Assembly: GCA_937884605.1 (NCBI GenBank)
Contig: CALGDM010000006.1
Span: 186,001 to 250,000, forward strand
DNA: 64,000 nt
Reading direction: 5' to 3'
From: an uncultured Spiribacter sp.
GTDB lineage: Bacteria > Pseudomonadota > Gammaproteobacteria > Nitrococcales > Nitrococcaceae
The notes beneath the pieces are model-generated. The model saw only the letters and a program-made list of their open reading frames with translations. It did no database searches and was not told where the DNA came from. Each line of letters begins with the position of its first letter. Positions within the stretch are counted from its first letter, which is position 1. Below are positions 1 through 64,000 of this stretch, piece by piece. A program made the translations under genes and the position numbers.

Positions 1-48
1 GTCGGTTGACGCCCTCGGGTGGATTCGCCATAATTCGCGCTCGTTACA

Positions 49-125
49 GCGCCTGTAGCTCAACTGGATAGAGCACCTGACTACGGATCAGGAGGCTGGG
101 GGTTCGAATCCTCCCGGGCGCGCCA
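49..125 (+). tRNA. tRNA-Arg (anticodon ACG)
   Basis: Acceptor GCGCCTG/CGGGCGC, anticodon loop CTACGGA, T-loop GGTTCGAATCC, encoded CCA at 123-125. Confidence 0.95.
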
Positions 126-135
126 GACACCAAAT

Positions 136-161
136 AAAACCGGCATCAAGCCGGTTTTTTT
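136..161 (+). terminator. intrinsic terminator of tRNA-Arg
   Basis: aaaaccggc-atcaa-gccggttttttt hairpin plus T-run just after the tRNA. Confidence 0.85.
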
Positions 162-284
162 GTGCGCGGCCGGGAGGGTTCGGACCCCCAGAGGCTATGG
201 ATGGGTTCGACTCGAGCGCGTTGCGCGAGAGAACGAGGCCCGTCAGGGCCGAGTTAATCCTCCCGGGCGCGCCAGACACCAAAG

Positions 285-308
285 AAAACCGGCATCAAGC
301 CGGTTTTT
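285..308 (+). terminator. second copy of the tRNA-Arg terminator, also downstream of the convergent MFS gene
   Basis: aaaaccggcatcaagccggttttttt, duplicate of 136-161. Confidence 0.75.
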
Positions 309-1503
309 TTGTGCGCGCCAGTCGTGGGCGAAATGCAAGCAGGGTGGTTGCCAGCAGCGTCACCGCGATGAAGGGGATGACCGTCAGATTCAGTCCCACC
401 CAGCCAAGGTGGTGAAGCAGCGCGCCGGCCATCAATGAACCGGCGGCGACCAGCGCGAAAATCACCAGGTCATTGATGCCCTGTACCTTGCCGCGCTCCT
501 CGACGGTATGGGTCTCGGTGACCAGCGTGCTGCCCCCAATAAACAGAAAATTCCAGCCAATGCCCAGGGCCACCAGCGCCCCCCAATACTGAGGCAGAGT
601 CTGACCGCTAAGGGCAATGGCAACGCTCGTTAGCATGATCAAACCCCCGGCAAGCAGGATATTCAGCACGCCGAAACGCGCAATCAGCGAGCCAGTCACA
701 AATGAGGGGGCAAACATCCCCAGTACGTGCCATTGCATGACGAAAGCCGCATCGCCCATGGCAAAACCGCTCTCGCGCATGGCGAGGGGAGTGGCGGTCA
801 TCACGAGGACCATCACTGCATAACCGATGGCCGCGGCGATCAAGGCCACCATGAACGGCGGCTGGCTGATGATCTGTGGCAGCGGACGCTGCGAAGAGGC
901 GTTGTCCGGCTGGGCTGAAGCGGGTACCTGGAGGAACGCCATCAGTAGGCTGGCAAGGATCGCCAGCGCGGTTACGATCAGATAGGGGCCGGCCTCGGGG
1001 TGAGCGGCCCACAAGCTCTGGCCATGACTGGCATTCCATGGCCCCAGCAGGGCGGCGGCGACACCGCCGGCCATTACCAGAGAAATGGCCCGGCTGCGGA
1101 AACTATCGCCGGCGCAATCGGCGGCCGCGAACCGGTAATACATGGCAAACCCCTGATAGATCCCCAGCAGCAGATTGCCCAGGTTGAAAAGCACGAACGA
1201 GTCTTGAGCGATGCCCGCCGCGGCCAGCCCACCGCCGGCGGCCCCACCCACCGTGGCACCCAGAATGAATCCGGGGCGACGTCCGATCCGTTTCATGAGC
1301 ATGGACGCCGGAAAGGTCGCCAGCAGGGCGCCGACCTGCATCAAAGCCACGGGCAGTGTCGCCAGCGCGGGGCTGGACGTCAGCTGCTGGCCGACCACGC
1401 CACTCAACGTCATGACGGTGATCGCGGCAATCAGGAACAACGCCTGACTGACGGCAAGGATGACGACATTGGTCCTCTCGTGTGCGGGCCTTAATGGATT
1501 CAA
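295..1503 (-). CDS. MFS transporter
   Basis: 402 aa, about 12 hydrophobic segments, MFS-like motif MKRIGRRPGFILG. Confidence 0.85.
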   Translation of the reverse strand: MNPLRPAHERTNVVILAVSQALFLIAAITVMTLSGVVGQQLTSSPALATLPVALMQVGALLATFPASMLMKRIGRRPGFILGATVGGAAGGGLAAAGIAQDSFVLFNLGNLLLGIYQGFAMYYRFAAADCAGDSFRSRAISLVMAGGVAAALLGPWNASHGQSLWAAHPEAGPYLIVTALAILASLLMAFLQVPASAQPDNASSQRPLPQIISQPPFMVALIAAAIGYAVMVLVMTATPLAMRESGFAMGDAAFVMQWHVLGMFAPSFVTGSLIARFGVLNILLAGGLIMLTSVAIALSGQTLPQYWGALVALGIGWNFLFIGGSTLVTETHTVEERGKVQGINDLVIFALVAAGSLMAGALLHHLGWVGLNLTVIPFIAVTLLATTLLAFRPRLARTKKPA

Positions 1504-1659
1504 TGCAACTCCGCTCGGGGCCTGTCAGAAAAGTTGAACGCCACGCTCAGTATTCGTCGTGGCAGAAGTTGTTGATGCTGGAACCCTCAGTCGCCATATT
1601 TGTCGGTTGAGGGTCATCGCAAATCATACCCTTTCCGTCGGTGACCGGGGACCACGCCG

Positions 1660-2544
1660 ATGTTGCTTCCGATAACGCTTGTCATGGCTGCCGCATTTCA
1701 GTGGGGACTGGCAGGTGGTCTGGCGGGTCAGCTGATGACCTCGGGCTGGTCGCCCGAGCTGCTGACGTTCTGGCGACTGCTGGTGGGCCTGCTGTGCATG
1801 CTGGCATGGGTGGGGGTCATTCGGTTGCAGGGTTATTCGCTCAATCTTACCCGTCCGCTGGTGGGGTGGTCGGCCCTGGCCGGTCTGGGGGTCACGGGCA
1901 ACCTCACGTTTTATTTCATCAGCATTAGCGAGGCCAGTGTTGCCGTCGCGGTGACCCTGATGTACAGCGCGCCGGTCATGGTTTATTTCGTGTCGTTTGC
2001 GCGCGGCACCGAGCGGCCAACGACACTCAAGCTGGGCGCGATTGCCGCGATCATGGTGGGTGTGGTGCTGCTGACCGGGCTTTACCGCACAACGCCCGGT
2101 GCATTCAGTCTGTGGGGTGTACTGGCAGGTCTGCTTTCGGGGATTTCGTACTCGGTGTTCATCTTTGCATTCAAATCAGCCGGCTCCCACGGCCGGACGC
2201 CGGTTTCGTTGACGGTCGCGTTTCTGGCCGCCGTCCTCGCGTTGTTGTTTCTCATTGATCCGGCGCAGGCGGTGAGTGTGCCGCTATCGCCCGATGCTCC
2301 GCTGTTTCTGATTTTCGGCCTGATCGGAGCCGGGCTGTCGTTTCTGTGCTATTTCGTTGGGCTGCGCGGCGTGTTGCCCACGATGGCGGCCGTGGTGGCG
2401 ATGATCGAGCCGGTCACGGCAACGCTCTACGGAGTGATCGGTCTGGGCCAGGCCCTGTCCCTTGCCGAGGTGCTGGGCATGATCATTATCCTGTCGTCCG
2501 TGACGGCGCTGACCGTCATCAGCCATCGCGAATCCGTTCGCTAG
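1660..2544 (+). CDS. EamA/DMT-family transporter
   Basis: 294 aa, about 10 TM segments, internal duplication typical of EamA. Confidence 0.85.
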   Translation: MLLPITLVMAAAFQWGLAGGLAGQLMTSGWSPELLTFWRLLVGLLCMLAWVGVIRLQGYSLNLTRPLVGWSALAGLGVTGNLTFYFISISEASVAVAVTLMYSAPVMVYFVSFARGTERPTTLKLGAIAAIMVGVVLLTGLYRTTPGAFSLWGVLAGLLSGISYSVFIFAFKSAGSHGRTPVSLTVAFLAAVLALLFLIDPAQAVSVPLSPDAPLFLIFGLIGAGLSFLCYFVGLRGVLPTMAAVVAMIEPVTATLYGVIGLGQALSLAEVLGMIIILSSVTALTVISHRESVR

Positions 2545-2573
2545 TCTGAGCGATCGGTCATTCGGTGATGCAG

Positions 2574-3227
2574 TCAGCGAATCGACTGCCCGGTCGCCTG
2601 CCAGTCGCGAATGAACCGATCGATGCCATTGTCGGTCAGCACATGGTGGGCAAGCCCACGAATCACCGCCGGCGGAATGGTCGCCACATCGGCGCCGGCG
2701 AGTGCCGCTTCCTTGACGTGGTTGCCGGTGCGGATAGAGGCCGCGAGGATCTCGGTCTCGAAGCCGTAGTTGTCGTAGATCGCCCGAATCTCGCGGATCA
2801 GTTCCATGCCATCCAGGTGGATATCATCGAGTCGGCCCAGAAAGGGCGAGATGTAGGTGGCACCTGCCTTGGCGGCGAGTAGCGCCTGATTGGCCGAAAA
2901 GCACAGCGTTACGTTGGTGCGGATCCCGTCGCCACGCAGACGCCGACAGGCCTTGAGTCCTTCCAGGGTCAGGGGGAGTTTGACCACCACGTTATCAGCG
3001 ATGTCCGCCAGGATGCGGCCCTCTGCCATCATGCCGTCAAAGTCCATGGCGGCGACTTCCGCGGACACCGGGCCATCAACAATCTGGCAGATCTCGCCGA
3101 CGACTTCCTTGAAGTCGCGCCCGGATTTGGCGACCAGCGACGGGTTCGTGGTGACGCCGTCGAGCAGTCCATAGTCGTTGAGCTCGCGGATGTCGTCGGC
3201 AATGGCCGTATCAACAAAGAATTTCAT
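2574..3227 (-). CDS. transaldolase / fructose-6-phosphate aldolase family
   Basis: [67 protein letters not shown]. Confidence 0.93.
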
Positions 3228-3230
3228 CAA

Positions 3231-3989
3231 TCAGTCTCCGTTGTGTTGGGAGGCAGGCTGGGCCGTGGGCGCCGCCAAATGCCGGCAGCGATGGGCGATT
3301 AGCAACCCACCCACAAGCCACATCAATGCGGCGCCGGCTAGCGCGACCGGGTCATAGGGTCCGAGCAGGCGCAGCGCCAGCGCTCCACCCATCAATATTG
3401 TCGATGGCTCCGATGCCCAGCGCAACCAGGCTCCTCGCGAGGTGGCGAGCATCACCGCAAGGGCTGCCAGACCGGCAACACTGCCAATGACAAGGCCTTG
3501 GCTGCGCAGCGGTTGGTCGTGAAATCCGCTGCCGATGGCGCTGACAACGCTGCCTGCCGCCAGCACCATCAGGGCCGCCGCAAGCGCGATCGCGACCGCG
3601 CGTCGTCGCGGCGGTGGTGCCTTGCCCATCGACCGCAGAATAACGAGCGCCAGAGCAAGCGCGTACAAGATGCCAAGGAGATCCGGCAAGGGGCCGGGGC
3701 CGCCCGGCAGGCCGAGCAAGGCGCCGGTGATCCCTATCCATAGAAGCGGCGTGATCGCTCGTGTGGCCGCGGGGAGCCAGTAAACGCCGATGATGGCGGG
3801 AATGACGCCCAGAACCAGAGCCTCGATATCCGCATTCAGATCAATCAGGCCCGGAAGGCAGACAGGGGTCAGTCTGGTGAGTAAAGCCAGACCGGGCACC
3901 AGACCGGCGTAGGCGCCGATCACGATGCACCATAGGCGCTGTTCAGGGGTTGCGGACACGCCAGTCATGGGACCAATCATCCCACACAC
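3231..3989 (-). CDS. hypothetical integral membrane protein
   Basis: 252 aa hydrophobic ORF directly upstream of the transaldolase on the same strand; no family recognised. Confidence 0.6.
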   Translation of the reverse strand: MCGMIGPMTGVSATPEQRLWCIVIGAYAGLVPGLALLTRLTPVCLPGLIDLNADIEALVLGVIPAIIGVYWLPAATRAITPLLWIGITGALLGLPGGPGPLPDLLGILYALALALVILRSMGKAPPPRRRAVAIALAAALMVLAAGSVVSAIGSGFHDQPLRSQGLVIGSVAGLAALAVMLATSRGAWLRWASEPSTILMGGALALRLLGPYDPVALAGAALMWLVGGLLIAHRCRHLAAPTAQPASQHNGD

Positions 3990-4049
3990 CGGCCTCCGGC
4001 GAGTTGCGCGCCGTCAATTCGTGAGGCCGTCGCCGGTCGTTTTGCCCAG

Positions 4050-4406
4050 TCAGTTCCCCGGCCAGGGCGGCCAGCCCATGCTGCGCCCACCCATTAAATG
4101 GAGATGGATGTGCCAGACGGTCTGCCCGGCATCGCGGCCGCAGTTGAATACACTGCGATAACCCGATTCAGCGATCCCCAGCTCGTGGGCAAGCTTTTTG
4201 GCGGTCAGATGCATGTGACCGATCAGTGTGGCGTCATCCGGTTCGATGGCGACCATGCTCTCGATGTGCTGACGCGGGATGATCAGTACATGCGTGGGTG
4301 CTTGCGGATGGATATCGCGGAAGGCCACCACCTGATCATCGCGATGGATGACGTCGGCATCCATCCGGCCGGCAACGATTTCGCAAAAAATACAAGGCTT
4401 GTTCAT
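4050..4406 (-). CDS. hinT: HIT family (histidine triad) hydrolase, HinT-like
   Basis: CIFCEIVAGRMDADVIHRDDQVVAFRDIHPQAPTHVLIIPRQHI and C-terminal WHIHLHLMGGR. Confidence 0.93.
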   Translation of the reverse strand: MNKPCIFCEIVAGRMDADVIHRDDQVVAFRDIHPQAPTHVLIIPRQHIESMVAIEPDDATLIGHMHLTAKKLAHELGIAESGYRSVFNCGRDAGQTVWHIHLHLMGGRSMGWPPWPGN

Positions 4407-4455
4407 GCTTTGACACTAAGGCGGATGGAATGAGCGATGCAAGCCCGGCCCGTCG

Positions 4456-4926
4456 CTAGCCGGTTTTGCCATCCACCCGCGCCCGCAGGGCCTCGGCAAG
4501 GGTCCTGGCCTGGGTGTTGTCGGCGGCATCCACCGGCGCGAGTCCCTCGCGGGTCAGAAATGTGTCCGACCAGTGGTCGGCGGCGGCCGCAAACGTAGGA
4601 AAGTCGCCCCACCAGAGAATCTGGTAACGATCGGCGGTGATGTGGTTGTGGGCGAGGCGGCTGTCCTCCTCGAGTCCATAGACATCGACACGGGTGAGCA
4701 CCGGCTCGAGGGCCGCTTTGATCGAAATCAATGCCGGCCCGCGCAATGCCCAGCGCTGCGGCTCCATGCGTCGCAACCACTGCGAGATCTCGGGCATGTT
4801 GCGAAACCACTGCAACACCACCTCACGACCGTCGCTGGTGGCGCAGCCCACCTGAAACCGGCGAGGGTCGCGGCGCTGGGTGAGCAGGCTGACGTCGCTG
4901 AAATTCTGTCCTTCCCAAGCGTGCAT
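4456..4926 (-). CDS. hypothetical protein
   Basis: 156 aa ORF with protein-like composition in a gap between clear genes. Confidence 0.5.
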   Translation of the reverse strand: MHAWEGQNFSDVSLLTQRRDPRRFQVGCATSDGREVVLQWFRNMPEISQWLRRMEPQRWALRGPALISIKAALEPVLTRVDVYGLEEDSRLAHNHITADRYQILWWGDFPTFAAAADHWSDTFLTREGLAPVDAADNTQARTLAEALRARVDGKTG

Positions 4927-5034
4927 GTATGCGATCCGGTTATATAAGGATAAGAAATGATTCTTTTGGTTTTGCGCTCGTCGCGTCCTACGCTGTTGCC
5001 ATTATCATCCGACACCAATCAATGGAGCGTTTTG

Positions 5035-5697
5035 ATGGGACTGCGTATTGGAAGCCTTGCGCCGGATTTTACCGCCAAAACCACCGAAGGCGAGATCCGC
5101 TTTCACGACTGGATCGGTGACAGCTGGGCGATCCTGTTCTCGCACCCGAAGGACTTCACGCCCGTGTGCACCACCGAACTCGGCTACATGGCACAGCTCA
5201 AGCCCGAATTCGACAAACGCGGCACCAAGGTGATCGGCCTGTCGGTGGATCCGGTGGAAAACCACGCCACGTGGGCGAAGGATATCGAGGAGACCCAGGG
5301 GACTGCGCCCAACTATCCGATGATCGGTGATACCGATCTGACCGTCGCCAAGCTCTACGACATGCTGCCCGAGGATGAAGGCGATAGCTGCGAGGGGCGG
5401 ACGGCGATGGATAACGCGACCGTTCGTGCCGTTTACGTGGTCGGGCCGGACAAGCGCATCAAGGCGATGCTGATTTACCCGATGACCAGCGGTCGCGACT
5501 TCAACGAGATCCTGCGGTTGCTCGACTCCCTCCAGTTGAACGCCCGGCACACGGTTGCGACGCCCGTGAACTGGCAGGACGGCGACGACATCATCATCCC
5601 GCCGGCGGTCAGCGACGAGCAGGCCCGGGATAAATTCCCGGAGGGTTGGGAAACGCTCAAGCCCTACCTGCGAGTCGCCAAGCAGCCTGCCGACTGA
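5035..5697 (+). CDS. peroxiredoxin, Prx6/1-Cys type
   Basis: MGLRIGSLAPDFTAKTTEGEIRFHDWIGDSWAILFSHPKDFTPVCTTELGYMA; start placed at 5035 rather than the ORF maximum at 4957. Confidence 0.93.
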   Translation: MGLRIGSLAPDFTAKTTEGEIRFHDWIGDSWAILFSHPKDFTPVCTTELGYMAQLKPEFDKRGTKVIGLSVDPVENHATWAKDIEETQGTAPNYPMIGDTDLTVAKLYDMLPEDEGDSCEGRTAMDNATVRAVYVVGPDKRIKAMLIYPMTSGRDFNEILRLLDSLQLNARHTVATPVNWQDGDDIIIPPAVSDEQARDKFPEGWETLKPYLRVAKQPAD

Positions 5698-5810
5698 ACG
5701 GGCGCCAGGCCGGGGCGGCGTCGGCCGTCCCGGTCCCTGCCTGCGATGCCCCTTGCCAGCTCCCGTGTTAGCCTCTCCCACCTAGTCAAGCAATCACCGG
5801 CAGGACCCGC

Positions 5811-6143
5811 ATGGCGTCTGCAGAGCATATCTATCGCGTGATCTTCCACAATCAGGGCAAGATCTATGAAATCTATGCCCATAACATTTCCGATGGTGGG
5901 CTGCTCGGGTTTGTCGAGATCGAGTCCCTCATCTTTGGCGAGCGCAGTCAGGTGGTTGTCGATCCTGCCGAGGAAAAGCTCAAGAGCGAGTTCGAGGGAG
6001 TCAATCGGACCTACGTGCCCATGCACTCCATCGTTCGGGTGGACGAGGTTGAAAAGGAAGGCACCGCCAAGATCTCTGAGGCTGACGGCAACGTCACCCC
6101 GTTTCCGACCTCGGTCTACAACCCGGGCCGCAGCACTGATTGA
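5811..6143 (+). CDS. DUF1820 family protein
   Basis: 110 aa, YRVIFHNQGKIYEIYAHNISDGGLLGFVEIESLIFGE. Confidence 0.75.
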   Translation: MASAEHIYRVIFHNQGKIYEIYAHNISDGGLLGFVEIESLIFGERSQVVVDPAEEKLKSEFEGVNRTYVPMHSIVRVDEVEKEGTAKISEADGNVTPFPTSVYNPGRSTD

Positions 6144-6179
6144 TCATCGGCCGGGTGTGAATTAACCTGATCGCTTACT

Positions 6180-6270
<91 letters not shown>

Positions 6271-6280
6271 GACATAAAAC

Positions 6281-6303
6281 AGGGGCCGCGGGCCCCTTTT
6301 TTA
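6281..6303 (+). terminator. intrinsic terminator of tRNA-Ser
   Basis: aggggccgcgggcccctttttt. Confidence 0.85.
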
Positions 6304-6456
6304 TGTCTGACAGTGCCGGGGTTCGAACCCTCGGTACAGACAGAGAGCGGGTTCGACCAATCGCGGTAGCGATTGGGACGCCGAGCGGCGCGAGGCGCCC
6401 GAAGGGTGAGGCCCGCAGGGCCGAATCAATCCCTCCCTCTCCGCCAGACATAAAAC

Positions 6457-6479
6457 AGGGGCCGCGGGCCCCTTTTTTA
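6457..6479 (+). terminator. second copy of the tRNA-Ser terminator
   Basis: aggggccgcgggcccctttttt, duplicate of 6281-6303. Confidence 0.75.
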
Positions 6480-6591
6480 TGGCTGACAGTGCCGGGGTTC
6501 GAACCCTCGGTACAGACAGAGAGCGGGTTCGTCGGTGTTTATCATTGATGACAACTACCGCTTAACCGTTTCCCATTGCTCCCGCCTATGA

Positions 6592-8862
<2,271 letters not shown>

Positions 8863-8882
8863 ACCCCTCACCCTGTGAAGCA

Positions 8883-8923
8883 AAGCCCCGCCGCGGCCAC
8901 TGCGCCCCGGCGGGGCTTTTTTT
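8883..8923 (+). terminator. intrinsic terminator of katG
   Basis: aagccccgccg...cggcggggcttttttt. Confidence 0.8.
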
Positions 8924-9007
8924 GTCGGACGCCGTGGAGACTCGGCGCGGCGACCTTTTCGTGGCAATATCTAGCGCTGGTTCATCGATGACAGGTTTCA
9001 CGACGTC

Positions 9008-9700
9008 ATGCCTCATCTGTTTGTCAACCGCAGCCGGGCCTACGACCTGCTGGAGTCCTCCGAGAAGGCGGGGCGCACTTTTGTGTGGGAAAGCGTTAAC
9101 GCGATTCTCTACGTCATTGGCGGCGTTGCCTTCATCTTTGGCAGCCTGTTCTTCTTTCCCGCACTTGAGGACGAGCTCAACTGGGGTGTCTGGGGCTTTT
9201 TCATTGGCTCCATCCTCTATCTGCTGGTGACGGCGCATGATGTGGTCGAGGTGCTGCGCTACCGGCGCGAGCCGCATCGGGGGCGTTCGCTCGAACTGGT
9301 TGCGGCCAGCGGCTATCTGATCGGCACGGTCCTGTTCCTTGTCGGCAGTTTTCTGTTCTTCACCTTTGTGGACCTGACCGTCGCGGGTGCCTGGTGCTTC
9401 ATTATTGGTAGCCTGCTGTTCACCGCCTCACCATTCGTCAATGTGCTCCAGGTTCACCACCTCAGTGCGCGCGCACTGCGCCTGTATACCCTGACGGGCA
9501 TCAGCTTTGTAGCCGGCGCGGTTCTCTTTACCACCGCCTCGATCCCCTACCTATGGAACATCGGGGATTCGCGGCTCGCGATCGAGCTGTCGGATTTTCT
9601 GGGAGCCCAGTACCTGGTCGGCAGTGTCCTGTTCCTGGCCGGCGGGTTTTTCAACTATCTGCGTGCCTGGGTGCGGGTGCGCGAGTATCGCTCGCGATGA
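9008..9700 (+). CDS. YrhK-like membrane protein with repeated TM modules
   Basis: Three related two-TM blocks (NAILYVIGGVAFIFGSLFFF..., AASGYLIGTVLFLVGSFLFF..., LTGISFVAGAVLFTTASIPYLWN...). Confidence 0.7.
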   Translation: MPHLFVNRSRAYDLLESSEKAGRTFVWESVNAILYVIGGVAFIFGSLFFFPALEDELNWGVWGFFIGSILYLLVTAHDVVEVLRYRREPHRGRSLELVAASGYLIGTVLFLVGSFLFFTFVDLTVAGAWCFIIGSLLFTASPFVNVLQVHHLSARALRLYTLTGISFVAGAVLFTTASIPYLWNIGDSRLAIELSDFLGAQYLVGSVLFLAGGFFNYLRAWVRVREYRSR

Positions 9701-9894
9701 TCCCGCTGTTCGGAACCCTTTTTCCGGGTTGGATTCTGGTCGTGGCGGCGGCGGCGCTGATCACCATCGGGCTGGCGCTGATCCTACGCTGGGTCGGTTT
9801 GGGGGCGGCGATTCCGGCCAAGCCGGTATTCAATCTGGCGCTTTTTCTGCTGGTGACGTTTATTCTCTGGGAGGTCCTCTATGCCAGCCACTGA
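9697..9894 (+). CDS. small inner-membrane protein, YtcA/AaeX-like, first gene of efflux operon
   Basis: MIPLFGTLFPGWILVVAAAALITIGLALILRW..., 65 aa, immediately upstream of HlyD/FUSC/TolC genes as in ytcA-mdtNOP. Confidence 0.65.
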   Translation: MIPLFGTLFPGWILVVAAAALITIGLALILRWVGLGAAIPAKPVFNLALFLLVTFILWEVLYASH

Positions 9895-9921
9895 TCGCCA
9901 CCCTGTTATCAGGCAGGGGCA

Positions 9922-11046
9922 GTGATGAGCGCTCGGGAGGCAATGCGCCAGCGGATCACCAACCGCCATGCGGCTGAGTCGGGATCGCCGGGCCGCTGGC
10001 GCCGGATAATGGGCGTCGGCCTGCTGATTGGCGTGCTGATTGGCGCCGGCATCATGGGCGAGCGGGTGGTGAGTACGCTCGATACGCGCCCACGAACCAG
10101 TGATGCCCAGATTGCGGCGGACACAACGCTGCTGGGCGCTCCATTGCCAGGCCGTATCGCGGAGATCGCTGTTCGCGAAAACCAGCCGGTAAAAGCCGGG
10201 GCGGTCCTGTTCAAGATCGATCCGGCCCCTTACAGAATGACGCTCCGTCAGGCCGAGGCGACCCTCGATGCCGCCACCGCCGAGCTGGCGGACGCCCGGC
10301 GACGGATTGAGGCCGAGGCCGCCAACGCCGACGGTTCCCGTGACGAGATTCAGCGCGCTGAAGACGACCTGGCCCTGGCGGAGCGGACTGTGGAGCGACT
10401 GACCCCACTGGCAGAGGCAGGCATCGTCTCGCAGCAGGCCTATGATGAAGCGGTCACCGCCCGCGCCAATGCGCAGACGGCGCTGCGTCAGGCACAACAG
10501 GCGGCTGTTGCGAGCGTCGATCTCATCGAGACTGCCAAAGCGCTGGAGGCTGAGCGCGATGCGGCCCGGGCGGCCGCACAGCTTGCCCGCTGGGAGCTTG
10601 AGCAGACCACGGTCAGAGCGCCCTTCGACGGGGTTGTCGTGGGTCTTTCCGCTGCCCGGGGTCAGTACCTGGTCCCGGGCGAATCGATTCTCACCCTGAT
10701 TGATGGTCAGTCCTGGCACGCCGTCGCGCTCGTGCGCGAAACCGATCTTGCCGGGATACGCCCCGGGAGCGCTGCGGCAGTGAGTGTCGCGATTGATACC
10801 GATACGGCCATACAGGGCCGGGTGGAGAGCATAGGGCGGGGCATACAGCTGTCCGATGATGTCGATCTGGCGGGCCGACTGCCGTACGTTCAGGCAACGC
10901 TTGACTGGGTACAGGTGGCGCAGCGCTTTCCGGTGCGCGTCGAGCTCGACAACCCACCGGATCACCTGCGACGACTGGGGGCGTCGGCTCGGGTCGTCTT
11001 CGCCCCCGATTCGAGCGCGCCCTCCGAGTCCGGAGGGGGACCGTGA
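9922..11046 (+). CDS. HlyD-family membrane fusion protein, MdtN-like
   Basis: N-terminal TM, IAADTTLLGAPLPGRIAEIAVRENQPVKAGAVLFKIDPAPY, coiled-coil hairpin, TTVRAPFDGVVVGL. Confidence 0.9.
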   Translation: MMSAREAMRQRITNRHAAESGSPGRWRRIMGVGLLIGVLIGAGIMGERVVSTLDTRPRTSDAQIAADTTLLGAPLPGRIAEIAVRENQPVKAGAVLFKIDPAPYRMTLRQAEATLDAATAELADARRRIEAEAANADGSRDEIQRAEDDLALAERTVERLTPLAEAGIVSQQAYDEAVTARANAQTALRQAQQAAVASVDLIETAKALEAERDAARAAAQLARWELEQTTVRAPFDGVVVGLSAARGQYLVPGESILTLIDGQSWHAVALVRETDLAGIRPGSAAAVSVAIDTDTAIQGRVESIGRGIQLSDDVDLAGRLPYVQATLDWVQVAQRFPVRVELDNPPDHLRRLGASARVVFAPDSSAPSESGGGP

Positions 11047-12992
11047 GCCTGATGGCGGATCTTGCCCCGCGACCCGGGCGTTTTCGTGACGCCGTCTCCA
11101 TCGGGGGGCTCTGTACCGCGATCGTCGTGGTGTCCATGACGCTTCGGATTCCCGAGGCGGGTCTGGCCGCCTATCTGGTTTTCTTTGCCTATCGGCCCGA
11201 TGCCAACGGCACCATCGCCGTGGCAGTGGTATTTGCCGCCCTCGCGATCCTGGTGGTGGGGTTGTCCATCCCGATGCTGGCCGCGGTTGTGGATAACCCT
11301 CCGGCACGGATGGCACTGGTTGCCGTGATCACGTTTGTCGGGATGTGGCTGGCGAGCGCCACGCCACTCGGACCCATCGCCAGCACGCTGGCGATGTTGT
11401 TGACATTTCTGGTGATCCTGCCGGATGTGGTCAATCTGCCCATCCCCAACGAGATCGAGTTGCTCACGCGCGGTATCGCCTGGGTTGGGCCCATCGTCAT
11501 CGTGGCGATGATCACCATCGGCGTACTGGCATACCTGTTCGGCCGCAATGCCGTGGGGGTGGTCGAAGATCGCATGGCGGAACGGCTCGCTGCCGTGGAG
11601 GGGCGGCTCGCTGGGCGGATCGATGCCCAGGCCTTTGCTGAACAGGTAACGGCGGCGCCGGCACGGGTCGAGGATCTGAACAAGTTTGCGGGTCTCTCGA
11701 CCTCCAGGGCGGACTGGCAGCGGCTGCAGGCGCTCGATCGCGAGCTGCTCGAGCTGATGTTGGCGGTGGTCGCGCTGGACGCAAGCGGCGCCGATGCCGC
11801 GACTCGATCAGGCCTGGAATCCGCACTGACCGATACCGCGGCAATGACTCGGGCCACTGCCCCCGACTCCGCCCGGGCAACCCCCCGAACCGCGGCCACC
11901 GCCGAAGACGTCGCGGCCCAGATTCGTACGGTAGGCAGCATCCTCAAAGGCGATCCGCTGGGGTCGCCACCGGTCCGAGCCCATGAGACCACCGGCCTCA
12001 AGGCGCTTCTGGCCGAACCCCGCCACTGGCAATTTGCCACCAAGGTCACGCTGGCGGCGATGGCCTGCATTGTGCTGTTTACCGGCCTTGAGTGGGTGAG
12101 CGTCCACACCTGCCTGATAACGTGCTACTACGTCTCTGAGGCGACGCTGGGCGAGTCGGTCCACAAGATGACGCTGCGGATGATCGGTTGCCTGATTGGC
12201 GCCGCGATTGCGGCGTTGAGTCTGATCTATCTTGTCCCGCTGATGAATGATGTCGGCCAGCTCGCGCTGCTGGTGTTTGTTGTAGCGTCCATTGGTGGCT
12301 GGATCGGGGTGGGCTCCGAGCGTATCGCCTACGCGGGCTTTCAGATTGTCCTCGCGTTTTTCCTTGTGGTGCTCGAAGCGTTTGGGACGTTTGGTGTGAA
12401 TTTTGGCCCGAGCTATGATTTTGAACCAGCCACCGGGCGTATCATCGGCATCCTGCTTGGTTCGCTGGCTTGCGCCTTCGCCTTTGTCGCGCTCTGGCCG
12501 CTGCCCATGCGGGTGGATGTCGCCGATGGGATTCAGCGGACCTACCGGTCGGTGGCGGCCGGACTTCGGGGGCACCCAGTCCCCGCGCGTGCAGGCGTGC
12601 TCGCTGCGCTGGGGCGCGCACGGGACCTGCAGGATTACACCGCTTTCGAGCGGGCCGTTGAGATCGACTCCATCACGCCCGCGTGGGGCGACGCCATCGA
12701 TGAGGCGTTGACCACCCTCGCCGTGGCATCGGCGCTCGAGCGCCGGCGGGAGCGGGTTCACGATGGCGCGTCGATCGGCGCCGAAGCTTTTGCCGAGGCA
12801 TTCGAGCAGGATGCCGAGACATTCGCCATCGGTCGCCTGGCGCCGCCGTGGACACGTACCGTCGACCCCTCGCCCAGTGCCACCGGTATGGACGCGAACG
12901 ACCAGGCCCTCGTTAATCACCTCCAGGAGATCGCAGGATGCCGAACCGCTCCCCGCGCGGCCGAGTCGCTGCAGCCAGCGCTCTCGTCATAG
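11043..12992 (+). CDS. FUSC-family efflux membrane protein, MdtO-like
   Basis: 649 aa, two TM blocks around a soluble middle domain; between HlyD and TolC homologues. Confidence 0.87.
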   Translation: MSLMADLAPRPGRFRDAVSIGGLCTAIVVVSMTLRIPEAGLAAYLVFFAYRPDANGTIAVAVVFAALAILVVGLSIPMLAAVVDNPPARMALVAVITFVGMWLASATPLGPIASTLAMLLTFLVILPDVVNLPIPNEIELLTRGIAWVGPIVIVAMITIGVLAYLFGRNAVGVVEDRMAERLAAVEGRLAGRIDAQAFAEQVTAAPARVEDLNKFAGLSTSRADWQRLQALDRELLELMLAVVALDASGADAATRSGLESALTDTAAMTRATAPDSARATPRTAATAEDVAAQIRTVGSILKGDPLGSPPVRAHETTGLKALLAEPRHWQFATKVTLAAMACIVLFTGLEWVSVHTCLITCYYVSEATLGESVHKMTLRMIGCLIGAAIAALSLIYLVPLMNDVGQLALLVFVVASIGGWIGVGSERIAYAGFQIVLAFFLVVLEAFGTFGVNFGPSYDFEPATGRIIGILLGSLACAFAFVALWPLPMRVDVADGIQRTYRSVAAGLRGHPVPARAGVLAALGRARDLQDYTAFERAVEIDSITPAWGDAIDEALTTLAVASALERRRERVHDGASIGAEAFAEAFEQDAETFAIGRLAPPWTRTVDPSPSATGMDANDQALVNHLQEIAGCRTAPRAAESLQPALSS

Positions 12993-14398
12993 TCCTCTGC
13001 GGATGCTCCTCGCCGAGGGAGTCGCTGGCGCCGGCAAGCTCAGTGACTGAGTGGGATGTGCCTGCGACGCTGACCGACGAGGCCCAGCATGCACTGGGGG
13101 CGGCGGATCGCCCAATGCCAGCGGTGCATCCGCAGACGCCGTATGATCTGCCAGCGCTCATTGATCTCGCCCAGCGGCTCAACCCCGAAACGCGGGTCGC
13201 CTGGGAACAGGCCCGGGTGGCCGCCTATGCTGTGGATGCGGCCAGCGCCGAGTATTTCCCGCAGATCGGCGCGGGCCTGGTGATGGGGCGCGGGCGCTCC
13301 GACATTACCTATGATCTTCCCGGCCTTGGCAGTACGACGGTCGACAATACCGCCACAGCCACCGTGCCCACGGTCTATGCGGAGTGGCTCCTGTACGATT
13401 CCGGTGGTCGTGACGCGGCCGTCCGGTTGGCGCGCAGACTCGCTCTCGCGGAGAACATCGGGTTCAATCTGGCCCACCAGGAAACGCTGCTCGACGTGAC
13501 CCGCGATTACCACGAGCTACGATCGGCGCGGGCCCAGGCGGAGGCGGCGGCGGAGGTCCTCGCCAACAGTCGACGGATTCTGGCGGCTGCTCGGGCAAGG
13601 CGGGACCAGGGCCTGGGCGATGTTGTCGAGGTGGCCCAGGCCGAGCAGGCACTGGCCCAGGCTCAGCTCGATGATCTGCGGGCCCGGGGCGAGGCTCGGA
13701 CCGCGCGCGCCGCGCTGCTGGCAAGCGTGGGGGTCGCGCCGGATGATGATCTGGAAATCGCCACTGGGCCCATGCCATTGCCGGTGGCAATGACCGAGCG
13801 GCTGGATGACCTTGTCCGGGACGCACTGGTGCACCGCCCTGACATTCTCCAGGCCGTGCTCAATCTTCAGGCGCAGCGTGCTGCACAGGCCGGTGCCGAG
13901 GCCGAGTTCCGGCCCAAGGTCGGTGTGGTGGCGTCGCTGGCTCGCAATGAGGGTGGGCTCGCGATCAATGGTAATCGCTTTGATCTGCCCGCTACGGACA
14001 GTCTTGCGCTGTTGACGGTGGAGGTGCCTCTCTTCAATGGTGGGCTTCGAGACAGTCGGCGAAGCGCCGCGGCTGCCGAAGTGGCAGGCGCTGAAGCCGC
14101 CCTCGCTGCTGTGCGTAACGAGGCCGAGGCGGCCATCATTACGGCTTATGAGGGCATGCGGACTGCCCTCGAGACGGTGCGCAGTGCGGAATCTCTGGTA
14201 GCGGCGTCGCGCACGACCGCCGAGGCAACGCTCTCCGCCTATCGCGAGGGTATCGGCGCGCTGCGGGATGTGCTGGCCGCTCAGAATGGTCTCCTCGATG
14301 CCGAGCAACTGGCGGCGCAGGCGCGGGCGGACGCCCATGTCTCCGTGGCGCTGTTTGCCTTCGAGACCGGTACCCTTCATGAAACCCGCAAGGAGTAA
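12938..14398 (+). CDS. efflux outer membrane lipoprotein, TolC/MdtP-like
   Basis: Lipobox ALVIVLCGCSS; outer-membrane efflux coiled coil; overlaps MdtO-like ORF by 55 nt. Confidence 0.87.
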   Translation: MPNRSPRGRVAAASALVIVLCGCSSPRESLAPASSVTEWDVPATLTDEAQHALGAADRPMPAVHPQTPYDLPALIDLAQRLNPETRVAWEQARVAAYAVDAASAEYFPQIGAGLVMGRGRSDITYDLPGLGSTTVDNTATATVPTVYAEWLLYDSGGRDAAVRLARRLALAENIGFNLAHQETLLDVTRDYHELRSARAQAEAAAEVLANSRRILAAARARRDQGLGDVVEVAQAEQALAQAQLDDLRARGEARTARAALLASVGVAPDDDLEIATGPMPLPVAMTERLDDLVRDALVHRPDILQAVLNLQAQRAAQAGAEAEFRPKVGVVASLARNEGGLAINGNRFDLPATDSLALLTVEVPLFNGGLRDSRRSAAAAEVAGAEAALAAVRNEAEAAIITAYEGMRTALETVRSAESLVAASRTTAEATLSAYREGIGALRDVLAAQNGLLDAEQLAAQARADAHVSVALFAFETGTLHETRKE

Positions 14399-14401
14399 TC
14401 G

Positions 14402-14749
14402 ATGTACAAAGACTGGCAGAACACCACCGACGAGCTCACCCGGCTCATGCAATCCTTTGGCAAGGGGCACCCCGAGGTCGCCAAGGGCTTCTCGCAGCTT
14501 TCGAAGGCGGCGGAAAAGGACGGTGCGCTCAGCGCCAAGGATAAGGAATTGATGGCGCTGTCCATTGGCGTCGCGATTCGCTGCGAGGGCTGCATAGCCT
14601 TTCATGCCAAGGCTGCGGCCGAGTACGGGGCGACCCGCGCCGAGGTGCTGGAGACCATTGGGGTCTGCCTCTATATGGGCGGTGGCCCGTCGTTTGTCTA
14701 CGGCGCTCAGGCGCTGGAGGCATTCGATAGCTTTGCGCAAGACAGCTGA
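14402..14749 (+). CDS. carboxymuconolactone decarboxylase / AhpD-like protein
   Basis: LSIGVAIRCEGCIAFHAKAAAEYGATRAEVLETIGV (CxxCxxxH motif). Confidence 0.88.
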   Translation: MYKDWQNTTDELTRLMQSFGKGHPEVAKGFSQLSKAAEKDGALSAKDKELMALSIGVAIRCEGCIAFHAKAAAEYGATRAEVLETIGVCLYMGGGPSFVYGAQALEAFDSFAQDS

Positions 14750-14766
14750 CCACGCTGCTTGAGCAC

Positions 14767-14802
14767 AAAAAAAGGGCCGACGCCAGGGGCGCGGCCCTTT
14801 CT
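14767..14802. terminator. bidirectional terminator between AhpD-like gene and proV
   Basis: aaaaaaagggccgacgccaggggcgcggcccttt. Confidence 0.75.
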
Positions 14803-14822
14803 TACATCCGCCGGCAATGCAC

Positions 14823-15884
14823 TCAGTAGTTGCCGCGTACGCCGTCCACCGCCGCGCTGGTGGGGACAAGGGCTTTGACCAGCGTCTGCATGTCGATCAT
14901 GCCAACCTGCTCTCCATCCTTGGTCACCCGATAGACCAGATTGGTATCACCATCTGATGCGGCAATCACCGACTCGAGGTTGGACTCCTCGTCGATTTCG
15001 CCGGCCACGGCACCCTCGATCGGCTCCCGGGTGTGCTGCATCACCGAGCGCACGCGCAGCACGCGGGCACGGTTGATGTCACTGATGAAGTCGATGATGT
15101 AGGGGTCGTTGGGTCGCAGCAGAATCTCCTGCGGCTCGCCCTGCTGGACCGTGTAACCATCCTTGAGAATCACCAGATGATCGGCCAGCTTGAGGGCCTC
15201 GTCCAGGTCATGGGTGATGAACACGATGGTCTTGTGCAGCTCCTGCTGCAGCTCGAGCAGCAGGTCCTGCATATCCGTTCGGATCAACGGATCGAGTGCC
15301 GAGAAGGCCTCATCCATCAGCATGATGTCGGAGTTGGATGTGAGGGCCCGGGCGATACCGACACGCTGCTGCATGCCGCCGGACAGCTGATGCGGGTGCT
15401 GATTGTCGTTGCCCTGCAGGCCAACCCGCTTCAACCACTTGCTGGCTTCCTCAAGGGCAGCCTGCTTGTCCTCGCCACGCACGATCAACGGCATGGCCGC
15501 GTTTTCGGCGATGGTGCGATGGGGCAGCAGCCCGAACTTCTGGAACACCATCGACATATGCTCACGTCGAAGTCGCCGCAGGGCGGTTTCGTCGTAGTCG
15601 ATGACGTTCTCACCGTTGACCGTCACGTCCCCGGAGGTGGGTTCGATCAAGCGGTTGAGATGACGGATCAGCGTCGACTTGCCGGAGCCGGACAGCCCCA
15701 TGATGACGGTGATCTCACCATCCGCCATGTCCACGTTAATGTCCTGTAGACCGAGTACATGGCCGTACTGATCCAGCAGGTCGGTCTTGTTGACGCCCGC
15801 CTTGACGTGTTCCAGCGCCGTCGCCGGATCGTCACCGAAGATCTTGTACAGATGCTGGATCGAGATCTTTATCTGATCGCTCAT
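14823..15884 (-). CDS. proV: glycine betaine/proline ABC transporter ATP-binding protein
   Basis: Walker A GLSGSGKST, signature LSGGMQQRVGIARAL, C-terminal CBS-like region. Confidence 0.95.
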   Translation of the reverse strand: MSDQIKISIQHLYKIFGDDPATALEHVKAGVNKTDLLDQYGHVLGLQDINVDMADGEITVIMGLSGSGKSTLIRHLNRLIEPTSGDVTVNGENVIDYDETALRRLRREHMSMVFQKFGLLPHRTIAENAAMPLIVRGEDKQAALEEASKWLKRVGLQGNDNQHPHQLSGGMQQRVGIARALTSNSDIMLMDEAFSALDPLIRTDMQDLLLELQQELHKTIVFITHDLDEALKLADHLVILKDGYTVQQGEPQEILLRPNDPYIIDFISDINRARVLRVRSVMQHTREPIEGAVAGEIDEESNLESVIAASDGDTNLVYRVTKDGEQVGMIDMQTLVKALVPTSAAVDGVRGNY

Positions 15885-15902
15885 TGGATCGACCTCCTGT
15901 GA

Positions 15903-16922
15903 TTACTGCTGCGATGTGTTGACGCGGGCCAGAGCGGCCTTGGTCACACGGTCGAGGATGACGGCAAGGAGGACGATGCCAAGCCCGGAAATCAACCCGA
16001 CGCCCAGCTCGAGATTACGGATGCCGCGCAGGACCAGCACACCCAGACCGGGGGCCGAAACCAGCGACGCGATCACCACCATGGCCAGACTCATCATGAT
16101 GGTCTGATTGACGCCCGCCATGATGTTGGGCAACGCCAGCGGGATCTGCACGCCATAGAGCTTTTGCCGATCGGTCATGCCGTAGGCGTCAGCCGCTTCA
16201 ATGACATCCTTGTCGACCAGTCGGATACCGAGGTTGGTCAGTCGGATCACCGGAACAATGGCGTAGAGGATGATGGCGATCCCGTAGAGCTTGGGCTCGG
16301 TAATCGAGAACAGAAAGATCAGCGGGATCAGATAAACAAACGGTGGCAATGTCTGGAGCATATCCAGAACCGGCGTGATGCCGCGTTGCAGGTTGTCGCT
16401 GCGGGACATGGCGATGCCGATGGGCACACCCAGTAGCACGCAGATGAGCGAGCAGACGAAAATGATCGCCAGCGTCTGCATGGCATAGTCGTAGTGGTCA
16501 ATGAAGGCAAGGAACAGGATCATGGCGGCAACCATGCCCACCAGTTTCATCGATTTGGAGGCGACGTACACCACCGCCAGCATGATCGGGACCATGATGA
16601 ACCAGGGTACGGTCTGAAACATGTTGAGTGCGCCGTTCAAAAACCAGCTCAACGGCTGGGTGACCGGGTCGAGCACAAATTTGAGACTATCCTTGATGGC
16701 AAGAAAGCCACTCTCCAGACCGCTGGTCAGGTCTCGCGTCTGGGCAATGGCCGGGCAGGCCTCATTGAGATTGTCGAGGGAGGGGAAGGGCAGCTCCCAC
16801 AGGGAGGGGGCGCTGGTGTCCTGGCTGGCGAGGAGGTCGTCCATGCTCATGGAGCCACCGCCTTTTTCGCCGCACCACTTGCGCAGCCCGAGGCTGTTGA
16901 AAATAAAATCGTAGGTCGCCAT
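15903..16922 (-). CDS. proW: glycine betaine/proline ABC transporter permease
   Basis: BPD permease with IEAADAYGMTDRQKLYGVQIPLALPNIMAGVNQTIMMSL. Confidence 0.95.
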   Translation of the reverse strand: MATYDFIFNSLGLRKWCGEKGGGSMSMDDLLASQDTSAPSLWELPFPSLDNLNEACPAIAQTRDLTSGLESGFLAIKDSLKFVLDPVTQPLSWFLNGALNMFQTVPWFIMVPIMLAVVYVASKSMKLVGMVAAMILFLAFIDHYDYAMQTLAIIFVCSLICVLLGVPIGIAMSRSDNLQRGITPVLDMLQTLPPFVYLIPLIFLFSITEPKLYGIAIILYAIVPVIRLTNLGIRLVDKDVIEAADAYGMTDRQKLYGVQIPLALPNIMAGVNQTIMMSLAMVVIASLVSAPGLGVLVLRGIRNLELGVGLISGLGIVLLAVILDRVTKAALARVNTSQQ

Positions 16923-16950
16923 CGGCGGATTCCTTTCGTGGAATGGGAGA

Positions 16951-16978
16951 AGGCGCCGGAGCGAACGCTCCGACGCCT
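16951..16978 (-). promoter_or_regulatory. intercistronic hairpin between proX and proW
   Basis: AGGCG-C-CGGAGCG-AA-CGCTCCG-A-CGCCT; no T-run on the transcribed side. Confidence 0.65.
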
Positions 16979-17002
16979 GCGTTCATGACAGGACGGGTGT
17001 CC

Positions 17003-17965
17003 TTAGAACATGCCCTGCAGGTTCGCACGGGCATCTTCGCTCAGCCAGCTCATCCACTCTTCCTGATTGTTCTGCAGGAAGTAGACGACCGCCTCGTCAA
17101 CGCTTGCCTCGTTGTCGGTATGCCAGGCCAGCAGGCCGTTCATGACATCGTTGTCGAACGTGACGTTCTGCATGAGCTCGAAGGCTTCCGGCTCACGCTC
17201 GGCCAGATCCGCGGTCACGACGTTGAACACGCTCGCGGAGGGGAAGGACGAAACGCCGACCTCATCGCACTCGGTGTTCTGGTTACAGTCGTGGACTTCC
17301 TCGTTATAAGGACCGAGATCGACACTCACGAAGTCGTACTTGCCCAGCGGTGCTGTCGGGCCCCAGTAATAACCGAAGTAGGGCTCGCCGGCCTCGTAGG
17401 CCGATGCCATGGCAGCCTGAAGGGTCTCGCCGGAACCGTGGTTGAACACCTCGATGCCGTTGCCTTCCAGGTCAAACGCCTCTTTCAGCGAATCGTTGAC
17501 GATCCGGCAGCCCCAGCCGTCGGGGCAGTTATGGAAGCGGGCGCCGACGAGGTCAGGATTGTTGAGGATCCCTTCGATGGTTGCCAGTTCCGGATTTTCC
17601 TCGACCAGATAGCTGGGGACGAGCCAATGCTCGGTGCCGCCGTTGCTGAAGGCGTCGGAGGCCTTTACGACCTTACCCTCTTCGGCGAGCTCGAAGTACA
17701 GCGGTGCGGAGTTGACCCACAGCTCGGGGACGATGTCCGGCTCGTTGTTCTCGGCCAGCGAAGTGATCGCGGTCGTGGTCGCCGACGGCACAACGGTGAC
17801 ATCGCAGCCGTAGCCCTGCTCGAGCAGGAACTCGGTGACACCCGTCATGATGCCGCCGGAGGTCCAGTTCATCTCGGCGACGGAAACTTCGCCGCATTCG
17901 GCGTTGGCCGCCATCGGCGCCATCGCACCGGCGAGAACGAGGGCGTATAGAGGACGCTTACTCAT
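17003..17965 (-). CDS. proX: glycine betaine ABC transporter substrate-binding protein
   Basis: MSKRPLYALVLAGAMAPMAANAECGEVSVAEMNWTSGGIMTGV signal peptide and OpuAC-like sequence. Confidence 0.92.
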   Translation of the reverse strand: MSKRPLYALVLAGAMAPMAANAECGEVSVAEMNWTSGGIMTGVTEFLLEQGYGCDVTVVPSATTTAITSLAENNEPDIVPELWVNSAPLYFELAEEGKVVKASDAFSNGGTEHWLVPSYLVEENPELATIEGILNNPDLVGARFHNCPDGWGCRIVNDSLKEAFDLEGNGIEVFNHGSGETLQAAMASAYEAGEPYFGYYWGPTAPLGKYDFVSVDLGPYNEEVHDCNQNTECDEVGVSSFPSASVFNVVTADLAEREPEAFELMQNVTFDNDVMNGLLAWHTDNEASVDEAVVYFLQNNQEEWMSWLSEDARANLQGMF

Positions 17966-18159
17966 GGTTTGCTCCATTATTTTGGATTAAGTGAAGGATT
18001 TGCCATCAGCCAGACAGACCCGAGTACTTCTGAACGAAGGCCTCGCGCCGGTACCGGTGCGATGGAAAGGGGAGAGTCTGCTGCACAAGGCGTGCAGTCC
18101 GAATTTTGCGCGGTCGATCGGGTATCGAATTGCCCGGTCTCCGTGTCCAAGTTGCGTTA

Positions 18160-18189
18160 ACTATAGATCAACTTTTCTGATCAGCGCAA
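18160..18189 (-). promoter_or_regulatory. candidate sigma70 promoter of proXWV
   Basis: Minus strand TTGCGC-N18-TATAGT, with two TGATC repeats in the spacer; implies a leader of about 190 nt. Confidence 0.4.
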
Positions 18190-18203
18190 ATGGGTGGGCT
18201 GCA

Positions 18204-18689
18204 TCACAGCCATGCAATGGCCAGAGCGCCCGACAGTGGGCCCAGGATCATACTGACCAGCCAGCGCCGCCAGACGAACGACCAGCCCAGCGTTGGCAAT
18301 TCATAGGCAAGCACACGGTGCACGGCAAAGCAGGACCATCCGGTGAGCAGGGCGATGAGCTGAGGGATGCCGACACCGGCACGCTCGAGCACCAGTATCA
18401 GCGGGAATGTGACGGTCGGTCCGCCGGGCAGAATACCGCCCAGCACCGACGCAAGGACAACGCCGCTCAACCCCGAGCGCTCCCCGAGCCACTCGCCGAA
18501 TAATGCCTGGGGGATCAATTCACCCACAAAGCTCGCGGCGATCAGCGCAATCGGCAGCCGAATCAGCAGCGGAGCGAGTTGTCGCCATGCGCGATGGAGG
18601 ACGGTGGCATGGTTGACCTCGGTGTGGCGGTGACCCATTACCCCGAGGATCAGGGCCATGCCGAGGATGCTCAGGTAGGCATAGACCAT
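18204..18689 (-). CDS. half-size permease, YraQ/DUF318-like (paralog of next gene)
   Basis: 161 aa, GGILPGGPTVTFPLILVLERAGVGIPQLIALLTGWSCFAVHRVLAYELP. Confidence 0.65.
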   Translation of the reverse strand: MVYAYLSILGMALILGVMGHRHTEVNHATVLHRAWRQLAPLLIRLPIALIAASFVGELIPQALFGEWLGERSGLSGVVLASVLGGILPGGPTVTFPLILVLERAGVGIPQLIALLTGWSCFAVHRVLAYELPTLGWSFVWRRWLVSMILGPLSGALAIAWL

Positions 18690-19184
18690 TCAGTGTCGAC
18701 CCGGCTCGCCCAGCCACTGCGCAGTAATGCCCGCAATGAGCGGCAGGGGCAACGAGATCACAAGGCGCAGCACGACAAAGTCAACACCAAAGAATGGCAG
18801 TTCCCAGATCAGAATGCGCTGAATCCCCAGTACCGACCAGGCGGTGAGATAGGTGATGCAGATCGGCAGCGATGCGCCCACTGCGCGCAGCCCCACGACC
18901 AGCGGAAACGCCATGAAAGGCCCGCCCGGTGTTACTGCGCCGGCGCCGATGGCAATGAAAAGCCCCCGCCATCCAGCGTCGCGGCCGAGCCATCGCTCGA
19001 CGATTTCGCGGGGCAGGAGCGCCTGGGCATAGGCCGCCATGACAATCGCGATGATCACCAGCGGAATGACCAGGGCGATGAGCTCGCCGGCGGACAGGAG
19101 TGCGCCGGTCACCGCCTCCAGGCCTTGACGCTCGGCGAGGAGGGCGCCGGCGGCGGCCCCCAGCAGCAGAAAAAACACGGTCAT
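18690..19184 (-). CDS. half-size permease, YraQ/DUF318-like (paralog of previous gene)
   Basis: GAVTPGGPFMAFPLVVGLRAVGASLPICITYLTAWSVLGIQRILIWELP; start MTVFFLL at 19184 overlaps the rsgA stop. Confidence 0.65.
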   Translation of the reverse strand: MTVFFLLLGAAAGALLAERQGLEAVTGALLSAGELIALVIPLVIIAIVMAAYAQALLPREIVERWLGRDAGWRGLFIAIGAGAVTPGGPFMAFPLVVGLRAVGASLPICITYLTAWSVLGIQRILIWELPFFGVDFVVLRLVISLPLPLIAGITAQWLGEPGRH

Positions 19185-20068
19185 CCGCTGGTTTCCTCGC
19201 GAAGGCGTTGCCAGCGTCGCCACTGGTCGGCGTCGATGGCACCGCTCGCCAGCCCTTGCTGGACGGCGCAGTCGGGTTCGTGCCCATGGCGGCAGTCATT
19301 GAACCGGCAGTGCCGGGTGGCATCCGCGATATCCGGATAGGCGGCATCCACCGCATCGGTGGTCAGATGATCGAGGCGCAACGTGCGCACCCCGGGCGAG
19401 TCGATCAATGCGCCGCCGTCGGGGCGCTCGAACCAGGTGGTCGCGCTGGTGGTGTGCCGCCCCTGGCCGCTGGTTGCGGAAATTTCACCGATACGCCGCG
19501 ACGCCGTGGGGACGAGGGCCTGGGTGATGGATGATTTGCCAACGCCGGATTGCCCCACCAGGATCAGGGTTTCGTGGCGGGTGGCAGTGCGCAGCCGGGC
19601 GAGTCCGTTATCGGTCATGATGCTGCCCATGAGCAGCGGAATCCCCTGACGCTCGCAGCGTGTCTCTAACGCCCGCATCGCGGCGGTCGGCGTCACCGGC
19701 GCCAGATCCTGCTTGTGACCCCACACCAGCAGTGGAATGTCCAGGGCTTCGCTCAGGACGATATAGCGATCGATCAGCAGTGCATCGGGGGCGGGCTGTG
19801 GGGCAATCACCACAACGATGCGATCGATATTGGCGGCCAGCCCGCGCGGGCGTCCGCGGAAATCGCCCCGCTCGATGAGGTTGCGACGAGGCTGAATCGC
19901 ATCGATCCAGCCCGCTGTGGCATCGGCACACCAGTCCACCCGGTCGCCGCAGACCGGGCGAGGCGAGCGGCGACTGCGGGGATGGCAGCGGTGCAGGGTG
20001 CCGGACGAGTCGGCCACCAGGCAGTGGTTGCGGTTGCTCACGATCACGCGGCCGCCGGTCTCACCCAT
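19181..20068 (-). CDS. rsgA: ribosome small-subunit-dependent GTPase A
   Basis: [24 protein letters not shown], circularly permuted GTPase order and C-terminal Cys/His zinc region; start [14 protein letters not shown] at 20068. Confidence 0.92.
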
Positions 20069-20141
20069 GGCTCGGGTCTCTCGGCGGTGGAGTGGCTTTG
20101 ATAGACTGCCCAGCCAATGCAAGCAACCGGAATGCCCAGCA

Positions 20142-20702
20142 ATGCTGTACTCGGCGAGTAACCTGATCTGGATCGATCTTGAAATGACGGGGCTCGATGT
20201 CGATCGCGACCAGGTCATCGAGATCGCCACGATCGTCACCGATGCCGAGCTGAATGTGCTCGCTGAGGGGCCGGTCCTGGCCATCCACCAGCCCGAGTCG
20301 GTGCTGGCCGGCATGGATGAGTGGAATCAGACCCAGCATGGCGGCTCGGGCCTGCTCGAGCGGGTTCGACAGAGCACGGTGGATGAGCGCGAGGCTGAAC
20401 GCCAGACCCTGCGGTTTCTCGAGCAGTGGGTGCCGGCGGGTGTGTCGCCCATGTGCGGCAACAGCATCTGTCAGGATCGTCGCTTCCTCCATCGGGTGAT
20501 GCCCGAGCTCATGGGCTATTTCCACTACCGGCATATCGATGTGAGCACGCTCAAGGAGCTGGCGCGACGCTGGCTGCCCGCGGTGGCCGAGGCGACCGGC
20601 AAGGGGGGCTCGCATCTGGCCCTGGACGATATTCGCGACTCCATCGCCGAGCTGCGCCACTATCGGGCCAGCTTTCTCTGCGAGGCGGCGCGGGGCGGTT
20701 GA
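20142..20702 (+). CDS. orn: oligoribonuclease
   Basis: [38 protein letters not shown]. Confidence 0.96.
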
Positions 20703-20714
20703 CTCCGGCCGCGT

Positions 20715-21551
20715 TCAGGCGTCGGACCCGGTGCTGGCCGGTCTTTGCGGGTCGTTACCCCATTCCGACCAGGAGCCATCATACCCCCGGACGCGTTCAA
20801 ATCCGAGCCAGCGCAGCACCACATAGCTGAGCGCCGAGCGATGGTGCGTCTGGCAGTGCGTGATCACCTCGCGCTCAGGCGTCACGCCCAGCTCTGCGTA
20901 CTCGTCGCGCAGGCTTGCCGCCGGTCGCAGGCGGCCGGCGCGGCCTGGGTCAACGTTGTCGGTCCACTCGAAGTTCACAGCCCCGGGAATATGCCCGGCG
21001 CGCGCGGCCCGCACCACATCGCCGTGGTATTCCCCGGGTGAGCGCGCGTCCAGGATGATCACATCCGGGTCGTCGAGACGTGATTCGACATAGTCGGCAT
21101 CCGCACGGGCGCTGCTCGCCGTGGTGTCAATGGGGTAGGGCGGCGCTTCGGCCCGGGCCTCGCCGGTGCCGGCCACCAGCGGCAGCCCCTCGGCCTGCCA
21201 CGCCGGCAGTCCGCCGTCGAGCAGCGACCAGTGGTCGTGGCCAACGCAGTCAAGCGTCCAGAGCAGTCGCGAGGCGGCACCGTTACCACTCGCGTCATAC
21301 GCGACCACGTGCCGGGCCGGGGTGATGCCCGCCTCGGCCAGTACCGTCGCCAGAGCGGATGGCTCTGGCAGTAGCCCGCCGGCCGGGGGCCGGGCGGTCA
21401 CCAGATCCGCATAGCGGATGCAGGTGGCACCCTCGATATGGCCCTGGGCATGAACGGACCCATCACCCACGAAAACCACCTGAATCGAAGGTTCGCCCAG
21501 GTTTTGCGCCAGGGCATGCGGGTCGATCACTCGTGGCATGCCGGGCATCAA
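20715..21551 (-). CDS. rhodanese-domain sulfurtransferase
   Basis: Two rhodanese domains; [10 protein letters not shown], active-site loop CQTHHRSA. Confidence 0.9.
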
Positions 21552-23923
21552 TGCGTCTCACCGCCCAGATAGAGCCAGGTCTCAACCACGCTATCGGGGT
21601 TGAGCGAGACACTATCGATGCCTTCTTCCATCAGCCAGCGTGCCAGATCGGGGTGATCCGAAGGGCCCTGGCCGCAGATCCCGACGTATTTCCCCGCCTT
21701 GTTGGCGGCCTGGATCGCCATGTGCAGCAGCGCCTTGACGGCGGGGTCACGCTCTTCGAACAGATGCGCGACCAGTCCTGAATCGCGGTCCAGTCCCAGG
21801 GTGAGTTGGGTGAGGTCGTTGGAGCCGATGGAGTAGCCATCGAAGATCTCGAGAAACTCGTCGGCCAGAACGGCGTTCGACGGCAGCTCGCACATCATGA
21901 TCACCTTGAGGCCGTCACGCCCCTTCTCCAGCCCGTTGCGGGCCAGCAGGTCCACCACCTGACGACCCTCGTCGGGGGTGCGCACGAACGGGATCATGAT
22001 CCAGACATTGGTCAGTCCCATTTCTTCGCGCACCTTGCGCAGGGCCTGGCATTCAAGCTCGAAACAGGGCCGGAAGTCCTCCGAAATGTAGCGTGACGCC
22101 CCGCGGAAGCCGATCATCGGGTTTTCTTCCTCGGGCTCGTAGGCGGCGCCACCAATGAGGTTGGCGTACTCGTTGGATTTGAAATCGGACATGCGCACGA
22201 TCACCGGCTGATCGGCAAAGCTCGCCGCCAGCGTACTGATGCCCTCGGCGAGTTTCTCGACATAGAAACTGACCGGATCATCGTAACCGGCGATCTGATT
22301 GTCGATGACCGACTTCAGGTCGTCCGACTGCTGGTCGTACTCCAGCAATGCCCGCGGATGGATGCCGATCATGCGGTTGATGATGAACTCGAGCCGGGCC
22401 AGCCCCACACCGGCGTTGGGCAGCTGGGCAAAATCGAAGGCGCGATCCGGATTGCCCACGTTCATCATGATCTTGAACGGCAGCTCGGGCATGTTGCCCA
22501 GTTCGATGTTGCGGATCTCAAAATCCTGGATGCCGCGGTAGATGTAGCCGGTGTCACCCTCGGCGCACGACACCGTCACCTCGAGGCCGTCGTGCAGCCG
22601 GTCGGTACCGTTGCCGGTGCCAACAACCGCGGGGATGCCCAGCTCGCGCGCGATGATCGCCGCGTGGCAGGTCCGCCCGCCACGATTGGTCACGATCGCC
22701 GAGGCGCGCTTCATGATCGGCTCCCAGTCAGGGTCCGTCATGTCGGTGACGAGGACATCGCCGGCCTCGACGGTGTGCATGTCGTCGAGATCATCCACCA
22801 CGCGGGCGCGGCCGGCGCCGATGCGCTGGCCAATGGCGCGGCCTTCGACGAGGACCTGCCCCCGCTCGTGGAGCTGGTAGCGCTGCAGGCTCTGGCCGCC
22901 ATCGCGACTTTTCACAGTCTCCGGCCGGGCCTGGAGAATATACAGGCGACCGGTCTCGCCATCCTTGCCCCATTCGATGTCCATCGGTCGGCCATAATGG
23001 GCCTCGATGGTCATGGCCTGACGGCCCAGCGACTCGACATCAGCATCACTGAGGCAGAAGCCGGCACGTTCCGCCTGTGACGTCTCGACGATACGGACCG
23101 TCTCGTCGCTGTCCGGATCGTCCGCGTAGACCATTTTGATGGCCTTCTCGCCCATCATTCGGCGCAGGACGGCGGGGCGCCCCGCGGCCAGCGTGGCCTT
23201 GTGCACATAGAACTCGTCGGGGTTGACCGAGCCCTGCACCACGGTCTCGCCCAGGCCGTGGGACGCGGTCACGAAGACCACATCGCGAAAGCCCGACTCG
23301 GTATCCATGGTAAACATCACGCCCGAGGCACCGACATCGGTGCGGGCCATTTCCTGGATGCCGGCCGAGAGCGCGACCTTGTCGTGCGCGAAGTCATGGT
23401 GCACGCGGTAGGAGATTGCGCGGTCGTTGAACAGTGACGCGAAGACGTCACGGATCGTGCGGCGGACGTTCTCAAGCCCGCGGACGTTGAGAAAGGTTTC
23501 CTGCTGTCCCGCGAAGGAGGCATCGGGCAGATCTTCAGCCGTTGCCGAGGAACGGACGGCGACCGACAGATCGGTCTTCTTTGAACGCTCGACGAGCTGC
23601 GACCAGGCCTTGGCGATCGCCTCGTCGAGCTTGGCCGGGAAGGGGGTCTCGATGATCATCGAACGGATCTGAGCCCCGACACGCGCCAGTTCCTGGACAT
23701 CGTCGATGTCGAGCCCCTCGAGAGCCGCTTCGATCCGGGGCCGCAGCCCGCTCTCGTCAAGAAAATCCCAATAAGCCTGCGCGGTGGTGGCGAAGCCTCC
23801 GGGGACCTGCACGCCGGCATCGGCGAGGTTGCTGATCATCTCGCCGAGCGAGGCATTCTTGCCGCCCACCCTTTCGACGTCGTTCATGCCCAGCGACTCG
23901 AACCAGACTACGTATTCGCTCAC
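21548..23923 (-). CDS. ppsA: phosphoenolpyruvate synthase
   Basis: [82 protein letters not shown]. Confidence 0.97.
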
Positions 23924-23951
23924 TACCGCTCTCCCGTTAAAAGTATGCTCT

Positions 23952-23969
23952 GCACCGGTATACTGGTGC
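23952..23969. promoter_or_regulatory. near-perfect palindrome between divergent ppsA and ppsR
   Basis: GCACCGGTATACTGGTGC, two mismatches to its reverse complement. Confidence 0.5.
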
Positions 23970-24000
23970 GTGATTATCGTTGATCAAGTCGAGTATCGCC

Positions 24001-24822
24001 ATGTCTGAATCGCGCAGTGTTTTTTTTATATCGGATCGCACCGGTATTACCGCCGAGACGCTTGGCCAGAGTCTGCTCACCCAGTTCGCGCTCGAGGCTT
24101 CGCCGGTGAGCATGCCTTTTACCGACAGCCCCGAGGCAGTGGATGCCGCCATCGAGCAGATCGAATCGGCGGGCCGCTCCGACGGCGCCCGGCCAATTGT
24201 ATTCAGCACCATCATCGACGCTGGTCTGCGTAACCGCCTGCGGCGGGTCAACGCCGTGGTGCTGGATTTTTTCGACACCTTCATCGGCCCGCTCGAGAGC
24301 GAACTCGGTATGGAGTCGAGTCATACCATCGGCCGCAGCCATGGCATTGCGGATCCGGGGGCGTACAAGTTGCGGATCGATGCCATGAACTACGCCCTTA
24401 GCGCCGATGATGGCGCCGCGGTACGCCATTATGAGCAGGCCGACGTGATTCTGGTGGGCGTGTCGCGCTCGGGCAAAACGCCGACCTGCATCTATATGGC
24501 GCTTCAGTACGGGATCTACGCGGCGAACTATCCGCTGACCGAGGATGATCTGCTCAGTGGCCGGTTGCCGGAGGTGCTGCGGCCGTTCCGCCAGCGGGTC
24601 TACGCGCTCACGATCCGGCCCGAGCGTCTCGCCCAGATTCGTGCCGAGCGGCGCTCGAATACCCGCTATGCGTCGCTGCGCCAGTGTCAGTATGAAACGG
24701 TTCGCGCCGAGGGGCTTTTTCACCAGGAAAAACTGCCTTTTTCGAACACCACCACCATGTCGATCGAGGAGATCGCGGCGATGATCATCCAGTCGCGTCA
24801 TCTCTCGCGGCGACTCTATTAA
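24001..24822 (+). CDS. ppsR: PEP synthase regulatory protein (kinase/pyrophosphorylase, DUF299)
   Basis: VFFISDRTGITAETLGQSLLTQF and VGVSRSGKTPTCIYMA; divergent from ppsA. Confidence 0.95.
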   Translation: MSESRSVFFISDRTGITAETLGQSLLTQFALEASPVSMPFTDSPEAVDAAIEQIESAGRSDGARPIVFSTIIDAGLRNRLRRVNAVVLDFFDTFIGPLESELGMESSHTIGRSHGIADPGAYKLRIDAMNYALSADDGAAVRHYEQADVILVGVSRSGKTPTCIYMALQYGIYAANYPLTEDDLLSGRLPEVLRPFRQRVYALTIRPERLAQIRAERRSNTRYASLRQCQYETVRAEGLFHQEKLPFSNTTTMSIEEIAAMIIQSRHLSRRLY

Positions 24823-24885
24823 AATCCCGTCCGCGATGCCAGCCAGGGGGCGTCCCGCGGAGGGTGACTGTGCTAGCATCTGCGC

Positions 24886-25359
24886 ATGATCAAGCAGCCC
24901 GGCCAACTCGTTGCAGAGCGTCCACCGCAGGGCAGTTTTGCCGCGCTCATGGAACTCTACGAGAGCAACTACATCTTCCTGCGCCGTCTGGTACCGCAGC
25001 TTGACGGGCGGCGCGACGCGCAGATTTCGAGCGTTGACCGCGGCCCCGACCTGCATCTTGAAGTCATCGAGCGTTGCCCCTACACAACCACGTTGATGCT
25101 CACCCATCGGTTCGCTCGGGCGGGCGGCGACGAGTCGCTGCCGGACCTGCAGGTGCGCATCTATCACGATGCGCGGGTGGCCGAGGTGCTGGCCACCGAA
25201 ACCGAGACCGCCGGGCAGGCCCCCCTGGCCTGGCGCTGGGCCGCCAACCGTTTTCTCAATCGCTGGTTGCGCTATTGCCTGGGCGAGGGGCATGGCTTCC
25301 CAAGCGCCACCGGCGAGGCGGTCGTGCTGCGGCCGTCCGCGCGACGCTGGGCCGTCTAG
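24886..25359 (+). CDS. DUF1249 family protein
   Basis: 157 aa, MELYESNYIFLRRLVPQL... HRFARAGGDESLPDLQVRIYHDARVAEVL. Confidence 0.75.
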   Translation: MIKQPGQLVAERPPQGSFAALMELYESNYIFLRRLVPQLDGRRDAQISSVDRGPDLHLEVIERCPYTTTLMLTHRFARAGGDESLPDLQVRIYHDARVAEVLATETETAGQAPLAWRWAANRFLNRWLRYCLGEGHGFPSATGEAVVLRPSARRWAV

Positions 25360-25371
25360 GAGCGCATTTTC

Positions 25372-25794
25372 ATGCGCCTTTCAACGAAGGGCCGCTATGC
25401 CCTGACCACGATCATGGACCTGACGCTGCACCAGGTTGACGGGCCGGTCACACTGGCGGATATATCCCAGCGTCAGTCATTGTCACTCTCCTATCTCGAG
25501 CAGCTGTTCGCCGATCTTCGCCGTGACGGTCTGGTCCATGGTGTTCGCGGGCCGGGTGGCGGTTATCGTCTGGCGCGGGCGGCCGACACAATCAGCGTGG
25601 CGGCGGTCATCATGGCGGTGGACCCTCCGGCTACCGCCGCGGCGGATGACGAGAGCCGGCAGGATGACACGGGCAATCACTGCATCACCCATGACCTGTG
25701 GTCGGATCTGTCTGATCGAATTCGGGATTTTCTGGCCGGTATCACGCTGGCCGACCTCGCCGCGGATCCCGCGCTCGTGTCGCTGGGCGACTGA
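25372..25794 (+). CDS. Rrf2-family regulator, IscR-like
   Basis: MRLSTKGRYALTTIMDLTLH..., SLSYLEQLFADLRRDGLVHGVRGPGGGYRLAR. Confidence 0.88.
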   Translation: MRLSTKGRYALTTIMDLTLHQVDGPVTLADISQRQSLSLSYLEQLFADLRRDGLVHGVRGPGGGYRLARAADTISVAAVIMAVDPPATAAADDESRQDDTGNHCITHDLWSDLSDRIRDFLAGITLADLAADPALVSLGD

Positions 25795-26469
25795 TCAGGG
25801 TTCGAGATCGACGAGGCCGAGTTTGACGGCCGCCAGAGTCGCCTCGGCCCGGGTCGATACATTGAGCTTTAGATAGATCGACTTGATGTGGCCGGCCACG
25901 GTGGATGGCCGGATCACCAGCGCCTCGCCCACCCGATGCCGATCGAGCCCCTGAGAGAGCAGCGCAAGCACCTCGATCTCGCGCTGGGTCAGGCCGGCCG
26001 CTTCGGTATCGGCCGGATGAGAGTCCGTGCCGGACCCCGGCTCAACCAGTGGCTCTTCAAACTGTCGCAGCGCGAGGCGCGTTATCTCGGGCGAGAGGCC
26101 CGGGTCTCCCTTACCGATGGCGGCAATCAGCGCCTGGATGCCGTCATTGCCCTGATCCTTGAGGATGTAGCCATCAATGCCCTGACGCAGGGCCGCCCGC
26201 AGATGGGCTTCGTCATCGTGACGGGTCAGCAGGACGCGCGGCGAATCGGGGTAGAGCATGCGCATCTGCTCGATCAGCTCAAGCCCCGAGCCGTCCGGTA
26301 GATAGAAGTCGGTAATCAGAAGTCCCGGCATCGAGCGGCCAAGCTGCCCATGGGCCGACTTGATGTCCGAAACACAGATCAGATCAATTTCGGGCCAGAG
26401 CCTGCAGAGGATGTGCCGGATCCGCTGCTGTTCGTCGCCATCCGGGTCGATGACCAGAGCGCGCTTCAT
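25795..26469 (-). CDS. LuxR/NarL-family response regulator
   Basis: Receiver domain with ITDFYLPDGSG and C-terminal LTQREIEVLALLSQGL HTH. Confidence 0.92.
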   Translation of the reverse strand: MKRALVIDPDGDEQQRIRHILCRLWPEIDLICVSDIKSAHGQLGRSMPGLLITDFYLPDGSGLELIEQMRMLYPDSPRVLLTRHDDEAHLRAALRQGIDGYILKDQGNDGIQALIAAIGKGDPGLSPEITRLALRQFEEPLVEPGSGTDSHPADTEAAGLTQREIEVLALLSQGLDRHRVGEALVIRPSTVAGHIKSIYLKLNVSTRAEATLAAVKLGLVDLEP

Positions 26470-26484
26470 TCAATCAGCCGCTCC

Positions 26485-27288
26485 TCAGTGCTGCAGGATC
26501 TGTTCGAGAAAGTCGCGGGTCCGCGGTTGCTCGGGGCGGGTGAAAAAGTCCCGCGGCGGTGCGGCCTCGACGATCTGACCGCCATCCATGAAGATCACCC
26601 GGTCCGCCACGGTCTTGGCGAAACCCATTTCATGGGTGACACACAGCATGGTCATGCCGCTGCTGGCCAGCTCGACCATGACATCCAGGACCTCCTTGAT
26701 CATCTCCGGGTCGAGCGCCGAGGTCGGCTCATCGAACAGCATGATCTTGGGCTGCATGCACAGGGCCCGGGCGATGGCCACCCGCTGCTGCTGCCCGCCG
26801 GAGAGCTGGCCGGGGTACTTATCCGCCTGTTCCGGGATACGCACCCGCTCGAGATAGTGCATGGCCATCTCGATGGCCTCGCGCCGGGGCGTTTTGCGCA
26901 CCCAGACGGGGGCGAGCAGGCAGTTCTCGAGCACGCTCAGGTGCGGGAAAAGGTTGAACTGCTGGAACACCATGCCGACTTCGCGCCGAATGGCCTCGAT
27001 GTTCTTGACGTCCTCGTTCAGCTCGACGCCGTCAATGACGATCTGACCGCGCTGATGGGCCTCCAGGTGGTTGAGGCAGCGGATGAGCGTGGATTTGCCC
27101 GACCCGGACGGGCCGCAGATCACGATGCGCTCGCCTTTCTGGACATCGAGGTTGATTGAGTTGAGCACATGGAAGTCACCGAACCACTTGTTGAGGTCGT
27201 TGACCTGAATGATGCTCTCATCACTGGCGGCCGATTCAACCGGAGTGGTCAGGGCCTCGGCCTCAAAGCTCGTGCCGTTGTTTTCCAT
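26485..27288 (-). CDS. aapP: polar amino-acid ABC transporter ATP-binding protein
   Basis: [45 protein letters not shown]. Confidence 0.92.
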
Positions 27289-27303
27289 GCCTGGTGTCCT
27301 TTA

Positions 27304-28404
27304 CTACTGCCGATGGTCGGTATCGAGCTGCTTTTCAATGCGGTGGCTGTACCGCGACATCCCAAAGCAGAATACCCAGAAACAGAAGGCGACGAATAGA
27401 TACCCCTCGGCCATGACGTTATTCCAGGCCGGGTCACTGAGCGTTGATTTAACAGCGCCGAGCAGGTCGAACAGACCGATGATCAGTACCAGTGTGGTGT
27501 CCTTGAACAGCGAAATCACCGTATTGGCGATCCCGGGGACCACGATCTTCAGTGCCTGGGGCAGGATGATGAGCCGCATGCGCCGCCAGTATCCCAGCCC
27601 CAGTGCTTCGGCCGCCTCGTACTGGCCCTTCGGGATTGCCTGGAGTCCACCGCGGACCACCTCGGCCATGTAGGCGGCCTGAAACAGCGTGATGCCGATC
27701 AGCGCCCGCATGAGCTTGTCGAAGGTGACACCCTCGGGCAGAAACAGTGGCAGCATGACCGACGCCATGAACAGGATGGTGATCAGTGGCACCGCCCGCC
27801 AGAACTCAATGAATATCACGCAGATGCCGCGAATCACCGGCATTTCGGAGCGTCGCCCCAGCGCCAGGGCGACGCCGATGGGCAGTGCGGCGATGATGCC
27901 CACGTAGGCCAGGATCAGGGTCAGCATCAGACCGCCCCACTGGGATGTATCCACCGACTCGAGGCCGAATACGCCACCGGCGATCAGAATATATCCACCC
28001 ACCGGCAGCCCGGTGAGCCCGAAAATGGCGACGCTGCGCCGCAGCCTGCCCGGCAGTGGCAGAAACGGCGGCACAACGGCGAGGGCAAACAGCGCAAATG
28101 CCAGGGTGGGTCGCCAACGCAGGGCCTCGGGGTAGAAGCCATACATGAAAAAGCCGAAGCGCTCCTCGACGAATATCCAGCAGGCCTTGCCTGGCCGGCA
28201 GGCGTCGACGCCGTCGCCGGTAAAGACCGCGCCGATGAACGCCCAGTCGATCAGCGGAATGAGCATGGTGAGCAGGTAGTAGCCCACCACCAGGGTGACA
28301 AGGCCATTGATCCAGCTCGAGAAAAGGTTCGCGCGCAGCCAGCGGATAACGCCGCGCTGCGTCACCGGGGCGGGCTGGTTGGGTAGGGGCTGATGGGTGG
28401 CCAT
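27304..28404 (-). CDS. aapM: amino-acid ABC transporter permease, AapM-like
   Basis: HisM/GlnP-type permease, EALGLGYWRRMRLIILPQALKIVVPGIANTVISLFKDTTLV. Confidence 0.9.
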   Translation of the reverse strand: MATHQPLPNQPAPVTQRGVIRWLRANLFSSWINGLVTLVVGYYLLTMLIPLIDWAFIGAVFTGDGVDACRPGKACWIFVEERFGFFMYGFYPEALRWRPTLAFALFALAVVPPFLPLPGRLRRSVAIFGLTGLPVGGYILIAGGVFGLESVDTSQWGGLMLTLILAYVGIIAALPIGVALALGRRSEMPVIRGICVIFIEFWRAVPLITILFMASVMLPLFLPEGVTFDKLMRALIGITLFQAAYMAEVVRGGLQAIPKGQYEAAEALGLGYWRRMRLIILPQALKIVVPGIANTVISLFKDTTLVLIIGLFDLLGAVKSTLSDPAWNNVMAEGYLFVAFCFWVFCFGMSRYSHRIEKQLDTDHRQ

Positions 28405-28408
28405 GTCG

Positions 28409-29596
28409 CTACCGCTCCTTCAGCGCGACCGCGCGGTTATAAATATTCATGAGCAGGGAGATGCTCAGACTGATCGCCAGATAGACCGCCATGGTCATGG
28501 CGACGATCTCCACGGCCTGACCGGTCTGGTTGAGGGACGTGCCCATGAACACGTTGACCAGGTCGGGATAGCCGATGGCCACCGCCAGGGATGAGTTCTT
28601 GGTCAGGTTCAGATACTGACTGGTCAGTGGCGGGATGATCACGCGAAGCGCCTGAGGGATGACCACCAGCCGCAGCACGCGCCGTGGCGGCAGTCCCAGC
28701 GCGAGAGCCGCCTCGGTCTGGCCGCTGCTGACCGAGACGATGCCCGAGCGGACAATCTCGGCGATGAAAGTGGCGGTATAGATGGTCAGCGCCAGCAGCA
28801 GGGCACCCAGCTCGGGAATGGCGGTAATACCACCCGAGAAGTTGAATCCGCCCATGGTGGGAATATCCCACCCGACCGGCCGGCCCATGACGAGGTAGGC
28901 GAGTGCCGGGAGGCCGAGGATCAGGGCAGACGCCACGGGGAATGCCGGAAAGATCTGGCCGGTCGCCGCCTGACGGCGGCGCGCCCAGGTCACGATCACC
29001 AGCGAAACGATGAGCGCCACGATCAGGGCAATGCCGATCCATCCTGCCCCGGCCTCGAATACCGGCTTGGGGATGATGATCCCGCGGTTGCTCAGAAAGG
29101 CGACGCCGCCGACATCGAGGGCCTGCCGCGGACCGGGCAGGGTACCAAGTACGGCAAAGTACCAGAAGAAAATCTGCAGCAGCAGCGGGACGTTACGAAA
29201 GACCTCGATATAGGCCAGAGCCAGCTTTGCGACAAGCCAATTCGTGGAAAGGCGCGCGATACCGACAATGAAGCCGACGATCGTGGCAAACAGAATGCCC
29301 AGCCCTGAGACCAGCAGGGTATTGGTCAGCCCGACCAGAAAGGTCCGGCCGTAGGTCATGGTTTCGTTGTAATTGATCAGGCTCATGATGATGCCGAAGC
29401 CGGCGGTTTCGTTCAGAAACCCAAACCCGGTGCGGATGCCCCGGCTTTCCATGTTGCTGATCGTATTCTGGAAAAGGCTGTATCCGATCCAGGCCACGGC
29501 GGCGATTGCGATGAGCTGGAAGGCCACCGAGCGAACGCGCGGATCATTCCAGGGTTTGGGGTTGCCCGGCTTAAGCGGTGTCGGGTCGCTGCTCAT
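28409..29596 (-). CDS. aapQ: amino-acid ABC transporter permease, AapQ-like
   Basis: ALGLPPRRVLRLVVIPQALRVIIPPLTSQYLNLTKNSSLAVAIGYPDL. Confidence 0.9.
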   Translation of the reverse strand: MSSDPTPLKPGNPKPWNDPRVRSVAFQLIAIAAVAWIGYSLFQNTISNMESRGIRTGFGFLNETAGFGIIMSLINYNETMTYGRTFLVGLTNTLLVSGLGILFATIVGFIVGIARLSTNWLVAKLALAYIEVFRNVPLLLQIFFWYFAVLGTLPGPRQALDVGGVAFLSNRGIIIPKPVFEAGAGWIGIALIVALIVSLVIVTWARRRQAATGQIFPAFPVASALILGLPALAYLVMGRPVGWDIPTMGGFNFSGGITAIPELGALLLALTIYTATFIAEIVRSGIVSVSSGQTEAALALGLPPRRVLRLVVIPQALRVIIPPLTSQYLNLTKNSSLAVAIGYPDLVNVFMGTSLNQTGQAVEIVAMTMAVYLAISLSISLLMNIYNRAVALKER

Positions 29597-29635
29597 GACT
29601 GCCGGCCTGTGCCGTGGGTGAGTGGGTTGTCAGCG

Positions 29636-29662
29636 CCCGGGCGTCGGGATCCGACGCCCGGG
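29636..29662 (-). promoter_or_regulatory. strong intercistronic hairpin between aapJ and aapQ
   Basis: Perfect 12-bp stem CCCGGGCGTCGG-GAT-CCGACGCCCGGG, no T-run downstream on the minus strand. Confidence 0.85.
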
Positions 29663-29686
29663 TGGTTTCATTGCCGCGTCGCGCGC

Positions 29687-30706
29687 TTACCGGAACGGCG
29701 GTGCGTAGAGAATGCCACCGTCGGTCCACAGGGCGTTATTGCCCCGGTTGAGCCCAAGCGGCGTATCCGGGCCCACATTGCGCTCGAACATTTCGCCGTA
29801 GTTCCCGACCTGACTGATCACGTCGACCATGAAGTCGTCATCGAGACCGAGAATTTCGCCCATGTTCCCTGAAGTACCCACGATACGCTGGACGCTCGGG
29901 TTATCCGAGGACTCCATCTCTTCGACATTGTCAGAGGTGATGCCGTACTCCTCGGCATTGATCTGGCCGAACAGCACCCATTTGACGACGTTGAACCACT
30001 CGTCATCGCCCTGGCGGACCACCGGGCCCAGCGGCTCCTTGGAAATGATTTCCGGCAGGATTTCGGCGGAATCCGGGTCCGTCAGCTGGGTCTTCAGTGC
30101 CGCGAGCTGCGAGGTATCCGAGGTCAGAACATCACAACGGTTGTTGTCAAAGCCCTGGGCACTTGCCTCAGAGGTGTCGAACACCACGGCTTCGTATTCC
30201 ATGTCGTTGGCCCGGAAAAAGTCAGCCAGGTTGAGCTCGGTGGTGGTGCCGGCCTGCGTGCAGACCGCGGCACCGTCGAGGTCGTAGGCACTGTCGACGC
30301 CGAGCGCAGTCTTGATGAGAAAGCCCTGCCCGTCGTAGTAGTTGGTACCGGTAAAGTTCAGGCCCAGTGACGCATCACGGGTGGTTGTCCATGTGGTGTT
30401 GCGCGACAGCACATCGATCTCGCCCGACTGCAGGGCGGTGAAGCGCTCCGCAGCGGTCAGGGGGATGAATTCCACGGCGTCGGCGTCACCGAGTACCGCG
30501 GCCGCGACTGCCCGGCAGGTGTCCACATCGATGCCCGCCCAGTTGCCACTGCTATCGGGCTGTGAAAACCCGGGCAGCCCGTTGCTGACGCCGCAGCGCA
30601 GTTCTCCTGCATCCTGAACGTCCTGAAGGGTGGCCGCCTGAGTGGAGCCGGCAAACGCCAGCAACCCGGTCGCGGCAAGGCCCATTGTGATGATTGTCTT
30701 ATTCAT
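29687..30706 (-). CDS. aapJ: amino-acid ABC transporter substrate-binding protein, AapJ-like
   Basis: Signal peptide MNKTIITMGLAATGLLAFAGSTQA; GELRCGVSNGLPGFSQPDSSGNWAGIDVDTCRAVAAAVLGD. Confidence 0.92.
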   Translation of the reverse strand: MNKTIITMGLAATGLLAFAGSTQAATLQDVQDAGELRCGVSNGLPGFSQPDSSGNWAGIDVDTCRAVAAAVLGDADAVEFIPLTAAERFTALQSGEIDVLSRNTTWTTTRDASLGLNFTGTNYYDGQGFLIKTALGVDSAYDLDGAAVCTQAGTTTELNLADFFRANDMEYEAVVFDTSEASAQGFDNNRCDVLTSDTSQLAALKTQLTDPDSAEILPEIISKEPLGPVVRQGDDEWFNVVKWVLFGQINAEEYGITSDNVEEMESSDNPSVQRIVGTSGNMGEILGLDDDFMVDVISQVGNYGEMFERNVGPDTPLGLNRGNNALWTDGGILYAPPFR

Positions 30707-30763
30707 TCCCGCGTTCCTCTTTTGTTTCGAGGGTGTGCAAAGCCAGTTCGGCACCCTTCGGTT

Positions 30764-30780
30764 AAGCAAACTACGTGCCA
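30764..30780 (-). promoter_or_regulatory. sigma54 (-24/-12) promoter of aapJQMP
   Basis: Minus strand TGGCACGTAGTTTGCTT matches TGGCAC-N5-TTGCW (GG-N10-GC); predicted TSS about 30754, 48 nt before aapJ. Confidence 0.85.
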
Positions 30781-30844
30781 ATCGGGCGGACTCTCCTCCT
30801 CGACCCGCGGCCGTCCTGGGTGCCGGGATCTGTTATGTCACGGA

Positions 30845-30890
30845 TGCACCATTCTGGACAAGTCCGGGCTAGCTGCACACAAACGGTGCA
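30845..30890 (-). promoter_or_regulatory. two NtrC-like enhancer sites upstream of aapJ
   Basis: TGCACCATTCTGGACAA (30845-30861) and TGCACACAAACGGTGCA (30874-30890); centres about -99 and -128 from the predicted sigma54 start. Confidence 0.7.
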
Positions 30891-30957
30891 GTCGTTGGCA
30901 TGGACGACCCGGCATCCGCCTGCGACGATAGGCGGCTCGAAAAAGCCGGAGAATCGC

Positions 30958-32100
30958 ATGTCCACCGCCTTTGATCTGCACCTGCCCCGTCATGTCCGGT
31001 TCGGTCGTGATACGGCGGTCGAGGCTGTCAGTACCGTGTTTGCCTACGGCCGTCGGGCATTGATCATTCATGGTGCCAACGCCACCCGGGCGCAGTGGCT
31101 GGTGGATGGGCTGACCAGGATGGGCACCGCGTGCAGCTGTCAGGCCTGTCCGCACGAACCCGACGTGGGGCTCATCGAGACCGGCGTGGCATTGGGGCGC
31201 CAGGCCGATGTCGACGTGGTGGTCGGGCTGGGAGGCGGATCCGTGATCGATACCGCCAAGGCGGTGGCGGCACTTATCCCGGCCGCGGGGGATGTGCTCG
31301 ACTATCTCGAAGTGGTGGGTGGCGGTGCCGCGTTGGATGCCACGCCGTTGCCTTGCATTGCCCTTCCGACGACTGCCGGTACCGGCACTGAGGCAACCTG
31401 CAACGCGGTCATCGACGTGCCCGAGGCTCGCCGCAAGGTGTCGCTGCGTGATCCGCGGTTGCTCCCCGCGGTGGCATTCGTTGATTCGGCCCTGACCGAT
31501 CACTCGCCGGCGACGGTCACCCTGGCAAGCGGCCTGGACGCCGTGACGCAGGTCATCGAGCCGTATCTCAGCGGTCAGGCCAATCGGTTTACCGATGCAC
31601 TCTGCCGCGATGCGATTCCTGTGGGGCTGACGGCGCTGCAGCGATTGATGGCGGGCGAGGATCCAGACGCACGTGACAACATGGCCTGGGTGAGCCTGAC
31701 CGGGGGGCTGGCCCTGGCCAATGCCCGGCTGGGGGCAGTGCATGGCCTTGCCGGTCCGCTTGGTGGCATGACGGATCTGCCCCATGGGGTGATTGCCGGG
31801 GCATTGCTGCCGGCCGCCCTGCGCGCCAATCGCGCGGCCACCACCGGGGCAACTGCCGCGCGCATCCAGGCGGTGGAGGGCTGGATCGCCGATGCCCTCG
31901 GTTGCGAGGCTGACACGGCGGTTGACAGCCTGGCGCAGTGGTCCCGCACCCAGGGGCTGCCGGGTCTGGGTTCGGCGGGGCTCGCGCGCAGCGACCTGCC
32001 GGCGATTGCCGAGGCCGCCGCAAGGTCCTCATCGATGAAGGGCAATCCGGTGGTGCTGCCCCCCCAGACCCTGGTGGCGATGATGGAGTCGGCCTGGTGA
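30958..32100 (+). CDS. iron-containing alcohol dehydrogenase
   Basis: VVVGLGGGSVIDTAKAVAAL, PTTAGTGTEATCNAV, LPHGVIAGALLP. Confidence 0.92.
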   Translation: MSTAFDLHLPRHVRFGRDTAVEAVSTVFAYGRRALIIHGANATRAQWLVDGLTRMGTACSCQACPHEPDVGLIETGVALGRQADVDVVVGLGGGSVIDTAKAVAALIPAAGDVLDYLEVVGGGAALDATPLPCIALPTTAGTGTEATCNAVIDVPEARRKVSLRDPRLLPAVAFVDSALTDHSPATVTLASGLDAVTQVIEPYLSGQANRFTDALCRDAIPVGLTALQRLMAGEDPDARDNMAWVSLTGGLALANARLGAVHGLAGPLGGMTDLPHGVIAGALLPAALRANRAATTGATAARIQAVEGWIADALGCEADTAVDSLAQWSRTQGLPGLGSAGLARSDLPAIAEAAARSSSMKGNPVVLPPQTLVAMMESAW

Positions 32101-32111
32101 GTGGTCGTCTG

Positions 32112-32639
32112 ATGCGTCGGCTGCTGACGCTCTCGCGAATGATTGACGCGCTCAGCGACTGGGTGGGCCGCGCCCTGCAATGGGTGGCGTTGTTGATGAT
32201 CGCCCTCGGGGTGGTGAATGTCATCGGTCGTTATCTGGGCGCAGAACTGGGCATGCAACTGTCTTCAAACACCCTGCTCGAAGGGCAGATCCAGGCCTTT
32301 GCGGTGATTTTTCTGCTGGGCAGTGGCTATCTGCTTCGCCACGACGGGCATATCCGCGTGGATATCCTGCAATCAGGATTCAGCGCGCGCACCCGGGCCT
32401 GGGTGGATCTGCTGGGCACCCTGCTCGCGTTGGTCCCGTTCTGCACGGTCATGCTGCTCTACGGCATCGACTATGTGGCGCTTGCCTGGGAGCGGCTCGA
32501 AGCGAGTCCCAATCCCGGGGGATTGCCGCTCTACCCGATCAAGACGGTCCTTGTGGTCGGCTTTGCGCTATTGCTGGTGCAGGGGGTCAGCCAGGCAATC
32601 AAGGCGACGGCCACACTGATCGACAGGCATCCGCAATGA
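32112..32639 (+). CDS. TRAP transporter small permease (DctQ-like)
   Basis: 4-TM protein directly upstream of and overlapping the DctM-like gene. Confidence 0.87.
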   Translation: MRRLLTLSRMIDALSDWVGRALQWVALLMIALGVVNVIGRYLGAELGMQLSSNTLLEGQIQAFAVIFLLGSGYLLRHDGHIRVDILQSGFSARTRAWVDLLGTLLALVPFCTVMLLYGIDYVALAWERLEASPNPGGLPLYPIKTVLVVGFALLLVQGVSQAIKATATLIDRHPQ

Positions 32640-34006
32640 TCTACGAGATTCTGCCTCTGTCCATGTTCGCCGTGCTGCTGGTCTTTCTGCTCAGCGGCTA
32701 CCCGGTGGCGTTCGCGCTGGCGGGGACGGGATTATTGTTCACGCTGATCGCCAGCGACTGGCTGCCCGGGCTGGGAGTGGCGCTGCCGTGGGAGCCACTG
32801 TTTCGTGTCGCGCGGCTCAATATTCTGCCGCAGCGAGTGTATGGCTCGATCATGGACAACTACACGCTGGTCGCGGTGCCGTTTTTCATTTTCATGGGCA
32901 GTATGCTCGAGCGCTCGGGCCTCGCCGAGGATCTGCTGCAAACCATGGGACGGCTGTTCGGCCGTCTGCGCGGCGGGCTTGCAATTTCGGTGGTTCTGGT
33001 CGGCATGCTGCTTGCGGCCGCCACCGGCGTGGTGGGGGCCTCGGTGGTCACAATGGGGGTGCTGGCGTTACCGGTCATGCTCAAGTATGGCTACGACCAG
33101 CGCCTTGCCACCGGCACCATCGCCGCCAGCGGCACGCTGGGGCAAATCATTCCGCCGTCCATCGTTCTGATCATCCTCGGCGATCAGATGGGCGTGAACG
33201 TGGGGGATCTGTTTGTGGGCGCGCTGATCCCGGGGTTGCTGCTGGGTGCCGCCTACGTGGTGTGGATTGCGCTGGTTGCCTGGCGCCGGCCGCTGGCCGC
33301 TCCGGCGCTACCCGCCGGCGCCGACGACCGGGGCCCGGCCGGCCCTCTCTGGCTGGCAGTGCTTCGCTGCCTGGTCCCGCCACTGGCGCTGGTGGCGGCC
33401 GTCCTCGGTACGATCTTCGTGGGGCTGGCCACACCCACCGAGGCCGGTGCGATGGGCGCGTTCGGTGCACTGTTGCTGGCGCTCGCCTACGGCAAACTCT
33501 CCAAACGCAGCCTGCTGTCCGTCTCCGACACCACGGTCAGGCTGACGGCAATGGTGTTCACGATTCTGGTGGGCGCCACGGTGTTTGCCACGGTGTTCAG
33601 CGCCATGGGGGGACAGTGGTTGGTCGAGGACTTTCTGCTGGCGCTGCCCGGGGGCGAGACGAGCTTCATTCTGTTCGTCATGCTGACGATCTTCATCCTC
33701 GGATTTTTCCTCGACTTTATCGAGATTACGTTCATCGTGGTCCCGCTTGTGACTCCCATCGCCGAGAGCTTCGGGCTCAGTCCCCTGTGGTTTGCAGTGC
33801 TGATCGCGATGAATCTGCAGGCCTCGTTCCTGACCCCGCCTTTTGGGTTTTCACTGTTTTACCTGCGGGGTGTCACGCCCGATGCGGTGCCGACCCGCGC
33901 CATCTACGCCGGGATTCTGCCGTATATCGGGATACAGCTGCTGATGCTTGTGCTGATTGTGGCCTTCCCTGGCCTTGTAACCTGGCTGCCGGGGCTCGGC
34001 GACTGA
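32636..34006 (+). CDS. TRAP transporter large permease (DctM-like)
   Basis: VPFFIFMGSMLERSGLAEDLL, GTLGQIIPPSIVLIILGDQMGV, LGFFLDFIEITFIVVPL. Confidence 0.94.
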   Translation: MIYEILPLSMFAVLLVFLLSGYPVAFALAGTGLLFTLIASDWLPGLGVALPWEPLFRVARLNILPQRVYGSIMDNYTLVAVPFFIFMGSMLERSGLAEDLLQTMGRLFGRLRGGLAISVVLVGMLLAAATGVVGASVVTMGVLALPVMLKYGYDQRLATGTIAASGTLGQIIPPSIVLIILGDQMGVNVGDLFVGALIPGLLLGAAYVVWIALVAWRRPLAAPALPAGADDRGPAGPLWLAVLRCLVPPLALVAAVLGTIFVGLATPTEAGAMGAFGALLLALAYGKLSKRSLLSVSDTTVRLTAMVFTILVGATVFATVFSAMGGQWLVEDFLLALPGGETSFILFVMLTIFILGFFLDFIEITFIVVPLVTPIAESFGLSPLWFAVLIAMNLQASFLTPPFGFSLFYLRGVTPDAVPTRAIYAGILPYIGIQLLMLVLIVAFPGLVTWLPGLGD

Positions 34007-34007
34007 C

Positions 34008-35090
34008 TCAGTCGGCGTCGCGGTAGATGAATTCGCGATACCGGTAGCTGTTGACCTGATCCCAGCCGCGCAGCCGCTCGCGAAACGCCGCCCAGTTGGC
34101 ATAGATGCGGGCATAATCCTCGCTTTCCATGTCTTCCTCGTGCACGGCCGCGGCGCCGCTGCGGAAAGCGGCGAGGACGCTGTCGGGAAAGTCCCGGACC
34201 TCGACGCCCTGCGATTTCAGTTCCTCGAGCGCGACCGGGTTCTTGGCAAGGTACTGAGCCGCCATCCAGTTGTTCGCCTCGGCACAGCAGGCCCGGATCT
34301 GGGCCTGAATGTCGGCCGGGAACCCGCTCCAGACATCGAGATTGAAGTAGAACCCCAGCATAGCACTGGGCTCGGCCCAGCTCGGCAGATAGTAGTACTG
34401 GGCGACGTCCTGCATGCCCAGAATCTGGTCGTCATAGGGGCCGACCCATTCGGCGGCGTCCAGTGCGCCGCGCTCCATGGCGGTGAACACCTCGCCGCCG
34501 GGTAGCTGCTGGATGTTGACGCCGGCCTTGGCCATGGCACGCCCGCCGTGGCCGGGAAAGCGCATGCGCAGTCCCTGGAGGTCGGCCGGCGAGTTGATCG
34601 GAACATTGAACCAGCCACCGCACTGAGCACTGGTGTTGCCGCCCGGGAAGGCAACCAGATTATCCCGGGCGTTGAGCTCATCCCACAGGGCCTGGCCGTC
34701 ACCCGCGGTCATCCAGGCATTCTGCTGCTCGAGGGTCATGCCGAAGGGCAGCGAGGTGAAAAAGCCGTGGGCCGGGTTTTTGCCGATAAAATAGTAGGGC
34801 GCGGTGTGGCAGGCCTCGAATGCGCCACTGGATACGGCGTCATAGACCTCCACTGGGCCGACTTCGGCGCCGCCCGGCGAGGTCCGGACCCGGACATCGC
34901 CATCGGTCAGCGCCTCGATGCGCTCGGCGAAGTACTCGGCCGTCCCGTACAGATTGTCCAGCGACGCCGGCCACGAGGTGAGCATATTCAGCCGAAAGCG
35001 CCGCGGCTGGGCGATCACCGCCGGTGCATTGACGCTGCCGGCCGCGACCAGTCCGGTGCCGGCGCCCTTGATAAACCCTCGACGATCCAT
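34008..35090 (-). CDS. TRAP transporter substrate-binding protein (DctP-like)
   Basis: MDRRGFIKGAGTGLVAAGSVNAPAVIAQPRRFRLNMLTSWPASLDNLYGTAEYFAERIEALTDGDVRV. Confidence 0.9.
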   Translation of the reverse strand: MDRRGFIKGAGTGLVAAGSVNAPAVIAQPRRFRLNMLTSWPASLDNLYGTAEYFAERIEALTDGDVRVRTSPGGAEVGPVEVYDAVSSGAFEACHTAPYYFIGKNPAHGFFTSLPFGMTLEQQNAWMTAGDGQALWDELNARDNLVAFPGGNTSAQCGGWFNVPINSPADLQGLRMRFPGHGGRAMAKAGVNIQQLPGGEVFTAMERGALDAAEWVGPYDDQILGMQDVAQYYYLPSWAEPSAMLGFYFNLDVWSGFPADIQAQIRACCAEANNWMAAQYLAKNPVALEELKSQGVEVRDFPDSVLAAFRSGAAAVHEEDMESEDYARIYANWAAFRERLRGWDQVNSYRYREFIYRDAD

Positions 35091-35208
35091 TGCCTTTCCT
35101 CCACGGAGCAAAACGGCAAGCCTAATGCGCGCTATCGACCCGCCGCAATGGCTGACGGACGAAGGCGGTTTTGCTACTGTCGATTGCCAACAAGACAAGG
35201 GGGCAGCA

Positions 35209-35769
35209 ATGACGACCTACACACCGACTCGGGTATCCGACTGGGCCAATGGTAACCGCACTCGGCAGCTAATCTCCGTGCTGGTGGGCACGGGGCTGCT
35301 GGCGTTGTCCGCGCGGGTCGAGATCCCGTTCTGGCCGGTGCCGTTCAGCATGCAGACCTTCGTGGTCCTGGCCCTGGGCATGGTCTATGGGCCCGTGCTG
35401 GGCGCCGCCACGGTGCTGACCTATCTGGCCCAGGGTCTGGTCGGGCTGCCGGTGTTTGTCGGTGGCGGCGGTCCGGCCTATCTGGCCGGTCCCACGGGGG
35501 GGTATCTGCTGGGCATGGTCGCGGCGGCCTGGGTCGCTGGCTGGCTGGCCTTTCACGGCTGGGTCCGGCATCCGCTGACGGCGATTGCCGCAGCAGGCAT
35601 CGGCAACCTGCCGGTTTATCTGCTGGGCCTGCCATGGCTTGCTGTCTGGGTGGGCAGTGCCGAGCAGGCGGTGATCACCGGCCTCGTGCCCTTCATCCCC
35701 GGTGCCATTCTCAAAGTCATCGGCGCCGGCCTTGTGGCCTGGGGGATGATGCGCATCACGCGCCGTTAG
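35209..35769 (+). CDS. bioY: biotin transporter BioY
   Basis: EIPFWPVPFSMQTFVVLALGMVYGPVLGAATVLTYLAQGLVGLPVF. Confidence 0.95.
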   Translation: MTTYTPTRVSDWANGNRTRQLISVLVGTGLLALSARVEIPFWPVPFSMQTFVVLALGMVYGPVLGAATVLTYLAQGLVGLPVFVGGGGPAYLAGPTGGYLLGMVAAAWVAGWLAFHGWVRHPLTAIAAAGIGNLPVYLLGLPWLAVWVGSAEQAVITGLVPFIPGAILKVIGAGLVAWGMMRITRR

Positions 35770-35782
35770 GCAGCCGGCGGCA

Positions 35783-36736
35783 ATGTCGGTGAATGCCACG
35801 CCCGCGGCCGCCACGGTCATTGCACCGGGCCTGATACGGATCGACACCGGGTACCTGCGGCCGGCCCACACGGCCTGCTATCTGGTCATCGAGGCGTCCC
35901 GGGCAGCAATCGTCGACACCGGGGTCGGGCACAGTGTGCCGGTCATCCTGGACACGCTTGCCGACTACGGGATTGATCGCTCGGCGGTGGATTGGGTCAT
36001 CCCTACCCATGTGCATCTGGATCACGCCGGCGGCGCCGGTCCCCTCATGCAGGCCCTGCCGGAGGCCCGACTGGGAGTCCATCCCTCGGGCGTGGATCAT
36101 CTGGTGGACCCAACCCGGCTCGAGGCGGGCGTGCGCGCACTCTACGGGGACGCCTTCTTTGATCGTGAATATGCCCCTCTGATCCCGGTGGCGCGGGAGC
36201 GCATTGTGGCGCTGGACGATGGCGCCGTTGCGGCCATCGGTGCAAGGCGGCTCGAGGTGGTGCATACGCCCGGTCATGCCTGGCATCACCTGAGCGTGCT
36301 GGATGCAGACCGGTCCGTACTCCTCGCCGGCGACGCCTTTGGCGCCAGTTATCCCGGCTATACTGAGGGGGCCGTGCCGTTTCTGGTGCCCGTCGTGCCA
36401 CCGCCCCAGTTCAACCCCGATGCCTATCGACAGACCCTCGAGCGTATCCGCGATATCGCCCCGCACTGCGTGGCACCGGCGCATTTTCCGCTGATCGAGG
36501 CACCGGCCGCTGCCGCGGATCGGCTCCAGAGCCTGCTGGATGCGGCGGTTGATTGGGCCGAGCGGTCAGAATCCGTCGATGAGCTCCAGCAACGGCTGAT
36601 CAGCGGCTGGGCCGCGGCGTTGCCTGCCGGCTCGGATCAAACCGGCTTCGAGCGGGACTTTGGCATGGATCTCTGGCTGACCGCGGAAGGGCTCTGGCAC
36701 TGGCGCCAGAAAAAGGCACGTCGCGCCTCGAGCTAG
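35783..36736 (+). CDS. MBL-fold metallohydrolase
   Basis: PTHVHLDHAGGAGPLMQALPEARLGVHPSG (HxHxDH) and HTPGHAWHHLSV. Confidence 0.92.
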   Translation: MSVNATPAAATVIAPGLIRIDTGYLRPAHTACYLVIEASRAAIVDTGVGHSVPVILDTLADYGIDRSAVDWVIPTHVHLDHAGGAGPLMQALPEARLGVHPSGVDHLVDPTRLEAGVRALYGDAFFDREYAPLIPVARERIVALDDGAVAAIGARRLEVVHTPGHAWHHLSVLDADRSVLLAGDAFGASYPGYTEGAVPFLVPVVPPPQFNPDAYRQTLERIRDIAPHCVAPAHFPLIEAPAAAADRLQSLLDAAVDWAERSESVDELQQRLISGWAAALPAGSDQTGFERDFGMDLWLTAEGLWHWRQKKARRASS

Positions 36737-37530
36737 CGGCCGGTCACTCCCAGAATCCATCCCTCGTAGACTGCAGCGGCCGCGGTCGCGGCGTCCAGGT
36801 TGGGGGCAAGGTAGGCGTCAAGCTGACTGGCCTGATCCGCTTCCTGCAGCGCGCGGGCAACGGCGTAGGCATCCTGCTGATCGGCAGTCCGCTGATCGCG
36901 CGGGTAGCCCGCCGCCCATACGGAGGGGTAGATCTCGGCGATCGCCGACCGGTCGGCCGGAATCGTCCAGCCATCGAAGGGCCAGGCATGCAAGCGGGCG
37001 CCCAGGCGATCGCGCAGTCGAGCGATCCATGGGAGCCCGGCATGGGTCGATTTGGCCACCGAACCGGGCACGTCAAAGTGGAATACCGATTTTGCCCCCA
37101 CCGGCTGCTCCGTGCGGCGGCGCCAGCGGGCGTCACCGAGTCGGGCCAGACCCTTGCCGCGCTCGCCGCGGCGGACCGATTCGACGGTGGTATCGGGATG
37201 ATCGGTTGGCCAGTGGTGGCAGAAGTCGGCAAGAAAGGCGTCCCAATCGGTTGCCACGCCGTGGGCATCAAACCACGCCTTGGGAAAGGCAAAGCCGTGG
37301 TCGATACCGACAAGGATCCGGTCACGGCTTAGTAAACGTGCCTCGAGCCACGCCGCCAATGCGCGGCGATTCCAGTGACGACGGCCGGTAGGTTCGGGCC
37401 GAATCTCGGTGGCGGGGCCACCGGCAGTGGCTTCGTAGGCGCGCAATCCGGTGAGGCCGCGCTCGGCGGTGGCCGCGCCGGAGTAGTCGATGCCGATATA
37501 GGCGTCGAAGCGAGGCCGCGCTGTGCTCAT
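36733..37530 (-). CDS. DUF429-like predicted nuclease
   Basis: YIGIDYSGAATAERGLTGLR N-terminus, GIDHGFAFP; family assignment tentative. Confidence 0.55.
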   Translation of the reverse strand: MSTARPRFDAYIGIDYSGAATAERGLTGLRAYEATAGGPATEIRPEPTGRRHWNRRALAAWLEARLLSRDRILVGIDHGFAFPKAWFDAHGVATDWDAFLADFCHHWPTDHPDTTVESVRRGERGKGLARLGDARWRRRTEQPVGAKSVFHFDVPGSVAKSTHAGLPWIARLRDRLGARLHAWPFDGWTIPADRSAIAEIYPSVWAAGYPRDQRTADQQDAYAVARALQEADQASQLDAYLAPNLDAATAAAAVYEGWILGVTGR

Positions 37531-38606
37531 GCCACCTGGGGGCGCTGCTCGAAGGCGGCTCGGGCGGCGGCTTCGCCGGCCAGCAGGGCCCCTTCCAGCA
37601 GACCGGTGCTCTGATCCGCGGTTTCGGCCCCGCAGAACCATAGCCGGCCGCCCAGATGTGGGGCCCGCAGCGTGGCGGGTCCAACGGAGGGGTGAGCCGG
37701 TGGCTCGCGGCGGTCGGCTTCGGAGCAGATCGTGTCATCCAGTGCCCAGTCGCGAACGACAACCGCCTCCGGGTGCGCAGCCTGCGGTCCCAGACAGCGC
37801 ACAAGCTGATCAATGATCGGCTGCTCCAGCGACCCCGCCCGACGCTCGGAGAGCGGCGTCGCGACAAAGCCGAAAAGGGCGGCATCGCCATCGGCACTGG
37901 TGTGGTCATGGGCTTCGAAAAGGGGCCCGAGGCGACTGGCGATGCGGCCGGACAGGCCCGCGTCGCGCCAGAACGGATGCGCGTATCGGATGATCGCCTT
38001 GGCCTGTGCCGCCATCCACGTCGATTGTCCGGCCAGGGCTCCGGGCAGGCCGGGGTCGATCGTTGCGGGCAGCGCGATGCGCTCGGCAACGCGTCGGGGT
38101 GGGGCAGCCACCAGGACCTGGTCGGCAATCACCGCCGGGCCGGACTGACGCTCGATCTCGAGGCGACCATCGTGGCGCTGACTGATTGACTCGACCGGCG
38201 AGCCCCGCCGGATACAGTGTGCGTCGAGCGGCGCGGCCATGGCATCGACGAGTCCGCTGGGGCCGCCGACGATGCGCGCCATGCCGAACTGCCCGGGTAG
38301 CTGATGGCGCATGGGCGTTGGCGCGAATCCGTCGAGCACCGCATCACCCTGCTCGTACTGATCAAACACCGCCAGATTCAGGCGGTCCAGCCAGCGCTGG
38401 ATGCCCGGCTGGAAGGCCGGCCAGACCCATGACGGGCCGAGATCGGCAACCACGCGCCCATCGGCGTCGGCCAGCCCCTCGATGCGCCCGCCGATGCGAT
38501 CGCCGGCTTCGAGAATGAGCGGCTGGGTGCCGGCGTCAAAAGCGGTCCGCGCCGCCGTCATGCCGGCAAGCCCCGCGCCGACGATTGCCAGGTCGGTCTC
38601 GATCAT
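37527..38606 (-). CDS. FAD-dependent oxidoreductase (flavin amine oxidase family)
   Basis: DLAIVGAGLAGMTAARTAFDAGTQPLILEAGDRIGGRI; C-terminal GGRLWFCGAETADQSTGLLEGALLAGEAAARA. Confidence 0.9.
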   Translation of the reverse strand: MIETDLAIVGAGLAGMTAARTAFDAGTQPLILEAGDRIGGRIEGLADADGRVVADLGPSWVWPAFQPGIQRWLDRLNLAVFDQYEQGDAVLDGFAPTPMRHQLPGQFGMARIVGGPSGLVDAMAAPLDAHCIRRGSPVESISQRHDGRLEIERQSGPAVIADQVLVAAPPRRVAERIALPATIDPGLPGALAGQSTWMAAQAKAIIRYAHPFWRDAGLSGRIASRLGPLFEAHDHTSADGDAALFGFVATPLSERRAGSLEQPIIDQLVRCLGPQAAHPEAVVVRDWALDDTICSEADRREPPAHPSVGPATLRAPHLGGRLWFCGAETADQSTGLLEGALLAGEAAARAAFEQRPQVA

Positions 38607-38618
38607 GCGTGTCCCTTT

Positions 38619-40163
38619 CTAGCCAATGGGCTGTATATCCGATTCCGTCGATTCGTAGCGAAGCGCGCGCATCAGACTGAAGCAGCAGATCACCAGGATG
38701 ACCGCCACCGGCAGACCAGCGGCAAGTGCGCCGGTCTGCAGCCCCTGGAGCGCTGTTTCACCGCCAATCAGCAGCAGGGTGGCGGCGACGGCGCCCTCGG
38801 TAATGCCCCAGATCACGCGCTGCCGGCGCGGCGAATGCGTGGCCCCCCGCGAGATCAGCGAGTCGACCACGAAGGTCCCCGAGTCGGACGAGGTAACGAA
38901 ATACGTAGCAATGAGCAACGTTGCCAGCGCCGACGTGATCGTCGACCACGGCAGGGCGTCGAGGGTTCGGTAAAGGGCCACCGTGGTGTCCTCACTGACC
39001 GCTGCCGCAATGCCGGCGTTGCTGCCAAACACCTCCAGATGCAGGGCCGTGCCGCCAAACACCGTCAGCCAGATAAAGACGAACAGTGTCGGCAGGGCGA
39101 GGACACCGACGATGAATTCGCGAATGGTGCGCCCGCGGGAAATCCGGGCGATGAACAGCCCCACGAAGGGAGACCATGCAATCCACCAGCCCCAGTAGAA
39201 CATGGTCCAGTCCTCGTGCCACTGGGTGCCCTGCATGGCGCCTGTGGAAAGGCTCAAACTAACCAGTTGCTGAAAGTAGCCGCCCACGGAATCAAGCAGA
39301 AAACGAATCAGAAACAGAGACGGGCCGGCAATAAAAATAAACGCGAGCAACAGCAGCGCCAGGCTGAGGTTAAAGATGCTCAGCCACTTCAGGCCTCGAT
39401 CGAGCCCCGAGATCACCGAAAGCACGGCAAAACCGGTAATCGTCGCAATGATACCCACCTGCCAGGCAGCACCCACCGGCAGTCCCAGCAGCTCGTTGAG
39501 ACCGGTGTTGAGCTGCATCGCGCCAAACCCCAGTGAGGTCGCGAGACCGAATAGCGTACCGAAGACGGCCAACGTATCGATGGCGTGGCCGATGGGTCCG
39601 TGAATGCGCTCGCCGATCAGGGGATGAAAGATCGAGCGGATGGTCAGCGGCAGCTGATGGCGGAAGCTGAAGTACGCCACTGACAGGCCCAGCACCACAT
39701 ACACCGCCCAGGCGTGCAGCCCCCAGTGAAAGAAGCTGTAGATCATTGCCTGGCCGGCGGCTTCGCGCGTGCCTCCGGGTCCGGTCGGCGGGTTCTGGTA
39801 ATGCAGGATGGGTTCGGCGATGCTCCAGAACACTAGACCGATCCCCATCCCGGCACTGAACAGCATCGCAAACCAGGCCGAAAACCGAAAATGTGGGCGG
39901 TCGCCGGGCTGGCCCAGGCGGATCCGTCCGTAGCGACTCAGGCCCAGCCAGATCAGGAAGCCGACAAAAAACGTCACCACCACCAGATAGCTCCAGCCGA
40001 GGTAGGCGGTGATAAACCCGTGAATCGCCTGGAAAAGGCCTGTGGCCTGACGCGGCAGCACCACGCCGAACGCCAGAAACCCGCCGATGATCAGTGCCGA
40101 TGCGGTGAACACCGTCGGGTTAACGGTGGCAAAGAACCGCTCGCCGCGCGGCTTTTTGCGCAT
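38619..40163 (-). CDS. BCCT-family (betaine/carnitine/choline) transporter
   Basis: FSAGMGIGLVFWSIAEPILHYQNPP, HWGLHAWAVYVVLGLSVAYFSFR, TSSDSGTFVVDSL. Confidence 0.95.
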   Translation of the reverse strand: MRKKPRGERFFATVNPTVFTASALIIGGFLAFGVVLPRQATGLFQAIHGFITAYLGWSYLVVVTFFVGFLIWLGLSRYGRIRLGQPGDRPHFRFSAWFAMLFSAGMGIGLVFWSIAEPILHYQNPPTGPGGTREAAGQAMIYSFFHWGLHAWAVYVVLGLSVAYFSFRHQLPLTIRSIFHPLIGERIHGPIGHAIDTLAVFGTLFGLATSLGFGAMQLNTGLNELLGLPVGAAWQVGIIATITGFAVLSVISGLDRGLKWLSIFNLSLALLLLAFIFIAGPSLFLIRFLLDSVGGYFQQLVSLSLSTGAMQGTQWHEDWTMFYWGWWIAWSPFVGLFIARISRGRTIREFIVGVLALPTLFVFIWLTVFGGTALHLEVFGSNAGIAAAVSEDTTVALYRTLDALPWSTITSALATLLIATYFVTSSDSGTFVVDSLISRGATHSPRRQRVIWGITEGAVAATLLLIGGETALQGLQTGALAAGLPVAVILVICCFSLMRALRYESTESDIQPIG

Positions 40164-40178
40164 CAGCGGTGCTCCTGT

Positions 40179-40565
40179 CTAGTCGCGATCATCGCTCGCG
40201 ACGGCATAGGCGGCGAGCGTTTCAAAACCAATGACGGCAAGGGTTTCTTCGTGGGTAGCGGCGAGGTCGACGGGCGGTGCAACGCCCGCTCGATACGCCT
40301 CGAGCCAGCGCCCGGCACACAGGCACCAGCGATCGCCCGGCTTGAGCCCGGGGAAGTCGGCAAACGGCACGGGCGCGGTCAGATCGTTGCCGCGGCTGCG
40401 CGAGAAGGACAGGAACGCCTCGGTGACAAGGGCGCAGACCGTATGCATGCCGCCGTCGGCGTGACTGGTGTTGCAGCAGCCATCACGAAAGAATCCGGTG
40501 ATCGGGTCCTGTCCGCAGGGCTGAAGGGGACTGCCGAATACGTTAGTGCTCTTGAACTGATCCAT
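40179..40565 (-). CDS. DUF2237 family protein
   Basis: NVFGSPLQPCGQDPITGFFRDGCCNTSHADGGMHTVCALVTEAFL. Confidence 0.88.
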   Translation of the reverse strand: MDQFKSTNVFGSPLQPCGQDPITGFFRDGCCNTSHADGGMHTVCALVTEAFLSFSRSRGNDLTAPVPFADFPGLKPGDRWCLCAGRWLEAYRAGVAPPVDLAATHEETLAVIGFETLAAYAVASDDRD

Positions 40566-40664
40566 GGTGTCAGTCTACGCCTGCGGGGCTCGGGTTGCCT
40601 ATGCACAGGCAAGTGCCTACCGTTGGGAGGACACTGAGAGACGCCGACCACTGCCGGGGGACCC

Positions 40665-41033
40665 ATGAAGCGATTCGCTCTGCCGCTTGCAACCTTTGCC
40701 CTGCTGCTGGCGCTGGCCCTGGCAATGGGTGGCGCCCACGGCCACTCAATGGTCACATCCAGCGCCCCGGCCGACGGTACAACCGTCGCGGAATCGCCAG
40801 CGCGCATCGACGTCGCGTTTGACGCGCCCATGCGTATCGTCAGCGTGACGCTGCGCGGCGCCGACGGGACCGACTATGCGGTCAAGGCGGTGGGCGGTCG
40901 TTCGGCGAGTGACAGCCTTGTCGTCGAGCCGCCGAGCTTGCCCGACGGCGACTACACCCTCGAGTGGCGCGGGCTGTCCGGGGACGGACATACCCTCTCG
41001 GAAACCCTTTCCTTTACGGTCGGTGAGCGCTGA
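40665..41033 (+). CDS. copC: copper resistance protein CopC-like
   Basis: Signal peptide, AHGHSMVTSSAPADGTTVAESPARIDVAFDAPM, YTLEWRGLSGDGHTLSETLSFTV. Confidence 0.87.
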   Translation: MKRFALPLATFALLLALALAMGGAHGHSMVTSSAPADGTTVAESPARIDVAFDAPMRIVSVTLRGADGTDYAVKAVGGRSASDSLVVEPPSLPDGDYTLEWRGLSGDGHTLSETLSFTVGER

Positions 41034-41915
41034 GTGCTCGAAGTCGTTGCCGGGATAACCGGCTTCGATGGCCTTGTCATCGCCCTTAAGGCGATGACAT
41101 ATGGTGCCTTGCTGGTGGCGGCCGGCTCCATTCTGGTCAGCCTGACCATCGCCGGGGTGCCCTTGCAGGAGCGCCGTTTTCTGCGCCGGGTTGCGGCGGG
41201 TCTCGCGCCAGCCATTCTTGTAGCGCTGCTGGCCCGGCTGATGCTCGAGGCGGTCTTCCTGGCCGGCAACGATTGGTCTGCGGCCCTGGATGCCCAGCTG
41301 CTGGGCCTGCTGGCCACCGGCCCGATGGGCAAGACACTGGGGCTACAGGGGCTCGGCGCCGGGTTACTGGTCGCTGCGCTGATGCCCGGCACAAGGGGTG
41401 TCGTCGTATCGCTGGTGGGTGTTGCGCTGATTGCCGGGGCGTTTGCCTTTGGGGGGCATGTCAGCAACACGCCAAGCGCGCTGGATAACGCGCTGCTGGT
41501 CGTTCACATGCTCTGCCTGGCGTTCTGGGTGGGTATATTCCTGCCGCTCGAGCGCTTGAGCACTCAGCCCGGCGATGCCGCCGCGCGGGTCGCCGATGAT
41601 TTTGGTGAAAAGGCACCGGTGGTCGTCGGGCTTTTGCTGGTGGCGGGGGCGCTGACCCTCGATCGCCTGACCGGGGGCGTGATAGCGGCCCTGCAGACAC
41701 CCTATGGCCAGCTCTTTGCGCTCAAGCTCGTGACCTTTGCGGGGGTGCTGTGGCTTGCCGCGCTGAACAAGCGCCGCTACACGCCGGCGCTGATCGCCGA
41801 GCGTCCCGGCGCGCGGCGGCGATTGCGTCGGTCGCTGCACATCGAGGCAGCGGCCATTGGAGTCATTGTGCTGGTAAGCGCGTCCCTTACGACGCTGACG
41901 GGGCCGAGCGGTTGA
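41034..41915 (+). CDS. copD: CopD-family membrane protein (GTG start)
   Basis: 293 aa polytopic protein immediately after copC; HMLCLAFWVGIFLPLERL, FALKLVTFAGVLWLAALNKRRYTPAL. Confidence 0.87.
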   Translation: MLEVVAGITGFDGLVIALKAMTYGALLVAAGSILVSLTIAGVPLQERRFLRRVAAGLAPAILVALLARLMLEAVFLAGNDWSAALDAQLLGLLATGPMGKTLGLQGLGAGLLVAALMPGTRGVVVSLVGVALIAGAFAFGGHVSNTPSALDNALLVVHMLCLAFWVGIFLPLERLSTQPGDAAARVADDFGEKAPVVVGLLLVAGALTLDRLTGGVIAALQTPYGQLFALKLVTFAGVLWLAALNKRRYTPALIAERPGARRRLRRSLHIEAAAIGVIVLVSASLTTLTGPSG

Positions 41916-42480
41916 GATAGGCCGCAATGCCGTCAAGGGCATCGCTCATGTGCTCGAAGCGGTGGGAGCCCCCTTCAAAAACCAGCGCCTCGCCCAGCGA
42001 CGCGTACCGGGCCAGAGTGGCGCGGGCGTCCAGCAGCTCGTCGGCGGTATCCAGCACCAGCAATGGCGCGATCGGATAATCCGCTGGATGGGTGGACAGG
42101 GCAGTCCCCCGGTAAGAATCGATGGCGGCCGACGTGAGCGTTTTCGGTGGCTGCTCGGGTAGCTTGTAGTTCTCCAGGGTCATGTCGCGGTAATGCGCCA
42201 GCGCCCAGTGCGGGTCGCAGCTCGGGTTGACCATGATGGCGGGGCGCGCCAGGCGCTGGCCCATGACGGCAGCAAAGTAGCCGCCCAGGGATGTACCGAT
42301 GAACGCCGTGGCTTCGCCTTCCACCGACTGTGCGGTGATTGACTCGATGATGGCCTCGCGGGAGGCGAAGCTGTCGTAGTTGATGCGATTAACGTCAAAG
42401 CGGGTGGCCAGTTCGCCGACCTTGGTGTCGGTCTCGAGGGCGGCGGAGTTAAAGCCGTGCAGGTAGTTCAATGTGATCAT
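41887..42480 (-). CDS. YqiA-like alpha/beta esterase
   Basis: MITLNYLHGFNSAALETDTKVGELA, FIGTSLGGYFAAVMGQRL; start at 42480, longer ORF rejected. Confidence 0.87.
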   Translation of the reverse strand: MITLNYLHGFNSAALETDTKVGELATRFDVNRINYDSFASREAIIESITAQSVEGEATAFIGTSLGGYFAAVMGQRLARPAIMVNPSCDPHWALAHYRDMTLENYKLPEQPPKTLTSAAIDSYRGTALSTHPADYPIAPLLVLDTADELLDARATLARYASLGEALVFEGGSHRFEHMSDALDGIAAYLNRSAPSAS

Positions 42481-42539
42481 TCGGTCTCTCGGCGATTGCA
42501 TTCGGTATTCAAAGACGGGACACTTCAATCCTAGCGCAG

Positions 42540-42727
42540 GTGGGAGAGTTCGGCATTCGATGCCGGCGCCGAAGGAGCAACCGCCCCGGAATCTCTCAGG
42601 CATCCGGACCGTCTGCGTGCTGACTATTCCGAAAAGCAGTCGGCCGATTGGCTCGACTCGCCGAAGGAGCAAGCGAAGCGAGTAGGATCGTTTCGTCAAT
42701 CTCTCAGGCACCAGGACGGAAGGGGCA
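42540..42727 (+). ncRNA. tandem glycine riboswitch
   Basis: Aptamer 1 gggagag...gccgaaggagcaa...aatctctcaggcatccggacc; aptamer 2 core gccgaaggagcaagcg...caatctctcaggcaccaggacgg; 48 nt before the dadA-like ORF. Confidence 0.9.
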
Positions 42728-42774
42728 CGGATCGCCAACGGGCGATGGGTGCACACAACCTGACTGGGAGTACG

Positions 42775-44034
42775 ATGATGAACCATATCGCAGTCATCGG
42801 CGGCGGAATCACCGGCATCACCACGGCCTATGCCCTGACCAACCGCGGCTTTAACGTCACGGTTTTCGAGCGCAATCGTTACGCCGGCATGGAAACTTCC
42901 TTTGCCAATGGTGGGCAGCTTTCGGCGTCCAACGCCGAGGTCTGGAACCACTGGCCGACCATTCTCAAGGGACTGCGCTGGATGCTGCGCTCGGACGCGC
43001 CCCTGTTGGTCAACCCCAAACCCTCATGGCACAAGCTCAGCTGGTTTGCCGAGTTTGTCGCGGCCACCCGGCGCTATGCCCACAACACCACCGAAACGGC
43101 GCGGCTTGCGATCGAGGCGCGGGATTATCTGTTTGACTGGGGCCGCCGCGAGGGGATTGATTTTGACCTCGAGCGCCGCGGCATCCTGCATATCTATCGG
43201 CAGCAGGCCGACTTTGACCATGCCGCGCAGGTCACGCGTCACCTGGCCGCCGGTGGCCTCGAGCGGCGCGCCGTCTCGCCCGAGGAAATGCGCCGTCTCG
43301 AACCCAACCTCGCCGGCGAGTACTACGCCGGTTTCTATACCGAGAGCGATTCCACCGGCGATATCCACAAGTTCACCCACGGGCTGGCCCAGGTGCTCGA
43401 AGCGCGTGGCGTATCGATGCGCTATGACTGCGCTATCGAGGATGTCGGCACTGCCGGGGCCGGCCCCTGGGTGCAGACCGCCGCCGGCCGCGAGTCCTTT
43501 GACGGCGTAGTGGTCTGTGCGGGTGTCGCCAGTCGCGGGCTGGCGTCCCGGCTGGGTGATCGCGTCAACGTCTACCCGGTCAAGGGCTACTCGATCACGG
43601 TCAATCTGGAAGACGCCGCCTCGCAGGAGGCCGCGCCGTGGATGAGCCTGCTCGATGACGAGACCAAGCTGGTCTCGAGCCGGCTTGGCAACGACCGCTT
43701 CCGGGTTGCCGGCACGGCGGAGTTCAATGGCTATAACCGCAACATCCGCCAGGATCGGATCGAGCCGCTGCTGAAGTGGGTTGAGACCTGTTTTCCGGGG
43801 GTGAGCACCCGCCAGGCGGTGCCCTGGGCCGGTCTACGGCCGATGATGCCGGATATGATGCCGCGAGTGGGGGCGGGGCGACGCCCGGGTGTTTTCTACA
43901 ACACCGGCCACGGGCATCTGGGCTGGACGCTGTCCGCCATCACCGCCGAGCAGGTCGCCGAGACCGTCGAGGCGGCCGCGGCACAGCCCGTTTCGGCGCC
44001 CGGGATCAGGGCCGCCGGTACCAGAACCAGCTGA
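42775..44034 (+). CDS. dadA: D-amino-acid dehydrogenase (DadA-like FAD oxidoreductase)
   Basis: HIAVIGGGITGITTAYALTNRGFNVTVFERNRYAGMETSFANGGQLSASNAEVWN; C-terminal YNTGHGHLGWTLSAITAEQVAE. Confidence 0.92.
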   Translation: MMNHIAVIGGGITGITTAYALTNRGFNVTVFERNRYAGMETSFANGGQLSASNAEVWNHWPTILKGLRWMLRSDAPLLVNPKPSWHKLSWFAEFVAATRRYAHNTTETARLAIEARDYLFDWGRREGIDFDLERRGILHIYRQQADFDHAAQVTRHLAAGGLERRAVSPEEMRRLEPNLAGEYYAGFYTESDSTGDIHKFTHGLAQVLEARGVSMRYDCAIEDVGTAGAGPWVQTAAGRESFDGVVVCAGVASRGLASRLGDRVNVYPVKGYSITVNLEDAASQEAAPWMSLLDDETKLVSSRLGNDRFRVAGTAEFNGYNRNIRQDRIEPLLKWVETCFPGVSTRQAVPWAGLRPMMPDMMPRVGAGRRPGVFYNTGHGHLGWTLSAITAEQVAETVEAAAAQPVSAPGIRAAGTRTS

Positions 44035-44719
44035 GGCGCTTGAAACGCCCGGCCCACGGGAATACCACGAAGGTGGCCAGCACCAGGGCGTGTTGCCAGG
44101 GCCGGAACCAATCCATCTTGCGGGCCGAGCTGATCACGGGCGGGCAATCGAGGATGGTGAAGCGGCGGTTGTGCGGGCGGCCTACACGGTCGAGCTTTCT
44201 TGAATAGCCGATTTCGTCGCCGGCGTAGAGACGCTCGCTGAACCCGCCAATGGCGGCATGTTCCGATGCCCGGGCAAAAACGAAGCAGCCGGCGGCGAGG
44301 CGCAGATGTCGAGAAAGCCCGTTCCAGGCCGCCAGGCCCAGCCGCTGGGGCGTGGACTGCAGTCGATCAAAGCCGATCGGGGCGCCGCCACCCACGCAGC
44401 CCTCATCCATGGCGGCGCGCATTGCCTGCAGCGCATCGGCCGTCACGCTTGTATCGGCATCCACGAACAGTAACCAGTCGCTATCGGCAGCTTCGGCGCC
44501 GGCATTTCGCACCCGGGCGATCCGGTGCTCGGGCTCATTCACAACCCGGGCACCGGCGCGGGCGGCGACCGCGGCTGTGGCGTCGGTGGAGGCGTTATCC
44601 ACCACAATGATATCCGCCTCGAGTCCCGCCTCCTGCAGGGCCAGCCGCAGGGTCTGCAGGGTGGCGGGCAGGTAGTCGGCCTCGTTCCAGGCCGGGATGA
44701 TCACCGATAGATCAGGCAT
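44006..44719 (-). CDS. family-2-like glycosyltransferase
   Basis: MPDLSVIIPAWNEADYLPATLQTL, DIIVVDNASTDATAAVA, WLLFVDADTSV. Confidence 0.9.
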   Translation of the reverse strand: MPDLSVIIPAWNEADYLPATLQTLRLALQEAGLEADIIVVDNASTDATAAVAARAGARVVNEPEHRIARVRNAGAEAADSDWLLFVDADTSVTADALQAMRAAMDEGCVGGGAPIGFDRLQSTPQRLGLAAWNGLSRHLRLAAGCFVFARASEHAAIGGFSERLYAGDEIGYSRKLDRVGRPHNRRFTILDCPPVISSARKMDWFRPWQHALVLATFVVFPWAGRFKRLSWFWYRRP

Positions 44720-45617
44720 GGTGGGCCTCCAGCGTTGCGCGAAGCCAGCGCTCGAATGTCTCGAGCGGACCGGTCGAGGACGCCGCGGGTGGGCGGACCC
44801 ACCAGTAGGACTGGGTGCCGGGGACTCGGGTTTCAAACAGTTGCACCAGGCGTCCGGCGGCCAGGTCATCGGCCACCATGTGCCAGTCGGCGATGGTGGC
44901 GCCCAGACCGGCGGTGGCCGCCTCGATGGCCAGATCGAGGGTGTCGAACTCGAACCCCTTGCCCGCATCCACCCCTTCGATGCCGGCGGCATCCAGCCAG
45001 TGTTGCCAGGACAGGTACCGGCCCTCGCGTTTTAAGACATGCAGCAGCGTGGCCTCGGCGAGCATGACCGTGCCGTCGCGTCGGGTCAGGGCCTGCTGGA
45101 CGGCCGGTGCCGCCACCGCCACATGCTGCTCCGAGAACAGATGGCTGCTATGCAGATCGGGCCAGTCGCCGGTGCCAAAGCGGATGGCGGCATCCAGCTC
45201 ATCACGCTGTGACAGTCGGTCCTTGGCCTCGGTTCGAATCGACAGGACCAGCGTGGGGTCCAGCGCCCGCAGACGATGCAGTCGGGGCATTACCCAGCGG
45301 CTCGCCAGCGTGCTGGGGATGTTGAGTGCCAGTCGCCGGCGGTGGCGCCCTCCGCGCAGATCGCCCACGGTCTGGCGCATCTGCTCGAGGGATGCCGCGA
45401 CGGTTTCCATCAACCGCTCGCCGCTGGGTGTCAGGCTTGTCTGCCGAGGCCCGCGCACCACCAGCGTCTCGCCAAGCTCGCGCTCGAGTTGCTTGAGCTG
45501 GCGCGATACGGCACCCGGAGTGACATGCAGGACCGCAGCGGCGCGAGTGATCGAGCGGCAGCGGGCCACGACCTCGAACGCCTTCAACGCATTCAGGGAT
45601 GGCAGATCAGTGGGCAT
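44712..45617 (-). CDS. LysR-family transcriptional regulator (GcvA-like)
   Basis: LPSLNALKAFEVVARCRSITRAAAVLHVTPGAVSRQLKQLERELGETLV; start at 45617. Confidence 0.93.
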   Translation of the reverse strand: MPTDLPSLNALKAFEVVARCRSITRAAAVLHVTPGAVSRQLKQLERELGETLVVRGPRQTSLTPSGERLMETVAASLEQMRQTVGDLRGGRHRRRLALNIPSTLASRWVMPRLHRLRALDPTLVLSIRTEAKDRLSQRDELDAAIRFGTGDWPDLHSSHLFSEQHVAVAAPAVQQALTRRDGTVMLAEATLLHVLKREGRYLSWQHWLDAAGIEGVDAGKGFEFDTLDLAIEAATAGLGATIADWHMVADDLAAGRLVQLFETRVPGTQSYWWVRPPAASSTGPLETFERWLRATLEAHHA

Positions 45618-45745
45618 GAACGGGCGTCCCGGGGCAGTTTTGAATAAAGCGCAAGTCAGGTCGGCGATTTTATCGATTGAGTCGGGATTGAGGGCGCTGA
45701 TACTACTGATGATGTTTACTTCAGCGCAAAGGATGAGCCGATAAT

Positions 45746-47239
45746 ATGACCGCTCCCGAAACCCGGACGGACTGGCAGGCCGCTGCTGCGGCCGTTGAAT
45801 ACCCCACTCAGGCGTTTGTGGATGGCCGCTATCGGGCTTCACGTCACGGTGCGTCGTTCAATGCCGACAATCCCGCCACCGGCGAGGTGCTGACGCCGGT
45901 GGACGAGTGGACGGCGGCGGATGTCGATGATGCCGTGGACATTGCCGCGGCGCGTTTCGAGGCGGGTGTCTGGGCGGATCGCGACCCGGCGGATCGCAAG
46001 GCGATCATGCTGCGGTTTGCCGATGGCATCCGCGCCCATGCCGAGCGTCTGGCGCTGCTTGAGACCCTCGAGACCGGCAAGCCCATCAGCCAGACGCAGG
46101 CCGTCGATGTGCCGGCCTGCGCCGGCACGATCCAGTGGTACGGCGAATGCCTCGACAAGCTGTATGACGAAATGGCGCCCGGCGGCAACGATGCGGTCAT
46201 CGCCATTCGGCGTGAGCCGGTGGGCACGGTGGCGGCCATCGTGCCGTGGAACTACCCGCTGATCATTGCCAGCTGGAAGATCGGTCCGGCCCTGGCCGCT
46301 GGCAACAGCGTCATCCTCAAACCCGCTGAGGAGTCCACTCTGGCCAGCCTGCTGCTGGGTGAGATCGCCGCCGAGGCGGGCATCCCGGCCGGGGTGTTCC
46401 AGGTGCTGCCGGGGCGCGGTCATGTCACCGGCGACGCGCTCGCCGGACACAACCGGGTGCAGGCCATCGCCTTTACCGGATCCACCGAGATCGGCAAGCG
46501 CCTGCTGGTGCGCAGCGGCGAGTCGAACATGAAAAAGGTAGGGCTCGAGTGTGGCGGCAAGTCGGCCCAGATCGTCACCCGCGACTGCGAGCAGCTGGAG
46601 GCGGCCGCCGAGGCCATCGCCTGGAGCATTTGGTACAACCAGGGCGAGACCTGCCACGCCGGCTCGCGACTCATTGTCGATCGTCAGGTCAGCGATGCGC
46701 TTCTCGAGCGGGTCGAGGCGTTGATGGAGCAGTTCGAGCCGGGCGATCCGCTGGACGACACCACTGTCATGGGGGCAATGATCTCGGCCGATCATTTGCA
46801 GCGCGTGCAGGGTTATCTGGACGGTGTCCGCCGCGCGGGGGGCCGAGTGATCGGTGGCGAGGTCGTCGAGCGGCCCGAGGGCGGCGCATTCATGCGCCCC
46901 GCCATTCTCCGTGATATCGACAATGCCGGGCAGGCGGCGCGCGAGGAAATCTTTGGGCCGGTGCTAGCCGTCATGGAGTGTGACGGTCTGGACGAGGCGG
47001 TGCGTATCGCCAACGACTCCGAGTATGGCCTGGCGGCGGCGGTCTGGACCGACCGCCTGAGCGATGCGCACCGGGCTGCCGGGCGGCTGCAGGCCGGAAC
47101 GGTCTGGGTCAACTGCTACGACATGGCATCGGTGGCCACGCCGTTCGGCGGCTACAAGCAGTCGGGGATCGGCCGCGACCGCTCGCTGCATGCCTTCGAC
47201 AAGTACACCGAACTCAAGACCACATGGGTGGCGGTATGA
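45746..47239 (+). CDS. aldehyde dehydrogenase (PuuC-like)
   Basis: PVGTVAAIVPWNYPLIIASWKIGPALAAGNSVILKPAEES, LECGGKSAQIV, YNQGETCHAGSRLIV. Confidence 0.94.
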   Translation: MTAPETRTDWQAAAAAVEYPTQAFVDGRYRASRHGASFNADNPATGEVLTPVDEWTAADVDDAVDIAAARFEAGVWADRDPADRKAIMLRFADGIRAHAERLALLETLETGKPISQTQAVDVPACAGTIQWYGECLDKLYDEMAPGGNDAVIAIRREPVGTVAAIVPWNYPLIIASWKIGPALAAGNSVILKPAEESTLASLLLGEIAAEAGIPAGVFQVLPGRGHVTGDALAGHNRVQAIAFTGSTEIGKRLLVRSGESNMKKVGLECGGKSAQIVTRDCEQLEAAAEAIAWSIWYNQGETCHAGSRLIVDRQVSDALLERVEALMEQFEPGDPLDDTTVMGAMISADHLQRVQGYLDGVRRAGGRVIGGEVVERPEGGAFMRPAILRDIDNAGQAAREEIFGPVLAVMECDGLDEAVRIANDSEYGLAAAVWTDRLSDAHRAAGRLQAGTVWVNCYDMASVATPFGGYKQSGIGRDRSLHAFDKYTELKTTWVAV

Positions 47240-48387
47240 GTGGTCTCGACCTCAACCTGGACCGTCCGGCCACCCCGCGGATTGTTGCCGGCGCTGATGC
47301 CCTGCAGCGCCTCGGCGAAGTGCTACCGGCGGCGCCCGATCCGATCCTGCTGGTGGTTGACGAAGGCCTGGTCGCCGCGGGGATTGCGGATCGCCTCGAA
47401 GCGGCGCTACCGCCGGGGCGCCCAGTCACCCGATTTGTCGGTCCGGCGGGCGAGCCGACGGTTGCCGGCGTCAATGACGCGGTGGCCTGTGCCCGCGGTC
47501 TCGAGCATGCCGTGATCGTTGGCCTGGGAGGAGGTAGCGCCCTCGACAGCGCCAAACTGGTGGCAAGCCTTGCCGCCAGTGCCTTACCCGCCGAGGATTT
47601 TGTGCTGGGCCGCAACGTGCCGCCGGCGCGCTGGCCCGCGGTCATGATCCCGACCACCTCCGGGACCGGCTCCGAGGTGACGCATACAGCGATCGTGAGC
47701 GACGAGGCCGGCCAGAAGCTCTGGTCATGGGCGCCGGATATGGCGCCCGATGCGGTGGTTCTCGATCCCACGCTAACCACCAGCGTACCGCCGGACATGA
47801 TCGTTGGCACCGGACTGGATGCGTTTGTGCACGCGCTCGAGGCGATGACCGGGCAGGGCCGGCATGCCTTTACCGAGGCCTATGGTCTGGAGGCAACGCG
47901 GCGGGCGCGCGGGGCGCTGGCCAGCTATCGGCATGATCCCCAGGATCTGCATGCCGCCGCCGATATGCAGCTGGCCGCCACGCTCGCGGGGCTGGCCATT
48001 GATGGCGGCGGCACCGGTATGGCGCATGCCATTGGGCATGCTCTGGGCAGCCTGTATCACATACCCCACGGTATTGCGGTTACGCTGGGCCTGCGGGCAA
48101 GCCTTGCCTGGAGCATCGCGGCTGATCCCGGTCGCTATCAGCCCGCCGCGGCGGCGTTCGGCATACCGGGCGAGTCGGCGGAGGATCTGGCGCAGGCATT
48201 CGAGGACTGGCTCTCGGAGCTGGCGTTCGACGCGGTGGCAGCGCGCTCGCTGCCGACGGCGATGAGCGCCGAGGCGTTGCATGCCGAACTGGCCGCCGAG
48301 CCCAATCGGCCCATGATTCACAACAATGCCCGGCCGGCCGCCGATGCGGATCTTGCCTGGCTGGCGCGGCAGGTGGTGGCGGCATGA
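47236..48387 (+). CDS. iron-containing alcohol dehydrogenase
   Basis: [59 protein letters not shown]. Confidence 0.93.
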
Positions 48388-49496
48388 GCATTCGCGATAT
48401 CCGTATCAGTCACCACGTGTTACCGCTGGATCCGCCCTTTCCCGCCGCCTGGGATACCCGCCCGCGCCGGCAGTTTGGTGCCACCATTGTGCGTGTCGAG
48501 GACGACCAGGGCCGGGTTGGCATCGGGTCGGGTGATCCGATGCACGGCCTGCCCGCGTATCTCGATCTGTTCATTGGCCAGGATCCATGCGCACTCGAGC
48601 GTCATGCCGAAGTCTTGAGCAACATCGGCTTTCATGCCGGGCGACCCTGGGCACTGGATGTGGCGCTCTGGGATCTGGTCGGCCAGATCAAGGGCCGATC
48701 CGCCTGGCGCATGGCCGGTGGCCGGGGCGGGTCGATTGCCTGCTATGCCTCGAGCGGTGTGCATCGCCCGCCCGAGGCCATGGCCGCTCAGGCACGCCGA
48801 ATGCTTGCCGAGGGCTTCCCGGCGATGAAAATCCGCTTTGGCCGATCCACGCTGGAAGCGGACTTTGCGGTGCTTGAGGCGGTGCATCGCGCCGTCGGGG
48901 GCGAGCTGAAGCTGATGGTGGACTGCAATCAGGGCTGGCGCATGCCCTGGGACACTCAGCCGCCATGGACTTATGCCCAGGCCCTGGAAGTGGCCCGTGA
49001 GCTTGAGCGCTACGGGGTGTACTGGATGGAAGAGCCGCTCCATCGCGGCGATTACGCCGGCATGACGCGACTGCGTCGCGATACGCAGCTGTTCATCGCC
49101 GGCGGCGAAATGACCCGTGAGTGGCACGAGTTTCAGACGCTGCTCGAGCGCGAGTGCCTCGATGTCTATCAACCCGATGCCGTGTGCTCGCTGGGGATGA
49201 CCCATTTGCGCGCACTGGCCGAACAGGTCACGGCGGCCGGTTGCGTGTTCACGCCCCATACGTGGGGCAACGGGATCGGACTGCTTGCCAATGCGCATCT
49301 GACCGCCGGCAGCGTGGGAACGGCGTTTATCGAGCTGCCCTATGATCCGCCTGAGTGGACGCCCGAGCGCCGTGATTTTCCGCTGCTGACACCGGTGCGG
49401 CCCGATGATCAGGGCGTTCTGGAACTGGGGGACGCGCCTGGCCTGGGGATCACGCTGGACGAGGACTGGCTGGCGCAGACAAGAGTGGCGTCCTAG
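48384..49496 (+). CDS. mandelate racemase/muconate lactonizing enzyme family protein
   Basis: [77 protein letters not shown]. Confidence 0.92.
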
Positions 49497-49849
49497 CCCG
49501 GCGGCTCGCAGTGCAGGCGGCGCAGGCGCCACGCCGCCCAGCGGTTGTAGGCCCAGTTGCCACACGGGAACAGCCCCGGCAGGGCAAGCACCCGCGCCAG
49601 CCAGCGGAAACCGCCGCCGGCCCGGTGCCAATAGCCCAGCGAGGCACTCAGTCCGACACGCATGGATTGCCCGTCATGAAAGTGCAGCTGGGCCATCATG
49701 TCCGCCAGCTCATAACCGGCCGGTGGGCAAAAGCCGGCCTGGCTGATATCCACCAGCTCGATCTGGTGCGCCAGCCGCGGACGCAGGTGGTCGATCTCGC
49801 GGCGGCACAGGCCGCAGCTGCCGTCATAGTAGAGCGTGGGCTGTTTCAT
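49493..49849 (-). CDS. DUF393/DCC thiol-disulfide oxidoreductase family protein
   Basis: [25 protein letters not shown]. Confidence 0.9.
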
Positions 49850-49853
49850 CCGC

Positions 49854-51761
49854 CTATTGTGCCTGCGGATGGGCAATCACGGCACCCGTGCGGGCGCGGG
49901 TGACGGCGGTGTACAGCAGTTCGCGGCGTGTTCGGCCCGGTCCGCCCTCGGGCAGCACAACCAGTACGTGGTCAAATTCCGAGCCCTGGGATTTGTGTAC
50001 GGTCATGGCAAAGACGCTGTCGACGGCATCAAGCCGGCTGGGCAGGACCAGGCGGATGCGATGGTCGGGCCATTCAAAGGCCACCCGCAGCCGGGCCTCG
50101 GATTCGCCGGGCAGACGGGTCATCAGGCAGACGCCGACATCGCCGTTCATCAGGCCCAGTTCGTAGTCATTGCGCGTGATCATCACGGGACGCCCTTCAA
50201 ACCAGCCACTGGCCCGATCGATCAGCCCGCTCTGTTGCAGCGCCGCGGCGATGCGTTCGTTGAGCCCGCTGACTCCGAGGGGGCCGTGGCGGATTGTGGT
50301 CAGAACCTGGAAGCCGCTGAATGCGGCCAGCACGGAGAGAGCCCACTGATCGTTGCTATCGCGGTCATCATCGGCGGGTCGTGTCGCCTGCAGTTCGGTG
50401 AGGTAGGCCTGATAGCCCTCGCAGGCGGCCTTTTCAATCCTCGCGTCGTCGGCACTGGCCAGTTCGAGGCGCTCGATACCAGACGCGCCGTCATCCAGCA
50501 GCGCATTTGCGCGTGCCGAATCCCCTCGGCGAACGGCCTCGGCCAGCGCCCCGATGCCGCTGTCCGCGCTAAATCGGCGACTGTCGCGCAGGCGAACGAT
50601 CTGCTGTTGCAGTGGGCTGCCGTCCGCCTGCCAATCAGCGATATCGTCGCCACTGTTGGCCTTTACCCAGGCGACCGTCTCGGCGGTGTAGTGGGGCTGC
50701 TCGGTGCCAGCGCATAGCTCGCCGAGAACGGCGCCGGCTTCCACCGATGCCAGCTGGTCCTTGTCCCCCAGCAATACCAGCTGTGTCTCGGGGCGAAGGG
50801 CGTCAAGCAGGCGCGCGGTCAGCTCCTGGTCGATCATTGAGGCCTCATCCACTACGACCAGGTCGGCGTGCAGGGGGTTGTCGCGATCATGCCGAAAGCG
50901 GCGGCTGCCGGGGCGCGGCCCCAGCAGCCGATGCAGCGTGCTGACCGATCGCGGAATGGCGTCGCGCACGGCGGACCCGAGCGGCAAGGCATCAACCTCG
51001 CCGCTGATCGACTCGCCAAGCCGGGCGGCCGCCTTGCCGGTAGGGGCAGCCAGCCGAATTCGCAGCGGGGCCTCGGGGTGGCTATTCATGCGCTCGGCCT
51101 GCAGGAGTCCCAGCAGCCGCAGCACGGTCCGGGTCTTGCCGGTCCCGGGGCCGCCCGTGATCAGCGTAAAGCGCGACCGCGTGGCGAGGGCGCCGGCAAT
51201 GCGTTGCCAGTCCGGATGGTGATCGCTGCGCGGAAAAAGCCCGTCAAGGCGTTCCGGCAGCCCCGGAAGCGCCGGCAAAGGCTGGGCAAGCCGGGCTTCG
51301 AGGGCCGTTTGGATGAGTCGTTCATTGGCCCAGTAACGGCGCAGATAGAGGGCATTATCCTGCAACACCAGCGGGGTGGCGCTGCTCCTGTCATTGGCCT
51401 GATCGCTGGCAGTGACTGTCTCGATGCTGTGCGCCGCGCTCAAACGCGCGTGGAGCGTATCGGGCGCCAGTGCCCCGAGCCACTCGATCGGCGTCTCGGT
51501 GTTGCTGTCGGTGGCGGGGAGTTCGCTCCACAGCATTGCCGGGGTCTGGATCAGCTCGTCGAGGGGCAAACGGGTGTGTCCGGCGCCCACCGTGTAGCTC
51601 GCTAGAGCCGCTAATACCAGGACCACTTCATCGGTCTCCCCGCCCTGTTCGGCGAGCAGGGCGGCAAGGGCCATGTCGGTGGACCGGATCCAGCCCTCAT
51701 CAAGCCACTGGTGGAGCCGCGCCGGCAGCGTGGTGGCTCGAATGGACGCGATCTCAGACAT
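49854..51761 (-). CDS. recD: exodeoxyribonuclease V alpha subunit
   Basis: LITGGPGTGKTRTVLRLLGLL, LVVDEASMID, FAMTVHKSQGSEFDHVLVVLP. Confidence 0.95.
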   Translation of the reverse strand: MSEIASIRATTLPARLHQWLDEGWIRSTDMALAALLAEQGGETDEVVLVLAALASYTVGAGHTRLPLDELIQTPAMLWSELPATDSNTETPIEWLGALAPDTLHARLSAAHSIETVTASDQANDRSSATPLVLQDNALYLRRYWANERLIQTALEARLAQPLPALPGLPERLDGLFPRSDHHPDWQRIAGALATRSRFTLITGGPGTGKTRTVLRLLGLLQAERMNSHPEAPLRIRLAAPTGKAAARLGESISGEVDALPLGSAVRDAIPRSVSTLHRLLGPRPGSRRFRHDRDNPLHADLVVVDEASMIDQELTARLLDALRPETQLVLLGDKDQLASVEAGAVLGELCAGTEQPHYTAETVAWVKANSGDDIADWQADGSPLQQQIVRLRDSRRFSADSGIGALAEAVRRGDSARANALLDDGASGIERLELASADDARIEKAACEGYQAYLTELQATRPADDDRDSNDQWALSVLAAFSGFQVLTTIRHGPLGVSGLNERIAAALQQSGLIDRASGWFEGRPVMITRNDYELGLMNGDVGVCLMTRLPGESEARLRVAFEWPDHRIRLVLPSRLDAVDSVFAMTVHKSQGSEFDHVLVVLPEGGPGRTRRELLYTAVTRARTGAVIAHPQAQ

Positions 51762-54700
51762 GCTCGGGCTCCTCGTTGAACAGCGCATCAAGGGATTCCA
51801 CCAGGGCCCGATCGGGCCGCTCGGCATGGATCCCGCGCCCGCTCTGGCCGATGCCGCGCAGGAAAAAGCACACCGCCCCGCCGACGTGGGTGTCGTAGTC
51901 ATAGGTGCGCCCGAGTCGGGCCCGCAGCAAACGATGCAGTGCCAGCAGGTAGAGGGCGTACTGGGCGTCGTAGCGTTTTTGGCGAACGATCTGCTCGAGC
52001 GCCTCGGAAGCACGGGCATCGGCGCAGGAGGGGAGGCGATTGGACTTGTAGTCCATGACCCAGTAGCGCCCTTCATGGCAGAAGACCAGGTCGATATAGC
52101 CCTTGATCATGCCATTGAGATCATTCTCCCCCAGCGCGGGACGGCCGACGCCGCCCAGGGTATGCCGGCGGATGATCGCGTCGATGCGGCTGGCCCGGAC
52201 CCGACCGACGGCCACCAGAAACTCGAGCTCGGCAACGAACGCCCCGTCATCGAGCGCGCTCAGGCGAACCGGTGCCGCGCCCGGTAAGGGCAGATCGGTG
52301 GCGGTGACGGCGGCCAGCCAGTCACGAATGGCGGGCACCCACGGCCGCCAGCGTTGCCCGCGCAGACCGCGATCGACAGTCGCACTGAAGGCCGGATCAT
52401 CCGCGCCCGGAAACTGCCGACTGGCCAGTGCCTCAAGCTGCGAGTGGATCACGGTGCCAGTGGCTGGTCCGGCCGGAATGGCCGCCAGGGCGTCGGCGGC
52501 GTCGTCCCCCGATGCGGCGGGGGCCGACGGCGCGTCGCGGCTTTCCTCGGCGAGGATATCCGCCTGTGCGGTGCCGGGGATTGCCGCGCGCGGGCCGTCT
52601 TCGACCAGAGCGCTGTAGCTCGCGATCCACCATCGTCCCTGACCCGGGGCAGCGCGGGTGTATTGGCGAGCGACGGCCATGGCCGGGAGTGCAGCCGGCG
52701 CCGATATCGCAGCCGCGGCGGGCGCTGGCACAGGCTGGATGCGCTCGTGGGTCACGGCCTGACTCTGACGCGTCAGCGCCTCGAGACGAGGCCCCAGATC
52801 CATGGCGTTGGCCTTATCCGCCCAGCCAAGCAGCCGACCAATGGCCGAGCGCTGCAGATGAACCGTTCCCGGACTGGTCTGGGCGCTCTCGCGTACCGGC
52901 GCCAGTCCCAGCCAGCAGGCATGGACGGCCCGGGTGATGCCGACATAGAGCAAACGCATGTCCTCAGCCTGCTGACGGTCCTGGGCGGCGGCCTTGTCGT
53001 CGGAGTCCGGCTCGAAGATGATCTCGGGGCCGTCGTCGGTCGTGCGTACAAACGGCGGCTCGGCCTTGGCACTGCGATAACTGCAGACAAACGGCAGAAA
53101 CACCAGCGGGTACTCGAGGCCCTTGGATTTGTGGATGGTCACCACCTTGATCAGGGCCGCGTCGCTTTCAAGGCGTAGAATGCGATCGTCGGCGGGGGTC
53201 TCGCCGCGATGCTGCATGGCCTCGTCAAGCCACCGGATCAGCCCGCCCGAGCCATCGAGGGTGGCGGCCGCTTCCTGGAGCAGTTCGCTGATCTGCAGCA
53301 GATTAGTCAATGCGCGCTCGCCACCGCTTTGCATCGCCAGTCGTGATGCCAGGGAATGATCGTGGATGAGCTGGCGCAGCGCGGGGAGAACGCCCTGGCG
53401 ACGCCAGCGCTCGCCGTAGTCCTGGAATTGTTCGAGTGCGGCCTCCCAGCGGGCGTCGTCGCTGAACAGACCCTCAAGCGTTGCCCAGTCATAACCCATG
53501 CTGGCGGTGCCCAGCGCGGTGCGTACCCGGCGCTCGGATTCGGGTGTGGCCATTGCCTGCAGCCAGCGCAGCACATCTGCCGCCTCGGGGGTCTTGAGGA
53601 CGTTGTCGCGATCCGACAGATAGACCGACGCCAGCCCCCGGCGCCGCAGGGCATCGCGGATCAGTCCGGCTTCCTGACCGCTGCGCACCAGAATGGCGAT
53701 GTCCGCCGGTTGCACGGCACGGGGCGCCTCAGCGGTTTCGAACCGGGCCTCGCCCAGAGCGGCGCGGTCGAGGAGCTGGCGGATCTGCTCGGCACCGACT
53801 TCGGCCATCTGCCGGCGATACAGGGGCAGGGGCAGGCTCTCGTCGGGGGCCTCCTCCTGCTCGAGCTGCCAGAGCGTCATGGCGCTTGCCGGCTGATCAC
53901 CGATCCACAGCGTCTCGCTGCGGCCGTTGGCTTTTACCGGTGCAAAATCAATAGCTTCGGGGTGGAACGGGCCAGGCGTCATCGGAGACTGGCCGAACAG
54001 GGTGTTGACCGCCTCCACCATGCCGGTGCTCGAGCGATAGTTGCGATCCAGTGTGTAGCGCTGTCCGATGGGGACCTGCGCCGCCGCGCTCAGGTAGGTT
54101 GCCAGGTCCGCGCCGCGAAAGCCGTAGATGGCCTGTTTGGGATCGCCGATCAGGATCAGGCTGGCCGGCGCATCGGCGGGGTAGATGGCTTGCAGGATTC
54201 GGTACTGCACCGGATCGGTATCCTGGAACTCATCCACCAGCGCCACCGGAAACTGCCGGCGGATCGTTGCCGCCAGGCGGGTGTCGGCATCGGGTTGGTT
54301 GAGTGCATCGCGCAACCGCGTGAGCATGTCATTGAATCCGATAACGCCGCGCTGATGCTGTGCCGCCTCGACACGCCGCGCCACCCATTGCACGGCATGG
54401 GCATAGAATGGGGCTGCGGCGCCTGCCAGTGCGCTCTGGGCGGCGTGCAGCTCGTCGGCGGCGATTGCAATGGGATGTTCAGCCAGCGCTTCGGGCAGCG
54501 TACGACCGCGGGGTGTGCCGTTATTCAGGGTGCTGAGACTGATCTGATCGAGCTCGATGCCCGGGTAGGGCTGCGCGGGATTGGTTGCCCACTCCGCCAG
54601 GGCCGGTTTGAGGGTTTTGGCCCAGGTTTTGGGGGTGGGCTTACGGTTGCCCGGCAGGCCGCCGCTGGCTCGCGCCTCGGCGAGGGCCTGCTCGAAGCCC

Positions 54701-55464
54701 TCGAGGTCGCTCGCAACCGCCCGTCGAAGGGCATCCGCCGCCTGGACCGCTCGCTCGGCGCTGGGTCCGATCGACGCCATCGGATCGTCGCCGACCGCCG
54801 CAGGCAGGGAATCACGCCGGTTAAGCAGCGGTTTGAGGTTGGCGGCAAAGCGCTCCACGGAGGGACGCGGATCCTTCGATTTGCCGGTGAGCATGAATCC
54901 CAGCGCGCCAAGTTGCGTCGCGTCGAGGGGATACACGGTCTGGCGCCAGTAGTCCTCGATGGCCTCGCGGGTAATCAGGTCGGTGTCCTCGCTCAGCTCA
55001 AGGGCAAACGCACTGCCTGCCTCGAAGGCATGCTGCTGGAGCATACGGTGGCAAAAGCTGTGGATGGTGTAGATGGCTGCCTCGTCCATCCAGTCGGCCG
55101 CCGCGCGCAGGTGGTCGGCATGACGCTGGCGGGCATCCGGATCGGGATAGGCGGCCAGCAGCGCGGCGAGGATGGCATCGTCGGGTTGCGGCTCGGCTGC
55201 ACCCGCAAAGCAGCGCGCGGCGCTCGCCAGTCGTGCGCGGATCCGGTCACGCAACTCCTTGGTCGCATCGCGGGTAAAGGTCATCACCAGGATTTCCGGC
55301 GGCAGCATGGGGCGGCGCTGCGGGTTGCCTGGATCGTGCCCCAGCACCAGACGCAGATAGATCGCGGTCAATGTAAAAGTCTTGCCGGTGCCCGCACTGG
55401 CCTCAATGAGGTGATGGCCCTCGAGGGGTGCGGCAAGGACATCGAGTGGTTGCGGATCAGTCAC
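51754..55464 (-). CDS. recB: exodeoxyribonuclease V beta subunit
   Basis: LIEASAGTGKTFTLTAIYLRLVLG, VDEFQDTDPVQYRIL, nuclease motif YWVMDYKSNRL. Confidence 0.96.
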   Translation of the reverse strand: MTDPQPLDVLAAPLEGHHLIEASAGTGKTFTLTAIYLRLVLGHDPGNPQRRPMLPPEILVMTFTRDATKELRDRIRARLASAARCFAGAAEPQPDDAILAALLAAYPDPDARQRHADHLRAAADWMDEAAIYTIHSFCHRMLQQHAFEAGSAFALELSEDTDLITREAIEDYWRQTVYPLDATQLGALGFMLTGKSKDPRPSVERFAANLKPLLNRRDSLPAAVGDDPMASIGPSAERAVQAADALRRAVASDLEGFEQALAEARASGGLPGNRKPTPKTWAKTLKPALAEWATNPAQPYPGIELDQISLSTLNNGTPRGRTLPEALAEHPIAIAADELHAAQSALAGAAAPFYAHAVQWVARRVEAAQHQRGVIGFNDMLTRLRDALNQPDADTRLAATIRRQFPVALVDEFQDTDPVQYRILQAIYPADAPASLILIGDPKQAIYGFRGADLATYLSAAAQVPIGQRYTLDRNYRSSTGMVEAVNTLFGQSPMTPGPFHPEAIDFAPVKANGRSETLWIGDQPASAMTLWQLEQEEAPDESLPLPLYRRQMAEVGAEQIRQLLDRAALGEARFETAEAPRAVQPADIAILVRSGQEAGLIRDALRRRGLASVYLSDRDNVLKTPEAADVLRWLQAMATPESERRVRTALGTASMGYDWATLEGLFSDDARWEAALEQFQDYGERWRRQGVLPALRQLIHDHSLASRLAMQSGGERALTNLLQISELLQEAAATLDGSGGLIRWLDEAMQHRGETPADDRILRLESDAALIKVVTIHKSKGLEYPLVFLPFVCSYRSAKAEPPFVRTTDDGPEIIFEPDSDDKAAAQDRQQAEDMRLLYVGITRAVHACWLGLAPVRESAQTSPGTVHLQRSAIGRLLGWADKANAMDLGPRLEALTRQSQAVTHERIQPVPAPAAAAISAPAALPAMAVARQYTRAAPGQGRWWIASYSALVEDGPRAAIPGTAQADILAEESRDAPSAPAASGDDAADALAAIPAGPATGTVIHSQLEALASRQFPGADDPAFSATVDRGLRGQRWRPWVPAIRDWLAAVTATDLPLPGAAPVRLSALDDGAFVAELEFLVAVGRVRASRIDAIIRRHTLGGVGRPALGENDLNGMIKGYIDLVFCHEGRYWVMDYKSNRLPSCADARASEALEQIVRQKRYDAQYALYLLALHRLLRARLGRTYDYDTHVGGAVCFFLRGIGQSGRGIHAERPDRALVESLDALFNEEPEHV

Positions 55465-58400
55465 GACTCATCCTCCCGGGACAGTGCATCAATCAGCGGC
55501 TGGTAGAGCCGGTTGGCCCAGACCACCAGCAGAGGACCGGCCTCGGTGTGCGGGTCAAACAGCGCGGCGGCATCGGGAAAACACCGGCGCAGTGCCCCGT
55601 TGCCCGCGAAGGTCATCTCGCCGGGCTGGCGGGTCGAGCCTTCGTAATGCGGCAGCGCCGTTTCGGCATTGACGGGTTTGCCACTGGCCTGTCCGAGCAG
55701 TGCAAAGACGGTCCGCACCGGCAGCGGCAGAGGGCGTTCAAGCCCTGCTCGCCAGCCCTGCAGGATGGTATCGAGGCGCTCTGCTGCCGCTTCCAGGCCC
55801 ATTGCGGGGAGTTGATGGGTGGCATCGTGAGCGATGATCACACTGCGGGCAGGTAAACCGGCGGCGTTGATCGCCAGATGCTGCACCCAGTCGGTGAGCA
55901 GCCGCGGGTAGTGCGAGCGCCCATCCTTGACAGTATCGCCAGCCTTCAGCACCAGACGCAGTTGTTCACCGTCATCGAGTCGATGCAGATCGGCACTCCA
56001 GTCCTCGATGACGAAGGACTGGTCATCGACACAGCGGCTCAGTCGCAGCTCTTGAGGCGGTACCGGCTGAGGCCCTCTGGCTTGCCACGCCTGCCAGCGC
56101 CGGGCCGCGCGCAGCGCCTGGGCGATGGACTGATCAAGGGCGATCCGGCCCATGCCCGCCACCGGCAACTGACCGCTGCGCTGCAGCCGTGCCCCGGCGG
56201 CGGCGATGGCCGATTGCGGCTCATCGGGCGGGTTTGGTCGCCGCAGCGGCGCCAGCAAAGCATCCTGAACGCTGTGATGGGCAAGACCGTCAAGCTCGAA
56301 GGGTTCGCTATCCGGGGTGGCATCGCGAGTCTCGTCAAAGCGCAGCTTAAGCCGCTCGCCGGCGAAATGCCCGGTGCTGTCGCCGAGGAACCTCGCCAGA
56401 TCACGCAGGCCAAGCGCCTGCGGCGTATCCAGCAATGGCGGGCCAAGCGCCGGCGATCTGCCAATGGGCTGGGGGTCGCGCTGCCATTCGCTGGCATAAG
56501 TGAAATATTCGCCCTGACCGTCGTAGCGGGCGCTGAAAGGCTGCAGCGGATGGTCGACGGTCAGATGCGCGGACACCGTCGCGCGACCGCCATCGGGATG
56601 TTCGAGCGTCCAGCCACGATCGAGGTGATCGCGGAGCTGGCTGACCAGTACCGAGGGAGGCAGTTCGCTATCGTCACGCGGATTGCGCCCGATCCAGCTG
56701 ATGTGCAGATGATCACGAGCGGCGAGGAGTGCTTCCAGAAACAGATACCGGTCATCGTCGCGCCCGGATCGATCGCCGGGCCGATACTGTCCGCCGAGCG
56801 CCATCAGATCAAAGTCGACCGGCGGTTGGGTGCGCGGGTATTCACCGTCGTTCATGCCCAACAGGCACACCTGGCGGAACGGGATGCTGCGCATCGGCAT
56901 CATGGTACAGATGTTGACCCGCCCGGCGAGAAACCGCTGGCTGGGACCCTCGTCCTCCAGCGCGCCAAGCCAGGCATCGCGGGCCACCGACAGCGGGATA
57001 GGGTCATTGAAGGCGGCTTCGTCACAAGCGTTCAGCCACTCGGTCATGGCGTTATCGAGTCGCGACTCGAGTGCCAGTTCCTCATTGCCCTGCAGCGCCA
57101 GGCAGTCGGCCATCAGTGCGTTCACCCGGTCTGCCCACTGGCTTGGTCGACCGGGCTCCCGCAGCGCCTCGGCATGGTGTTCGAGGGTGTCAAGCAGCGC
57201 GCGCAGCGGCCCCAGCAGTGCGGCATCCAGGCTGCCCACTTCGGGGTAAGGCTCGATGCCCTGCCAGGCGTCGCCGGCCCCCACGGCATAACCCAGCAGC
57301 ATGCGCCGCAGGCCAAATCGCCAGCTGTTCTGCTCGAAACCGCGGGTGATATCGAGGGACTCGCGCCGCTCGGCATCCAGCCCCCACCGTACGCCGGCCT
57401 CGCGGCACCATTCGCGCAGGATGATCAGGTCCTCCTCGCCAAGCCCGAAGCGCTGCCGGAATGCCGGTACCTCGAGCAGATCGAGCACCTCGCCCAGGGT
57501 GAGTCGCGCATTGGGCAGATCGGTGAGTTTTTCGATGGCCGTTGCCACCGGTGCTTCGCTGCGCGCGCGCCGATCGCCGATGGTGTAGGGGATATAGCGG
57601 CGATCATGGCGGTCGAGTCGGCCGAAGACCGCCTCGACGGCCGGGGCGTAGGTGTCGATATCGGGCACCATCACAATGATATCCCGCGGCCGCAGCGGCC
57701 GATCGGTCTGCGCGGCGCGCTCGAAGGCGTCCAGCAGCCGATCATGGAGCACTTCCACTTCGCGTTGCCGACTGTGGGCGCGATGAAAGCGAATCGAGTC
57801 GTCCGTGCTCAGCACTCGCTCGTCACCGGGCGAGGGCAGCGGGGTGAGGTCGAAGATATCCTGCTGGATCTGCTCGAGCAGTGGGTAGTCGCTGATGGAT
57901 GCCGTTGTGGGGATCGGTGGCTCGAAGGCGTCGATGGTCTGGAACCAGTCGCGATATCGCTCGGGCTGATCGATTTCATTGAGGAGCGCGATAAAGTCCC
58001 GGCCCTGTTTGCCCCATGCCGCCAGCAGCGGCTGTCCTGGCGTCCCGAAGTGGCGTTGATGGCGGCGCTGGTCGAGCTTGAGCAGGTCGCGGTCCTCGAC
58101 CAGATCGGCCCAGAAATAGCCCGACGGATTCTGCACCAGCTGCAGGATCTGGCAATGCCGGGATAGGGCATATAGCGCATCCAGGACCGGGCGCGGCATC
58201 GAGGTGACACCGAATACAGTCAGACGTCGCGGCAGTGAGGGCCATTCACCCGGTTCGGCGGCGTCCAGCGCGGCAATCAACTGCGCCTGGATGGCGGGCC
58301 GCGAGAGGGATTCGGCAGCCGCGCCGATGTCGTCATGAATAGCCCGCCACAGTTGCGCCTGCCATTGCAGGTCGGGATCCAACGGCGTGATCTGCCCGCG

Positions 58401-58928
58401 CCCGTCGCGCAGGATGTCGTTGCCGGCAAGCCAGTCCGCGAGCCAGTCCGGACGATAGACCTGGTACTGGTCGTAGAGATCGGCGAGCCGCCGGGCGAGC
58501 TGGTGGCGCTTGCGTGGGTCGGCGTCATCGCCCAGATAGTGGTCCAGCGCGGCGAATGTCTGCGGGTGGGCCTTCAGCTGATCGGGGATGAGTCGATAGA
58601 TCCGCCACTGCAGACGAGTCTTTTCAAACGGCGATGTCTCGGGGATTCGACTGGCGCCGAGCACGGTGCGACAGGCCTGCCAGAGGAATGACTGGGGCAG
58701 CAGAAAACGCTGGGCAGCGGCAATGCCCGCGCCTCCGCCCCCGCCGGTAGGGGAGGCGGCAAAGGCATGCTTGAGCCACTGCGCCATGCCATTGGATTGC
58801 ACCAGAAAGGTTTCCGACTCGAGCGGCGCGGGCGGATGCGCCTGCAGGTGGCTGACGATCAGATCCCGCAGCGTCTCGAGCCGGTTAGCGTGGATGGCCG
58901 CCAGCCCCGGCGTGAATGTCTCTGTCAT
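55461..58928 (-). CDS. recC: exodeoxyribonuclease V gamma subunit
   Basis: 1155 aa; HANRLETLRDLIVSHLQAHPPAPLESETFLVQSNGMAQWLK; adjacent to recB. Confidence 0.95.
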   Translation of the reverse strand: MTETFTPGLAAIHANRLETLRDLIVSHLQAHPPAPLESETFLVQSNGMAQWLKHAFAASPTGGGGGAGIAAAQRFLLPQSFLWQACRTVLGASRIPETSPFEKTRLQWRIYRLIPDQLKAHPQTFAALDHYLGDDADPRKRHQLARRLADLYDQYQVYRPDWLADWLAGNDILRDGRGQITPLDPDLQWQAQLWRAIHDDIGAAAESLSRPAIQAQLIAALDAAEPGEWPSLPRRLTVFGVTSMPRPVLDALYALSRHCQILQLVQNPSGYFWADLVEDRDLLKLDQRRHQRHFGTPGQPLLAAWGKQGRDFIALLNEIDQPERYRDWFQTIDAFEPPIPTTASISDYPLLEQIQQDIFDLTPLPSPGDERVLSTDDSIRFHRAHSRQREVEVLHDRLLDAFERAAQTDRPLRPRDIIVMVPDIDTYAPAVEAVFGRLDRHDRRYIPYTIGDRRARSEAPVATAIEKLTDLPNARLTLGEVLDLLEVPAFRQRFGLGEEDLIILREWCREAGVRWGLDAERRESLDITRGFEQNSWRFGLRRMLLGYAVGAGDAWQGIEPYPEVGSLDAALLGPLRALLDTLEHHAEALREPGRPSQWADRVNALMADCLALQGNEELALESRLDNAMTEWLNACDEAAFNDPIPLSVARDAWLGALEDEGPSQRFLAGRVNICTMMPMRSIPFRQVCLLGMNDGEYPRTQPPVDFDLMALGGQYRPGDRSGRDDDRYLFLEALLAARDHLHISWIGRNPRDDSELPPSVLVSQLRDHLDRGWTLEHPDGGRATVSAHLTVDHPLQPFSARYDGQGEYFTYASEWQRDPQPIGRSPALGPPLLDTPQALGLRDLARFLGDSTGHFAGERLKLRFDETRDATPDSEPFELDGLAHHSVQDALLAPLRRPNPPDEPQSAIAAAGARLQRSGQLPVAGMGRIALDQSIAQALRAARRWQAWQARGPQPVPPQELRLSRCVDDQSFVIEDWSADLHRLDDGEQLRLVLKAGDTVKDGRSHYPRLLTDWVQHLAINAAGLPARSVIIAHDATHQLPAMGLEAAAERLDTILQGWRAGLERPLPLPVRTVFALLGQASGKPVNAETALPHYEGSTRQPGEMTFAGNGALRRCFPDAAALFDPHTEAGPLLVVWANRLYQPLIDALSREDES

Positions 58929-59009
58929 GCAAACGCGTTCCCGACCGATTCAATGTATGAGCACAGCGTAGCGCCGTGTTGCGACATCGAGTGACGCACA
59001 GCGGTATCG

Positions 59010-59486
59010 CTAGATCCAGCGTCGCACCCGGCGGCAGTACCCACGATAGCGCTCACCGAACTTTGCAGCGAGGGCCCGCTCCTCGGGACGGATCTGGAAA
59101 TGGCTGACATAGGCGATGAATGCGGCGATGCCCAGTAACGCCAGCGGATGGCCGAGCCACAATGACCAGGCCGTCAGCAGCAGGGCATCAGCCAGGTAGA
59201 TCGGATTGCGGCTGCGAGCATAAACGCCATCGGCGATCAGCACGCGGGCATGGTCGGGATAGCGGGGATCGATGCTGGTATGGCGGCGGGCAAAGCGGAT
59301 CGCCGCCAGACTCATCAGGAGGATCGCGAGCACCGCCAGAGTGATTGCGATGCCGTCGAGGGCGGGGAGTGTGACGCGCATCCCCGGCAGTGCTCGATCG
59401 ATCAGTGCCATTGCGGCGGCCGCGATCAGCAGCACCAGCGGGGGAGGCAGGCGTGTGTCCATGGCGTGGCAAATCCTCGTGTTCAA
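59010..59486 (-). CDS. isoprenylcysteine carboxyl methyltransferase-like membrane protein
   Basis: DGVYARSRNPIYLADALLL, PEERALAAKFGERYRGYCRRVRRWI. Confidence 0.85.
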   Translation of the reverse strand: MNTRICHAMDTRLPPPLVLLIAAAAMALIDRALPGMRVTLPALDGIAITLAVLAILLMSLAAIRFARRHTSIDPRYPDHARVLIADGVYARSRNPIYLADALLLTAWSLWLGHPLALLGIAAFIAYVSHFQIRPEERALAAKFGERYRGYCRRVRRWI

Positions 59487-59532
59487 GACCCCTAGCGTGC
59501 CACGTCGGGACGCGGGTGCTCACCTGGCGACG

Positions 59533-60096
59533 CTAGAAACCATAGATGGCGCCGGCGGTGATGGCGGTGGCGGTGTAGGCATCCTGATCCAGATAGCTCG
59601 CCCACTCCACATACCCCGAAATGCGCTCGGTCAGGGCCGCTTGCGTCCCAACGCCGTAGGACAGACCGCTATCGTCGAGGGTGTCACTGACGCTGAGACC
59701 ACCGGCGCGTCCGGTCAACTCGGCCCGGGCATAGGTAAAGCCCGCCAGCCCATACACGGACAGCCCCCGGGTGATCGGCAGATGACCGATGGCATAGGCA
59801 CCGGCAAGTTGCTTGAGATCGATTTCGGCGTTGCTCGTCATGTTATTGCTGCCGATATCGGTGTCATCGCTCGTGAGCCCAAACCCGAGTCGACCCTCGA
59901 TGGCGATGTGCTCGGTGACATGATAGCCCAGCCGGCCGACGATGGCGGTTGGGTTGAGTGTCAGGTCGGCGTCCGTCTCGTAGCTGACCCGGCCAAGGCC
60001 ACCGCCCACATAAATGTCCCCGGCGCTGGCACCGAGGGCGGGTGTGGCGGATGCGGCGAGAACCAGGGCAAGGGGGAGGGTTTTTGTGATGTGCAT
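59533..60096 (-). CDS. outer-membrane beta-barrel protein
   Basis: Signal peptide MHITKTLPLALVLAASATPALGASAGDIYVGGGLG, alternating beta pattern, C-terminal Phe. Confidence 0.82.
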   Translation of the reverse strand: MHITKTLPLALVLAASATPALGASAGDIYVGGGLGRVSYETDADLTLNPTAIVGRLGYHVTEHIAIEGRLGFGLTSDDTDIGSNNMTSNAEIDLKQLAGAYAIGHLPITRGLSVYGLAGFTYARAELTGRAGGLSVSDTLDDSGLSYGVGTQAALTERISGYVEWASYLDQDAYTATAITAGAIYGF

Positions 60097-60203
60097 GCGT
60101 CTTTCTCCGCTGTTGTCGAGTCGCGAAAAGCCTAGCGACGCCGCGGATGCCGATACGCGCAATGGTCCGCACAATGGAGAAGCCGTTATCATCTGGACCG
60201 ACC

Positions 60204-60794
60204 ATGGACCGAATCCCCACAAGCACCCGAGCCACTGAAGTCACCGTCAAGCGCAGTCGTTTCATTGCCACCGCCGCGCCGGCAGCCGATCGCGACGCGG
60301 CGCTGGCGGCGGTGGAAGCGGCTCGGGCGGCCCATCCTGATGCCCGCCATCACTGCTGGGCCTGGCAGGGCCGGAACAGCGCCGGTTCCAGCGATGACGG
60401 CGAACCGGCGGGTACCGCCGGCCGGCCGATTCTGGGGGTAATCGGGCATAAGGCGCTGGTCGATGCGGTGGTGGTGGTCAGTCGCTACTTTGGCGGCATC
60501 AAACTGGGTGCGGGAGGGCTTGTGCGGGCTTATGCGGGGGCTGCGGAAGCGGTCCTGGCGGATCTGCCCAGTGCTGCGCTGCAGGCAATGATCGAGCACA
60601 GCGTGAGCATGGATTTTGCCGACGAGCAGCCTCTGCGCCACTGGCTGGCCGGCCAGAGCGATGTCGCGCTGACGTCGATCGATTATGGCAGCGGTGTGAC
60701 CGCGCGGGTCCGGCTACCGGCCACGTTGCAAGATGATTTCGCGGCCTGGTGCGCCGCCCGGGGCGTGGTGCAGGGGCCCAATGGCGCCGACTAG
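60204..60794 (+). CDS. YigZ/IMPACT family protein
   Basis: VKRSRFIATAAP, HHCWAWQGRN, SSDDGEPAGTAGRPIL, VVVVSRYFGGIKLGAGGLVRAYAGA. Confidence 0.94.
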   Translation: MDRIPTSTRATEVTVKRSRFIATAAPAADRDAALAAVEAARAAHPDARHHCWAWQGRNSAGSSDDGEPAGTAGRPILGVIGHKALVDAVVVVSRYFGGIKLGAGGLVRAYAGAAEAVLADLPSAALQAMIEHSVSMDFADEQPLRHWLAGQSDVALTSIDYGSGVTARVRLPATLQDDFAAWCAARGVVQGPNGAD

Positions 60795-61783
60795 ACGATC
60801 GACCAGCCCGCCGCGGTGGCAAAACGAGTGCGCCATCGGGCTGCGCCCTGCGGCGTGGACAGCACCAGCATCAGCAGCAGACGCGCCTGGCGGGCAGTGA
60901 GCGCATCGGCGGGTACGGCGCCCGCGGCCATTACGCGCTCCAGGCTGCCGGCATATTCATAGACCTCCGCCACCGGTCCCGACGCGGTGCTCGACGTGAT
61001 CGCCACCGGGCAGCCCGCCGCGTCGGCGCGTTCAATGGCGGGTACCCAGTCGGGCGGCACCTGCCCGCGCCCCAGGGCGTCGATGATCAGTCCCTGCGCG
61101 CCATTATCCAGCAGGGCATCAATGGGACAGGCACTGCCGACCGCGGCGGTCAGGATATCCACCCGCGGCAATTGCGACCCGCGTGGGATCGGTGCCGGAA
61201 CCCGGGCGCTCAGTGGATATCGGAGGGTCGTCCCATCGATGTGGCCGATCGGGCCGTAGCCCGGCGACCCGAACCCGGTCAGACGATAGCTGCTGATCTT
61301 TCGCGCCAGCGATGCGCTATGGATTTCCTCGTCAAACACCACCAGCACACCCCGCCCCCTTGATCCGGACGCTGCGGCGACGCGCAGGGCGTCGATGAGG
61401 TTACGCGGCGCATCCGATCCGCGCTCATGCAGCGCGCGTTGCGAGCCGGTCACCACCACCGGCCGCGCGCAGTCCCCCAGAGCCTGCTGCAGGAACCATG
61501 CCGTGTCCTCCAGCGTATCCGTGCCGTGGGTGATGACAATCCCGTCGGTGGAAGGATCAGCCAGGCGGGTCTCGCAACGCTCGGCGATCCGACATAGATC
61601 CTCGGCATCAATGGCGTTGCTGGGTTTTTGCAGCAGCGACTCGGTCTGCACCGCCGGGCCCTGGTCGAGGGCGGCGTTGATGGGGTCGAGCAGTGCCTCG
61701 GCGGGGAGGGCACCGGCGACATTGCGGCCGGCGGCGCTGGGGGTGCTGGCGATGGTGCCGCCGGTGGTCAGCAGATGGATCAT
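60791..61783 (-). CDS. L-asparaginase
   Basis: MIHLLTTGGTIASTPSAAGR and GIVITHGTDTLEDTAWFLQ. Confidence 0.94.
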   Translation of the reverse strand: MIHLLTTGGTIASTPSAAGRNVAGALPAEALLDPINAALDQGPAVQTESLLQKPSNAIDAEDLCRIAERCETRLADPSTDGIVITHGTDTLEDTAWFLQQALGDCARPVVVTGSQRALHERGSDAPRNLIDALRVAAASGSRGRGVLVVFDEEIHSASLARKISSYRLTGFGSPGYGPIGHIDGTTLRYPLSARVPAPIPRGSQLPRVDILTAAVGSACPIDALLDNGAQGLIIDALGRGQVPPDWVPAIERADAAGCPVAITSSTASGPVAEVYEYAGSLERVMAAGAVPADALTARQARLLLMLVLSTPQGAARWRTRFATAAGWSIV

Positions 61784-61813
61784 GGGGCAAGCCGCTCCTT
61801 GAAACAGTCCGAT

Positions 61814-61830
61814 TGCATCATTCTGGTGCA
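61814..61830 (+). promoter_or_regulatory. NtrC-like enhancer between asparaginase and urease operon
   Basis: TGCATCATTCTGGTGCA (consensus TGCACYANNNTGGTGCA, one mismatch); centre about -108 from the predicted sigma54 start. Confidence 0.7.
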
Positions 61831-61902
61831 AATTGAGCCGATGGGGTGCAAGAAAACGCACCGCTCATGACGCTTGTGCAAGGTTCTGCCCTGATCTGAT
61901 GC

Positions 61903-61920
61903 TTGGCAAGCGATTTGCAT
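61903..61920 (+). promoter_or_regulatory. sigma54 (-24/-12) promoter of urease operon
   Basis: TTGGCAAGCGATTTGCAT, GG-N10-GC; predicted TSS about 61930. Confidence 0.75.
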
Positions 61921-61963
61921 AGCGCAGGACGTGAACTTATTGACTCGATCATGGAGCTGAATC

Positions 61964-62269
61964 ATGCCTCTGAAATCGTTTTGCGTCTTCCTGGCTGGGC
62001 TACTGGGCAGTTCCGCGACGTGGGCCCACAGCGTCGGACAAACCCACCACGGCCTGATGTTCTTTCACTGGCATGTCGGCGATAGCGGTCTTGTCCTTGG
62101 AGTGCCCGCCTCTGCACTCGGTGCAGCCTTTCTCTTGCTGGCCGCCGCGGCGGTGATGGCCAGCTTTCGCTACCGTCGCGCCCGACGTGCCCCGGCGGCG
62201 CTCACGTTGGCCGGCACAGCGGCGGCGTTTGCCCTGCTCGGTACCGGGCTGATCGCGGGCGCCGTTTGA
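61964..62269 (+). CDS. small membrane protein with His-rich N-terminus, first gene of urease operon
   Basis: 101 aa: signal peptide, AHSVGQTHHGLMFFHWHVGDSG, two TM segments; overlaps the ureD start. Confidence 0.65.
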   Translation: MPLKSFCVFLAGLLGSSATWAHSVGQTHHGLMFFHWHVGDSGLVLGVPASALGAAFLLLAAAAVMASFRYRRARRAPAALTLAGTAAAFALLGTGLIAGAV

Positions 62270-63108
62270 TGGCGGCAGTCGCACCAATGCCTCCTGACCC
62301 CGGATGGCGCGCCCGGCTCGATCTGGGTTTTGTGCCAACCGCCGAGCGCACGGTGCTTGCGCGGCGGCGCCACGAGGGCCCGCTGCGGGTGCAACGAAGC
62401 TTTCATCCCGAGGGCGCGCCCTGTCACAGCTATGTCCTGCATCCCCCCGGTGGCGTGGTGGGGGGCGATCAAATCAGCCTCGACGCCGATGTCCAGGAGG
62501 GCGCATGGGCGTTGCTGACCACACCCGGGGCCACCAAGTTTTACCGCAGTCTGGGTCGCACGGCGACGCTGCAGCAGAATCTGCGCGTGTCGCCCGGGGC
62601 GACTCTGGAATGGCTGCCCCAGGAACAGATCGTGTTCTCTGGGGCCATTGTCGAGGCGTTGACCCGCATTGACCTTGCGGTCAGGAGCCGCTGCTTTGCG
62701 TGGGAGCTGAATTGCCTCGGTCGCCCGGCGGGCGGGCTGCCTTTCGAGTCGGGATCACTTCGCCAGCGTCTCGAAGTCTGGCGTGAGGGGCGGCCGTTGC
62801 TGCTTGAGCATGCCCATATCAAGGGCGACGGCCGCGCGGTGGACGCGCCCTGGGGGCTGGGTGGTCAGCCGGCCTTTGCCACTCTGGTGGCCAGCCCGGC
62901 AAATGCCGATGCGCTGGCGACCGCGCGCGAGGTCTTGACCGACACTCCGGGCGAGGCCTCGGCGACCCGGTTGGATGACCTGCTGGTTGTGCGCTGGCGT
63001 GGGGCCGGGGCGCTTGAGGGATATGCCTTGCGTGAGCGCCTGTGGACGGCGTTGCGCCCTTGTCTGATGGGGCGGCCGATGTGCCGGCCCCGAATCTGGA
63101 ATACCTGA
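62269..63108 (+). CDS. ureD: urease accessory protein UreD
   Basis: LGFVPTAERTVLARRRHEGPLRVQRSFHPEGAPCHSYVLHPPGGVVGGDQI, TTPGATKFYRS. Confidence 0.95.
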   Translation: MAAVAPMPPDPGWRARLDLGFVPTAERTVLARRRHEGPLRVQRSFHPEGAPCHSYVLHPPGGVVGGDQISLDADVQEGAWALLTTPGATKFYRSLGRTATLQQNLRVSPGATLEWLPQEQIVFSGAIVEALTRIDLAVRSRCFAWELNCLGRPAGGLPFESGSLRQRLEVWREGRPLLLEHAHIKGDGRAVDAPWGLGGQPAFATLVASPANADALATAREVLTDTPGEASATRLDDLLVVRWRGAGALEGYALRERLWTALRPCLMGRPMCRPRIWNT

Positions 63109-63117
63109 GGAGGACGC

Positions 63118-63453
63118 ATGCAACTGACACCGAGAGAAAAGGACAAGCTGATGCTGGCCACCGCGGCCATGGTCGCCGAGCGGCGCTTGCACCGGGGCGT
63201 CCGATTGAACTATCCCGAGTCGATGGCCTATATCGCGAACGCGATCGTCGAGGGCGCACGCGACGGCCGCAGTGTGGCCGATCTGATGAGTGAGGGGACA
63301 CAGCTGCTCACCCGCGAGCAGGTCATGCCGGGCATCCCCGAAATGCTCAGCGAGGTGCAGGTCGAGGCGACTTTCCCCGATGGAACCAAACTGGTGACGA
63401 TCCACGATCCCATCGCCGAGGCGGCCAGTGAAGGTCAGGCGGTGCCATCATGA
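63118..63453 (+). CDS. ureA: urease gamma subunit
   Basis: [39 protein letters not shown]. Confidence 0.97.
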
Positions 63454-63758
63454 TGCCCGGCGAAGTCATCACGGCAGCCGGCCAGATCAGGCTCAACGCG
63501 GGGCGCGACACCCTGACCCTCCGGGTCGCCAACGCCGGCGACCGGCCGATTCAGGTCGGATCCCACTACCATTTTCACGAAGTCAATCCTGCGCTGGAGT
63601 TTGATCGCGACGCGGCGCTCGGGTACCGGCTCAATATCCCGGCGGGTACCGCGGTGCGGTTTGAGCCGGGGCAGTCCAGGGAGGTCGAGCTAGTGGCCTA
63701 CGCCGGTGGTCGCGCGATCTATGGCTTTCGCGCTGCAGTCATGGGGGAGCTTGAATGA
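63450..63758 (+). CDS. ureB: urease beta subunit
   Basis: [51 protein letters not shown]. Confidence 0.97.
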
Positions 63759-64000
63759 CCTCGATTGATCGATCGGCCTATGCCGAAATGTATGGACCCA
63801 CCACTGGGGATCGCGTTCGTCTGGGGGACACCGAGCTGTTCGTCGAGGTCGAGCATGATTTCACCTGCTACGGCGATGAGGTGAAGTTCGGGGGTGGCAA
63901 AGTCATCCGCGACGGCATGGGCCAGAGCCAGCGGGATAACGACACAGCGGTCGACCTGATCATCACCAATGCCCTGATTGTCGACTACACCGGCGTCTAC
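63755..64000 (+). CDS. ureC: urease alpha subunit, truncated by window edge
   Basis: [59 protein letters not shown], reads to 64000 without a stop. Confidence 0.95.

Follow-up and report, generated by a model that had tools for sequence, protein, structure and literature searches.

The window (the whole 64,000-nt stretch of Spiribacter sp. DNA analysed here) carries an element of the RtT kind behind each of two tRNA genes, tRNA-Arg(ACG) and tRNA-Ser(GGA). RtT RNA (Rfam RF00391) is the repeat found behind E. coli tyrT, and the homology is one within a wider group rather than membership of the curated family. Our preferred explanation, to which we assign a probability of roughly 0.55, is that these elements are cassettes composed of a mobile structured core together with a duplicated host 3' end and terminator, with inverted arms that are kept similar to the host tRNA by pairing and local copying. 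This explanation draws on the anatomy of the elements, the match between arms and tRNAs, covariation within the core, the spread of the core, its occurrence in rRNA operons and at dispersed sites, and a pair of occupied and empty sites in E. coli, all of which can be read directly from the sequences. The initial annotation had interpreted the Arg locus as a conserved element with flanks that follow the host tRNA. This interpretation is supported, with two reservations: elements of this kind, which belong with RtT, were already known, and the match between arm and tRNA is partly a matter of pairing.

Anatomy of the two elements in the window

The tRNA-Arg(ACG) gene is located at positions 49 to 125 (ARAGORN; 65.9 bits with the Rfam tRNA model) and has the T-loop TTCGAAT; all features described in the window are on the forward strand. 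A repeat search identified a 62-nt direct repeat (107–168 and 256–317), which begins at AATCC in the T-loop and continues through CCA, an intrinsic terminator and GTGCGCG. The terminator of the first copy consists of a hairpin and T-run (135–161; an inverted repeat plus T7), and the tRNA 3' end of the second copy, AATCC...CCA, occupies positions 256–274. The two copies differ at one position (61/62) with a period of 149 bp, exactly as the initial annotation had described. Its second observation, an inverted tRNA copy at positions 164–191, was also reproduced on recounting. This arm is antisense to the T-arm and acceptor stem at 25 of 28 positions; when the 200 nt that follow the tRNA were shuffled 200 times, no match as good arose. 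The arm is followed on its 3' side by GGGTTCGACTC (from position 203), a GCGC hairpin and GAGGCCCGTCAGGGCCGAGTTAAT (235–258), a 24-mer with a single occurrence in the window when up to three mismatches are allowed (0 expected). Judged from the sequence and fold, positions 203–210 (GGGTTCGA) are a copy of the 5' strand of the T-stem and the start of the T-loop, lying to the left of the insertion point.

To identify the core independently of its flanks, we used a covariance model of the core alone (R1), built from 30 cores of relatives and containing no Arg-ACG and no E. coli sequence. R1 matched the Arg locus at positions 204–260 (34.1 bits, E = 1e-6). The Arg core (211–255) is a short form with two predicted helices, P3 (CTC-GA-GCGC-GTT-GCGC-GA-GAG) and P6 (AAC-GA-GGCCC-GTCA-GGGCC-GA-GTT), both of which contain tandem G-A steps. 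In the predicted fold of the Arg copy (-71.6 kcal/mol), the arm provides the 5' strands of helices P1 and P2 and pairs with positions 256–274 and about 203–210: one half pairs with the downstream tRNA 3' end (P1) and the other with GGTTCGA (P2). Part of the similarity between arm and tRNA can therefore be attributed to the need for pairing, since the arm halves pair with the copied T-stem strands that flank the core.

The second element is located behind the tRNA-Ser(GGA) gene (6180–6270; ARAGORN). It has an arm antisense to the T-arm and the first variable-arm bases (6318–6337; 19/20), a core of the long form with helices P3–P6 (6350–6432; 68.5 bits with R1, E = 1.8e-15, this sequence itself being part of the model), and a direct copy of the tRNA 3' end, found by repeat comparison (6428–6446). 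The unit has a period of 176, and 104 nt starting at AATCCC are repeated with one mismatch. The repeated stretch includes the inverted arm, so that a second arm is visible in the sequence after the second terminator (6494–6513). The Rfam RtT model covers the Ser element from end to end (6331–6446). It scores 27.1 bits there and 18.2 bits at the Arg locus, both below the gathering cut-off of 45 bits. The initial annotation had proposed that the two loci have the same core; this is true of their structure but only partly of their sequence, which is not conserved letter for letter, and the Arg copy lacks helices P4 and P5, both of which are present in the Ser copy. When Ser and Arg cores from a single Spiribacter genome are compared, their similarity is unremarkable (62%), which is explained by the short Arg form.

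Complete elements were found only at these two loci of the window's genome. Three reduced loci (Ser-CGA, Ser-TGA and Ser-GCT) retain a terminator and an inverted arm with no 3' duplicate, and nothing comparable was found downstream of the remaining tRNAs among the 42 in this genome. One further match in the genome (at C12) is the decayed Ser-GCT locus, and weak matches at C21 and C9 were set aside as apparent chance matches in coding-like sequence.

The relationship between arm and host tRNA, which the initial annotation had described as flanks that match their own tRNA around a shared core, was seen across the 42 tRNAs of this genome and in relatives. In 46 of 50 first units the tRNA beside the unit is a better match to the arm than every tRNA for another amino acid (0 of 20,000 permutations as good). 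This also holds among Ser isoacceptors alone, and in loci from across the class (0 of 5,000 permutations as good). Spiribacter arms also copy unpaired bases of the T-loop and variable arm, and these are specific to the Ser isoacceptor. Core identity within the genus is 94% across the Ser isoacceptor loci of one genome, compared with 88% for the same tRNA in different genomes. Taken together with the isoacceptor-specific arms, this indicates that the cores are homogenised within a genome and the arms are local, in line with the earlier proposal that the flanks are templated or homogenised. About a third of class-wide arms have TGAGAA at the junction, which counts against pure copying of the T-loop, as a TTCGAA T-loop would predict otherwise.

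Structure and distribution of the core

Most cores are predicted to fold as a string of hairpins. The long form has helices P3–P6 with GNA loops and tandem G-A steps, and is strand-oriented. This structure was recovered by folding each sequence separately and voting; RNAalifold on plain MAFFT alignments gave almost none. Across 30 cores we counted 127 two-sided compensatory changes, versus 57 in shuffles and at most 44 when the partners were slid. Nearly all P5 hairpins (177 of 181) end in a GNA triloop. GA-GC...GC-GA modules are present in 64 of 195 cores, whereas the opposite strand has none; an earlier paper already mentions a tandem G-A motif in RtT (PMC7657543). Sub-threshold matches to two other Rfam families, RF02770 (Ysr224) and RF02902 (AaHKsRNA22), are located on or near cores (L284, L152 and L229), and these families may belong to the same group.

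R1 also recovers the E. coli RtT repeats (54–61 bits), indicating that the core structure is common to these and to the window copies, which, like RtT, lie downstream of a tRNA on the same strand and end in a copy of its 3' end. A search of 59 relatives with RF00391 gave matches in 33, seven of them above 45 bits. Readable host tRNAs in these relatives are Tyr, all four Ser, Arg-ACG, Arg-CCG or Gln-CTG, each with the element downstream; the arm is near +50, the direct copy near +160, and there are up to three units. The number of units at one tRNA ranges from zero to three between congeners. The few matches without a tRNA are located at contig ends and apparent island or intron junctions, or are weak chance matches. 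At one locus (L031, in G017) a sequence similar to a group II intron 3' end directly abuts the RtT unit and seemingly parts it from its tRNA, and at two others (L021 and L092) junction-like sequences suggest a genomic island in the tRNA-Ser 3' end just upstream of the unit.

Within the Gammaproteobacteria, R1 matched 149 of 370 genomes, and it also matches genomes from other classes of the phylum. In the examined loci, 114 of 150 matches lie on the same strand as a tRNA and no more than 700 nt downstream of it, and the hosts are mostly Gln, Ser, Tyr and Arg tRNAs. The occurrence of RtT near other tRNAs has been reported in Actinobacillus (PMC4986893).

Insertion sites and the E. coli rRNA operons

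The T-loop TTCGAAT is present in 84 of 88 host tRNAs (first units) compared with 46 of 93 other tRNAs (p = 9e-13). This rule may explain why Leu tRNAs, which have a long variable arm and other T-loops, are not hosts. At eight loci (L165, L177, L150, L152, L227, L149, L140 and L197, in genomes G158, G262, G162, G151, G366, G129, G401 and G326, respectively), the core is located in the T-loop of an incomplete tRNA copy, and beyond this copy the same tRNA follows intact, preceded by an upstream region of its own. L165 consists of three tandem 213-bp units, with the core in the T-loop each time. Other cores are in the D-loop (L169 and L288) or anticodon loop (L285 and L293) of tRNA-Ser copies, and the junction is GA^A at all of the T-, D- and anticodon-loop insertions inspected. 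Near-identical cores are also dispersed, with no tRNA, in G158 (L264–L270), G428 (L325–L332) and G410 (L272–L282). Those in G410 lie within a CGTCATTCCCGCG...CGCGGGAATGACG palindromic repeat, together with which they may have been amplified. We also observed an element behind a tmRNA gene (L312) and another behind a probable tRNA-Sec (L308).

The presence of the core in rRNA operons and at non-tRNA sites goes beyond what the initial annotation could see. BLAST, queried with a consensus core, pointed to the sequence that follows 5S rRNA; there, R1 gives the T1-T2 terminator spacer of E. coli rrnA and rrnB a score of 42.5 bits. This spacer shares 65 of 83 positions with a tRNA-Tyr core, above all 500 shuffles. 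In MG1655 rrnA (L301), the 5S end is followed by T1, an arm, the core, a second copy of the 5S end and T2, and rrnB (L299) has the same core and a duplicated 5S 3' end in its T1-T2 spacer. In rrnG (L304) the 5S end is followed directly by T2, the empty state, and the flank after T2 in rrnA is that of rrnG. On sequence comparison rrnA and rrnG are thus an occupied and empty pair, which could reflect either gain or loss. A comparison of occupied and empty sites had been suggested for the Arg element, and both states exist, among relatives as well as in this E. coli pair. Several E. coli rrn operons have no unit. The rrn-type core was found at 1–9 places per genome in 3,963 of 5,426 E. coli genomes and the tyrT-type repeat at 1–14 places per genome in 4,718, where genomes with no match of either type may partly reflect the limits of the search.

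Explanations and comparison with known systems

Under the preferred explanation, the feature is a cassette with its core at a GA^A site, within the T-loop of a shortened second tRNA 3' part; the cassette brings a full tRNA 3' end and terminator, leaving the gene unharmed, as in rrnA compared with rrnG. The core would be a non-autonomous mobile element, moved by an activity that perhaps acts on folded single strands. Recombination between the duplicated 3' ends may lengthen and shorten the arrays, and the arms may be kept matched by pairing with the copied T-stem strands (P1 and P2) and by re-copying from the adjacent tRNA through fold-back template switching. Some copies, when transcribed, would yield a small RNA, as for E. 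coli RtT; transcription of the window cores is putative, given the strong terminators upstream of both. Mobility is suggested by the variation in copy number (E. coli tyrT and rrn types, and units between congeners), by cores in three different tRNA loops and at dispersed sites, and by the occupied rrnA and empty rrnG. Against this, no transposase or other enzyme was linked to the element in this analysis, the window's genome has only two full copies, and the G410 copies are perhaps co-amplified. Most copies are fixed behind stable RNA genes, a pattern that vertical inheritance and array dynamics could also produce, and the compensatory changes and strand-specific GNA and G-A motifs would suit an RNA gene equally well. 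Taken as a whole, the core family resembles an ancient mobile cassette of wide distribution that lodges in loops of stable RNA genes. A broader formulation, which we advance tentatively and at slightly less than even odds, is a hitherto unrecognised superfamily of tiny mobile elements that insert at GA^A in hairpin loops of stable RNAs, duplicate the host 3' end and terminator, and copy their arms from the host, with RtT and the rrnB T1-T2 spacer as members. The targets would be the T-, D- and anticodon loops of tRNAs and 5S rRNA, and probably also tmRNA and tRNA-Sec.

The main rival is a conserved small RNA with arms constrained by pairing, that is, an RtT gene whose RNA is released from read-through transcripts of tRNA and rRNA, and in which the need for pairing in P1 and P2 is the sole reason for the match between arm and tRNA. 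Covariation in the core, the GNA loops of P5 (177/181) and the restriction of G-A modules to one strand (64/195) all favour it, as do Northern bands for RtT homologues in Actinobacillus (PMC4986893), a link between E. coli RtT and the amino-acid starvation response in work cited in that paper, and the weak sub-threshold Ysr224 and AaHKsRNA22 matches on cores. We nevertheless consider it unlikely, as it leaves aside the near-identical copies far from tRNAs, the cores in D- and anticodon loops, the unpaired bases copied by Spiribacter arms in an isoacceptor-specific manner, and the strong terminators upstream of the window cores. In an improbable alternative, a duplicated terminator and structured spacer are selected as a double terminator downstream of strongly transcribed stable RNA genes, insurance against read-through as in rrnB T1-core-T2. 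The order of gene, terminator, core, gene 3' end and terminator in the window, in Spiribacter relatives and in E. coli rrn operons agrees with this, but no intrinsic terminator is obvious between gene and core in many tRNA-Tyr units or in E. coli tyrV, several rrn operons have no unit, and the dispersed copies and own-tRNA arms are left unexplained. A tRNA 3' end directly duplicated from the T-loop onward would also be expected of a remnant of an integrative element that used this end as its attachment site. That origin is very improbable for units of 149 bp and 176 bp, which have no integrase or any other gene and no room for one; their flanks change with each host tRNA around a common core, the same anatomy occurs at 5S rRNA, and the island-like junctions at L021 and L092 form no part of the unit. 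Tandem duplications often occur near tRNAs, and one of these together with an accidental inverted repeat could in principle give the arrangement seen. The initial annotation had rejected a single chance duplication, and the recurrence of the same core with own-tRNA arms at dozens of tRNAs in many genera refutes it almost completely.

To our knowledge, the E. coli tyrT repeats and RtT RNA have no accepted explanation. In the papers open to searching, which exclude most of the older ones, we found no statement that RtT, the rrn T1-T2 spacer and the dispersed copies share a core, or that the arms of RtT match whichever tRNA hosts them. The rrnB T1-T2 spacer is present in many cloning vectors. Placing RtT, this spacer and the dispersed copies in one family gives them an origin that can be tested, namely a mobile core that has a defined GA^A site and for which occupied and empty alleles are available within a single E. 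coli genome. It also provides a natural case of an element with flanks that track the sequence of whichever gene adjoins it.

Among known systems, REP/BIME and REPIN elements are similarly short, palindromic, non-coding and dispersed, whereas the window element is a string of several hairpins with GA^A sites and host-matching arms. Inspection of positions 164–255 revealed no GTAG-type tag (located at the foot of the palindrome in REP/BIME), and the REP reading was set aside. Enterobacterial BIME clusters have been noted to contain rtT-like sequences (PMC2965389). Introns and intervening sequences resemble the element as hairpin inserts in a stable RNA loop (T-, D- or anticodon loop), but in those T-loop cases that were inspected and are clear, the interrupted tRNA copy is partial and has an intact tRNA next to it. 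This reading was set aside because the functional gene copy is uninterrupted, and a retroviral-type primer-binding site was rejected, as the antisense stretch has its centre at the T-arm and not at the tRNA 3' end. Integrative elements that insert at tRNA 3' ends likewise restore the tRNA with a 3' end that they carry; the window element differs in having no integrase, a length of about 150 bp and arms that follow each host.

The rrnA/rrnB T1-T2 spacer resembles the window copies in its core, in the duplication of the gene 3' end around it and in the second terminator that follows. It differs in its host, 5S rRNA, and in the end of the core (CCATA, not GAGTA), and in K-12 T2 is not a copy of T1. 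The closest relationship is to RtT itself (RF00391, the 178-bp tyrT/tyrV repeats and rttR). The window units differ from RtT in having Arg and Ser hosts, an intrinsic terminator in each unit and, at the Arg locus, a short core. They share with it tandem units behind a tRNA that each end in a copy of its 3' end, which is a 19-nt direct copy at E. coli tyrV, an arm antisense to the tRNA (GGGGAAGGATGAGAAGCTTCGA at tyrV), and a core that is found by the same R1 model.
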